Source of the DNA: Chthonomonadaceae bacterium
Lineage (GTDB): Bacteria; Armatimonadota; Chthonomonadetes; Chthonomonadales; Chthonomonadaceae
Length of the DNA stretch: 47,373 nucleotides
Direction: 5' to 3'
Assembly: GCA_025352825.1 (NCBI GenBank)
Contig: JANXSG010000070.1
Location: 1-47,373, forward strand
The notes under the pieces are model-generated. The model worked only from the letters and a program-made list of their open reading frames with translations, was not told where the DNA came from and did no database searches. Shown here one piece after another: positions 1 through 47,373 of the stretch (positions are counted from its first letter, which is position 1; each line of letters opens with the position of its first letter). Made by a program: the position numbers and the translations under genes.

Positions 1-3000
1 GTCGAGTTCCCCACCGATCCACCGAAACCCCCGAAGGGGACTCCGATACCGCTTAATTATCGACCGGACCAAAGCTTTACTATCTCGGCAAAAGTCGTTG
101 ACGATTCAAGGCGCGAAGTCGATGGTTATGGTTCTCTGCACGCTTCCACCACACAGTTCCGGGCGTTTATGCAGCTTGATAGAAAGTTTGTACTGCCGGG
201 CGAGCCTTTGAAAATCGAAGTCCGTACTGTCGATGCCAACCAGAAAGCAGTGACAGCAAAAGGGCATGTCACCTTCTTCCGCATCATCCCCGCTATAAAA
301 GAGGTGCGAGCAATCGATCCGAAAACGGGTAAAGAGGTGATCATAGTCATAGGCGTTCCTCAGCGAGAAGAGAAAGAGGTGACATTGGCTGTTGAGACGG
401 ATGCCGCCAAAGAGGGCAGCGGGCTGCTGTTCTGGAGGCCGCTTACTCCCGCGAGTTATCGCTTGCAGTACGACACGAAAGACGACTGGGGAAACGATAT
501 TTCAGCAGGCGGTTACACGCTTGTGTACGGGCAGACGTTTGATGCGACGCTGGAAAAAACGGATCAGCGGTTCGAGGTGCTTCCCGAATTTGGTGAGTAC
601 ACGCCGCACGATGTCGCCCGAATCCTGATCATCACCCCAGAACCAGACAGTTTTGTCCTCCTCACCGAGGCCGCTGTAGGATCGATCGTTCGCCACAGAA
701 CTACCTTTGTCCCGGGCAGATCGACCATCGTCGACGCCACTATTACCGATAACCATCTGCCAAATACGATATTCACTGCGACTTTAGTACGATCAGGAGG
801 TGTAAGGGAAGCGCAGGCGGAAGTGGGAGTCGCTGCCGAAGACCGTATTCTGAGTCTCAAGGTTACACCGGATCGCGATAACTATAAGCCCGGGGATCGC
901 GCGACCTTCACACTCTCTGCGACAGATTCTCATGGCAGGCCTGCTTCCGGCGCGATTACGCTGGGAATCGTAGATGAGAGCCTGTTTGCAATGCAGCCCG
1001 ATCTTACACAGGATATTCGACAGTTCTTCTACGGTTTCCGAATCCAGACACAGATTTCGGGAAGCGATTCTGTCTCCTCAAATCCTGGATCTAACAGTAT
1101 TGCGCCACCGATCCCCAACTATGAGCAGCACACTCTGCAGTATCCCGAAGGAATGGGCTGGATCTGGGACTATAGCCGTAATGGGAATACGCCAGCAATT
1201 CCAAATTATATTCCGTATAATCCCAGCACCCATCGACAGGATGAGAATTTCACTAATAACGGCAGAATGTCAGGCGGGTTTGGCGGTGGGATGGATAAAA
1301 TGAATGGCAGACCAAACTTCAGTATAGGTAGACTAGCCAATGAATCAATAGCAATGGATTCTGCTGCAGTTCCTTTTGCAACCCCTAGAATCCTGATGCT
1401 GAAATCTGGCAAAATGGAAAGTCCAGGAGACGGCTCTACTCCACTCATTCCTGCTGCAGTTCGGAAGGAGTTCGCCGATACCGCATTCTGGATTCCTGAA
1501 GTGATTACCGATGCCAGCGGCCAGGCGAAATTTTCGTTCACCTTCCCGGACAACATTACTAAATGGCGCGCCACGGCGCGAGGCATCACTTCGGACATCA
1601 AAGTTGGCGTAATTACCGCACAGGCAGTCACGAAAAAGAATATCATGGTTCGCCTGCAGGCTCCACGCTTCTTCGTTGATAGAGATAAAGTGACACTCTC
1701 TGCGAACGTGCACAACTACCTCGAAACCTCGAAGCACATACATGCAGAAATATCCATCGACAGCAGCGTTTTCACGGTGGATGGTCCCACAATTCGTGAG
1801 TTCGAACTCGCTAAAGACGGCGAATCACGGCTGGACTGGACTGTCACCGTCAAGAAACCGGGTAAAACCAAAATCCGAGTGACCGCGCAGACCGACGTAG
1901 AATCGGATGCCGCCGAGTTGGAATTCCCGGTGCTGGTACATGGAGTAGAAAAATTTGTGTCATACTCCAGCACTCTTAGAAATGGTGGTGAGACAGACAT
2001 CAAGATAGATCTTCCAGAGGCGAGGCGTACAGGATCGAGTCTGTTGGATGTCCAGCTTTCGCCTTCTATAGCGGCGCTGCTTCTGGATGCTCTGCCCTAC
2101 CTGGAAGACTATCCCTATGGCTGTGTCGAGCAGACGATGTCTCGTTTCATGCCCTCTGTGATGGTGGCGCAGAGCTTGAAAAATGCCGGTATCGATCTGG
2201 AGCAACTGGGGAAACGAGCGAAGGCGCTTGAGGAGCAGCACAAGAGCATTCCGCCACAGCAGATATATGATGACAGCGGCTACACCTATCCGAAGGGAAT
2301 TCCAGGCGAGCTGGATGCAGCTGAACTTTCCAGCCGTTTAACGACCCTCTATCACAACCGGTCACACACTCCGATCTTCGATTCCAAGGCGCTAGCTAAA
2401 ATGCAGGAAGATGGCCTTCAGAGGATCGCAGAGATGCAGCGTCCAGACGGAAGCTGGGGATGGTGGCAGGGCAGCGCTCTGGGCGATCCTTATCTCACCG
2501 CCTATATTGTTGAGGGTCTCACGGAGGCTGTGCGGGCAGGGGTTGCAGTTAAGCCCGATATGCTTGATCGAGGTGAAGCCTACGTACTCGAACATCTGGA
2601 GAGCTCGGAGAATCTCAATCTTCAGGCTTACTATAGTTATGTGCTCGCGCTTCGGGAATCTGCTAGATCTCATGATCCGCGATGTGCCAAAGTGAGTGAT
2701 CAACTCTACATACGGCGAGATCGACTCAATGCCTATGCGCGATCTCTGCTGGCGTTGAGCATATTCCATAGCTCGCAGAATACAGATAAACGAGCTGCTA
2801 TTCTGGTGCACAACCTGCTCACTCAGGCGAAAATCGATAGAGATCACAGAACCATTCACTGGGAGAGTGATGACCGCGCATACTGGCACTGGTACAACGA
2901 TAAGCTGGAAACGACTGCCATGTGCCTGAGAGCGATTGTGGCGATTGCTCCTGACTTGATGGTTCCGGCTGATCCCAAGGTGAGTTCGTCTAAAGAGTTC

Positions 3001-3828
3001 CAGGCGGCCCCCGGCGCAGTGCGTTGGCTGGTCGATAATCGGCGCGGCGGCCACTGGACCTCGACTCGCCAAACAGCCAACGTCATCGAAGCGCTGCTGG
3101 ACTACGCGAACGCCACTCATGAACTTACGCCGGACTATACAGTCACTATCGATCTCGAAGGAAGAGTTAAGAAGAGTTTCCATATCACTATCGAAAATGC
3201 GCTGCTGACGGACAATCGGTTCCTGGTTGGAGACGAGAGCCTGACTTCAGGAAATCAGAATGTCCATATCACCATGACAGGCAAAGGAACTCTGTATATC
3301 AACTCTTACTTGAAATACTTCGATATGAGTGAGCCTATTATCGGAGTTTCGAATTCAATCGGCGTAGAACGTAAGTACTACCGGCTGGCAAATACTATCA
3401 CGAAGGATAAGCAGGGCCAGAGTGTGACAAAAACTGAGCGAGTCCCACTAGTCGATGGTTCACAAATAACAAGCGGTGATATTATCGAGGTGGAACTATA
3501 CCTGAAGAGCGATAACGACTACGAGTATGTGGTCTTCGAGGATATGAAACCTGGAGGATGCGAAGCAGTTGCAACCCAGAGCGGAACCGCCTACGGAGAT
3601 GGATTATGTACTAACTTTGAACTTCGCGATGAGAAAGTGGCGTTCTTTGTCGATATGCTGCCGCAGGGGTCGCGTCGTATTACTTATCGCCTGCGTGCTG
3701 AGATTCCCGGCTCATTCCATGCACTGCCCACAAACGGATACGCGATGTACACTCCCGATATCCGCGCCCTTTCAGATGAATGGCGGGTAAAAATTATAGA
3801 TGCTCCAATACAATTGAAGAAGAAATAG
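1..3828 (+). CDS. Bacterial alpha-2-macroglobulin family protein (5' end outside window)
   Basis: The reading frame is open from base 1, so the protein begins upstream; 1275 residues are visible and it ends with TAG at 3826-3828. The alpha-2-macroglobulin core signature lies at about nt 1480-1600 (FWIPEVITDASG followed by a TKWRATARG segment, PF00207 type). The thioester motif C-V-E-Q is intact at nt 2122-2133 (visible residues 708-711), inside YGCVEQTMSRF. A helical thioester domain follows (DGSWGWWQG, about nt 2449-2475), then a C-terminal beta domain with MLPQGSRRITYRLRAEIPG. In the family, such proteins are large periplasmic or surface protease traps that covalently hold an attacking protease after bait cleavage; the usual length is 1500-2000 residues. 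A Gly/Met-rich stretch (about nt 1260-1300) before the core is a plausible bait or linker. No pbpC-like partner is visible downstream. Confidence 0.93.
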   Translation, partial: VEFPTDPPKPPKGTPIPLNYRPDQSFTISAKVVDDSRREVDGYGSLHASTTQFRAFMQLDRKFVLPGEPLKIEVRTVDANQKAVTAKGHVTFFRIIPAIKEVRAIDPKTGKEVIIVIGVPQREEKEVTLAVETDAAKEGSGLLFWRPLTPASYRLQYDTKDDWGNDISAGGYTLVYGQTFDATLEKTDQRFEVLPEFGEYTPHDVARILIITPEPDSFVLLTEAAVGSIVRHRTTFVPGRSTIVDATITDNHLPNTIFTATLVRSGGVREAQAEVGVAAEDRILSLKVTPDRDNYKPGDRATFTLSATDSHGRPASGAITLGIVDESLFAMQPDLTQDIRQFFYGFRIQTQISGSDSVSSNPGSNSIAPPIPNYEQHTLQYPEGMGWIWDYSRNGNTPAIPNYIPYNPSTHRQDENFTNNGRMSGGFGGGMDKMNGRPNFSIGRLANESIAMDSAAVPFATPRILMLKSGKMESPGDGSTPLIPAAVRKEFADTAFWIPEVITDASGQAKFSFTFPDNITKWRATARGITSDIKVGVITAQAVTKKNIMVRLQAPRFFVDRDKVTLSANVHNYLETSKHIHAEISIDSSVFTVDGPTIREFELAKDGESRLDWTVTVKKPGKTKIRVTAQTDVESDAAELEFPVLVHGVEKFVSYSSTLRNGGETDIKIDLPEARRTGSSLLDVQLSPSIAALLLDALPYLEDYPYGCVEQTMSRFMPSVMVAQSLKNAGIDLEQLGKRAKALEEQHKSIPPQQIYDDSGYTYPKGIPGELDAAELSSRLTTLYHNRSHTPIFDSKALAKMQEDGLQRIAEMQRPDGSWGWWQGSALGDPYLTAYIVEGLTEAVRAGVAVKPDMLDRGEAYVLEHLESSENLNLQAYYSYVLALRESARSHDPRCAKVSDQLYIRRDRLNAYARSLLALSIFHSSQNTDKRAAILVHNLLTQAKIDRDHRTIHWESDDRAYWHWYNDKLETTAMCLRAIVAIAPDLMVPADPKVSSSKEFQAAPGAVRWLVDNRRGGHWTSTRQTANVIEALLDYANATHELTPDYTVTIDLEGRVKKSFHITIENALLTDNRFLVGDESLTSGNQNVHITMTGKGTLYINSYLKYFDMSEPIIGVSNSIGVERKYYRLANTITKDKQGQSVTKTERVPLVDGSQITSGDIIEVELYLKSDNDYEYVVFEDMKPGGCEAVATQSGTAYGDGLCTNFELRDEKVAFFVDMLPQGSRRITYRLRAEIPGSFHALPTNGYAMYTPDIRALSDEWRVKIIDAPIQLKKK

Positions 3829-3910
3829 GGGAACATAACCAATAGCATACTTTTCATTTAGGCTATAAAACTACTATTTGGTTGAGAATGAAGGAGGTAT
3901 TTATATATAG

Positions 3911-3982
3911 ATGAATGGATACTACATCGAACAGACTTATTGTTATAATTCACTAGAGATGTACAAGGAGATCCGAGGATGA
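3911..3982 (+). CDS. Possible 23-residue leader ORF coupled to the next gene
   Basis: A consensus AAGGAGG at 3891-3897 is followed after 13 bases by ATG 3911. The 23-codon frame ends in TGA at 3980-3982, overlapping the ATG (3979) of the next gene as ATGA. A good -10 box (TGTTATAAT, 3941-3949) lies inside it, so a transcript starting there would skip this ORF. It could be a translated leader or chance; the peptide resembles nothing I know. Confidence 0.3.
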   Translation: MNGYYIEQTYCYNSLEMYKEIRG

Positions 3983-5019
3983 ACACGTTACAGAGATGTA
4001 GTATCATTGCTCTTTTTATTCTGGTAATGACAAACTTGGCTCTCGCAGATGATAAGCCGATAGTTGGTCTCATTCCAAAAGCGCAGCACCTAATCGTTAT
4101 CGATGGAAAACTCGATGAGTGGGACAATGCGTTTGTAACCCCGCTCAACAGTTTGCATCCGAATTTCTATAATCGCGCTACTCATATTTACTATCTTTGG
4201 GATAACGATGCGATCTATATTGGGGTTCGCGCGCTCGATACGAATCTCTCCCACGTCGCCCCGGATACCGCCCTCTATGATGGTGATGCAATTGAGTTTT
4301 ATTTTGATGCTAGGGCGGGTGACGATCTGGGCAAGTCGGATTGGGCAGCAGGAACACTTCATGCGTTCTTTACGGCGATCACAGAGCATATTATCAAACC
4401 TCGCTTCATTGTTCGGCCGCTGCCTGTTTTTAAGGATCTCAAGCTCACCGGAGTAGAATTAGCCGCAGTAAAAACGCCGGATGGCTATACGATGGAGTTC
4501 AAACTGCCCTGGTCCAACTTCCCGAACTGTACTCCTAAGGCTGGGCTTCCTCTTGGTATCGATATCGAAATGGGTTCGGCAGATGGCGGGCTAAGGGTCC
4601 ATCGGACATTCGCTTACAGCTCCCCTACCTGTGTCCAGACACCTTCGACGCAAGGAAGAGTGATGCTGGTGGATACGATGCAACCCGCAATGTTGAAAGC
4701 GAGCAGCCGCGCACTATTTCCATTCGATACGCAGGTGACCGGTAACTACGGCCGTATTTATGCGAGCGCGTGCCTATCGCCAACTATTTCAAAATCCATT
4801 GCAAAAATCGACGCCAGACTGTTGGATTCTGCCGGAACAGAAAAGAGTAAAGCTGATAATACCAGTTTGTCAACGGTTGCGAATCACTGGACAATATGGC
4901 GGGGAGAGTGGGAAACGGCTGAACTTCCAGCAGGTACTTACACTCTAGTTCTGACCGCCCGCGACAGCAAGAATAACATCGTCGTTGAGCGTACACGGCG
5001 AATACTATACGAGCCATAA
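3979..5019 (+). CDS. Secreted protein with CBM9-like (carbohydrate-binding, DOMON-like) domain
   Basis: 346 residues. The ATG at 3979 has an AAGGAG at 3965-3970. Residues 1-24 are a signal peptide (RCSIIALFILVMTNLALA, then ADDKPI). The body shows the hallmarks of the CBM9/DOMON-like sugar-binding fold: IDGKLDEWDNA at about 35-45, a YYLWDNDAIYIGVRALD strand pair at about 72-88, and LYDGDAIEFYFDARAG near 99-114, where the conserved D/E-F-Y-F-D cluster sits. The C-terminal 100 residues look like a beta-sandwich (AGTYTLVLTARDSKNN). Such domains bind polysaccharides or act as ligand-binding modules; there is no catalytic domain here. It converges with the DUF1552 gene across a shared hairpin. Confidence 0.75.
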   Translation: MNTLQRCSIIALFILVMTNLALADDKPIVGLIPKAQHLIVIDGKLDEWDNAFVTPLNSLHPNFYNRATHIYYLWDNDAIYIGVRALDTNLSHVAPDTALYDGDAIEFYFDARAGDDLGKSDWAAGTLHAFFTAITEHIIKPRFIVRPLPVFKDLKLTGVELAAVKTPDGYTMEFKLPWSNFPNCTPKAGLPLGIDIEMGSADGGLRVHRTFAYSSPTCVQTPSTQGRVMLVDTMQPAMLKASSRALFPFDTQVTGNYGRIYASACLSPTISKSIAKIDARLLDSAGTEKSKADNTSLSTVANHWTIWRGEWETAELPAGTYTLVLTARDSKNNIVVERTRRILYEP

Positions 5020-5024
5020 ATAAT

Positions 5025-5060
5025 ATCACCCCTCTCCCAAAGCTTCAGAAGAGGGGTGAT
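5025..5060. terminator. Bidirectional hairpin terminator between convergent genes
   Basis: An 11-bp perfect stem (ATCACCCCTCT at 5025-5035 with its complement at 5050-5060) with a 14-nt loop sits between two convergent stop codons. The minus-strand exit is T-rich (ATTATTTATGG). Its core matches the palindrome at 30866-30895, so it is also a member of a repeat family. Confidence 0.7.
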
Positions 5061-5079
5061 AAGCCTAACTGACTTGCGA

Positions 5080-6423
5080 TTATATCAGGCGATCTAGTTT
5101 GCCTGTGCTGTCACCGATATGGTCTGTCGGAACACCCATGCGATCTAGCATTGAGAGGAAGAGGTTTGTCATCGGTGTTTCGTTCTTGTATTTGATGTGC
5201 CTGCCTGGCTTAATGGTTCCTGCACCGCCACCCGCCATTATGGTAGGAAGATTATCATGATTGTGGCGGTCTCCATCGCTTATTCCAGCTCCGTAGACGA
5301 TCATGGAGTTATCCAGCAGAGTGCCATCAGGTTCCTGAATGCTCTGCATCTTCTCCAGAAGATAAGCTAGATTCTCGACATGGTATCGATTGATGCGCCG
5401 GATTTTATCTAGCTTGATCTTATCCATTCCGTGATGCGACATCTCATGGTGTCCCTCAGGAACTCCGATCTCTTTATACGAGCGGTTGCTGCCATCATTT
5501 GCGTACATGAAGGTACAGATGCGAGTCTGATCGGACTGGAATGCGAGTACCATCATATCTGAAAGCAGCCGAAGCTGTTCTCCGTAGTTTGCCACGTTTG
5601 CCGCTGGCTCACTTGCGGCCGAGAGTTTACCCGTGGACTTGGATTTTTCCATCCATTCCAATCGCTGCTCGATTTCCCGAACACCGTCAATATATTCCGA
5701 TAGCTTAATCTGATCACGTGATCCCAGCTTGGATTTAAGGGCTTTTGCATCGGCCGACACAAAGTCCAGAATGCTATGTTTATAGCGAAGCCGTCGCGCA
5801 CGGCTCTCTGCTGTTTCGTTGAGATCGCCATTGCCGAACAGTCGCTCAAAAACTGCACGAGGAGAAGTCTCGTGAGCGACCGGCGTAGTCTCCGCTCTCC
5901 AGGAGATACTGGAAGAGTAAGCACAGCTGTATCCGCTGTCGCAGTTTCCGGCCTGTGCTCCACGTTCGCATCCCAACTCAAGCGTGGGCAGTGAAGTTCG
6001 ATTACCGATATGCTGCGCCGCTAACTGATCGACTGAGATACCGTTTTTAATATCAGCTCCATCCGTTTTTTTAGGATGGCATCCTGTCAGCCAGGCAGCC
6101 GAGGAGCGTGCGTGATCTCCACCGCCGTCACCTAGATCGAATGCGTTATGCTGAGTCAAACCGGTCATCACGGTGAGCGAACTTTTAACGTTCTTGAGCG
6201 GCTCCATTATCCAGGGGAGTTCGTACACTCCTTCTGTGGTGGGCGTCCAGTCCTGCATGTGCATGCCGTTCGGTACAAAAAGGAAGGCCATTCGATTAAT
6301 GCGATGTTTTGTGGCTGACTGTGCCAGAGCAGATAGTGGCAGCATAGCTTCGAGCATTGGAAGCGCCATCATGGTGCCAACGCCACGTAAAAAGGTGCGC
6401 CGTGGTATTAATATTGAACTCAA
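5080..6423 (-). CDS. DUF1552 domain-containing exported protein
   Basis: 447 residues. The N-terminus PRRTFLRGVGTMMALPMLEA is a twin-arginine-like export signal of the kind usual for DUF1552 proteins. Family features include AFLFVPNGMHMQDWTP (about 46-61), LTGCHPKKTDGADIKNGISVDQ (about 112-133), a TLELGCERGAQAGNCDSGYSCAYSSSISW block (about 148-176) and a C-terminal MIVYGAGISDGDRHNHDNLP with LDRMGVPTDHIGDSTGKLDRLI. The biochemical role of DUF1552 is not established; the family almost always sits next to DUF1592-type cytochrome proteins, as here, and is most abundant in Planctomycetota, Verrucomicrobiota and Acidobacteriota. Its ATG overlaps the stop of the upstream gene by four bases, so the two are translationally coupled. 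Confidence 0.92.
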   Translation of the reverse strand: MSSILIPRRTFLRGVGTMMALPMLEAMLPLSALAQSATKHRINRMAFLFVPNGMHMQDWTPTTEGVYELPWIMEPLKNVKSSLTVMTGLTQHNAFDLGDGGGDHARSSAAWLTGCHPKKTDGADIKNGISVDQLAAQHIGNRTSLPTLELGCERGAQAGNCDSGYSCAYSSSISWRAETTPVAHETSPRAVFERLFGNGDLNETAESRARRLRYKHSILDFVSADAKALKSKLGSRDQIKLSEYIDGVREIEQRLEWMEKSKSTGKLSAASEPAANVANYGEQLRLLSDMMVLAFQSDQTRICTFMYANDGSNRSYKEIGVPEGHHEMSHHGMDKIKLDKIRRINRYHVENLAYLLEKMQSIQEPDGTLLDNSMIVYGAGISDGDRHNHDNLPTIMAGGGAGTIKPGRHIKYKNETPMTNLFLSMLDRMGVPTDHIGDSTGKLDRLI

Positions 6424-8795
6424 TGGATGCCTCCTTCTCCCCGACGCATCTTAAATGCGTTACTTTGAACAACTGCTGTCACTAATGCTGAAAATCGATA
6501 GTCGTTTTTCGCTACACTCGCGGACATCGCGTCGATATTACACTTATCATTACTAGTTATACCACGACCAAGAGCATAGGTAAACATTTTCTCCGTCAAA
6601 CAGCGTGTGAACTGCTTTTTGTTTTCCAAAAGAATGTTTTTTAGCTGGCCAGGGGTTGTAAATTTCTGACCGTTCATGGTTCCCGATGAATCGACGGGGT
6701 ACTTACCATCCATCGTTCGCCATGCACCCATACCATCATAGTTTTCCAGGCCGAATCCAATCGGATCCATGCGCGCATGGCAGGAGGCACAGATAGGATT
6801 TTTTCGGTGTGCTTCCATTCTCTGCCGCAAAGTACCCTCAAGTGGCCCTTTCTTATCATCAGCGAGTACCGGAACGTTGGGCGGCGGCGGCGGCGGCGTC
6901 TGGTTGAAAAAATTCGACAGTACCCATTTTCCCCGCTTGACAGGTGAAGTTCGGGTTGGGTTTGAAGTGACGGTCAGAACACTTGCCTGAGTTAAAAGTC
7001 CGCCCCGCTGGTCGCCTGTGAGATCTATACGGCGGAAATTATCGCCCGTCACGCCAGAAATGCCGTAGAGTTTGGCAAGCGGTTCGTTAATGTATGTATA
7101 TCGCGCGTTTAGAAAATCCAGAATACTTCGGTCATCTTTCACCACGGACTCGAAAAACATCTCTGTCTCAGTCTGCATGGACTGTCGAAGTTTCGAATTA
7201 AAATTCGGGAATTTTGATGTATCGGGTGATACATTTGCCAGATTACGAAGCTGCAGCCACTGGCCAGCGAAACTATCTGCCAGAGCATGTGCCTTGGGAT
7301 CGCGCAGCATTCTTTTTGCTTGTGCCGCGATCACGACCGGCTGCTGAATCGTGTTATTAGCTGCGAGTTTCATAAGGGTGTCATCTGGCATAGAAGACCA
7401 GAGGAAGTAAGAAAGTCTGGAGGTCAGTTCATAACTTCCCACAACATGGGCATGTACAGCATCGGATGGATTCGGATCGGACTCAACACGAAATAGAAAA
7501 TTCGGGGAAACTAGTATCGCCTGTATGCCAAGCTGGATTTTTCTCTCCCAACTCTCCCCAGCGGTTGAAGTGATTTTGACAACACGTATGATACGATCCA
7601 AATCGGAAGCGGTGATTGGATGCCTGTAGGCACGCCGCGCAAAATCGCCTAATACTTTACGTGTACAACGTTCAAAGTCCTGAGGGGAATTTGGACTGAC
7701 TGTAATAATTCGTCTGTTCGTCACTGGTAGTGTAGCAGCAGCCCCTTCCGGACGGGTCAATTCTACCTGAGTGAGAATGAGATTCCTATCCTGGGAGGCC
7801 ACTCCCTTGGTTTTATCACCTGGATTGTAGAAGTCGTTGGCGAAACTTAGCGACAGTCGATGTTTACCCTGGCTCACTTTAATTGAGAATTCATATGTTC
7901 CAGGTGATTTAGCGGTATCTGGGACTTCAACACTACTATTGATATTCCCATCAAGTTTAAATATCATTTTTGCCGATTCACTTCCAGCCTGCTGTCCGTA
8001 TGTCTTCACTCTAAGGATGTAATCCCCAGGTTCGGAAAAATTCTGAGTTACTGCTGCCTCTGAGCCTGTAGTAGGCAGCAAAATACCTTCAGAATTGGCT
8101 GATCCCGAATTTGTTGTTTCCATTTTGGAGAGCGATATATCCTGTGGCTGCCGCAGCATTTCGGGAGTTACGACTGCTGTGTGTGCTATCTTTTCCGCAG
8201 CGGCCATATATTTTTCCATCAGCAGCGGAGACATAGAGAGCACGTCGCCGATATTGTCGAAACCGTAGCCGACATCGTCGTTCGGAAATGTGTCTGCTAG
8301 TTTCAGATCCAAACCGGTCAAGTCCCGGATGGTGTTATTGTATTCATCTCGGTTGAGACGGCGCATTGTCACATGCCCCGGATCATGAATGTCGCAGGCT
8401 CCTTTGGAGAGGGTGCCATCTATCCACCCAACCAACATCTCTCTCTGCTCTTTGGTAGGCAGTGGGTTTCCTTCCGGAGGCATGTGCGCTGTCTCAATGT
8501 TCTGGGAAACTTTCTGCCATTCCGACCGCGATTTAAGAACATCACCGGAGGAATGAAATCTAAGCAGGGAGAGACCGGCAGACCCGCCTCTGTCTCCGTG
8601 ACAGGAACCGCAGTACGTTTTTATCAGTGGCAAAACATCTTTGTTAAAGCTATCCGTAATCGATGTAGTTGTGGAAGTTTGTTTTAACTTTTTATTCTGC
8701 CGTTGGATTCTGTTGCCCTGTGAGGCGGCTGTTCCAAGTATAAGTACAGCAACGGGGGACAGCAGAAATAGGTTATTTAGAAATCGGTAACCCAT
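6420..8795 (-). CDS. DUF1587/1595/1592/1588/1585 multidomain c-type cytochrome protein
   Basis: 791 residues. After a short N-terminal hydrophobic segment, a c-type heme site YCGSCHGDRGG lies at about residues 61-71. Next come the DUF1587 signature MRRLNRDEYNNTIRDLTGL (about 143-161), a carbohydrate-binding-like beta region (about 220-350), DUF1595/DUF1592 segments (FARRAYRHPI; LTSRLSYFLWSSMPDD; FAGQWLQLRNL) and DUF1588 (RGGLLTQASVLTVTSNPTRTSPVKRGKW). A second CxxCH, ICASCHARMDPIGFGLENYD, lies near residue 695, followed by the DUF1585 tail ending KMRRG. This is the standard domain order of the planctomycete-type cytochrome family; substrate and electron partner are unknown. It is the first gene of a two-gene operon with DUF1552. 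No Shine-Dalgarno is evident before ATG 8795. Confidence 0.92.
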   Translation of the reverse strand: MGYRFLNNLFLLSPVAVLILGTAASQGNRIQRQNKKLKQTSTTTSITDSFNKDVLPLIKTYCGSCHGDRGGSAGLSLLRFHSSGDVLKSRSEWQKVSQNIETAHMPPEGNPLPTKEQREMLVGWIDGTLSKGACDIHDPGHVTMRRLNRDEYNNTIRDLTGLDLKLADTFPNDDVGYGFDNIGDVLSMSPLLMEKYMAAAEKIAHTAVVTPEMLRQPQDISLSKMETTNSGSANSEGILLPTTGSEAAVTQNFSEPGDYILRVKTYGQQAGSESAKMIFKLDGNINSSVEVPDTAKSPGTYEFSIKVSQGKHRLSLSFANDFYNPGDKTKGVASQDRNLILTQVELTRPEGAAATLPVTNRRIITVSPNSPQDFERCTRKVLGDFARRAYRHPITASDLDRIIRVVKITSTAGESWERKIQLGIQAILVSPNFLFRVESDPNPSDAVHAHVVGSYELTSRLSYFLWSSMPDDTLMKLAANNTIQQPVVIAAQAKRMLRDPKAHALADSFAGQWLQLRNLANVSPDTSKFPNFNSKLRQSMQTETEMFFESVVKDDRSILDFLNARYTYINEPLAKLYGISGVTGDNFRRIDLTGDQRGGLLTQASVLTVTSNPTRTSPVKRGKWVLSNFFNQTPPPPPPNVPVLADDKKGPLEGTLRQRMEAHRKNPICASCHARMDPIGFGLENYDGMGAWRTMDGKYPVDSSGTMNGQKFTTPGQLKNILLENKKQFTRCLTEKMFTYALGRGITSNDKCNIDAMSASVAKNDYRFSALVTAVVQSNAFKMRRGEGGIH

Positions 8796-9064
8796 TATCG
8801 GCGCCCCGAATATTTATGAGGTGTGCGTATTAGAATGTGACTAGTGTTGTATTTCAAGATATAAATTTCCATAAATCTTACTTTAAAATGCAGCCATATA
8901 ATTTCATTTTCATATACTGTTATACGCTATTTAGATAAGGAAAATTAGCTCTTGTTACACATTCTCTACACGATTTATGGTCTGGCTGTCCCATGAGAAT
9001 CTTTTAGGTAGTTTCTTTCTCCCTGTTAGCCATATAGAAATGAATCCTGCTCTCCACACCCATA

Positions 9065-9115
9065 AATATTCAGAGCATCACTACGAAATATGTTCGTAGT
9101 GATGCTCTGAATATT
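9065..9115. repeat. 23-bp perfect inverted repeat in a 350-base gap
   Basis: The arms at 9065-9087 and 9093-9115 are exact reverse complements with a 5-nt loop. The hairpin lies about 30 bases past the stop of the minus-strand GlsB-like gene, so it may end that transcript, but neither side has a T-tract. The rest of 8796-9146 is AT-rich and holds nothing else I can name. Confidence 0.8.
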
Positions 9116-9146
9116 AACGGGGTGCCATTTACCTCAGTTTATGAGA

Positions 9147-9425
9147 TTAAAATCGGGATATACTCCTTCTTCCGGAGACCGCTCTTAATATAACCAGCAG
9201 TACAACAGCGCCTACAAAAGCGACTCCTGTACTTCCTGCCCATCCTCCATAACTGTGGCCCAGGAAAGTGCTGAAAAGCCATCCTCCTAAAAACGCGCCT
9301 ACAATTCCAACAATCAGATCCCCAATGATCCCACCCGGGCCTTCGCCAGGTACCACTGCTTTGGCCAGCAGCCCCGCCACAATGCCAACAATAATCCAAA
9401 ATAGGAGATATTCCATATCATTCAC
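9147..9425 (-). CDS. GlsB/YeaQ/YmgE family membrane protein
   Basis: 92 residues, three predicted membrane segments (about 6-23, 34-50, 65-83) rich in Gly and small residues. The family signature is clear: a GIVAGLLAKAVVPG loop, then GGIIGDLIVGIVGAFLGGWLF. This transglycosylase-associated or stress-response membrane family is of unknown biochemical role and is often induced by general stress. It lies 21 bases downstream of the collagen-like gene on the same strand and is probably cotranscribed with it. Confidence 0.92.
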   Translation of the reverse strand: MNDMEYLLFWIIVGIVAGLLAKAVVPGEGPGGIIGDLIVGIVGAFLGGWLFSTFLGHSYGGWAGSTGVAFVGAVVLLVILRAVSGRRSISRF

Positions 9426-9446
9426 CTTTCCAAAATGAACAGTTGA

Positions 9447-9836
9447 TTACTGTCCTGAAGTGTTGCTTTCCGCAGGTCTGCCAGGCTCTCCAGTTTTTCC
9501 AGGGGCACCTTCAGCGCCCGGCGCTCCGGCTGCACCTGCGGTCCCGTTTGAACCATCCGATCCATCTGCACCCGTCGCTCCAGCCTGTCCTCTTGCTCCG
9601 GTAGCACCAGTAGCTCCCGCTGGCCCAGGAGTAGATGGTACGATTACGGTTGTAGGTGCAGCTGGTGTCGAAGGAGCCGGGTTATTTACAATCACTTCTC
9701 TGGTGGGTGTAGTCACAACCTGTGAGGGTGCATACCACATGAAATATCCCATCCCTAATACCACCACAAGCACTGTCATAATAATCGCTATCGGAGCCCA
9801 GTTAGAATCCCCATTTTCATTAGTGTAAAAACGCAT
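9447..9836 (-). CDS. Membrane-anchored collagen-like repeat protein
   Basis: 129 residues. I chose the ATG at 9834-9836 because AAAGGA stands 8-13 bases before it; a longer frame would begin further upstream without a site. Residues 15-33 form one membrane helix (PIAIIMTVLVVVLGMGYFMW). A Pro/Thr/Val linker (about 40-70) follows, then 17 uninterrupted Gly-X-Y triplets at 71-121 (GPA GAT GAT GAR GQA and so on) and a short polar tail. This predicts a small trimeric collagen-like rod displayed outside the inner membrane. Few triplets carry Pro and several are Gly-Ala-Thr, as in bacterial collagens. Function unknown. It sits between GlsB and a broken exported protein, all on the minus strand. Confidence 0.85.
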   Translation of the reverse strand: MRFYTNENGDSNWAPIAIIMTVLVVVLGMGYFMWYAPSQVVTTPTREVIVNNPAPSTPAAPTTVIVPSTPGPAGATGATGARGQAGATGADGSDGSNGTAGAAGAPGAEGAPGKTGEPGRPAESNTSGQ

Positions 9837-9901
9837 TGTAAACTTTCCTTTCGAAGTGAATGCTTCTTTTAAATTCAGTACATTTAGATTCAAAAATTAC
9901 T

Positions 9902-10514
9902 CTAAATCTCGATCCGATTGCCCACTGGAGCAACCGTCGGAAGCACTTTCCGAATAGTTGCAGCCCATTTTTTTGCCAATTCTCTCTTGGTGAGACCCTC
10001 AGCCTGTGCATCCTGTGACTTAACTTCCATCAAGAGATAGTGGCGTACAACAACCATCTCCCGGCCACGAATCGAAACACTTTTAATATCTTTTGCACAT
10101 AGGGGGGGGATTTTGTGTCCGAGAGAGTATTTCTACTGTTCGTGCATCCCATTTAAGTGTTCGAGATATGGGAGATTCGCCTCCGATCGTCTGAGTAACA
10201 TTTACCATTTCCATGCCGGACATCGCCCACATAGCTGGTTCAGTTGCAGCAACAGGTGTGATTAATCCAATAGGAAGTACTATTTGAGCACTAGCTTTTA
10301 GTGGAATTCCTGCTAACCCAACTGCTGTAATTAACATCAGAATCATGATGGGAGCAATCCTGAACTGTCGGATAATGGAATTCAAGCCGCGAGGGAATAT
10401 TGTCTTATCACCAAGTCCTGGGCGAAGTGTCTTTCCCCATACTTTTCGAATAACAAGGCTTCGATTGGCGATACCAGACAGTCTTCGTAATAACATTTGT
10501 TCTCGTCTTTTCAT
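9902..10514 (-). pseudogene. Exported conserved protein, frameshifted at an eight-C run
   Basis: The start is ATG 10512-10514, with AGGAG before it. The first frame codes an Arg-rich N-terminus, one hydrophobic segment (PIMILMLITAVGLAGIP) and WDARTVEILSRTQNPP, then runs into a premature TAA at 10083-10085. The frame change is at the eight-C tract (plus-strand G run 10102-10109). With seven C the frame continues as LCAKDIKSVSIRGREMVVVR and on through EVKSQDAQAEGLTKRELAKKWAA to VAPVGNRIEI, ending in TAG at 9902-9904, giving an intact protein of about 203 residues. The downstream half reads as a well-preserved protein, so the lesion is recent, phase-variable or a sequencing error. I do not recognise the family with certainty. 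Confidence 0.75.
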
Positions 10515-10658
10515 ATTTATAGCTCCTATCAAACTCATTAAAGTATGCTTACTTACGTTTAAGTCGTTCAGATATTGAAACATGTTCCATGTTTGAAAAA
10601 GCAGGGAATTGAGAAGTGAATACTCTGCTGCCAATGAACAGATCTATTTTAAAATTAT

Positions 10659-10674
10659 CTTTTGCAATTACCTC
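10659..10674. repeat. Isolated terminal inverted repeat half
   Basis: CTTTTGCAATTACCTC is identical to 16 bases of the 18-base right end of the repeat at 10873-11094. It stands alone in the AT-rich gap 10515-11236, 563 bases before a small HTH gene. The similar half at 14157-14174 also precedes a paralogous HTH gene. Confidence 0.7.
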
Positions 10675-10872
10675 TTTAGTAATAGTAAAAAAGTGGGAAT
10701 AAGCGTACTAATGCTTCTTAATACAGAGATAATAGATCTCGTTGAAGTTGGAGAAAAATAATACTAATGAGCATAAATCAAACTAATAATGTATGAATCA
10801 AGTTAATAATTTTTCTATATGTACTCATTAATGGAAACATAAATTGCTAATATGAATTAAATTTATTTTTAT

Positions 10873-11094
10873 GAGGTAATTGCAAAAGTCGTAAATCTCA
10901 CATAATTGCCCATCTCTTTGCCTAACCCCCCGGCCCCCTTCCCTGCACACACAAACGATAAAGCTGTTTGCGTTAGATATGGGGGAGCACTAACGATCTA
11001 GATTCCCCCTTCCCTCCGAGGTACGAGGGAATCAGGGAAGGGGGGCAGGGGGGTTAGGCAAAAACTGTTCTAGTTGGACTTTTGCAATTACCTC
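10873..11094. repeat. MITE-like element, 222 bp, 18-bp perfect terminal inverted repeats
   Basis: The left end GAGGTAATTGCAAAAGTC (10873-10890) and right end 11077-11094 are exact reverse complements. TAT flanks both sides (10870-10872, 11095-11097), a possible 3-bp target duplication. The interior is non-coding. It has C-rich and G-rich blocks (CCTAACCCCCC at one side, GGGGGGTTAGG at the other) that can pair, and two smaller hairpins around an AAACGATAAAGC core and around CCGAGGTACGAGG. A diverged inverted copy is at 35450-35653 and a partial copy at 28997-29166. No transposase is in the window. Confidence 0.85.
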
Positions 11095-11236
11095 TATAAT
11101 CAAAAATAAATACTTGTATTGTTAAATATGTTATGCTCTAGTGGCAGTATCAAAGCATAGTATAGGGTTGCAATTCGATATTTAATCTATCGGTTACATC
11201 TAAATTTTAGTAATTCAGTTCTTTTGTAAGAATCAA

Positions 11237-11559
11237 TTGCTCGATACAGAATACACTATGCGCTGGTTTGAAGAGCACATGAAGAGAGATCGCGATAATA
11301 TGTTGTTAAGTTATTTCGATGATCTGCGCAGTAAAACGGGTTTTCTCGAAAAGCGAGATATTTCCATACAAAATATCTCTGTGGAAACCGGGCTGTCACA
11401 GAGAGCTCTTGTAGGGGTAAAGAACCTTAAAATGGAGAGAGTTTATCTTTCTGTTATGTGTATATTGTGTGACTGTTTGGTGTGAATAAGATGGGTGATC
11501 TGATTGAGTTTGTTCCTGACAAGAGCAATAAGAGACTGGACATTCCATTAAACAAATAG
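11237..11559 (+). pseudogene. Small HTH regulator, frameshifted paralogue of the gene at 14366
   Basis: The first frame (TTG 11237, or ATG 11258, 11279 or 11300) codes LSYFDDLRSKTGFLEKRDIS and ISVETGLSQRALVGVKNLKM, then stops early at 11483-11485. Adding one T in the TTT at 11476-11478 restores CDCFGVNKMGDLIEFVPDKS to a TAG at 11557-11559. This aligns residue for residue with CRYFEVKSLSDLIEYVPEQE of the intact paralogue. The ETGLSQ segment is the turn of a Cro/CI-type helix-turn-helix. It is therefore a one-base deletion in a young pseudogene, or a base-calling error. Confidence 0.8.
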
Positions 11560-12153
11560 ATAACAAGCCAGTTGATTGAAATTGCTAGCGAGTTCAGAGT
11601 TTTATTTGTTTGGACTTTGTTTCAAAATACGCCATTTAGTGGATTGTATCAAATCAGGAAACTCGCCACACTTATAAGAGTACAGATAGATCGTAGATCT
11701 TTTGGATATCTCAGATATAGGATTTAAATAATCTATAACAGATTCCAGTCTATATAAAAATTTCTATCGCTCATAGGAAACAAAAACAGACCAAATATCG
11801 TCTTAAAACCCAAATGATTGATTGTTTGATGAATTTTCGATCGCATTCACAATTCAGTTTAACTGCTTAAAAAATCATTATGTCCTTGTCGATATGATGA
11901 TGCAAGTTTAAACTATAAACAACTTCGATCTGATTACGGAAAGCTGGTAGCCTAGATGCAAATCGGTGAATTCTACTACTTCTATTTCATACTCTCCACA
12001 GTGTTGTTACTGCGTACGACGACTTCATGTCTCGTATGGTTGTACCCATCTTGTTGCACCACTCCATTTTTGGATCACACTCTAAATCCCGATTTCTGAT
12101 TTAACTCGACAATGGATAATACTGTCAGCTCTGCTGACGAAAGGACATTAAGT
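11560..12153. other. 594-base AT-rich gap, no gene recognised
   Basis: No coding frame with a plausible start and composition, no RNA gene and no repeat of the families seen elsewhere. It separates the broken HTH gene from the csbD-like gene and probably carries the promoter of the latter near its right end. Confidence 0.5.
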
Positions 12154-12342
12154 ATGGATTCCAACCGCATCAAAGGAAAGATCAAGCAAGTGGAAGGCAA
12201 ACTGCTCGATATGAAAGGGGATTTAACAAACGATCCAAAATATGACATTAAAGGTAAGATATTGCAAGCTGAAGGAACTGTCCAGGAAAAAGTCGGTGAG
12301 GCAAAAGATTCAGTCCGAACTGCACTTAAAAAGAACGCTTAG
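12154..12342 (+). CDS. CsbD family stress protein
   Basis: 62 residues. I chose ATG 12154 because AAGGA stands about nine bases before it and the protein then starts in the usual CsbD way (MDSNRIKGKIKQVEGKLLDM). The family repeats of the form GK..Q.EG..... are visible twice: IKGKIKQVEGK, then IKGKILQAEGTVQEKVGEAK. CsbD-like proteins are small, hydrophilic, highly abundant under general stress, and of unknown mechanism. The next two genes on this strand are also small stress-type or envelope proteins. Confidence 0.92.
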   Translation: MDSNRIKGKIKQVEGKLLDMKGDLTNDPKYDIKGKILQAEGTVQEKVGEAKDSVRTALKKNA

Positions 12343-12398
12343 AATTTTAAAATGCACATTTCAACTTTGCCCAACAGGCTTTTATGGAGGAGACTAAA

Positions 12399-12557
12399 AT
12401 GAGTAACATACTATGGACTGTGATAACTGTTTTGTTTGTGTTGTGGGTGCTAGGTTTGGTGATGAGCATCGGTGGTCCGCTCATCCACATAATTCTTGTA
12501 GTAGCAGTGATTCTGGTGGTTTTCAACCTTTTGACAAAAGGCAGAGCCACGTTATAA
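12399..12557 (+). CDS. lmo0937-type small membrane protein
   Basis: A 52-residue protein. ATG 12399 is preceded by GGAGGA at 12387-12392. It has two hydrophobic helices (about 4-22 and 28-45) separated by SIGGPLIH, and ends in LLTKGRATL. The pattern LWTVITVLFVLWVLG...GG.LIH.I...A.I...FNLL is that of the lmo0937 family, very small proteins of unknown role that often accompany CsbD and other stress genes. Its position 56 bases after csbD supports this. Confidence 0.88.
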   Translation: MSNILWTVITVLFVLWVLGLVMSIGGPLIHIILVVAVILVVFNLLTKGRATL

Positions 12558-12607
12558 ATAAGTTTATCTAGGACGGATTGTTTCGATTTTCTTAAAGGCG
12601 ATCACAC

Positions 12608-13048
12608 ATGAAAAATATCTATATTGGCTTGATGGTGATAAGTATGTTTGTGTTGCCAGGCTGCAATCAAGGAATTCCAGGCGGGCCAGGGGCGACTAAC
12701 CAGCAAACAAAGAAACCTCCGTTCGGGGAATCCGTTCAAACGTTCAATTTAAGCGCTCCCCTATTGCCCACTTTCATGAAGCAAGGGGAGCGGATTAATA
12801 CTTCTATCAGCATTAAGCGGGGAAGTAACTTTGATGAGGATGTCACGCTTAAATTCTCGACCCTGCCAACAGGGGTGACGCTTGATCCTTCAACAGCGGT
12901 GATTAAACATGGAGATGTGGAGACTAAGCTTATGATAGTGGCGAAAAACGATGCCGCTGTAGGTCATTTCAACATACTTGTAACTGGGCACCCCACAAAA
13001 GGGGCAGATGCCTTGATAAATTTCAAACTAAATATTGATAAGAAATAA
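12608..13048 (+). CDS. Lipoprotein with an Ig-like beta-sandwich domain
   Basis: 146 residues. A lipoprotein signal with lipobox LPGC (residues 16-19) is followed by a Gly/Pro-rich linker. Residues 50-146 form a beta-rich domain (SISIKRGSNFDEDVTLKFS, LPTGVTLDPSTAVIKHGD, VTGHPTKGADALINFKLNI). This resembles the bacterial NEW3/Ig-like domains whose typical phrase is 'theta-LP-x-GV...A.GH....V.G'. It has no catalytic residues and may bind sugar or protein at the outer membrane. It lies directly before the sigma-factor gene (13 bases). Confidence 0.75.
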   Translation: MKNIYIGLMVISMFVLPGCNQGIPGGPGATNQQTKKPPFGESVQTFNLSAPLLPTFMKQGERINTSISIKRGSNFDEDVTLKFSTLPTGVTLDPSTAVIKHGDVETKLMIVAKNDAAVGHFNILVTGHPTKGADALINFKLNIDKK

Positions 13049-13061
13049 CAGGAGAAATATT

Positions 13062-13724
13062 ATGACCACTATGCTATCGATTAATGATAGTTCGTTAGCT
13101 GAACAAACATTTGGCCGCAGATTCAGTTCAAATCTAAAAAGTATGACCAACGAGGAATTGGTGATAGATTGTCAGACTGGTGTACACGATGCTCTGGAAG
13201 AACTCATGCGGAGATACCGCAGCAGTATCTTTAATGCAGCCTTTCGATTAGCCAGAAACCAGGATGCTGCTGAAGACGTTACTGCCCTCACCTGTCTCCG
13301 AATCTGCAAGGGGATAGGGACTTGTAAGTATCCTGCGGCGCTATCCGCATGGATTAATCGAATTGTTCGGAATGTATGGTTGGACAGCCTTAGGTCATCA
13401 CAGCGTCGATCAGAAGTCTCATTGGATATTATCGAAAATCTAAGTGCAGATAATCTCAGCGTACCTTACGAAACACAATCTAGCTTGCCGCTTCAAAAAC
13501 GGGTGGAAGACAGCGACAGAAAAAGAATTCTCAACTGTGCAATTGCAACACTTCCGGCGGCACAGAGCAAAATAGTCATCATGTTCTACGTTGAAGACAA
13601 ACCATATGAAGAGATTGCTGACATTATGGGTATTCCAGTTGGAACAGTGAAATCCAGACTAAGCCGGGCAAGATTTGCTTTGCGAAGAAAACTCACGAGT
13701 CATGTATCTGCACTGATGGATTGA
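13062..13724 (+). CDS. ECF-like sigma-70 family RNA polymerase sigma factor
   Basis: 220 residues from ATG 13062, with CAGGAG before it. Region 2 lies at about 47-115 (ALEELMRRYRSSIFNAAFRL, RNQDAAEDVTALTCLRI, ALSAWINRIVRNVWLDSLRS). Region 4 lies at about 165-215 (ATLPAAQSKIVIMFYVEDKP, YEEIADIMGIPVGTVKSRLS). The arrangement lacks region 3, as in ECF sigma factors. No anti-sigma gene follows; the next 640 bases carry no recognised gene. The upstream lipoprotein could be part of the same transcript. Confidence 0.92.
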   Translation: MTTMLSINDSSLAEQTFGRRFSSNLKSMTNEELVIDCQTGVHDALEELMRRYRSSIFNAAFRLARNQDAAEDVTALTCLRICKGIGTCKYPAALSAWINRIVRNVWLDSLRSSQRRSEVSLDIIENLSADNLSVPYETQSSLPLQKRVEDSDRKRILNCAIATLPAAQSKIVIMFYVEDKPYEEIADIMGIPVGTVKSRLSRARFALRRKLTSHVSALMD

Positions 13725-14365
13725 AAGAGACATGTTTCATCCTCAAAGAGAGTTAGAATAGATACCTGACCTTCCTTGAAGATATATACTGACATCCCAG
13801 CCACTGCAGTTAAATATCAGTATAAATAGTGAGGCTGTTAACTAGTAAATTTGGTGCAAAGCAGCTTTCAAAAAATTAAATCCGAAGACGAAAAGTGAAG
13901 TAGTTGACAAATATATCCTTACTTCATTATAAGTAGCAATCCATCCAAACTCTATGATGTACTCCGTGAAGAGTGCACTGAACAAACTGGATTGCTGTAG
14001 TACCAGAATCAATGAGGAAATCACCGCCGGGAAGCAGTGTGGTTACTCGTTCTTTACAAGCAGGATACTTACAATCTGTATGGCCCTGTAATGATATTTT
14101 TCTTTACTTCTTGTATCTGAATTCATCAGGGCCTTACATATTTTTCAACTGATTTGAGACTTTTGCAATTACCGCTTATGAAAAGTACTAAGAAATAGTA
14201 GAAAAAATGGAATAAGTACTTCGGAGAAGATAGTCGAAAAATATTAATATTATAAACAAGTATATTTGACTCTATAAAAGGATATTTATGCTGGCATAAT
14301 TAAGTATAGATGTACTATAATCTTCACTTATGTGCTAATATATTTGGAAGTGCTGGAGGGCTAGA
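13725..14365. other. 641-base gap carrying one repeat end (14157-14174)
   Basis: No convincing gene. GACTTTTGCAATTACCGC at 14157-14174 matches 17 of 18 bases of the MITE-like right end. The A-rich sequence after it (14175-14260) loosely matches that after the half repeat at 10659-10674. A GGAGG just before the HTH start is the only translation signal. Confidence 0.55.
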
Positions 14366-14617
14366 TTGATTTTAACACATTTCGAAGATCTGCGCCGATT
14401 TAAAGAATATGTGGAACGACGTGATTTGCCAATACGTAAAATATCAGAAGAGACCGGGCTGTCGCAAGGCGCTATCCTTCGTGTTAAAAATGCAACTATG
14501 GCTAGAATATCTCTTACAACTCTGGAAAGACTTTGCAGATACTTCGAAGTTAAAAGCTTGAGTGATTTGATTGAGTATGTCCCTGAACAGGAGGCGGCCG
14601 AAGCACTCGTTCCATAA
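14366..14617 (+). CDS. Small Cro/CI-type HTH transcriptional regulator
   Basis: 83 residues. The start is TTG 14366, with GGAGG about eight bases before it. A helix-turn-helix covers residues 18-65: LPIRKISEETGLSQGAILRV, then MARISLTTLERLCRYFEVK and LSDLIEYVPEQE. This is the XRE/DUF-type one-domain form that often acts as an antitoxin or a small repressor. A frameshifted paralogue lies at 11237-11559, and the sequence upstream of both includes a repeat end, so a segmental duplication is likely. No toxin gene is next to either copy. Confidence 0.85.
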   Translation: MILTHFEDLRRFKEYVERRDLPIRKISEETGLSQGAILRVKNATMARISLTTLERLCRYFEVKSLSDLIEYVPEQEAAEALVP

Positions 14618-14716
14618 TTGAGCGTACATCTCGACATGCTTCGTGGTTTTTCTCAAGCAGCTCGAAACAGGGCAACTCATTTGAATACCAGCAACTTTTA
14701 AGGTGTGCCGTCACAC

Positions 14717-15643
14717 ATGATCACTTCCGCCTCCGACATTAAACATCCCTACTCAGTCAACAAAACTTACACCCCAGACGAAGCTCGTAGATATTGCGAA
14801 AAACTAGCCAAATCCCACTATGAAAACTTTCTGATAGCAGGAATATTCTGCCCTAAAGAACTTCGTCAGCACTTCTATAATGTGTATTCCTATTGCCGAA
14901 TCAGCGATGACCTGGGAGATGAAATCGGAGACCCGGAACAGTCGCTCGTTCTATTGGACTGGTGGGAGTCAGAGCTTGATCTGATGATCAAAGGCTCGCC
15001 AAAACATCCTGCCTTCGTGGCACTGGCAGATACAGTGGAACAATTTCAAATTCCTGTATCGCTATTTCGAAATCTTCTCACCGCCTTCCGTCAAGATCAG
15101 TATACTCCAACGTATGACAGCTACGATGAACTGCTGGGATACTGCGTAAACTCTGCAAATCCTGTAGGCCGTTTGGTCCTGTATCTTTGCGGTTCTGTGG
15201 AAGAAGAGTGCCTGCTTCTTTCCGATAAAATTTGTACCGCACTTCAGCTAGCAAATTTCTGGCAGGACATTACCCGAGACTTGGTGAAAAATAGGATTTA
15301 TATTCCCCTGGAAGATATCAGTACCTATGGGGTTACCATAGAGGAGCTTCGCAGCCATAAATTCACTCCGCAATTTGCTAGCTTAATGCGGTATGAAGTG
15401 GATCGGACTCGCGCTCTCTTCCTGGAAGGGGCTGCGCTTGGCGAACTTGTCGACCGTCGACTCCGACTTGATATCGAGATGTTTTCGCAGGGTGGTATGG
15501 AAGTGCTTCGAAAAATAGAGGGGCAGGGCTACGATGTACTCTCTAAGAGGCCATCGATTCCCAAATCCCGACAAATTTGGATGTTAATCGGAAGACTTTC
15601 TAAATCATTTTCTCGCGGCCAGCCCCTATCCAGGAATCAGTGA
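14717..15643 (+). CDS. hpnC: Squalene synthase HpnC (presqualene diphosphate to hydroxysqualene)
   Basis: 308 residues from ATG 14717; a GTG at 14705 is in frame but is too close to the AAGG at 14700-14703. It is a trans-isoprenyl diphosphate synthase with both Asp-rich sites: YSYCRISDDLGDEIGDP (about 56-72) and LQLANFWQDITRDLVKNRIYIP (about 177-198). The FLIAGIFCPKELRQHFYNVY segment is typical of HpnC. In the three-enzyme route HpnD makes presqualene diphosphate from farnesyl diphosphate, HpnC converts it to hydroxysqualene and HpnE reduces that to squalene. It is first in the hpnC-hpnD-hpnE operon. Confidence 0.93.
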   Translation: MITSASDIKHPYSVNKTYTPDEARRYCEKLAKSHYENFLIAGIFCPKELRQHFYNVYSYCRISDDLGDEIGDPEQSLVLLDWWESELDLMIKGSPKHPAFVALADTVEQFQIPVSLFRNLLTAFRQDQYTPTYDSYDELLGYCVNSANPVGRLVLYLCGSVEEECLLLSDKICTALQLANFWQDITRDLVKNRIYIPLEDISTYGVTIEELRSHKFTPQFASLMRYEVDRTRALFLEGAALGELVDRRLRLDIEMFSQGGMEVLRKIEGQGYDVLSKRPSIPKSRQIWMLIGRLSKSFSRGQPLSRNQ

Positions 15644-15653
15644 TTTGTATCCT

Positions 15654-16565
15654 ATGAATGTAAAAACCTTCACGGAACCCATCCAACTTTCTATTGATAA
15701 AGAACGACTTGCGGCATCCTATCTGCACTGTGAGCAAGTCGCTAAAACTCAGGCACGTAACTTCTACTACTCCTTTGTTCCTCTTCCCCCAGAACTTCGT
15801 GCGGCCATGTGCGCAATCTATGCCTTCATGCGCTATAGTGACGATGTCTCTGATGAAGCCGCTGAAGATCATTCAAAAGCAGTCCAAATGACAGAGTGGA
15901 GAGCCGCACTGGATCGTGCTCTGGCAGGTGACTATGGGGATAGCATGATTCTTCCAGCATTCCACGATGTTGTCTGCAGATTCACTATCCCACCACACTA
16001 CTTCCATGAACTAATTGACGGCACAGAAATGGATCTCACAAAAACGCGTTATGAGACATTCGATGAACTCTATCAGTACTGCTACCGGGTAGCCAGTGTG
16101 GTGGGGTTCGTATGTATCCATGTATGGGGTTTCGATCGATCCACCGTAAACTCCTTACGGTATGCCGAAGCTTGTGGGCTGGCATTTCAGCTAACAAATA
16201 TTCTGCGCGACGTAAAAGAAGATGCCGAGCGTGACAGAATATATCTGCCACGAGAGGATATGGCTCGATTTGGAGTAGCCGAAGCGGATTTCAAACAGGA
16301 AGATATGAGTTCCTCGCTCAAACAGCTCATTTTATTTGAAGCAGAAAGAGCGGAACGTTACTATCGGCAGGCAGATCTACTTATTCCACTTCTCGAATCA
16401 ACTGGCCGCCCTACCTACCGAATTATGCTGCAGATATATCACGGTATTCTGGAAACAATTTTCCATCATCGTGGGGAAGTGTATAAATCTCGGGCAAGAG
16501 TAAGTACGCCTCGAAAACTTGCTATAGTTGCTTCTGCATGGATTTCAAGCCGGTTGGGCAAATGA
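15654..16565 (+). CDS. hpnD: Presqualene diphosphate synthase HpnD
   Basis: 303 residues from ATG 15654, ten bases after the hpnC stop (TTG 15645 is an alternative). Asp-rich motifs: YAFMRYSDDVSDE (about 57-69) and LTNILRDVKEDAERDRIYLP (about 180-199). It also has the squalene/phytoene synthase CGLAFQ segment. Compared with HpnC it has the phytoene-synthase-like ARNFYYSFVPLPPELRAAM. It acts on two farnesyl diphosphate molecules. The gap to hpnE is four bases, so translation is probably coupled. Confidence 0.93.
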   Translation: MNVKTFTEPIQLSIDKERLAASYLHCEQVAKTQARNFYYSFVPLPPELRAAMCAIYAFMRYSDDVSDEAAEDHSKAVQMTEWRAALDRALAGDYGDSMILPAFHDVVCRFTIPPHYFHELIDGTEMDLTKTRYETFDELYQYCYRVASVVGFVCIHVWGFDRSTVNSLRYAEACGLAFQLTNILRDVKEDAERDRIYLPREDMARFGVAEADFKQEDMSSSLKQLILFEAERAERYYRQADLLIPLLESTGRPTYRIMLQIYHGILETIFHHRGEVYKSRARVSTPRKLAIVASAWISSRLGK

Positions 16566-16569
16566 CGGT

Positions 16570-18009
16570 ATGAACAACCTGAATAGACGTGTCGTTGTGA
16601 TTGGCGGCGGTGTTGCTGGTATTACCGCTGCAATAGCACTGGCAGATGCGGGTATGCTGGTTGAACTAATTGAAAAACGCCCTTTTTTGGGAGGCAGAGC
16701 CTCCTCCTCACTCGATAAACACACCCATGAATTAGTGGATGAATGCCAGCATGGAACTATGCACTGCTGCACCAATCTTTCTCAACTTCTTGATCGCCTG
16801 GGTGTACTAGATAAAATTGATTATCACCGTACCATCGAATTCCTCGATTCAGAAGGCAATCGATCTGCCATACACGGCAGCAGATTACCTGCGCCACTGC
16901 ACACTGCTCCTTCATTTCTTAGATTCAAATCACTCGGGATACGAGACAAAATTGGTATCGCGCGAGCTATGCTTTTGATGCTGATTTCACCCTCCTCAGC
17001 AGAATTCGAATCCTTATCCATAGACGATTGGTTCAAGCGAACAGGGCAGACGGAACGCGCGATAAAACGATTCTGGCGTCCCATCTTGGTAAGCGCATGC
17101 AATGAAGAGCTTCATCGCATATCTTGCTATCATGGATTTAAAATACTTCGAGACGGTTTTCTGCTTAACTCTGAAGGCTATCAATTCGGCGTGCCCAGCG
17201 TACCTCTTGGTGCACTATATACCGAACCAACGATTACTGCCCTCCAGCAAAACAGTGGGGTTGTACGAACCAAAACTACGGTGGAGAGCATTCAGTTCGA
17301 TGATGAGGATAGAAGAGTGTTGGGTGTTATTCTAGTGAATGGGGAACAGATACCAGCCGACTACATAGTATGCGCTTTGCAAAGCGACCTGTTGTGGAAA
17401 ATTCTTCCAGAATCGATTCGTGAGTCGTATGCATACTTTAAAATGGTGGAGCATATCGAATTTTCTCCCATTTGCGGAGTGCATCTCTGGTTTGACCGCG
17501 CCGTCGATTGCCCGCCAGCTCTTGCACTGCTTGATTGCCAGACAGAATGGGTATTCAACAAAACGAAAAATTTTAAGACGGCCAACGTTACTAGCACCTA
17601 TTTAAGTACGGTGGTCAGCGCTTCTCGGATGCTGTCATCACGAACTAAAGAGGAAATTCTCGAAGAAACTATTCGTGATTTGCAGGCTGCACTTCCTTCA
17701 ATGAAAGGAGCCACACTACTGCGATGGCAGGTCGTCCGCTGGCCGAAAGCTACTTTTTCACCCATACCCGGCGTAGAAGGCATGCGCCCTGTTCAAAAAA
17801 GCCCGATAAAAAATCTCTATATTGCAGGCGAATGGACTCAAACAGGTTGGCCATCGACTATGGAAAGCGCTGCACGGAGTGGGTACCTTGCCGCGGAAGC
17901 ATTACTTATTGATAAAGGCTCTCCCAAAAAACTGTTGGCAGCAGACTCAAAACCTGGTAGGCTTGCGCACTTATTGGATGGTCATAGAAGGTTGGGAAAA
18001 CATGTTTAA
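16570..18009 (+). CDS. hpnE: Hydroxysqualene dehydroxylase HpnE (FAD-dependent amine-oxidase fold)
   Basis: 479 residues from ATG 16570. The N-terminal Rossmann site VVVIGGGVAGITAAIALADAG (about 7-27) is followed by the acidic beta-2 end (ELIEKRPFLGGRASSS). A C-terminal FAD-binding segment reads NLYIAGEWTQTGWPSTMESA (about 416-435). The HpnE-specific start of the substrate domain, ELVDECQHGTMHCCTNLSQL, is clear. It completes squalene synthesis. No squalene-hopene cyclase or carotenoid gene is in the window, so the end product (hopanoid or C30 carotenoid) cannot be told from here. Confidence 0.93.
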   Translation: MNNLNRRVVVIGGGVAGITAAIALADAGMLVELIEKRPFLGGRASSSLDKHTHELVDECQHGTMHCCTNLSQLLDRLGVLDKIDYHRTIEFLDSEGNRSAIHGSRLPAPLHTAPSFLRFKSLGIRDKIGIARAMLLMLISPSSAEFESLSIDDWFKRTGQTERAIKRFWRPILVSACNEELHRISCYHGFKILRDGFLLNSEGYQFGVPSVPLGALYTEPTITALQQNSGVVRTKTTVESIQFDDEDRRVLGVILVNGEQIPADYIVCALQSDLLWKILPESIRESYAYFKMVEHIEFSPICGVHLWFDRAVDCPPALALLDCQTEWVFNKTKNFKTANVTSTYLSTVVSASRMLSSRTKEEILEETIRDLQAALPSMKGATLLRWQVVRWPKATFSPIPGVEGMRPVQKSPIKNLYIAGEWTQTGWPSTMESAARSGYLAAEALLIDKGSPKKLLAADSKPGRLAHLLDGHRRLGKHV

Positions 18010-18169
18010 TAACTTCATAAAAATTGCCGCACACTACTAAATTTCCTGGTAAAATTGACAGGGAATGGAAAAATATGTTAAAATCATAATGGTTATATGT
18101 TTGCCATTCGCACAACGGCGAAGGCGACCTATCCACTCTGGATACGATACATCAATGGAGGTATTTTTG

Positions 18170-18757
18170 ATGTTGAAACATAGAAGGATTGTGCTTTCAA
18201 GCTGTGCTGCCGCACTCTCTCTGATGGGATTTTCTCAGATTGCTAATTCTCAGATTACAGTGGCAGGAACCATTTTCGCAGGACGGCTGCACAACCAGAT
18301 GCAGTTTATAATTCATAACACATCCGTATTAGATATGTTTGATTGCAGCCTAACAGGAAGAATGCAAGATGGGCCGATGATCGGGCTGGAAGATACCACA
18401 GATATCGGAACCATCCTAGCACATTCGGGTATTGTTATTGGATATAAATCTTCACTCTTTGTTCCTTTCGGTTCGCTCACCCACAACAATCCCTCATCAA
18501 ATCCTAATTACGATTTCGATTTTGAACTTCAGTTCGTAGGAGATTATAAAGATTCAGTTTTCCTGTCACATTTTAGTCCTAACATCAATATCACGGGGAT
18601 ATATATCGATTTTGAAGGTATTCAAAATCATAAAAACTTTAAACCTATCAAGGTTGCTGAGATTCTTAATCCCGTAACCCCGGAATCGGGGTCTCTGATT
18701 ACCATGTTTGCCCTATTCACTGCCAGCACATCCCTCTTAATTCGCCGCAGACATTAG
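18170..18757 (+). CDS. Exported protein with a PEP-CTERM-like C-terminal sorting signal
   Basis: 195 residues from ATG 18170, with GGAGG nine bases before it; a longer in-frame start at 18065 lacks a site. A signal peptide covers about residues 1-31 (SSCAAALSLMGFSQIANSQ). The body is a beta-rich domain of the kind seen in many exosortase substrates, with DFDFELQFVGDYKDSVFLSH near 120. The end NPVTPESGSLITMFALF is followed by a hydrophobic helix and RRRH, the three-part layout of a PEP-CTERM signal with PES in place of PEP. It is probably cut and anchored by an exosortase or archaeosortase; none is in the window. Confidence 0.75.
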   Translation: MLKHRRIVLSSCAAALSLMGFSQIANSQITVAGTIFAGRLHNQMQFIIHNTSVLDMFDCSLTGRMQDGPMIGLEDTTDIGTILAHSGIVIGYKSSLFVPFGSLTHNNPSSNPNYDFDFELQFVGDYKDSVFLSHFSPNINITGIYIDFEGIQNHKNFKPIKVAEILNPVTPESGSLITMFALFTASTSLLIRRRH

Positions 18758-18839
18758 TTACTTTTTCACGATCACTAATTACATTTTAAATCTTACAAGA
18801 CTTTCATTTCAGGGATATGAAAGTAATCTCAATTGACTT

Positions 18840-18894
18840 CACTCCCTGTTTCTCCTTCCCCTATTGCTCGATTGCACGCAAGGAAGAGGGAGTG
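18840..18894. terminator. Hairpin between convergent genes
   Basis: CACTCCCT at 18840-18847 pairs with 18887-18894, with partial pairing inside (TCTCCTT against AAGGAAGA). It sits in the 317-base gap between the PEP-CTERM gene and mscL and may end transcripts from both. Nothing else is recognised in 18758-19074. Confidence 0.5.
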
Positions 18895-19074
18895 CTAAAT
18901 AGGGAATTTGCTCCTATCAAAACAGGAACTGGTGGTCGGGTGAATTAGCTGTGGATAAGACGAAGGTGAAACAGCGCGAAAGTCTATCATTGAAATACTT
19001 GTTGAATAGATATAATTGGCTTATAGTGAAAATAACTTATAGTTCTGGCTGCTAGCTAAGGTTATCGAATGGAA

Positions 19075-19488
19075 TCATACTTGAACAGATGAGCACGCTT
19101 TACACTTTTTAGCTAGTTCGGGGATCGATTCCAAACACTCAGGACATAGTTTGGTTGGAGGAGCCGGAGGAGCAGGTTCCGATTTGAGCAGAGCCTTTGT
19201 AATCATATAAACCACGAGAGCTATGAACACAAAATCGACCACACTAGCTAAAAAATGACCATATTGAATAGCGCTTTCCGTTACTTTCCCCTTGGCATCC
19301 GTCACTGTCTTGAGCACAATCTTCGCCTCTTTCCAATCTCCAGACGGAATAATCAGGCCAATCACTGGCATCAGCAGGTCTTCCACTACAGAAGTGACTA
19401 CCTTCCCGGTAGCTCCCCCAATAATCACGCCAACGGCAAGTGCAAGTGCATTCGATTTTGTTAAAAACCCTTTGAATTCCTGAAACAT
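19075..19488 (-). CDS. mscL: Large-conductance mechanosensitive channel with C-terminal zinc ribbon
   Basis: 137 residues. GGAGGA stands about 13 bases before the ATG. The MscL signature is complete: FKGFLTKSNALALAVGVIIG (5-24), ATGKVVTSVVEDLLMPVIGL in TM1, and FLASVVDFVFIALVVYMITK in TM2. The periplasmic loop carries a Lys/Asp-rich segment. In place of the plain cytoplasmic helix, the C-terminus has a Pro-rich linker and a rubredoxin-like knuckle pair, CPEC at 118-121 and CKAC at 131-134. The pore opens under osmotic downshock; the zinc ribbon is seen in MscL of several phyla and its role is unclear. Confidence 0.93.
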   Translation of the reverse strand: MFQEFKGFLTKSNALALAVGVIIGGATGKVVTSVVEDLLMPVIGLIIPSGDWKEAKIVLKTVTDAKGKVTESAIQYGHFLASVVDFVFIALVVYMITKALLKSEPAPPAPPTKLCPECLESIPELAKKCKACSSVQV

Positions 19489-20210
19489 CTATTACTGACT
19501 CCTCCACTATTTTACTCAGACCATGGTTACAATAAAGCTGAGTATTGCCTTTTGAAAATAGGTACTGCCACTAGGACACACGTTAGACATGCAGCCAACA
19601 GAGTCTTCGTAACAGGTTCTGGGCTGGATGGTATGAACGCAGGGGACTGTGGCTAGCAAATAATAACACTCAAAATACCGATGTTACGCCTCTAAATCAT
19701 TTCGAGAAACAGGCTAGATTATTCTATGCTGATTATGCACAAGGCTGATATAAATGTCAATTATTCCTCTAGTTGGGAATGTGATGCACTCATATTCGGC
19801 TTCTTCTATTGCCACGACCAACCCTTTGGAAAGCCCAACAAGTTTCTGATCGAGCATATTTGCTGCGGAGCAGGCCATTTAGTACGATAACTTTATCGTT
19901 TGACATATTAATTTATACCTGACATTCAACAATATTATCCTGTGAGATCTATTTCATACCGCTATGTAGATCCAAAACTATCGTCACGCAGGCAAGCAAT
20001 AAGCCAGAGTGAAAGATGCGCGCGAACCTCTGTGGGATGACACCGACATAGACAGACTCCCGAGTTTTAAAATAGCCTTCATCGCGATTTCCGAACCTGA
20101 AATATGCCGGAAATGCGGGTTTAATCCAGCTCCTCCGATTTCCTTCCGCCCCTTCATGCAACGGTTACGCTTGAGAGAGCAAAAATAATATGAAAATTCC
20201 CCATTTTCCC
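19489..20210. other. 722-base gap, no gene recognised
   Basis: Several stop-free stretches occur, for example on the minus strand at 19949-20161, but they have no ribosome binding site and no family I know. Promoter elements for the LacI gene begin at 20211. Confidence 0.45.
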
Positions 20211-20239
20211 TTAACAGAGATTGGTTGCCATGTTATACT
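20211..20239 (+). promoter_or_regulatory. Predicted sigma-70 promoter of the LacI gene
   Basis: A -35 TTAACA at 20211-20216 and a -10 TATACT at 20234-20239 are separated by 17 bases. The expected start near 20246 abuts the operator-like palindrome at 20247-20262. Confidence 0.6.
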
Positions 20240-20246
20240 TTAGTCA

Positions 20247-20262
20247 TTGCAAACGTTTACCA
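20247..20262 (+). promoter_or_regulatory. LacI-family operator-like palindrome
   Basis: TTGCAAACGTTTACCA is centred on the CG of AAACGTTT, the usual centre of LacI/GalR operators. It lies right at the predicted transcription start of the LacI gene, which would fit autoregulation. Confidence 0.55.
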
Positions 20263-20284
20263 TATGGAAATACCAGAGAATATT

Positions 20285-21312
20285 ATGCGATTCACCATCC
20301 AAAGCAGCACGAAACAATTGAATATTTCTCCGGCTACTGTATCGCGGGGACTCAATAATCGAGAGAACTCCTACATCTCCGAAGCCACGAAGCAGGGTGT
20401 ACGCACGGTCGCCACGGAACTCGGCTATCGTCCTAATCGGGCGGCTCGCGCACTGGTTACCGGGAGGCCTCATGTAATCGGTATGTGGGCACAAGCTACT
20501 GCTCTGCCCTATGTCTCCCGCACTCTATACCAGGCCGCACAACATACGTGTGCCAGCGGCTACGAGATTATTGTCGGCCCCATCCCCGACGTTCATAGCC
20601 CAGATTCTCAGAACAACTTGCTGACCGAATGGCTGGTAGACGGCATTCTCGCCTTCTAATGGCTGGTAGACGGCATTCTCGCCTTCGAATGGTCGGATAG
20701 CGTGGATGCTTATCTCGAACTCAATTCCGATTTCCATACGCCAATCGTCAGTTTCGGCGCATGCACCACCAAACGTATAGATTCAGTATCGGTGGACTAC
20801 TACTCGGGTGCGGTGGAAGCCATGCGGCATCTGGTGGAATCGGGCTGCCATCGCATCCTCTACGTGGTCAATCAGTGGGGAAATGGTATGCACGAGGGCA
20901 GGTTTCGGGCGTATGTGGAAGGTATGCAGGAAGCAGGTTTATCGCCGGAGTTCGTGGTCGCCCAAGACACATTTCGTTCTCAATCACGAAAAGCAGTAAC
21001 CGAATATGTTTCGATCCATGGATGTCCAGACGGAATTTTTTTCCTATGCGATGATATGGCAATTGGCGGTTATCGAGGTCTATGCGATCTGGGTTTGTGC
21101 TCGCCCAAAGACGTTTGCTCGTAGGTTGTGACAACATTGAAGATACCGAATATCTGGAGTGTCCTCTCAGCACTATAGAGCCGCCAGTTGCCATTCTGTG
21201 CGAGACTGGGTGGACTTCCCTTCAGGCACGTATCGCTGCTCCAGAGATGTCTTTAAAGCATTTCGTACTGCCGACTCATCTACTTATTCGTGAATCGTCA
21301 CCCCGAAATTAA
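20285..21312 (+). pseudogene. LacI/GalR-family transcriptional regulator, stop and frameshift
   Basis: The start is ATG 20285 (MRFTIQSSTKQLNISPATVS). The DNA-binding headpiece is intact: LNISPATVSRGLNNRENSYI, then GYRPNRAARALVTGR. Two lesions break the ligand domain. First, a 30-bp in-frame tandem duplication (20629-20688) has GAA changed to TAA at its junction (stop 20657-20659). Second, a T is missing in the TTT at 21114-21116: the frame passes from DLGLCSPKDV into CS-stop, while one added T gives LLVGCDNIEDTEYLECPLST and so on to LIRESSPRN and TAA at 21310-21312. Everything else is well preserved. The 104-residue headpiece product might still be made and bind DNA. It stands directly before a pseudopilin gene. 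Confidence 0.85.
20629..20688 (+). repeat. 30-bp in-frame tandem duplication inside the LacI gene
   Basis: Two head-to-tail 30-base units (20629-20658, 20659-20688) differ in one base, T at 20657 against G at 20687. The duplication adds WLVDGILAFE; the base change turns the Glu codon at the junction into TAA. Confidence 0.92.
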
Positions 21313-21454
21313 GAACTCCATTTTCGGTTCGACAGCATTTCAAATTGAAAAGGAAGTGTTCCTTCGTTAAAACCGCTCCACCGTAATCTTACTTATCTCG
21401 TCGCGCAATTTTACTGTTCCACTGCCGACATTCTTATCACTTAAGGAGTGAATC

Positions 21455-22291
21455 ATGTCTCGAAAAGGTTTTACATTAATTGAACTGCTCGTGGTGATCG
21501 CTATCATCGCCATTCTGGCGGCTATTCTCTTCCCGGTCTTCGCGCAGGCCCGCGAACAGGCCCGGAAAATCTCGTGTCTGTCCAATTTGAAACAGTTGGG
21601 TCTGGCTTCCAGCATGTATTTGCAAGATTACGACGAGAGCTTCCCCAAGATTGATGAAGGCGCGAACTGGGCTCAACATGATGCGGTCATGCCCGATGGC
21701 CGCACCTATCGAGGCTGGGTCGTCTGGCCTCTTCTCCTCTATCCTTATGTCAAAAGTGGCGGGTCCAATAGCAGTAAGAGTGCGGTAAGTGCCTACACCT
21801 GCCCTTCCGATTCGCATCCTCAAAACCCGGATTGGGCCCCTATGGACGACGGCGTTGTCAATCCGCACGTAAACGATTGGGGCAAGCCCATCCCGATGAG
21901 CTACGGAGCCAATACTGACCTCACCTGGTCGGGTGGTACGAATGCACCTCTTTCGCTGGCGAACATCAGTTATCCATCCAGCACGTACTTCCTTGCGGAG
22001 CCCATGACTGACTATGCATTTGGCTTCGGTTCCTGGTGGACAGGACGCTGGTAGGGACCCAACATGTTAAACCGTGTTTTACTTACAAAGAATGTCTGTA
22101 CGGGTATGATTAATACCAACGGGCAGCCACATCTTGCCCTCGGTTCGGATCCCAGACCTTGCGCGCGCCACCAAAACGGCAACAACTTCACCTATGCCGA
22201 GGGGCATGCCAAATTCGAAAACATCATGAATAGCGACGGCTGCCGGGCGGCCCCGCAGCGCGATCAGGCGGATTGCCATACAGCTCCGTAA
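21455..22291 (+). pseudogene. DUF1559-type pseudopilin, interrupted by an in-frame TAG
   Basis: The start ATG 21455 follows AAGGAG. A prepilin peptidase site lies at [21 protein letters not shown], followed by [36 protein letters not shown], the form typical of Armatimonadota and Planctomycetota. The first product stops at TAG 22052-22054 after 199 residues. The same frame then continues for 78 codons and includes the family's C-terminal signature ARHQNGNNFTYAEGHAKFEN (about nt 22163-22222). It ends with TAA at 22289-22291. No frame change is needed, only reading of one TAG codon, so this is a nonsense mutation, a readthrough site or a sequence error. The role is probably in type II/IV-like pilus or secretion filaments. 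Confidence 0.8.
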
Positions 22292-22373
22292 GCGACAGCA
22301 CATTGGTTTCGCTGGCAGGGGACATAATTACTCCCCTGCCAGAAGTTGCTTCTACTGGGAGATAATCAACGTT

Positions 22374-22577
22374 ATGCTCAACAAAAACACCCGCTGCTTT
22401 TGTACACTTATGGCACTATTCACCCTGCTCTTGCCCCTTCTAACAGGTTGCTCCCAAGAGCAGACCGAGGTTTCTTTATCACAAAAAAAGACAGCTAACA
22501 CTGGTGATCCTCAAAACACAGATCAGGGAAAGGCCATGCGGAAAAGCTTTGAGGCGAGGCAGCAACAGGGGCACTGA
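22374..22577 (+). CDS. Small lipoprotein
   Basis: 67 residues from ATG 22374. The signal peptide ends in the lipobox LLTGC (residues 22-26), followed by a polar Gln/Lys-rich tail ending MRKSFEARQQQGH. There is no recognised domain. It lies between the pseudopilin and the TPR gene and stops four bases before the latter's ATG, so it is probably cotranscribed. Its function is unknown; small lipoproteins of this layout near DUF1559 pseudopilins may be export-associated, but that is a guess. Confidence 0.7.
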   Translation: MLNKNTRCFCTLMALFTLLLPLLTGCSQEQTEVSLSQKKTANTGDPQNTDQGKAMRKSFEARQQQGH

Positions 22578-22581
22578 TTCC

Positions 22582-23904
22582 ATGTCGACGCAATTCCGAT
22601 TCACCGGCCTTCGTTTCTGGCTCCTGTTTTTTGGTTGTGCAGCGATGATTGCAGGCTTAGGGGTTATCCATCATCCAGTTTATCAGGAGTGGAGCGTTGG
22701 CCGTCTAACGCTGACCATGCTGGTGACTGCCCTCCCGCAGCATCAGCTGGATGATCGCTGGCTGTATTTCACTGGTCTGCGGCTCAACGAAGCTTCCCGC
22801 CATGCGGAAGCCATTCCCGTTTTACAGCAGGCTACTCGTCTAGACCCCAACAGTACGCGAATTCGCGTCGCATGGACTGAGGCACAGCTTGCGGAAGGAC
22901 GTTTGGGGGAAGCGTTTTCTCAGCTCAAGCAGTTTGTCGGAATGCATCCCCGACAGGCTATGGCACATCTCTTGCTCGGACGTTTTTACCTCAGCCTCAA
23001 AACAGAGAGCCATTCGCTGGAAGAACTGGAGCAGGCAACGCGCCTTGACCCGAAACTGGCTGAAGCCTGGTCTGCGCTCGCTTCAGCGCGAACACAATTT
23101 CTAAACAACACATCCCTAGCTGCCGAAGCGGCGGAAAAAGCCTATGTGCTCGCTCCTAATGACGTGGAAAATACCCTGCAACTCGCCTATTTGAAGGGAC
23201 TAAACGGAGATGGAAAGGCACGTAACCTGTATGAGCAAGTCGTCAAGTTGGTTCCCGACCGTGCTGATGTCCTGCGGCAATATGCGGACTATTTACTCCA
23301 GTGTGGCGGTACTAGTGATGTGCACAAGGCGGAGTCAATGGCTCGACGCGCCGTTGATAAAGACCCCGACGCGCCATTAGGGCAACTGTCGCTTGGCAAT
23401 TCGCTCCTGCGAACAGGCCGTTGGCAAGAAGCTATCCCTCCACTTACTCGAGCCGCTCAGCTCATGCACAATAAGCCGGAACCTGCCCTGTATTTATCCA
23501 ATGCTTACGGAGGCCTAAAAAAAATCGGAGAGAAAAACTTCTGGCGTCGGGAATTCATTGCACGCCAGCACTATCAGAGCGAACGACAACGTCTGAGCAC
23601 AGAGATTTCCCTTCGTCCCCGCAACCGGGACTTGCTTGAGAAAATGGCATTCCTTTCGGGAACGCACGGCGACGTGAATGATGCGGTACGCTACCGCTCT
23701 CTGGCAACGGGAAAAGTTCAGGACAGCCCTGAAGTACTCGGCTCTGTAGCACAAAACTTGATTCAGAGTGGCTTTACGCTTCCCGCGCTCACCCTGGCAC
23801 GGCGCGCTCTAGAGACAGCACCCGAAAATCCGATAGCGACAAAGGTTGTTCGGCAGGCAACCGGGCTGTTGTCGCGAACCGAACACCATGATTCTGAACC
23901 CTAA
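22582..23904 (+). CDS. Membrane-anchored TPR-repeat protein
   Basis: 440 residues from ATG 22582. An N-terminal membrane helix lies at about 12-32 (FWLLFFGCAAMIAGLGVI). From residue 55 on there are about nine tetratricopeptide-like repeats, with phrases such as YFTGLRLNEASRHAEAIPVL, QATRLDPNSTRIRVAWTEAQ, LGRFYLSL, EQATRLDPKLAEAWSALASA and AVDKDPDAPLGQLSLGNSLL. It should be a periplasmic or outer-face scaffold for protein-protein contacts. The partner is not visible; the neighbours (pseudopilin, small lipoprotein) suggest an envelope role. The gap 23905-24078 holds no gene. Confidence 0.85.
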   Translation: MSTQFRFTGLRFWLLFFGCAAMIAGLGVIHHPVYQEWSVGRLTLTMLVTALPQHQLDDRWLYFTGLRLNEASRHAEAIPVLQQATRLDPNSTRIRVAWTEAQLAEGRLGEAFSQLKQFVGMHPRQAMAHLLLGRFYLSLKTESHSLEELEQATRLDPKLAEAWSALASARTQFLNNTSLAAEAAEKAYVLAPNDVENTLQLAYLKGLNGDGKARNLYEQVVKLVPDRADVLRQYADYLLQCGGTSDVHKAESMARRAVDKDPDAPLGQLSLGNSLLRTGRWQEAIPPLTRAAQLMHNKPEPALYLSNAYGGLKKIGEKNFWRREFIARQHYQSERQRLSTEISLRPRNRDLLEKMAFLSGTHGDVNDAVRYRSLATGKVQDSPEVLGSVAQNLIQSGFTLPALTLARRALETAPENPIATKVVRQATGLLSRTEHHDSEP

Positions 23905-24078
23905 GCTGGCATAGCCAGAACCAAAACTCGTTGCGAAGAATTGAATTTCTATGCTATATGGATTCCGCCATATGTGCTTCGCTCACAATCTAATAACATG
24001 CAGGATACATCTCTAAATATGGTGTATGTTTTATAACATCATTTCATCTTGCCTCGTAGATACCTAGGAGATACAGCC

Positions 24079-26634
24079 ATGCCCGACTATGAACCTCTCG
24101 ATCTAATATCTGTTTACAACACTGGAACAGAACTCTTCGAACCGAATCGAACCCCTAGAATCTCGGAACAGACATTTCATGGCCTGCCGTTTCGGATCGG
24201 CGATGGAAGTAATAAATCCTGTTTTTTAGTCTTCGGAATGGAACCCTCTCTCTCGCATGACCCTGTATCAATCTCTATTGGTAAGTTTGCGAAGCGACTC
24301 ATTTTTGCTCATGTTCAATTAAATAGTCGTTTGCATGAAGGTGATCCGGTCGGCCGCACAGTCGCCCAGTACATGTTCGTGTATAAGGATGGCGAGAGTG
24401 TTACGGTTCCTATTCGTGAGCGATTCGAAATTGCTGTAATACCGACCGGCTGGGGAGAGCTTCCTTTTGTGGCGATTCCGGATGGTAAAGATAGGATGAT
24501 AGATCGTTTTGAAGGGCATTGGGGTAATAGCGGCCATCGTTTGAAGGAGGTGGAACAGGCATCTCCGGGATGTTACTACTTATGGGACTGGCAGAATCCA
24601 CGTCCGAATGTTGAAGTAGATTATGTCGAGATACAACCTAATACAGAAAGAGACTCCTGGTTTCCAAACTTCCTCATAGCCGCAGTCACGCTAAGCAATC
24701 TTGACGAAGAGCCTTTCCGAAGAACCGCGAATACCGCCGTTAAATTGACTCTGCTTAACGAAGAGAATGCCGGCAAGAGATTTGCCCTCGGTGTCGAGGT
24801 AGATCGTGGGGTGGCTAACTATCCTTTTCCACTATCGCAAATCTCTACTGAAGAGTTCGAGAGCGATCCACTCAAAGGCTGGGGCGAGCAAAATGGTTCG
24901 GGCAGCAGCCCAGCCTACGTAGAAATCGCGGCCACACCATCGGCGACCGTGACCGTAAAACAGGATTCCAAGACACTCGGCGAAGCGAACTGGGGAGCAC
25001 TGGAACTCAAGAAAACGGTCGAAACAGAGCGAGTGCGCTTCGAGATAGTCGATACTGGCCGAAACTGGGTACATACTACCGTTCTGGACGATGCTACGGG
25101 GAAGCCAATTCCATGCCGTGTTCATTTCCGAACACAAGAGGGTATCCCATACGCGCCGCATGGACATCATCCCCATGTAAACTCCGATCTGGGAACATGG
25201 CATATCGATGTCGGCGGTGATGTGCGCCTGGGAAGAATGACCTATGCTTATACCGATGGAAAATGTCAGGGGTGGCTGCCGCGGGGTGAGGTGATTGTCG
25301 ATGTCGCACGGGGTTATGAATACGAACCGCTCCGAACTCGTGTCGATATCAAGCCGGGTCAGCGGGAGTTGACGCTGCGCTTAAAACGCACAGATGATCT
25401 TAATAAGGACGGTTGGTATAGCGGCGACACGCATGTCCATTTCCTCTCGTCGCAAGGCGCTCTCACGGAAGCTGCCGGGGAAGATCTCGATGTGGTCAAC
25501 CTGCTGTTATCACAGTGGGGGCATCTTTTTACGAACACCGAGGAGTTTACAGGGCAGGCTGTAAAATCCGGCGATGGCGAAACCATCGTGTATGCCTCGC
25601 AGGAGAACAGGCAGCATTTGCTGGGGCATCTCACACTGCTGGGTTTGAAAGAGCCTGTTATGCCCTGGTGCTCTGATGGACCGAGCGAGGCCGAGATGGG
25701 CGGAAATCTGGAGACGACACTTTCGCACTGGGCCGATGCCTGCCATGCACAAGGTGGAACCGTGGTAATTCCGCACCTGCCAAACCCCAACGGAGAACCC
25801 GCGGCTCTTATTGCCACTGGTCGGGCAGATGCAGTGGAGATGCTTATCCACAATCCATTCTTCCATTTGGAGTACTATCGCTATCTGAATGGCGGCTATA
25901 AACTGCCGCTCGCCGGTGGTACGGATAAAATGGATAGCGGAGTCCCAGTAGGGCTGTATCGTACCTATGCTCATATTCCTGCCGACGAACCATTCACATA
26001 TGATAACTGGTGCAGAGCTTTGAGAAGCGGCTGCACATTCCTTTCGGGCGGACCGATTTTGCGTTTCACTGTGAACGGGCAGCCCATCGGCAGCACCATA
26101 CCTCTTGGTCGGGATGGTGGCACAGTCGAGGTCGAAGCTACGGCGACGAGCATCTTCCCCATCCACTCACTAGAGATCGTACAGGGGGTTCATCCATCGC
26201 AGCAGAATAGTGCAGATTCAATATTTCGGGTAGCAGCATCCACCGAAGATTCGAAAGGAACTCACAGACTCCATCTGAAAGCGACTCTCAAAATCGATGG
26301 CGCGAACTGGCTCTGCGCACGCTGTGGAGGCATGAATTATACTGCAATGAGGCATCACGACAGCTGGTCAAGAGGGATTATGGCGCACACCTCGCCGATC
26401 TATCTGGCTAGCGGCGGAGCATACGATGTGTTCAGTGCAGATACCGCACACTACATGTTGACTCTGTTGGATGGCAGTCTGGAATATATCCGTAAGCGCG
26501 CTCCCCAGTGGACACCTGGTACTGTGACACATCACCATGGCGAACACGATCATCAGGCATTCCTGGAGCGGCCATTTCAGGAAGCCATCGCAGCGATCCA
26601 CAATAATTTGCACAAGCATGGAATCCCGCACTGA
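24079..26634 (+). CDS. CehA/McbA family PHP-type metallohydrolase
   Basis: 851 residues from ATG 24079, with AGGAG before it; an upstream in-frame start at 24049 lacks a site. The N-terminal 400 residues are beta-rich with no signal peptide. The PHP metal-binding start GWYSGDTHVH is at 445-454. Further metal ligands are likely in GTVVIPHLPNPNGEPA (about 555-570) and PLAGGTDKMDSGVPVG (about 611-626). A C-terminal beta domain follows, with a His-rich segment (HHHGEHDHQ) near the end that may hold metal. CehA hydrolyses carbaryl and McbA is similar, but most members act on unknown phosphoester or carboxyester substrates. It is flanked by intergenic gaps and seems monocistronic. Confidence 0.85.
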   Translation: MPDYEPLDLISVYNTGTELFEPNRTPRISEQTFHGLPFRIGDGSNKSCFLVFGMEPSLSHDPVSISIGKFAKRLIFAHVQLNSRLHEGDPVGRTVAQYMFVYKDGESVTVPIRERFEIAVIPTGWGELPFVAIPDGKDRMIDRFEGHWGNSGHRLKEVEQASPGCYYLWDWQNPRPNVEVDYVEIQPNTERDSWFPNFLIAAVTLSNLDEEPFRRTANTAVKLTLLNEENAGKRFALGVEVDRGVANYPFPLSQISTEEFESDPLKGWGEQNGSGSSPAYVEIAATPSATVTVKQDSKTLGEANWGALELKKTVETERVRFEIVDTGRNWVHTTVLDDATGKPIPCRVHFRTQEGIPYAPHGHHPHVNSDLGTWHIDVGGDVRLGRMTYAYTDGKCQGWLPRGEVIVDVARGYEYEPLRTRVDIKPGQRELTLRLKRTDDLNKDGWYSGDTHVHFLSSQGALTEAAGEDLDVVNLLLSQWGHLFTNTEEFTGQAVKSGDGETIVYASQENRQHLLGHLTLLGLKEPVMPWCSDGPSEAEMGGNLETTLSHWADACHAQGGTVVIPHLPNPNGEPAALIATGRADAVEMLIHNPFFHLEYYRYLNGGYKLPLAGGTDKMDSGVPVGLYRTYAHIPADEPFTYDNWCRALRSGCTFLSGGPILRFTVNGQPIGSTIPLGRDGGTVEVEATATSIFPIHSLEIVQGVHPSQQNSADSIFRVAASTEDSKGTHRLHLKATLKIDGANWLCARCGGMNYTAMRHHDSWSRGIMAHTSPIYLASGGAYDVFSADTAHYMLTLLDGSLEYIRKRAPQWTPGTVTHHHGEHDHQAFLERPFQEAIAAIHNNLHKHGIPH

Positions 26635-26641
26635 TAGGCAG

Positions 26642-27247
26642 CTACAGCTCTGTTTCGGTTGGTAGAAGATCACCTAGTTTAATAGATGCCTTCGGGTGAT
26701 CTGTAAGTGTAAGTTGATCATTATCATTCACCACATCAACTACTGCATACCCTTTTGAACTAGGTTTGCTATGGCAGTACATTTTTCGGTTAAGGATATC
26801 AGCCACCCAGTACTCCTGTATGCCCACGCGAGCATACAAGAGTGCTTTGGTATGCATATCAAAGCGAAGTGAAGCATCGGAAACCTCCACGATGAGTAGA
26901 ATATCCGTTGGTGAAGGATGGCGATCAACGTAACTGGTTGTAGGTTCTAGCGTTACTGCAATATCAGGTTCTGGCTCATTCGATTTTCCCGAAATTCCAG
27001 GTATTGTAATAGGTTCTTGAGTCTGAACGAAGCGATTGCCAAATACTATCATCAACCATTCAGCTATTAAATTTAGAACAATTCGATGCGGCGGTTTCTG
27101 TCCCATTTTGGATAGTATCTCTCCATCAATTAGTTCCCAGCGGCCCTGAAGTTCCCCTTGTTCCATCAAACGATAACACTCTCTTCGTGTCCATCGTTTG
27201 CGCTGTGGGAATATCTCATTTTCCGGTGTAATCAGGGTACTAGTCAT
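26642..27247 (-). CDS. Uma2 family (DUF820) PD-(D/E)XK nuclease-fold protein
   Basis: 201 residues; AAGGA stands 11 bases before the ATG. The family signature reads LMEQGELQGRWELIDGEILS (about 28-47), then EPDIAVTLEP (about 92-101), LLIVEVSDASLRFDMHTKAL (about 117-136) and LYARVGIQEYWVADILNRKM. The Asp of EPDI and the E-V-S-D/K set match the PD-(D/E)XK core. The family is found in large numbers in Cyanobacteria, Chloroflexota and Armatimonadota; its role is unknown though it has been linked to mobile elements or defence. It converges with the CehA gene only seven bases from that stop. Confidence 0.92.
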   Translation of the reverse strand: MTSTLITPENEIFPQRKRWTRRECYRLMEQGELQGRWELIDGEILSKMGQKPPHRIVLNLIAEWLMIVFGNRFVQTQEPITIPGISGKSNEPEPDIAVTLEPTTSYVDRHPSPTDILLIVEVSDASLRFDMHTKALLYARVGIQEYWVADILNRKMYCHSKPSSKGYAVVDVVNDNDQLTLTDHPKASIKLGDLLPTETEL

Positions 27248-27402
27248 CGTTCGATATCCTTAAAATGGTGCTGTTTCATCTTCATCTATTATACCATTCT
27301 CTTACACCGCAGACTGTTATCGCCTAACTTAACTAGGCTGTCGGGTTGTGAATGTAATCCAAAATATCATCGCGTGCACTTTTGGCTTCAGATATTGTTC
27401 AT

Positions 27403-28965
27403 TTAGGAAGGAGGAGCAGCCTCAGGTTTGGGTTCCGCGACTTCCACCTTTGCCCCGTCAGAAAGCTCGTACTGGCCTGTACTGACTACTCTATCACCTG
27501 CCTTGACCCCTTCTATGATCTCAATTCCCGGCTTTCCTGCAGCGCCAGAGTGTATCTCTCTAAAATGCGCCACTCCATCTGCACTCACCTGGAATATCCC
27601 ATCCTTGCCCTCTTTTTGAACGACGCATACCGCAGGCACTACCACGGCATGACTGTTCGTTCTTAGCACCACGACCGCACTTAAATAGGCGCCAGGCCGT
27701 GCGGTTCCTTCATGATTATCAGCACTAAGGCGTACCTTCATAAGGTTTGTCTGTGGATCGACCTGACCCACAGTGATCACAGACCCTTTCAAATCCAAGC
27801 CTGGAATAGCCGGTTCGTAGATCGTTGAAATCATTCCAGGCTTCAACTTCGCTCCCTCCTCTGCGGAAATATTGCATACCAGATTCAGTGATGATGAACT
27901 TCCGATTTCCAGTAACGGTGTCGCTGGATCTGCCATATCTCCCGGATTCGAATTTCTTCGCACGACAATACCGTCAATGGGAGATTTCAGTTCTGAATAA
28001 CCGGACGCAACTTTAGCCGATTCCAGATCAGCTTTTTTCTGTGTAGCTGTATTCAGACCTGCGCGACTCTCTTCACTCTTCATCGCCACTAGCACTGCTC
28101 CCTGTTTCGCTTGAGTGAGGGCTGTTTCCGCTTGAGTAACTTTCGTAGTCCCGCTCTCTCGTGCCAGGTTGAAGAGCTCTTCTGCCTGAGTGACTCTCAG
28201 AACTGCAGAATTCAAATCCTCACTTCTTGCCCCGACTTTGATAAGGCTAAGCTGCTGCTGAACGGATGCCAAAGCTGCATTTGCAACTTGAACGGCTGTA
28301 TGTGCATCCTCGAGTTGTCGGCGTGAGTCAACACCTTTCTCAAATAACATCGAGGTTCTTTTGTCTTCCGAAGCAGCCCGATCACTGTTAACCTGAGCCT
28401 GCTTAACGGTAAGTTCTGCCTGGACAATCTCCTGTTTCCGTGCTCCAGCTCTCAGTTTGGCGAGATCAGTTCTGGCCAATTCCAGTCCTATTTGAGCCTG
28501 CTTTACACTGCTTTCTCTGTCTAATTTAGCTGCTGTCAGAGCCAGTTCACCGAGGGCCAAAGCACTCGTATGATCCTGCTGCGCAGCGTGCAAAGCAAGA
28601 TTCGATTGATTGGCAAGCGCGGAAGCTGAGCTAAGTGCTGACTGTGCACTTTTCTGCTGTGCTTGAAGAAGCCCGTTCTCAAGAACCGCCACTAACTGAC
28701 CACTATGAACACGTTCGCCTTCTCGCACGAGAATAGATCTTATCCTTGCCGGACTCATTGCAGCTACCTTAACAGAATAACCCTGGGCGGGACTAAGCAC
28801 ACCTTGAACAGTTAGGGTCTCTTCCATAGAATGGATAGCTGCCGTCGAGATTTCAACTCTTGCTGGATCAGCCGCATGATCTTCTGGTTTAGCGGCAGAA
28901 TCTCCCTGTTTTCCACACCCAAACAAAAAAACGAGAGCGCAGGCCAGCAGGTAAACCAAAAGCAT
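27403..28965 (-). CDS. RND-type efflux periplasmic adaptor (membrane fusion lipoprotein)
   Basis: 520 residues from ATG 28963-28965 (GGAG eight bases before); a longer frame reading into the repeat at 28997-29166 is not credible. Lipobox VFLFGC sits near residue 16. The barrel-sandwich half GYSVKVAAMSPARIRSILVREGERVHSG (about 60-87) is followed by an unusually long Ala/Gln-rich coiled-coil hairpin (about 95-320). The second lipoyl half is YSELKSPIDGIVVRRNSNPG (about 326-345), then a beta-barrel and a membrane-proximal domain ending in VKAGDRVVSTGQYELSDGAKVEV. It would link an inner-membrane pump to an outer-membrane channel; neither partner is in the window. It follows zwf on the same strand after the repeat. 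Confidence 0.92.
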   Translation of the reverse strand: MLLVYLLACALVFLFGCGKQGDSAAKPEDHAADPARVEISTAAIHSMEETLTVQGVLSPAQGYSVKVAAMSPARIRSILVREGERVHSGQLVAVLENGLLQAQQKSAQSALSSASALANQSNLALHAAQQDHTSALALGELALTAAKLDRESSVKQAQIGLELARTDLAKLRAGARKQEIVQAELTVKQAQVNSDRAASEDKRTSMLFEKGVDSRRQLEDAHTAVQVANAALASVQQQLSLIKVGARSEDLNSAVLRVTQAEELFNLARESGTTKVTQAETALTQAKQGAVLVAMKSEESRAGLNTATQKKADLESAKVASGYSELKSPIDGIVVRRNSNPGDMADPATPLLEIGSSSSLNLVCNISAEEGAKLKPGMISTIYEPAIPGLDLKGSVITVGQVDPQTNLMKVRLSADNHEGTARPGAYLSAVVVLRTNSHAVVVPAVCVVQKEGKDGIFQVSADGVAHFREIHSGAAGKPGIEIIEGVKAGDRVVSTGQYELSDGAKVEVAEPKPEAAPPS

Positions 28966-28996
28966 ATTGCCTGACTCCACTGACCCCTTCGCTGCT

Positions 28997-29166
28997 CGCA
29001 CAAACGATAAAACTGTTTGCGCCAGGGAAGGGGGAGAGTCAAAAACAGAAGTTCCCCCTTCCCTCCGAGGAACGAGGGAATCAGGGAAGGGGGTTAGGGG
29101 GTTAGGCAGATTTTCCCTCCGAGGAACTAGAGAATCAGCGAAGAGGGTTAAGGGTTTAGGCAGATT
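28997..29166. repeat. Partial MITE-like repeat with a duplicated half
   Basis: The core 28997-29108 matches the interior of 10873-11094: an ACAAACGATAAAAC hairpin, TTCCCCCTTCCCTCCGAGG, then a G-rich arm ending GGTTAGGCAGATT. The segment 29110-29166 is a second, diverged copy of the last half (CCCTCCGAGGAACT, then AATCAGCGAAGAGGG and TTTAGGCAGATT). The terminal inverted repeats are missing. It lies between zwf and the efflux-adaptor gene. Confidence 0.8.
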
Positions 29167-29171
29167 ATTTT

Positions 29172-30674
29172 TTAACATGGGAAGTTCCAACCACGCCCTC
29201 CTGTAAGCAGTTTTTGGGCAGCTTCCGGCCCCCAGGTTCCTGCCGCGTAGTTCGGAAAAAGCGGACATGTGAGATTGTGCCATGAATTCAGTATTGGTGT
29301 GATAATACTCCAGGCCTCCTCCACTTCATCGTTTCGTGCGAAGAGTGAGGCGTCGCCACGCACTGCATCGAGTATCAAGCGTTCGTAGGCATCCCGGATG
29401 GGAGTATCAAAGGCAGATCCGTATTTAAAATCCATCCGCACAGGCTGAATATTCATTTGTGGCCCTGGCTCTTTACTAATTATCTCCATGGAAGCGCCTT
29501 CATCAGGCTGTATGCGTATGGTTAGACGATTTGGCTTCAAGGATCCACTCCCAAGTCGAGCAAAAAGGACTTCGGGAATTGCCTTAAACTGAATCTGAAC
29601 TTCAGTCACTCGCTTCGGCATACGCTTGCCAGCCTGTACATAGAAAGGAACTCCCGCCCATCTCCAGTTTTCAATTGAAAACTGAAATGCGGCGAACGTC
29701 TCAGTCTGTGAATCTGCTGCAACTCCCTCTTCCACACGATATCCTACGAGATCATCTTTATCCCCATGCCCATATTGACCACGAACAGTATATCGGGCTA
29801 CATCATCTAGCTCGAACCTACGTATAGCCTTCAGAACTTTCACTTTTTCATCGCGAACCGAATCCGCATCCAGTGAAACAGGTGGCTCCATGGCAATGAG
29901 AGTCAATACCTGAAGTGCGTGATTCTGCACAATATCCCGAGTAATACCAGATTTCTCGAAGTAGTTGCCGCGTCCTTCCATTCCAAGAGTTTCTGCGACA
30001 GTAATCTGGATATTATCGATATAGTTCTTGTTCCAAATCGGCTCAAATATCTGATTGGCGAAGCGCAGAACAAGAATGTTTTGAACTGTTTCTTTACCGA
30101 GATAGTGATCAATTCTATAGACCTGATCTTCTTTGAAAACGGATGCTAATTCTTGATTTAGCGCCTTTGCTGTTTCCAGATCATATCCAAAAGGCTTCTC
30201 GATAATCAACCTCGACCATCCTTTATGATCTCCGGTTAAATTTAACCCAGCCTCGCCGAGGTGATGTACAATCTCACTGAAGTTATCAGGAGGCGTGGCG
30301 AGATAGAACAGTCTATTACCACCTAGTTTATGCTCCTGATCTAACTCTGCAAGACGAATTCCCAGGTTTTTGTAACCTTCAGAGTCATCGAGATTAGATC
30401 GGTGGTAGTACAGCCTGGCAGAAAAAGATTCCCACTCAGCGCCTTCTGTGGAAAGCTGCGGTGCAAACTCGGTGATAGCTTGTTTCATGTCAGCGCGAAA
30501 GGCAGAATCGTCTTTGTCTCGTCGGGCGAAAGCAACTACTACGAATGGATCTGGAAGCAGTCCGCTACAATGCAGGCTGTAGAGTGCGGGAACTATTTTT
30601 CTTCGCGTTAAGTCGCCAGTGGCGCCAAAAAGCACGAATGCACATGGATCTAAATTTTCGTTAGGACGTATCAC
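29172..30674 (-). CDS. zwf: Glucose-6-phosphate dehydrogenase
   Basis: 500 residues from GTG 30672-30674, which has AGGGAG about eight bases before it and gives the usual length; the open frame extends a further 86 codons into two palindromic repeats and is not a real start. The NADP-binding site FVLFGATGDLTRRKIVPALY lies at about 14-33. The active-site segment VYRIDHYLGKETVQN carries the catalytic His (about residue 185). The substrate-binding YFEKSGITRDIVQNHALQVL block is present, and the end ...NYAAGTWGPEAAQKLL matches the family. It catalyses the first step of the oxidative pentose phosphate pathway. No gnd or pgl gene is adjacent. Confidence 0.95.
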   Translation of the reverse strand: MIRPNENLDPCAFVLFGATGDLTRRKIVPALYSLHCSGLLPDPFVVVAFARRDKDDSAFRADMKQAITEFAPQLSTEGAEWESFSARLYYHRSNLDDSEGYKNLGIRLAELDQEHKLGGNRLFYLATPPDNFSEIVHHLGEAGLNLTGDHKGWSRLIIEKPFGYDLETAKALNQELASVFKEDQVYRIDHYLGKETVQNILVLRFANQIFEPIWNKNYIDNIQITVAETLGMEGRGNYFEKSGITRDIVQNHALQVLTLIAMEPPVSLDADSVRDEKVKVLKAIRRFELDDVARYTVRGQYGHGDKDDLVGYRVEEGVAADSQTETFAAFQFSIENWRWAGVPFYVQAGKRMPKRVTEVQIQFKAIPEVLFARLGSGSLKPNRLTIRIQPDEGASMEIISKEPGPQMNIQPVRMDFKYGSAFDTPIRDAYERLILDAVRGDASLFARNDEVEEAWSIITPILNSWHNLTCPLFPNYAAGTWGPEAAQKLLTGGRGWNFPC

Positions 30675-30714
30675 TACTTGCTCCCTGGATTTACGAATAT
30701 GAGAGGTTTCAGTT

Positions 30715-30775
30715 ACCTCACCCCCCGTCCCCTCTCCCATCTTGCTCGTTCCTCGCAAAGGAGAGAGGTGACTAT
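30715..30775. repeat. C-rich palindromic intergenic repeat
   Basis: A CACCCCCCGTCCCCTCTCC arm and a GGAGAGAGGTG arm (ending near 30770) can pair across a loop of about 20 bases. It resembles the palindromes at 30866-30895 and 5025-5060 in the CCCCTCTCC core. It lies in the 347-base gap 30675-31021 upstream of zwf. Confidence 0.55.
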
Positions 30776-30865
30776 GTCCTGAGATCCTCAAATTTACGTT
30801 ATGTTTTAAACTAATCGAAATTGTTTCCTCGAAGTGGAAACATAGAATACCAAATATCTTTATCT

Positions 30866-30895
30866 CCCCCTCTCCCGAAGCTTCGGGAGAGGGGG
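30866..30895. repeat. 30-bp perfect palindrome
   Basis: The halves 30866-30880 (CCCCCTCTCCCGAAG) and 30881-30895 are exact reverse complements with no loop. The hairpin at 5025-5060 shares CCCCTCTCCC-AAGCTTC-GAGGGG, so this is a dispersed palindromic family. It lies between the S55-like gene and zwf, where it could serve as a terminator for the former, whose stop lies just past it on the other side, or as a promoter-blocking hairpin. Confidence 0.75.
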
Positions 30896-31021
30896 TCGGG
30901 GGGTGAGGGCTGAATCTAAAGAATTCAACCAATTGCGAATAACTAACTCTCGATTTGACCTTTCCTCACGCGAACCAAATTATCGTAATAGGGGCAGGGA
31001 AGACAGCCGGGCTGTAAATTG

Positions 31022-34000
31022 TTAGGGCACATCAATATTAATCATTTCGCTTTTATGATTTCCGGCTGAGTTAAACGCTTGAATTTCAAGAGAGTGTTTG
31101 CCTGTTGTCAAGGCAGAACTGAGAATTCGGAACTCTTCACGAGAGGAATCGAACAGGCCGTCTTGTGGAACGGCAGCAGTCCAATCACCGCCATCTATTC
31201 TGAACTGAACTCCTATAATCGCAGCCAACCCCTGAGAAACAGTTCCCGTTATCTGAACCCGATGATCTGCAGTGTATCCTGGTGCGGCAGCATTAAAAAC
31301 TGGAAGTGCATTGCAGATGATGAATGGTTCTGATATTGCTTCTCCGGTAAGTGAATCGACTGCATTACTCACTGCATCCGATGCGACTACGCGCAGACGG
31401 TATACTCCATCAGTCATTCGGCTTGTATCCCAACGCTTGGAATTCTCTTTTAATAAGGAAGACGTTTTCGCACTGGATCCTGCTGACACCGTGCCAGCAC
31501 CCTGTACTAATGCATTTTTGAGTTTATCCGAAATAGCCTTGTCACTGTCCAAGTTTTTTTTAAGTTCATCGACAGTTGACGTTTTTCCTAGGGATACAGT
31601 ATTTGAAGTTTCTAAGGATTCGATGGGCTTCCAGCTCACTCCATCATCCGAAGTGCAGCTCAAAGTGTATGTCAGAGTGTCGTTATCTGCGTCCAGCGCC
31701 TGCCAGCGAGGCTGCTGGCTGTGAGACCAGTTCTCTCCTCCCAGCGGGGATTGAAAAACAACACGCGGAGGCTGATTTTTTGGCATATATCCTATACTGA
31801 TCTCACGGATTCCCGGACTATTTTCACTGAGATTCTGATTGGCATTTCCTTCAAACACTATTCGATACTGAATAAAACGTGCAGACGGACTAATAACGCG
31901 CCCTTCATTTGCAAGCCCTGCCCTCATTTTAACTAATTCCCATTTACTCCAGCTAATATCAGGCTCCGAAAGGGGGCCAGTTCGTGTGTAGACATGTGCT
32001 ACGAGACCAGTTGGGAAGCTTCCCTGCCAGCGTATTTCGCCCCACTGGCTTGCAATTTTCGCATCGTGGATTACCGATTCGAAAGTACCTGTCTGTTTCT
32101 CTACCGTTGATGGTTGGGATATATATATCTCCCCAACATTTCCCGTACCAGCAGCTACGCCTCCATTGGGGAGGATTGCAATACTCAGAAAATCTACATC
32201 TCTTGGATTGTCTAGCGGCAGGATATTGGTACGCTGCCACGAGCCATCCTTAGTGGGAAAAATATGATAGACCGTGTTAACAGTAGACGCGTATAGCGAT
32301 CCGTCTGGCGCAGTGCGCATCGCGGTATAGAAACTCCCCGGTTTATCGAACACAGGTGTTGCTGTTCCATCCGGAGCAATCCGACTGATGGAAGCGCGTG
32401 GCCCAGTACCAATGTAGATATTGCCGCTCTTATCAGCAGTGCATGCTGTTATTGCATTGTCTTTTGCATCGTAGAGTGCTGAAGTGGTTCCGTCTACAGA
32501 TATCTTGTATAGGATTCCAGCGTTTCCAGCCCCTGCATAGATATTATCTTTGGAATCAATTGTCATGCAGAGGATGTGGTCGGATTTCGACTCCAGCACA
32601 AGAACAGGAGTAGTTTCAGAAGTTTTATTTTGATCGGCGAAAGGAATTTTATAGATATTGGCGGTGCCGCCCACACCTAAATAGATATCTCCACGGCTGT
32701 TCTGAACCATAGAGAGAATGTAGTTTTCGCGCAGAGTACAGACGAGTGTAAACCTCCCATCCGGTGCTATACGATATACTCTGCCTTTCAGCCCGCTTCC
32801 TGCCCATAGTGAGCCATCTTTAGCGATCAAGAGACTCTGCACGGAGACCACCGGAAGCTGACAGAGAAGGGTCGATACACCAGCTGCAGATATTTTCAAG
32901 ATTTTTCCTGAAGTACCCGTTCCAGCGTAAATGGTTCCATCGGGAGCGCTCGCGAGACACCAGATGTATGTTTCCGGCGTCGATACCAGAAGTTTAAGTG
33001 TAGGCGCCAACTCCAGCAGACCGGCTGCCGTGACGCTTGCCCCATCAAATTTGCCTGCTGCAAAATCGCTCTTTGCAGTCTGCCGCCAAACCTGAACCTG
33101 TCTGCCAACAGGCTTTTCGTTTGGGGGATCCTGATTTACCGGCACCGGAGATTCAAGACTCTCCACTGTCACTACAATTTTGGGATCAGCGCTATTTTTG
33201 ACAGCCGAGGGAGGAACGGTAGTCTTTGGTTTTGATGGCGAAGGTTTTGGAGGCAGCAAAGCAACCATCCACTTTTCGGTCTCTTGGGATAGATTGAGTG
33301 GCGAAGTATCATTGAGAATCGGAGAGACTGAATTTCTTAGAGCGTGTATATTTTTATGAGTACCTTCTGCTTCCATCTCTTCATTGAAAGGAGCGCCTGG
33401 AGTTCCTATTCCAGGCAGGGATGGCTGGTTGACAGAACCGCCAGCTTGTGAACTAGGCCCGTTATAGTTGTTTCCAGCTGGAGGCTCCTGCGTATTTTTT
33501 CGAACTATCATTACCATCAGAGTTTGCTGTCCGCTCACGATGTAGGAAGTGGCCGAGGTCTGCCGAAGTTCATCACGTTCCAGGCGTACTCCAGAGTTTC
33601 TATCCGATCGCATTAATGCAGATATATTAGGAGGAAGCTGACTGAGTTTCTCACCTTCCAGTGCCGGGGCTGCCGTGTTTAGCTGCAGAATAGCTATGAG
33701 ATCGGTGTTGGACTCTTTGTCTTTTAATCGATTAACCATCTGAAGCACATTCACAGGGGGAGTTCTCTGATCCTGCGGGCCGTTGCTGAGAATAAAAGAG
33801 CCAAAGCGCATCACATTCGCCTGTCCCCCACGCACAACGAGTTGATATCTCCCGGTTGGTAAATCCGCTGGAATCTTAATCTTAAGATTCTGGACCTGCT
33901 GTTCACCCCGATATGGCTTCAACGCGACACCCACATCCAGTGTCTCTCCTGGTTCATATCTGCCCTGTTTCAAAAATATGCGTTCAATACCGGCAGTATT

Positions 34001-35380
34001 GTGCCCGTTTGAGATATCTACATACATATCCATTCTGCGAATAGGAAGCGGAGCGAATGGATTACTGCTGGTTATATTAGTTATGTCTGCTATATCTGTG
34101 GTGGAGATGCTAGAGATATCGTTTGAGTCGAAGTAGGTATTGAATCGAGTGATCTTACCAACATCGTCTGCCTGAATGGAAGTGGTGACTTTCGCCATGA
34201 CATCGCCAGGAGTTCCATGCACTCTTCGTATAGCGGATCTTGCCACAAGTCTCAGCAGCAGCGGTGAGAGATCAGGATTCTGAAATATCTGGCATGAGAA
34301 AGATTGATTCCGATTTGTGGTGGAATCCCGCACAGTTATAGAGACAGGGATCATTGCTGGATTTGTGCCAATTTCGCCACTGACAGAGAAATCTCGATCC
34401 TGCTCCAGAGTGCCAATGATTGGCCCCGCAATAGCGATATGATGAGAAACTTGCAGACCAGAAAAGATATCCACAATATAAGCAGAAGTGATGGCAGCAT
34501 TTAACGCTCCCAAGCCGAAGAGGGGATGCCCGAACCCCAGCATTCGGTTCCCACGCCGATAGGTGACCGTTCCTGTACCACCTGTCATTATATCCCCGGT
34601 GGAGAGGAACGTTCCGAAAGCTGAGCCTGGCTTCAGCGGGACTCCTGCAAAACTACCGTCTCCCGCGCCGCTGCCTCCTGTGACAGTCAATGCAAAGCCT
34701 CGTTTGTCTAGCTCTTTTTGAAACCATTCTTTCAGTGGCGCGTCAATTCCACTCACAGTCAAGAGAGTATTGGCGAGGTGGAGAGATGCGGTTCTATCGG
34801 TAGAATGGGTATCTCTGGAAGCGTTCAATACAAGATGAGTTATTTTTCTGCCATCGAGATGGATTGGCTGTTTCAATGAGATCGACTCATTTGGCTTTAT
34901 GTCAGCGCCAGCATGGCGCATGGCGGGGTTAAAATAGGACGGTTTTTGAGGTATATCCGGATCCCAAGCTTCCAGCATGTCCTCTATGGGAGTTACCATA
35001 CCTACAGGCTCTTTTGGAAACTCTTCTCCCATCGAGAAGGCGCCAATGACTTTACCATTAATATAAATCGGGCTCCCACTCATACCCTGAATCAAATTCG
35101 CACCACGCTCGGTAATCGGACCGCCCTTCATCCGAATCAATATAAGGTCGTGGCCGCTATTCTCTTTCTTCAGAATTCCTACAATGGTCACGGAGAATCG
35201 GGATATGGCCGTTCCCTTAAATGTTGTTAGTCCATAGCCTTTCATACCCGGCTTAACATGACTGAGCGGCATAATATCCGAGTACACGGGAGGTTTCGCG
35301 TACACAATGGAAGAGAAGCAGAGCATTAAAATAACAAAAATAATATAGTGATGGAAGGAAATTTTACGTCTCAGGAACAT
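31022..35380 (-). CDS. SpoIVB-type (S55) peptidase domain fused to a seven-repeat beta-propeller
   Basis: 1452 residues from ATG 35378-35380, with GGAGG 12 bases before it. A signal peptide covers residues 5-28. The S55-like N-terminal domain (about 30-420) shows the serine motif GANLIQGMSGSPIYINGKVI at about 93-112 and the GFGHPLFGLGALN motif near 282-294. A beta region (about 420-570) follows. About 600-790 is low-complexity and Pro-rich. A seven-repeat propeller lies at about 800-1085, each repeat with IYAGTG..G.IYKI-like strands. Then come a coagulation-factor-like sandwich and an Ig-like C-terminus. In SpoIVB the catalytic His precedes the Ser; here the likely order is reversed. It is probably a secreted or periplasmic processing or signalling protein. 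No partner is identified. Confidence 0.85.
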   Translation of the reverse strand: MFLRRKISFHHYIIFVILMLCFSSIVYAKPPVYSDIMPLSHVKPGMKGYGLTTFKGTAISRFSVTIVGILKKENSGHDLILIRMKGGPITERGANLIQGMSGSPIYINGKVIGAFSMGEEFPKEPVGMVTPIEDMLEAWDPDIPQKPSYFNPAMRHAGADIKPNESISLKQPIHLDGRKITHLVLNASRDTHSTDRTASLHLANTLLTVSGIDAPLKEWFQKELDKRGFALTVTGGSGAGDGSFAGVPLKPGSAFGTFLSTGDIMTGGTGTVTYRRGNRMLGFGHPLFGLGALNAAITSAYIVDIFSGLQVSHHIAIAGPIIGTLEQDRDFSVSGEIGTNPAMIPVSITVRDSTTNRNQSFSCQIFQNPDLSPLLLRLVARSAIRRVHGTPGDVMAKVTTSIQADDVGKITRFNTYFDSNDISSISTTDIADITNITSSNPFAPLPIRRMDMYVDISNGHNTAGIERIFLKQGRYEPGETLDVGVALKPYRGEQQVQNLKIKIPADLPTGRYQLVVRGGQANVMRFGSFILSNGPQDQRTPPVNVLQMVNRLKDKESNTDLIAILQLNTAAPALEGEKLSQLPPNISALMRSDRNSGVRLERDELRQTSATSYIVSGQQTLMVMIVRKNTQEPPAGNNYNGPSSQAGGSVNQPSLPGIGTPGAPFNEEMEAEGTHKNIHALRNSVSPILNDTSPLNLSQETEKWMVALLPPKPSPSKPKTTVPPSAVKNSADPKIVVTVESLESPVPVNQDPPNEKPVGRQVQVWRQTAKSDFAAGKFDGASVTAAGLLELAPTLKLLVSTPETYIWCLASAPDGTIYAGTGTSGKILKISAAGVSTLLCQLPVVSVQSLLIAKDGSLWAGSGLKGRVYRIAPDGRFTLVCTLRENYILSMVQNSRGDIYLGVGGTANIYKIPFADQNKTSETTPVLVLESKSDHILCMTIDSKDNIYAGAGNAGILYKISVDGTTSALYDAKDNAITACTADKSGNIYIGTGPRASISRIAPDGTATPVFDKPGSFYTAMRTAPDGSLYASTVNTVYHIFPTKDGSWQRTNILPLDNPRDVDFLSIAILPNGGVAAGTGNVGEIYISQPSTVEKQTGTFESVIHDAKIASQWGEIRWQGSFPTGLVAHVYTRTGPLSEPDISWSKWELVKMRAGLANEGRVISPSARFIQYRIVFEGNANQNLSENSPGIREISIGYMPKNQPPRVVFQSPLGGENWSHSQQPRWQALDADNDTLTYTLSCTSDDGVSWKPIESLETSNTVSLGKTSTVDELKKNLDSDKAISDKLKNALVQGAGTVSAGSSAKTSSLLKENSKRWDTSRMTDGVYRLRVVASDAVSNAVDSLTGEAISEPFIICNALPVFNAAAPGYTADHRVQITGTVSQGLAAIIGVQFRIDGGDWTAAVPQDGLFDSSREEFRILSSALTTGKHSLEIQAFNSAGNHKSEMINIDVP

Positions 35381-35449
35381 GTGGATAGGTACCTCCGATT
35401 CGCGAAGCAATTTGAGGAGTTAGAGTGCAGAATTGCAGACATTATTTTT

Positions 35450-35653
35450 TAGGTCTCTTGCAAAAGTCTGAAATGCATCTATTTACCTAACCCCTTTCCC
35501 TCGTACCTCGGAGGGAAGGGGGAAAATTTGTCGTTGATTCTCCCTCTTCCCTAACGCAAACTGCTTTATCGTTTGCGTGTGCAGGGAAGGGGGCTAGGAG
35601 GTTAGGCAAAAGAAGTCTCAATTCTGTTGGATTCATGACATTTGCAATTACCT
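35450..35653. repeat. Diverged, inverted copy of the MITE-like element
   Basis: The ends AGGTCTCTTGCAAAAGTC (from 35451) and ACATTTGCAATTACCT (to 35653) correspond to the terminal inverted repeats of 10873-11094. The interior is the reverse complement of that element: CCCTCGTACCTCGGAGGGAA, ACGCAAACTGCTTTATCG, then GGGGGCTAGGAGGTTAGGC. It fills the gap between the S55-like gene and hisI. Confidence 0.8.
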
Positions 35654-35659
35654 ATATAG

Positions 35660-36031
35660 TCAGTATTTTTCTACTAGCGGTTCGGCAACGGTTTCCAACG
35701 ATTCTCCGTCCTGATCGATTCTGCGGAAGAAACATGATCGGTAGCCTTCGTGACATGCTGCTCCAACCTGTTCCACCTTCACCAGCAGGCAATCTTGATC
35801 GCAGTCGACGTACATTTCGCGGACATGCTGTACATTTCCCGAGGTCTCCCCTTTAATCCAGAATTTCTGGCGGGATCGGCTCCAGAAAGTGGCACGCTTC
35901 GTTGAGATAGATTGTTGTACGGCTTCAATGTTCATGTAGCCTACCATCAGAACATCGCCATTCATAATATCCTGTACTACAGCCGGGATCAAACCGTTAG
36001 CATCAAACTTCAAATTCTTCGGTACCTGCAA
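35660..36031 (-). CDS. hisI: Phosphoribosyl-AMP cyclohydrolase HisI
   Basis: 123 residues. No ATG fits; TTG 36029-36031 is the only in-frame start of normal length, with GGAG about 12 bases before it. The zinc and metal residues are in place: YVDCDQDCLLVKVEQVG with C-x-x-x-C (about residues 76-80), then ACHEGYRSCFFR. It opens the purine ring in the third step of histidine synthesis. It stands 24 bases after hisF, without the rest of the his operon. The end of the gene is six bases from the repeat at 35450-35653. Confidence 0.95.
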   Translation of the reverse strand: MQVPKNLKFDANGLIPAVVQDIMNGDVLMVGYMNIEAVQQSISTKRATFWSRSRQKFWIKGETSGNVQHVREMYVDCDQDCLLVKVEQVGAACHEGYRSCFFRRIDQDGESLETVAEPLVEKY

Positions 36032-36055
36032 AAGCTCAACTCTCCTGACCTTAAT

Positions 36056-36826
36056 TCAGCGAACACACACTCCATGTTCGGCGAGATACTCTTTAATCTG
36101 TTGTATTGTGTAGATTCCATCGTGTACCATGGATGCGATCAAAGCAGCATCGGCGTATCCTATCCTGACAGCTTCAAGGCAGTGTTGAGGAGTTCCTGCA
36201 CCACCCGATGCAATCACAGGAATCTGCACTCTCTGGGCAACTGCCCGAGTTAGTTCCAGGTCGTAACCGACTTGAGTGCCGTCTCTATCCATACTGGTAA
36301 GAAGAATCTCTCCTGCACCGAGTTCTTCGGCTTTGACTGCCCATTCCAGCGCATCCAGGCCAGTGGGGGTTCGGCCTCCATGGATAAAAACCTCCCACTT
36401 TGGCGAACCGTCTTCATACATTCCCACTCGTTTTGGGTCCATCGCTACTACAACACACTGACTGCCAAACTGCTCTGCAGCCTCGGATATAATCTGAGGA
36501 TTCTGAACTGCAGCGGTGTTCACGCCTACTTTATCCGCCCCTGCTCGCAGGATGCGTTTGAAATCTGCAGCAGTACGTATACCGCCGCCCACAGTAAATG
36601 GGATGAACACCTGTTCGGCGACGCGTTCGACTACATCGATGATCACATCGCGCTTTTCGTGGCTTGCAGTAATATCCAGAAAGACCAGCTCATCGGCTCC
36701 CATGGCGTCGTATCGGGAAGCTAACTCAACGGGATCTCCGGCATCACGAATGTTAAGGAAATTCACTCCTTTAACAACGCGGCCTTCTTTTACATCCAAA
36801 CAGGGAATAACTCTTCGTGCCAGCAT
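36056..36826 (-). CDS. hisF: Imidazole glycerol phosphate synthase, cyclase subunit HisF
   Basis: 256 residues. [20 protein letters not shown] carries the catalytic Asp at residue 11, and [12 protein letters not shown] carries the second near residue 130. A phosphate site reads [20 protein letters not shown] and another [11 protein letters not shown]. It forms the TIM-barrel cyclase that, with HisH glutaminase, makes imidazole glycerol phosphate and AICAR. No SD sequence precedes the ATG; a -10 box ends nine bases upstream (see 36836-36841), so the mRNA may be leaderless. It is followed by hisI. Confidence 0.96.
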
Positions 36827-36835
36827 AGTGAAACT

Positions 36836-36841
36836 ATTATA
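36836..36841 (-). promoter_or_regulatory. -10 box nine bases from the hisF start (leaderless candidate)
   Basis: On the minus strand TATAAT occupies 36841-36836. A start seven bases later would be near 36829, three bases before the ATG at 36826. There is no SD site, so translation would have to be leaderless. A -35 match is weak. Confidence 0.45.
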
Positions 36842-36858
36842 TCACATGCATAAAGATG

Positions 36859-36888
36859 TTGACAAATAGAGCAAATCGGGCGTAGAAT
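36859..36888 (+). promoter_or_regulatory. Predicted sigma-70 promoter of the peptidylprolyl isomerase gene
   Basis: A consensus TTGACA at 36859-36864 and TAGAAT at 36883-36888 are separated by 18 bases. It lies 93 bases before ATG 36982, in the divergent gap with hisF. Confidence 0.65.
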
Positions 36889-36981
36889 GCTACCGACTCT
36901 TCCGTACTAAAATAAGCTCTTCACATTGAGCGTGGAATTCAAGAGCAATCTATACTTTAACTTACCAGGAGAAGAATTCGT

Positions 36982-37659
36982 ATGCGACCAGTAATCGGCA
37001 TTTTCGGCTTAGTGCTTGCGGCCATCCTATTAGTGGCAGTGCTTTCAAAAGTGCATCCTTATAATGGCGGCCCTCCCATGGCAGATCAGGAGTTGGCTAA
37101 AGCCGAAGAAGATAAAAAGGCGGCTGCCAAACCACCTACTCCTGCCTCACCTGCGGCTGTTGCAGATGGTGCCAAGGCTTTTGATGCCGTCAAAGATGGG
37201 GCTATTAAAGCTACTCTCGTGGTGGATGGCAGAGGTACTGTGGTGATGGAGTTCTACCCTAAGGCGGCACCGAAAACGGTTGCTCACTTCACATATCTAA
37301 TAAAGAGCCATTTCTACGATGGAACTAAGTTTCATCGAGTAGAGCCTGGATTTGTTGTGCAGGGCGGTGATCCGAAGAGCAAGGATATGGACGCGGCTCA
37401 GTTTACTGCAGCACAGATCGGAACACACGGCTCAGGAACATCTGTCCCGCTGGAAGCGAAACTCCCGCATCTTAAGGGCTCAATCGGGCTGGCTCGCTCG
37501 CAATCGGAAGACAGCGGCGACAGCCAGTTCTATTTCAATTTGAATACAAATACGCCACTAGATGGGAAATACTGCGTCTTCGGCAAAATCATTTCTGGCG
37601 ATGATGTCCCCGAAAAAATCCAAATTGGCGATAAGATCGCCAGTTTTAGCTTGCGGTAA
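36982..37659 (+). CDS. Cyclophilin-type peptidylprolyl isomerase, membrane-anchored
   Basis: 225 residues; AGGAG stands ten bases before the ATG. An uncleaved-type N-terminal helix (PVIGIFGLVLAAILLVAVLS, 3-22) and an Ala/Lys/Pro linker lead to a cyclophilin domain at about 75-225. It shows YPKAAPKTVAHFTYLIKSHF, FHRVEPGFVVQGGDPKSK, GSIGLARSQSEDSGDSQFYF (with the conserved Q-F-Y-F in place of Q-F-F-I) and YCVFGKIISG. It catalyses proline isomerisation in the periplasm. A hairpin follows the stop. Confidence 0.93.
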   Translation: MRPVIGIFGLVLAAILLVAVLSKVHPYNGGPPMADQELAKAEEDKKAAAKPPTPASPAAVADGAKAFDAVKDGAIKATLVVDGRGTVVMEFYPKAAPKTVAHFTYLIKSHFYDGTKFHRVEPGFVVQGGDPKSKDMDAAQFTAAQIGTHGSGTSVPLEAKLPHLKGSIGLARSQSEDSGDSQFYFNLNTNTPLDGKYCVFGKIISGDDVPEKIQIGDKIASFSLR

Positions 37660-37676
37660 CTCATTCTCAATTATTT

Positions 37677-37716
37677 CACACTAGCTAATGATTATAATGT
37701 ATCATTAGCTAGTGTG
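37677..37716 (+). terminator. 16-bp hairpin after the isomerase gene
   Basis: CACACTAGCTAATGAT at 37677-37692 and its exact complement at 37701-37716 leave an 8-nt loop, 18 bases past the stop. The trailing CATTTGCATT is only modestly T-rich. Confidence 0.7.
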
Positions 37717-37857
37717 CATTTGCATTCGTAGATATTCGCAAACAACTTTCCGAAATGAGTTGTGATTAATTGAGTTGAATAAATACGGCCTTAATATTAA
37801 TCAATGTGGCCATATTTCAATTGTTGCGTACGATTTCCAAAAGGTGATACAGAATTC

Positions 37858-38733
37858 ATGCAAACAAAATTGGAAATGCATTCGTTATTTCCTCTGTTCG
37901 ACGTGCAAATGGCGCACATCGCCTGTGCAGACAACCTGGATTATATGAATACTCTTCAGGATGAATCTATACAGCTCATCGTGTCTTCACCACCATACAA
38001 TATTGGAAAATCCTATGAAAAGCGACTTCAGCTCGATGAATACATAAGCCAACAAACTAAGGTTATAACTGAGTGCGCCAGGCTGTTAAATCCGATTGGT
38101 TCGCTATGCTGGCAAGTTGGAAATAATATTGATGATGGTGAGATATTTCCTCTCGATATCATATTATATCCCGTTTTCAAGAGCCTTGGGCTAATGCTTA
38201 GGAATCGTATTATCTGGCAGTTTGGTCATGGACTGCACTGTTCTAAGCGTTTTAGTGGACGTCATGAGACTATATTATGGTTTACAAAAACGGACGACTA
38301 TGTTTTTAATTTAGATAATGTTCGGATGCCATCCAAGTATCCAGGTAAGAAGTATTTTAAAGGGCCGAAGCGCGGTGAACTATCTGGCAACCCGCTAGGC
38401 AAGAATCCGACAGACGTGTGGGATATTCCGAACGTAAAATCAAACCATATTGAGAAGACATTACATCCATGTCAGTTTCCTGTCGAATTAGTAGAACGCT
38501 TAGTATTGGCAATGACAAACCCGGGGGATATTGTTTTAGACCCATATATGGGTGTTGGATCAGCTGTTGTAGCAGCTCTAAAACACGACCGTTTTGGATA
38601 TGGCTGCGATATAATACAAGATTACGTCGATATTGCAAAGCAGCGTATTGAAAAACTTCGTTTTGGTACTCTTCTTACTCGTGAAATGGGCAAGCCAATT
38701 TATGACCCCTCGAAACCTGGTGGAGGACATTAA
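37858..38733 (+). CDS. Beta-class DNA methyltransferase of a BstYI-like R-M system
   Basis: 291 residues from ATG 37858; AAAAGG is about 14 bases before it (ATG 37804 is in frame but without a site). The catalytic motif SSPPYNIG is at about 43-50 and the AdoMet-binding DPYMGVGSAVVAALKHDRFG at about 224-243. This order (catalytic first) defines the beta class. SPPY is the form usual in N4-cytosine enzymes, though N6-adenine cannot be excluded. Its stop overlaps the endonuclease start as TAATG, so the two are coupled. The target is inferred from the partner as RGATCY. Confidence 0.93.
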   Translation: MQTKLEMHSLFPLFDVQMAHIACADNLDYMNTLQDESIQLIVSSPPYNIGKSYEKRLQLDEYISQQTKVITECARLLNPIGSLCWQVGNNIDDGEIFPLDIILYPVFKSLGLMLRNRIIWQFGHGLHCSKRFSGRHETILWFTKTDDYVFNLDNVRMPSKYPGKKYFKGPKRGELSGNPLGKNPTDVWDIPNVKSNHIEKTLHPCQFPVELVERLVLAMTNPGDIVLDPYMGVGSAVVAALKHDRFGYGCDIIQDYVDIAKQRIEKLRFGTLLTREMGKPIYDPSKPGGGH

Positions 38734-39344
38734 TGAGAATCGTTGCTTCTTATTCTCACTTGAATGGATTAGAATTCTTGATAGTTCATCATCCAGAAAT
38801 TTGGCAGGAAATCCAGGATGTAATTGCCTCCCTTGATGCCTCAATATGTAAAACTAAAGTTTCTAAAGAGAAGAATATGGTCGGAAATATTCTCTATTCG
38901 CCAACAGCCATGAACAAAGCCATCCGAATCTGTTTTGAGCGGCAGCAGTGGAAGGAATCGAGGGTATCTTACTGGGTCACTCAAGATTCAAAATTAATAC
39001 GCCGAACTATGCAGATGAGTGCTTCGGAACAAAAAGCTGAGATCGAGGCTGCTGGTCATAAGCCTATATTCTCCTATAATCAGACGGACTTCGTCAAAGA
39101 TCGCGTAGCGGTGGAAGTTCAGTTCGGTAAATATGCATTTGTTGCGTACGATTTATTTGTGAAGCATTTGGCGTTTTACATTCGTGATGTAATTGATGTA
39201 GGTATTGAGATATTGCCTATGAAAGAACTGCAATCCGAAATGAGTTCGGGACCGGGCTATTATGAAGGCGAGCTCTACAACTTGATCCGTGAAGGACGGG
39301 GTGTTCCAGCAGTACCGCTGGTTCTAGTAGGGATTGCACCTTAA
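38733..39344 (+). CDS. BstYI/BglII family type II restriction endonuclease (predicted R^GATCY)
   Basis: 203 residues, the same length as BstYI as I recall it. MRIVASYSHLNGLEFLIVHH, a TDFVKDRVAVEVQFGKYAFV core, VKHLAFYIRDVIDVGIEILP and an end YNLIREGRGVPAVPLVLVGI closely follow the family. D119, E128 and Q130 fall on the residue numbers given for the BstYI active site (D-x8-E-x-Q). BstYI cuts R^GATCY, leaving GATC overhangs. It is coupled to the methyltransferase, with no separate controller gene visible. No alignment was run; the match rests on remembered sequence. Confidence 0.93.
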   Translation: MRIVASYSHLNGLEFLIVHHPEIWQEIQDVIASLDASICKTKVSKEKNMVGNILYSPTAMNKAIRICFERQQWKESRVSYWVTQDSKLIRRTMQMSASEQKAEIEAAGHKPIFSYNQTDFVKDRVAVEVQFGKYAFVAYDLFVKHLAFYIRDVIDVGIEILPMKELQSEMSSGPGYYEGELYNLIREGRGVPAVPLVLVGIAP

Positions 39345-39377
39345 TCAATTTTAAAAGCTAATTGTATTTATGGAGTT

Positions 39378-39575
39378 ATGCTTGATTATACAAGAATAGT
39401 TGAAATTAATGAATGGGCAGAAAAACAAGGAATATAGTTCGACTTACATGTTAATTATTTACTTCGTTTTAATCATAGATCTCCAAGTAGTGGGGACTTT
39501 TTTGGAAATTTAAGTTCAATTACGTGTAGTTCGTCACAAATTTACATATGTGTAATAAAAAGAAAATATCGATAA
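39378..39575 (+). pseudogene. Possible gene relic with an in-frame TAG, after the R-M pair
   Basis: ATG 39378 opens a 65-codon frame reading MLDYTRIVEINEWAEKQGI, then TAG at 39435-39437, then FDLHVNYLLRFNHRSPSSGD and further to TAA at 39573-39575. The GGAG before the ATG is too close to be convincing. I do not recognise it. It may be the start of a third gene lost from the R-M locus or may be chance. The rest of 39345-39689 is AT-rich with nothing recognised. Confidence 0.25.
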
Positions 39576-39689
39576 TTTGATCTATTTCCACCTTTAATTA
39601 GTTGCTCCAGAGTGGTATACTGAGATAGAATCAATTGTTCGAAATGGAATATATTCTGGTGTCCAAATCAAAGTTACGAGGAGAGAATT

Positions 39690-39890
39690 ATGGACGATAC
39701 GCTGTTGAGCGATTCGACACCTGAGCAAACTTCGAAGATACAAGAAATAATTCAACTTCATCTTCTAGAAATTGAGCAAATCCGGAAAGCGATGAAACGT
39801 GCTCAGTCCCAAATAAATGCATCTGCAGCACGCACAGATGCCAACTTGATTCACATACAGGGGCAACTGACTAAATTACGGGCGAATTGA
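39690..39890 (+). CDS. Small coiled-coil protein, first of a pair
   Basis: 66 residues from ATG 39690 with a good GAGGAG eight to thirteen bases before it. It is wholly hydrophilic and helical, with heptad-like spacing (IQEIIQLHLLEIEQIRKAMK, AQSQINASAARTDANLIHIQ, GQLTKL). No membrane segment and no known domain. The next gene begins one base after its TGA, so the two are probably made together and may form a heteromeric coiled coil. Function unknown. Confidence 0.7.
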   Translation: MDDTLLSDSTPEQTSKIQEIIQLHLLEIEQIRKAMKRAQSQINASAARTDANLIHIQGQLTKLRAN

Positions 39891-39891
39891 G

Positions 39892-40188
39892 ATGCTTAAA
39901 TCCTTGATGGAAATCATTAAGCAGCTTCTTGGGCTGGCTAAGGATACTCAGGCAAATAAAGATGATATCAAAGCAGTACAGTCAAGACTAGAAACTGTAA
40001 CCGAAACACTGAAGCAGGTCATATTTGAACTTCAGCGCCTCAAGGAGAACGAAGCACACGAACGAGAAAAGTTGGGTTTGCGCCTGCAAAATGTGCTTTT
40101 GCGCTCCGAACGTCCTCTTCTTGGCGGTGTTAATAATGATCATATAAGTATAAACGACATCCAGACACGTATAGTAGCTCTCCAATAG
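39892..40188 (+). CDS. Small coiled-coil protein, second of a pair (TAG-ended, open to 40233)
   Basis: 98 residues. Heptad pattern over LAKDTQANKDDIKAVQSRLE, ETLKQVIFELQRLKENEAHE and REKLGLRLQNVLLRSE. It stops at TAG 40186-40188 within a coiled coil; the same frame continues as EVEILKNRIAQLEK to TAA 40231-40233, an obvious further two heptads. So the gene has either lost its last 14 codons to a Q-to-stop (CAG to TAG) change or reads through. No recognised domain. It sits 547 bases after the restriction gene. Confidence 0.7.
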   Translation: MLKSLMEIIKQLLGLAKDTQANKDDIKAVQSRLETVTETLKQVIFELQRLKENEAHEREKLGLRLQNVLLRSERPLLGGVNNDHISINDIQTRIVALQ

Positions 40189-40410
40189 GAAGTAGAAATT
40201 TTGAAGAATCGTATTGCGCAGTTGGAAAAATAAATAGCATATGACCGTCCTCACTCCAACATCTTCTTGCAGAAGCTTACTGCCCTTGTCTATGTATAAA
40301 TATTAGCTTAGCTCATTCCTTCACCTCGATCATGAGTAAATGTTTACAAGTAGTATCAATTCGCGATTTTGATGCAGTAACCACCTAACATTCATCTAGG
40401 AGATTCATCG

Positions 40411-41535
40411 ATGGGATTGCTAAGTCAGGTGTTTTTGGGGTTGCTCTTGGCCGCCTTCGCATTTGGAATAACATGCCCTGTGTCAGCTCAGGAAAAACCA
40501 CCTCTCTACGAAGAAGAGATCGCCGCATCCAATCCCATCCGAATTCAGCAGGCGCATGAACTCGATAGTTACATCCTCAGTCTCAAGAACGATAACAGCC
40601 GACTACACAAACTCTTCACTCCAGACTATTCATCAACATCTGCCTATCTCGCATCCACGATCAAACTACGGAAAGCTTTTGCTCAGAGCATCGGTTATCC
40701 ACCGCCTGGTCTACCCGATAAAGAAGCGTCCATTTTTACTCGTCTTGGTGAAGACGGATTAGGTACCTACTACCGCGCCACAATTCCTATTCTGCCAGGA
40801 GTGCACTCGGTTGGCCTGTATATAGTGCCGAAAGGCATCAAAGGCCGTGTCCCGCTTATCATCTCCATGCACGGCGGCGGCGGATCTCCAGAAGTAGCCA
40901 CCTTCCATGGAGGCTCTAATTATCACGACATGGTGATGGGTGGGGTGAAACGTGGATATGTGGTGTGGGCGCCACAGCATCTCTTCAGCGCAGATGGTTA
41001 CCCTGGCGACATCCGCAACCGCACCGACGATCGCCTGCGCTTGGTCGAAACGAGCATCACGGCAGTCGAGATCGCCAAGATCACACGCAGCCTGGATGTA
41101 CTCCTTAAGCGCCCCGAGATCGACCCGAAGCGAGTTGCGATGGTTGGGCTCTCGTACGGAGGCTACTATACTCTGGTTACTACTGCCCTCGAACCTCGCA
41201 TCAAGGCTGCAGTCTCTAGCTGCTACTACGGGGTGCAGGAAGGGCGATACGAAACCGATGAACTCTCGGTACCCACCGATTTTCGCTTTACCGACCGCTT
41301 CACTTTATTCAAAGATTCCGAAATCGTCGCTCTCATCTGTCCGCGCCCGCTGGAGATTCAAGCAGGTGCGAAAGACAACGCCAGCCACCGAGAAATGGGC
41401 AAACTACTCGCTCCGCTATCAGCACAGTACTATCATGGCCTTGGTATGGACAATAAGTTTCGGTTCCTGGTATTCGAAGGTGGCCACGAATTCTACGATC
41501 CCTCCGCCTGGGCATTCCTCAAGAATAATTTGTAA
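40411..41535 (+). CDS. Secreted alpha/beta hydrolase (prolyl oligopeptidase/acetyl-esterase-like)
   Basis: 374 residues; AGGAG stands nine bases before the ATG. A signal peptide covers about 1-26 (VFLGLLLAAFAFGITCPVSA). An oxyanion-hole strand PLIISMHGGGGSP lies near 147-159. The nucleophile elbow GLSYGGY lies near 247-253 and the catalytic His is in EGGHEFYDPSAW near 357. A likely acid is in LEIQAGAKDNASH. It belongs to the large group of secreted esterases and peptidases with the ABHD/prolyl oligopeptidase fold; the substrate cannot be told. A fragment of a second, similar gene is at 42444-42532. Confidence 0.85.
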   Translation: MGLLSQVFLGLLLAAFAFGITCPVSAQEKPPLYEEEIAASNPIRIQQAHELDSYILSLKNDNSRLHKLFTPDYSSTSAYLASTIKLRKAFAQSIGYPPPGLPDKEASIFTRLGEDGLGTYYRATIPILPGVHSVGLYIVPKGIKGRVPLIISMHGGGGSPEVATFHGGSNYHDMVMGGVKRGYVVWAPQHLFSADGYPGDIRNRTDDRLRLVETSITAVEIAKITRSLDVLLKRPEIDPKRVAMVGLSYGGYYTLVTTALEPRIKAAVSSCYYGVQEGRYETDELSVPTDFRFTDRFTLFKDSEIVALICPRPLEIQAGAKDNASHREMGKLLAPLSAQYYHGLGMDNKFRFLVFEGGHEFYDPSAWAFLKNNL

Positions 41536-41666
41536 GACAGTCTCATTCTAAACTTATCCAACAATAAATTATCATGTTCATTTACCACTAAACGAAGCAT
41601 GCATTATGAGCATCCCATCATATTCATTAGTCTTGACTTTATGTTATTTATGACATACAATATTAT

Positions 41667-42069
41667 ATGGCAAGCCGAGAACAGAAAAAGCTAGGCATAC
41701 AACCAGATAAGGAAGTCGTTCAGCATACACACATACCGCTTCTCAATCAATACTCCGAAATCAAGACACCACCCATGCGGGCTGAAGCACGTAAAACTGC
41801 TGGATATAATATACGCAAATTACAGAACGGTGAATTGCTTGCCATGCCCACTTCACGCCCAATGCCGCTCATAGCAGATGACTGCCATGAACTGCGTGTT
41901 GACGATCACGAAGCCAATATCAGATGGTGTATCATTTATTTTATTGATAATTTAGCGATTGTGATACTAGAGATATTTCAGAAGAAAAACTCGTACGACT
42001 CCGGATTCAGTGAAGAAAAGCTGTCGCGAACGACTCACCCGTTATCTCAATGCAAAAGAAGGGAAATGA
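41667..42069 (+). pseudogene. RelE/HigB-type (Gp49-like) toxin, frameshifted in an A run
   Basis: The frame from ATG 41667 codes EIKTPPMRAEARKTAGYNIR, ELLAMPTSRPMPLIADDCHE, LRVDDHEANIRWCIIYFIDN and VILEIFQKK, all typical of the Gp49/HigB-like family. After FQKK, five A (around 41981-41985) shift the frame, so the toxin frame runs without stop into the antitoxin. With one A removed the normal end TRTTPDSVKKSCRERLTRYL NAKEGK is recovered, stopping at TGA 42067-42069, which overlaps the antitoxin ATG. As written, the locus would make one fused 239-residue protein with a damaged toxin C-terminus. Confidence 0.85.
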
Positions 42070-42386
42070 AAGATTTGGACGCACAGATTAAAGCCAGACT
42101 TGAGGCGGCAGGATTCAAAGAAACCAACGTCCAAGAACTCTTCGGCCTCACACCTGAGGAAAATGAACTGATAGAGACACGCATTGTACTCTCTCAACTA
42201 ATTAAGCGCCTGCGGCAGAATGCCCGGGTCACTCAGGCCGCTGTGGCAAAGAGAAACGGCTCTAACCAGGCAAGTATTGCTAGAGACGAAACGAACGATC
42301 CTAGTGTCTCTGTTGAGCTAATGTTAAAAGTCGTTTTCACCTTAGGCGCAAACCGCAGGCAGGTGGCTAACGCCCTTTGTGCGTGA
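42066..42386 (+). CDS. HigA-like XRE-family antitoxin
   Basis: 106 residues from ATG 42066, in the family's usual ATGA overlap with the toxin. MKDLDAQIKARLEAAGFKET is the typical antitoxin start, followed by LFGLTPEENELIETRIVLSQ and a helix-turn-helix at about 50-95 (RVTQAAVAKRNGSNQASIAR, DPSVSVELMLKVVFTLGANR). It should bind and neutralise the RelE-like toxin and repress the operon. The frame is also open into the toxin because of the toxin's frameshift. Confidence 0.92.
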   Translation: MKDLDAQIKARLEAAGFKETNVQELFGLTPEENELIETRIVLSQLIKRLRQNARVTQAAVAKRNGSNQASIARDETNDPSVSVELMLKVVFTLGANRRQVANALCA

Positions 42387-42443
42387 TATTGTCATGTTTT
42401 TACTTGCGCCCTTGCACTTAATACATTACCCTGCCGAAATCTG

Positions 42444-42532
42444 GAGTTTCGATTCTAGGTATATATTAGTGGCCACGAGTTCTACGATCCCTCTGCTGTT
42501 GTTATCCTGGCAGAAAACGTGTTTGTAAGACG
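42444..42532 (+). pseudogene. 3' end relic of an alpha/beta hydrolase like that at 40411
   Basis: This fragment matches the last codons of the upstream hydrolase and the bases after its stop: EFRF-stop-VYISGHEFYDPSAV against KFRFLVFEGGHEFYDPSAW. It carries an in-frame TAG at 42456-42458 and no more of the gene. GTTTGTAAGAC near its end matches the bases around the intact gene's stop. It means the toxin-antitoxin pair lies between two hydrolase 3' ends. Confidence 0.75.
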
Positions 42533-42575
42533 CCGTTTTCTTGTTGCAGGAAGTTTCAACACCCGGCATCAAAAA

Positions 42576-42604
42576 ACCCCTCCCAGATAGATTCTGAGAG
42601 GGGT
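42576..42604 (-). terminator. Rho-independent terminator of the cox operon
   Basis: On the minus strand the stem ACCCCTC/GAGGGGT (42598-42604 with 42576-42582, and inner CAG/CTG pairing) is followed at once by TTTTTT. It lies 20 bases past the coxD stop. Confidence 0.88.
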
Positions 42605-42624
42605 CAAGAAATACGAGTAGCTAT

Positions 42625-42975
42625 CTATTCCACTGAGGACTGAGACTGCATCCGATCAAAGGCGCTGCCATCCGGCATATTCATGTGCCGAGTCGAATAG
42701 TCGATCATAATACCCGCAAGCAGAGAAAGCCACACGAAGCCGATGGCAGCCCAAAGCCAAGTGAGTTTTGATCCGTAGACCACCTGCATAAAAAACCCGA
42801 CGACCAAGGCTGCCTTAACTATAGCAATTGCCATTGCAACTGCGAGCGCCGCGGGAGGATTCAGGATATTGTGCGGTATGAAGTACACTCCCACGGTTGC
42901 TACCAAAAGCATCAGAAGGAGTACATAGACTGTAAAATAGACCTTCACCGGGGTGACATGAGCATGACCAGACAT
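42625..42975 (-). CDS. coxD: Cytochrome c oxidase subunit IV family protein (CoxD/CtaF)
   Basis: 116 residues with three membrane helices (about 12-32, 40-62, 72-92). The family's TPVKVYFTVYVLLLMLLVAT start and the ALVVGFFMQVVYGSKLTWLW segment are clear. It is the small accessory subunit of bacterial aa3/caa3 oxidase. It is last in the operon; three bases separate it from coxC. The C-terminus is Met/Ser-rich. Confidence 0.9.
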   Translation of the reverse strand: MSGHAHVTPVKVYFTVYVLLLMLLVATVGVYFIPHNILNPPAALAVAMAIAIVKAALVVGFFMQVVYGSKLTWLWAAIGFVWLSLLAGIMIDYSTRHMNMPDGSAFDRMQSQSSVE

Positions 42976-42978
42976 AAG

Positions 42979-43677
42979 CTATCTTTTCCCAATCAAGTAG
43001 AATAGTGGAAACAGGAATATCCAGACAATATCGACGAAGTGCCAGTAAAGTCCTGCGAGTTCGATTGGCATATAGTACTGCGTGGACTTGTGATTAAGCA
43101 GTAACATCGTTCCGAGGACTGCCATGATGCCAATACCAATGACTACATGAATTCCGTGCAGGCCAGTCATAGCGAAGTAGAGACCGAAGAACAGCTCGGC
43201 TTTACCTGCTGCCACTTCCGTGAATTGCTCGTGCGGCCAATGGAAATTTACTCCAGGTATTAAATGATGCTGAAACTTTGGGTACCATTCAAATGCGAGC
43301 TTCACTACTAGGAATCCAGCCGCTAGCACAGAGGTGGCAGCCAGCCACATCGCTGAAAGTATTCTCTTTCCAGTCTGTGCTGCATGAACGGAGAGTACCA
43401 TCGTAAGGCTGCTGGTCAGTAGAATCACAGTGTTTGCACAGCCATATACCCAGCTTAACTCCTCGTGACCCTCCTGGAAGGCCATAGGATACTGAATTCT
43501 GAAAATGCTATAACAGAGAAACAGAGCTCCGAAAAACAGAATTTCCGTCACCAGGAAAGACCACATTCCGACAATGTAGGACTCATCCTGCTGTTCTCGG
43601 TTCATAAACTGATGAGCGAGGTGCTCCTCATGTTCATGTGGTTCATTATGTAAACTATGTGCCGCTTCTACGCTCAC
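42979..43677 (-). CDS. coxC: Cytochrome c oxidase subunit III
   Basis: 232 residues, five or more membrane helices. A His/Glu-rich N-terminus ([17 protein letters not shown]) precedes [20 protein letters not shown] (35-54, with the conserved Glu of helix 3), [11 protein letters not shown]-like helix 2, and [20 protein letters not shown] (about 168-187). It ends [20 protein letters not shown], the family's last helix. Its ATG overlaps the coxA stop by four bases. Confidence 0.95.
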
Positions 43678-45389
43678 TTAACGCCTCCTGCAGGAACACC
43701 AGACACGGAGCCCTCATTCTCAAGGCTTGAATAGTCAAGATCCGATTCGACATCCGGTAGCATCGTGTAGTCGTACGCTTCCCAGGTGACAATGGGTATA
43801 TCCTCAAAATTTTCTGTAGGCGGTGGCGAGGCTGTCTGCCACTCCAATCCCACTGCGTTCCAAGGGTTTGCGCTTGCCTTCTTACCATAGATTAAAGAGA
43901 GGCTCAGATATACTGCGGGAATGAGATACCCCACACCTAGCACAGAAGCACCGGCAGTGGACAAAATATTCCATGCCTGGAATTCTGGTGGGTAGTAGTG
44001 ATACCGGCGCGGCATTCCCAGATAGCCCAGTACAAACTGTGGGAAGAATGTTAGATTAAATCCTAAAAATATGATACCTGCTGCAATTTTTGCCCACAGT
44101 TCGTTATACAATCTTCCAGTAATTTTGGGCCACCAGAAATGAAGCCCCGCCATGAACCCGAATATCGCGCCCCCAACCATAACATAGTGGAAGTGTGCCA
44201 CCACAAAATAGGTCATATTCAGATGCACGTCGACAGCAAGCGATGCCAGGAATAGACCTGTAAGGCCGCCAATGGTAAACAGCCCAATAAATCCGAGCGC
44301 ATACATCATCGGTGCATGAAGAGTTACATTGCCCTTATATATGGTGGCTGTCCAGTTGAATACCTTGATAGCGGACGGAACCGCCACCAGGAAGCTAATC
44401 AATGAGAACACCATGGCTAGATAGACCGATTCACCGGTGACGAACATGTGGTGGCCCCATACGAGGAACCCAAATCCCGCAATCGCAAGGCTTGAGAAGG
44501 CCACTAGCTCATATCCAAATATGCGTTTACGTGAACCGTTTGCAATAACCTCACTGATGATGCCCATGGATGGCAGGATCATAATATATACTGCTGGGTG
44601 CGAGTAGAACCAGAACATGTGTTGAAACAAGATGGGGTCACCACCCTGAGCCGGGTTGAATATCCCGATCGGAAATACACGTTCCACAGCCACCAGAGCA
44701 AGTGTAATTGCAACAACTGGAGTGCCCAGCACGATAATAACGCTTGTTGCGTAGTGAGCCCAGATAAATAGCGGAAGTCTGAACCAGGTGAGGCCAGGCG
44801 CTCTCATTTTATGTATGGTGACAATAAAATTGATGCCCGTTGCGATTGAGGAGAAGCCAGCAATAAAGACTGCGATCAGCGTCATGACAACCTGGCCATT
44901 ACTGTAGACACTGCTGTAGGGGGTATAGAATGTCCAGCCTGTATCAACTCCACCCATAATCATAGCAGTGAGCGCGATTCCGCCAGCAATGGTATAGAGG
45001 TACCAGCTCAACAGGTTCAATCGGGGGAATGCGAGATCTTTCGCTCCGATCATCAGTGGAATGATGAAGTTCCCAATGGTTGCCGGAATCGATGGAACCA
45101 GAAAGAAAAACACCATGATAATTCCATGGGCGCTAAACAGTTTATTGTAGCTGTCGTTCGTAAACAGACGGCCATGCGGCGATGTCAGCTCAGCACGTAT
45201 TAACGAAGCGGCGACACCACCGATGATGAAAAAGAATGTGATCGATATCAGATATAGTACTGCTATTCTTTTATGGTCTTTTGTCAGCAGCCAGGACGCT
45301 ACAGTGTGTTCAGCGTTCAGATAGTTCTTTACTGGTTCACTTTCCTGCTTTACATACGTGTCTGGTGCAGGTGCTTGTTGAATACTCAT
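43674..45389 (-). CDS. coxA: Cytochrome c oxidase subunit I (caa3-type)
   Basis: 571 residues, 12 or more helices. The binuclear-centre [20 protein letters not shown] block, GHHMFVTGE and the heme ligands in [20 protein letters not shown] (both His) are present, as is [20 protein letters not shown]. The K- and D-channel regions are of A type. It is the catalytic core that reduces O2 and pumps protons. It overlaps both coxB and coxC by four bases, and so is translated with them. Confidence 0.96.
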
Positions 45390-46540
45390 ATTCGTTTCCC
45401 CGCAGTCGTTGCCTCTTTTGGTGCGGTCAGGGTATCTGTTGGAGCCATTGTATCTACTCCTGACTTCTTTTGTTGGGATGGTTCTGCCGTTTTGGCTGCA
45501 GCCGGTTGAGTTGGTGCAGAAATACTTCCATGCCCCGTACTTTTCTTCTGCCCTGTCGTTCCGCTCATACCAGGATTAGGCAGATGCCTCGCGCCTGGAG
45601 GAGAGCCATTCAATGATTTGATATAGGCGATAACCTGAAGTATCTGCTCTTCTGTCAGCTGGTCTTTATAAGACGGCATTACCTGCTGATACCCTGCAGC
45701 AATGTCGTCACTGGGATTGAATATCGAGTTACGAATATAGGTATCATCCGCAATAGTCGATGTTCCATCCTTTTTCATTACTTTGGATCCATACAGGCTT
45801 GTCAGGGTCGGCCCTCGGCCTAGGCCATCCTTGTCGTGGCAAGTGCCGCAGGCAAGTTGAGTGTAGAGCACTTCTCCAAGTGTTTCCAGCGACTGATGCC
45901 TGGCTTCCACTTCCTGCCCTGCATTGGCAAGCCAGGCTGCGTAGTCCATCGGACTTTGCACATAGACGCTTCCAATCATTTCAGAATGGTTTGTACCGCA
46001 GTATTCAGTACAAAATAGATGGAATTTCCCGATCTTGGTAGGAGTGAACCACATGGTGTTGTAGCGGCCAGGAAGTGCATCTCGCTTTACCCGGAATGCC
46101 GGCACATAAAATCCATGATTTACATCCTGAGAGATCATGGTTAGCTGTATTGGCTTGCCGACAGGGATGTGGAGTGTGTTATTCTCTCGAGCTCCATTTG
46201 CATGCTGGATATGCCACATCCACCGTTTCCCCACCACAAATATCTCGATTGCATTTTTTGGCGGATGATAGACACTTGCATACGGGATAGCCGCCATTAC
46301 GAATACGCCAAGACCTAAAATCAAAGGAATTACAGACCATGTCATTTCTAGAAGAGCGTTATGATGACGCGGGTTTTTACGATTCACATTCTGTCCACGC
46401 CTGTATCGCAGCGCGAGAACGAAAATAAAGCTCAGAACGAGAACTGTAAAGAGCACAGTCAGACCGAGCAGTATATAGAACACGGGATCCATCTTATCTG
46501 CAAAGTCGGAAGCTCGATCTGGTAAAAAAGGATAATTCAT
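45386..46540 (-). CDS. coxB: Cytochrome c oxidase subunit II with fused cytochrome c domain
   Basis: 384 residues. Two N-terminal helices (about 22-45, 67-88) are followed by the CuA cupredoxin domain: [10 protein letters not shown] (His142), then [14 protein letters not shown] (Cys177, Cys181, His185, Met188). After a linker a c-type heme site [15 protein letters not shown] lies at 230-244, with the axial Met probably in [12 protein letters not shown]. The tail (about 325-384) is Pro/Ala/Thr-rich and low-complexity. The fused heme domain defines a caa3-type oxidase that receives electrons from soluble or bound cytochrome c. It lies 20 bases after sco. Confidence 0.95.
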
Positions 46541-46560
46541 TCGACTTAACCCCCAAAAAC

Positions 46561-47373
46561 TTAAACGTTGTGGAGAGCATCCTTATCTCTAGGAGCGATG
46601 GGTATATTTTTATACCTATTCTTTTCCCAACGTATCATTATCAAAATAAAACTGCCCAGCGATACTATCGTGAGGAAGGATGCAATCTGAAGCAAACGAA
46701 CTACAACAAAACTGTATTTGCCAGTAGCGGCATCGTAGTGAAGGCAAAATAGCAGTATCTGCTCCACGGGAGAGCCTATTCTATTTTCAGATGCTTCGAT
46801 TAATCCTAATCCCAAATCACGAGGGCTGTAATCTGAACCATAAAAATATTTAGATATTTTACCTTTGGGCGTTAATATCAAGATTCCTGCCGGATGGGCA
46901 AACTGCTCTTTGTCGAGATCATAAGCATATCTATAACCAATTGCACTGGCCAGCCGCTGAATTGATTCCTGATCGCCAGTTAGAAAATGCCATCCCTGTC
47001 CTGCAGTCGGACGCTTGTAAATCTGAAGATAGGTATCCTTTTTATCGGCTGCGAGACTAGGGCTCTCTTTTGGATTGATGCTAACCGTAATGGCATCGAA
47101 CTCTTCGCCGACATTGAAATGAAGCTTATTGAAGGCTTTAACCATGCCATCAAGTTCCATGGTGCAGACACCAGGGCAGCGATAAAATATCAAGTTCAGA
47201 ATAACAGGTTTCTTGCCAAAATAATCACTCAGATGAATACTCTTACCGGCTTCATCTTTGAATGGGATATCCAGTGGTACCTGGCCATTCAGTTTTTGAT
47301 CAAGCCCTACATCCCTTGAAGGGATGATTGTCTTACCATTGCGAATGTGTACGCTAGTTTTATTGCCCTGCGC
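46561..47373 (-). CDS. SCO1/SenC-type copper chaperone (N-terminus outside window)
   Basis: The reading frame is open to the last base, so 270 residues are visible without the start. A thioredoxin-like SCO core begins at VPLDIPFKDEAGKSIHLSDYFGKKPVIL. The copper-binding C-x3-C is YRCPGVC (visible residues 64-70) and the third ligand His is in FAHPAG (about 160). A C-terminal membrane helix (LLQIASFLTIVSLGSFILIM) at about 231-250 anchors it, unlike most SCO proteins, which carry an N-terminal anchor. It delivers copper to CuA of CoxB, the next gene. It is the first visible gene of the cox operon. Confidence 0.92.
   Translation of the reverse strand, partial: AQGNKTSVHIRNGKTIIPSRDVGLDQKLNGQVPLDIPFKDEAGKSIHLSDYFGKKPVILNLIFYRCPGVCTMELDGMVKAFNKLHFNVGEEFDAITVSINPKESPSLAADKKDTYLQIYKRPTAGQGWHFLTGDQESIQRLASAIGYRYAYDLDKEQFAHPAGILILTPKGKISKYFYGSDYSPRDLGLGLIEASENRIGSPVEQILLFCLHYDAATGKYSFVVVRLLQIASFLTIVSLGSFILIMIRWEKNRYKNIPIAPRDKDALHNV

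Follow-up and report, generated by a model that had tools for sequence, protein, structure and literature searches.

What kind of element is the 222-bp segment at 10873-11094, and what moves it? The segment lies in the window analysed here, a stretch of 47,373 nucleotides that constitutes contig C122 of a 4.87-Mb genome of the order Chthonomonadales, Armatimonadota, assembled in 298 contigs (genome G000). The original prediction, which drew on the letters of the window alone, was a MITE-like family moved in trans. Paired copies, an insertion sequence that shares the ends and an empty site all support that prediction, in which movement in trans is the inferred part. We consider it very probable that the segment is an IS1182-derived MITE, that is, a gene-less element with ends recognised by an IS1182-family transposase, moved in trans and accompanied by a 4-bp duplication. 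The features of the window that bear on this reading are collected in Table 1.

Table 1. Positions of the element and of related features in the window
Feature	Position	Strand	Remarks
Composite MITE (very probable), subfamily S4, 222 bp, IS1182-type ends	10873-11094	+	99% identical copy at G000:C60:6024-6245
Left terminal inverted repeat, GAGGTAATTGCAAAAGTC	10873-10890	+	Position equals the ends of IS1182-family relics and of relatives elsewhere
Right terminal inverted repeat	11077-11094	-	Perfect complement of the left repeat, 18/18 bp
Core, 146-bp GC-rich palindromic repeat B (TTTGCCTAACCCCC...GGGGGTTAGGCAAA)	10917-11062	+	
Second MITE copy, diverged, with B core, 204 bp, ends AGGTCTCTTGCAAAAGTC / TAGGTAATTGCAAATGTC	35451-35654	-	
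Palindrome B copy alone, without MITE ends	28967-29108	+	
54-bp tandem extension of B copy	29113-29166	+	
Solitary MITE end, 2 mismatches	10657-10674	-	
Solitary end of another MITE subfamily (S2)	14141-14175	-	18-base end at 14158-14175

The 222-bp element is short and non-coding and contains no transposase gene. Its perfect inverted ends are present as described, and its interior, which had been predicted to form hairpins, folds far better than shuffled sequences (z = -11.0 as DNA and -10.6 as RNA). Within the window, the 18-base end has 5 matches at up to 3 mismatches, compared to 0.07 expected. The diverged inverted copy that had been placed at 35450-35653 is real, with its limits corrected by one base (Table 1), and has interior arms unlike those of 10873-11094. 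Both of the single ends that had been reported also exist, the second one belonging to a different subfamily. What had been taken for a partial MITE copy at 28997-29166 has no end sequence and turned out to be the B palindrome alone, followed by a tandem extension. In addition, the segment 23931-23996 resembles the interior of MITE subfamily S3 and lacks recognisable ends.

Genome-wide, the 18-base end matches 247 times at up to 3 mismatches, compared to 6 matches of a reversed-pattern control. A BLAST search of the host genome with the 222-bp element yielded 70 matching stretches at E ≤ 0.001, and further full-length relatives of the element show 77-92% identity. Pairs of ends were counted in 1.26 Mb of the 4.87-Mb genome, in regions mostly chosen for holding copies. 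In this sample, 55 pairs of ends face each other, at lengths of 49-573 bp save for one of 2.3 kb; the large number of paired copies bears out the prediction. Unpaired ends are numerous as well (70, against 165 ends at up to 3 mismatches). A few of the pairs overlap, and among the 52 that remain after the removal of overlaps, only 4 lie mostly in coding sequence, compared to 41 expected at random, in accord with the predicted intergenic siting of the family. At the lower extreme of length is a 49-bp minimal element, nearly just two ends, that lies within a TAACACTT/AAGTGTTA palindrome (G000:C273:12468-12516, the same as L031:9468-9516). Two contigs, C22 and C142, start with an identical stretch of 140 bases (1-140 in both) that finishes in the MITE end GATGTAATTGCAAAAGTC, which points to an additional MITE subfamily, long or multi-copy, in which the assembly was interrupted. 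A plasmid or virus origin of the element was rejected, with no DNA match in plasmids and no exact end in viral contigs.

The flanks of the paired copies carry the mark of insertion. An exact 4-bp duplication is present in 19 of the 54 pairs (0.93 expected under shuffled pairing, with a maximum of 4 in 300 trials) and missing in 35, and when the boundary is moved by 1-3 bases, the count falls to 0 or 1. Two more pairs show 5-bp duplications; in one of them, the C60 copy that is 99% identical to the window copy, the duplicated sequence is ATACT. With flanks that read TTAT/TATA, the window copy lacks an intact 4-bp duplication; the TAT duplication originally suggested was rejected, given that the family duplicates 4 bp and that 3-bp matches number 1, compared to 1.8 expected. 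Elements with ends of the same type in five other genomes (G020/G025 and G003/G012/G013) are flanked by 4-bp duplications in 15 of 27 cases, against 1.35 expected. Furthermore, a natural empty site on C21 matches the joined flanks of the copies at C261:20600 and C212:4795 over 239 bases, at 92-93%. The empty site reads CATACATACTTGTTG and the filled sites read CATACATACTT-element-ACTTGTTG; ACTT is duplicated without loss of sequence, and the empty site agrees with the insertion boundary.

One alternative concerns the copies free of duplications, among them the window copy with its flanks ATTTATTTTT/AAAAATAAAT. IS1272, an IS1182-family element of Staphylococcus, is reported to replace stem-loops, swapping out inverted-repeat targets without duplication (PMC5678879), and similar events could have produced these copies. 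In 4 of 50 copies, the flanks indeed show strong inverted similarity to each other, compared to 1.3 expected (p = 0.03). However, the mean over all copies is not different from that of the control (p = 0.19), 19 of the 54 copies have ordinary 4-bp duplications, and sequence loss is absent at the empty site, so that we regard this origin as unlikely. The same mean, which is not significant, led us to reject general palindrome targeting by the main MITE family.

The IS1182-derived reading also calls for a partner that shares the ends. Of 291 genomes of the phylum, 8 contain exact GAGGTAATTGCAAAA ends, and high copy numbers are confined to the window genome and to a single genus from another family (G020, G025). 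G020 falls within the order to which the window genome belongs. The MITEs of this genus are 85-89 bp long and have 4-bp duplications. Relics with GAGGTAATTGCAAAA ends are found both in the relatives and in the window genome: between the same ends, G020 has a 1427-bp relic that encodes a broken transposase, and G025 has a 1.4-kb copy with a single internal stop codon; on contig C213 of the window genome (about 34724-35705, 982 bp), a decayed transposase lies between the left end GAGGTAATTGCAAAAGTG and the right end GAGCCTTGTGCAAAAGTC. In the set of 41 genomes of relatives, the best transposase matches (in G020, G025, G040 and G000) are all in genomes that carry the ends. The insertion sequence sharing the ends, the search for which had been suggested, is thus represented by relics in G000, G020 and G025, and GAG-type ends recur in IS1182 relatives. 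A profile search of the assembled window genome found no intact transposase, only fragments on C95, C139, C149 and C213. Because the C95 fragment runs into the contig end, an intact multi-copy insertion sequence may have been lost in assembly. The suggestion that a transposase elsewhere in the genome may move the family is supported by relics with matching ends, and the assembled genome supplies only relics and fragments of the enzyme itself.

The transposase matches the Pfam models DUF772 and DDE_Tnp_1, as well as IS1182 and IS5 models, and shares about 39-45% identity, across 95-97% of its length, with plasmid proteins annotated as IS1182 family, one of which is ISUnCu17-like. With one stop codon read through, the query scored 75.7 bits with the NCBIfam IS1182 equivalog (cut-off 270) and 76.5 bits with IS5_4 (cut-off 140). 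Because both scores are below the cut-offs, the IS1182 label rests on the relatives that are so annotated; the low score weakens the statement that the enzyme is a member of IS1182, not the statement that it acts in the manner of annotated IS1182 elements and has ends in common with them. GAG..TTGCAAAA-type ends occur in relatives from several phyla. These relatives, 1.3-1.5 kb long, include a Comamonas element with ends GAGGCTCTTGCAGAAC and a TGGT duplication, ISUnCu17 of Aeromonas (GAGCCTCTTGCAAAAGGC, ATGA), a Nitrospinota element (GAGCCTCTTGCAAAAGTC, AGTA) and a Desulfobulbaceae element (GAGCCTCTTTCAAAATGA, TTAA). The window genome itself contains 34 ends of the GAGCCTCTTGCAAAAGTC type, compared to 0 in controls.

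The near equality of the IS5 and IS1182 scores, both below their cut-offs, and the failure to find an intact transposase in the assembled genome could also be taken to mean that a transposase of another family (e.g. IS5 or IS4) mobilised the elements and that the resemblance of the ends is due to convergence. That course of events appears quite improbable, considering that a relic in the same genome has both end types flanking an IS1182-like transposase and that annotated IS1182 members combine matching GAG..TTGCAAAA ends with the same 4-bp duplication.

Taken together, these observations translate into a model of an IS1182-derived MITE. Under this model, an IS1182-family transposase of the DDE type, from the subgroup that includes ISUnCu17, would be supplied by another element and would bind the 18-bp ends. 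It would then move the segment, inserting it mostly between genes and duplicating 4 bp, sometimes 5, of the target. Because the assembled genome has only broken copies of the enzyme, we infer both the movement in trans and the origin of the enzyme in the IS1182-type lineage. At the centre of the element lies a second repeat in its own right, the GC-rich palindrome B, common to several MITE subfamilies that are otherwise unrelated.

Copies of B have a mean column identity of 81% across MITE subfamilies with unrelated arms. B is also found outside MITEs, without their ends, for example at 28967-29108, as a dispersed lone palindrome, and similar B arms form pairs in further genomes of the phylum, again without MITE ends. 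The very stable fold, the intergenic siting and this solitary occurrence of B are what could be expected of REP/BIME-like palindromes retained for their structure as RNA or DNA, for example as terminators or in regulation, rather than of transposons, but the 4-bp duplications, the empty site and the combination of shared ends and varied interiors speak for transposition, and Rfam yields no family at the gathering level, just sub-threshold, miRNA-like hairpins, which leaves this explanation contradicted for the ends and highly improbable for the repeats as a whole, although for the B core alone it is possible. B and its relatives, which have CCTAACCCCC..GGCCCCCTTCCC arms, are scattered over several families within the phylum (window 10917-11062 and 28967-29108; L134-L151).

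The idea that B is itself a transposon that makes a duplication was rejected, as neither a clean empty site nor a duplication of at least 4 bp was found; three-base matches of the B flanks occur in just 2 of 37 cases, compared to 0.3 expected. A 112-bp element on C55 was rejected as an empty site of B because it retains the arms of B and is therefore an internal deletion. In the window, the B copy at 28967-29166 lies within the long N-terminal part of the minus-strand ORF 27403-29283, which we take by eye to be periplasmic adaptor-like; the true start codon of this ORF is probably downstream of the B repeat. Another GC-rich palindromic repeat, PHPPTPSPEASGEG, at 30759-30918, is located in the extended N-terminus of ORF 29172-30932, presumably, again by eye, glucose-6-phosphate dehydrogenase-like.

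A further repeat, C, is 157-159 bp long, with ends GAGGGYGGGTCAAAAGTC that resemble IS1182-type ends, and is present at L121:1626-1782, L117:1538-1695 and nine other loci. Exact 4-bp duplications flank 6 of 10 copies, compared to a mean of 1.0 in a shuffled control; the test is weak because the flanks are alike and the control reached a maximum of 6. Copies of C lie in G- or C-runs of GC-rich palindromes, also inside B within a MITE. These patterns could conceivably reflect modular MITEs, in which B would be independently mobile and would jump into, or be exchanged between, subfamilies, while C might be a second IS1182-like MITE that targets G-run arms. If this speculative reading is true, there would be nests of three levels (C in B in a MITE) and a preference for palindromes in the IS1182 lineage.

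IS1182-derived MITEs are a kind of element already known, and what is new here is their occurrence in the poorly studied Armatimonadota; among the papers searched, we found nothing relevant on transposons of Armatimonadota or Chthonomonas. An unexplained repeat family of this phylum is hereby tied to a named IS family, and with its boundaries, duplication length and relic partners known, correct annotation of these repeats becomes possible. The nested palindromes could serve as natural test cases for a preference of IS1182-type elements for palindromic targets. Given the link between IS1182-type elements and such targets in IS1272 (PMC5678879), they constitute a lead, although the main family shows no general preference for palindromes. 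Apart from the IS-family link and these nests, the findings represent ordinary genome biology.

The closest described counterparts are the IS1182-related MITEs of Methanosarcina acetivorans, namely, a 160-bp element in 14 copies with 26-bp inverted repeats, a 4-bp direct repeat and ISMac2 as the partner, and a 169-bp element with 25-bp inverted repeats and no direct repeat (IR 25, DR 0) (PMC3852290). Those elements and the window family are similarly non-coding and 150-250 bp long, with a 4-bp direct repeat and inverted ends shared with an IS1182-family insertion sequence. However, they belong to another domain of life, the comparison drawn here is one of described features, and the window family consists of numerous subfamilies whose interiors are unrelated and which have a GC-rich palindrome core in common. 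ISUnCu17 and similar IS1182-like elements (Aeromonas caviae pKAM643_2, Comamonas pBHB) likewise have GAG..CTTGCAAAA-type ends, a 4-bp duplication and a homologous transposase, but are autonomous and 1.4-1.5 kb long. The ISUnCu17-like end is GAGCCTCTTGCAAAAG-like, whereas the window MITE end is GAGGTAATTGCAAAAGTC, and the window genome has both types. An IS1182 member from Paracoccus has 16-bp ends and a 4-bp repeat (PMC3281130). The B core resembles REP/BIME repeats in being a GC-rich hairpin that is found alone, with arms of a similar kind in further genomes of the phylum, but differs in that it is a passenger inside MITEs, with no insertion signature found. Finally, IS1272 belongs nominally to the same IS family, and palindromes are relevant as targets in both cases; unlike IS1272, the window family shows ordinary 4-bp duplications in a third of its copies and a sole empty site from which no sequence was lost.
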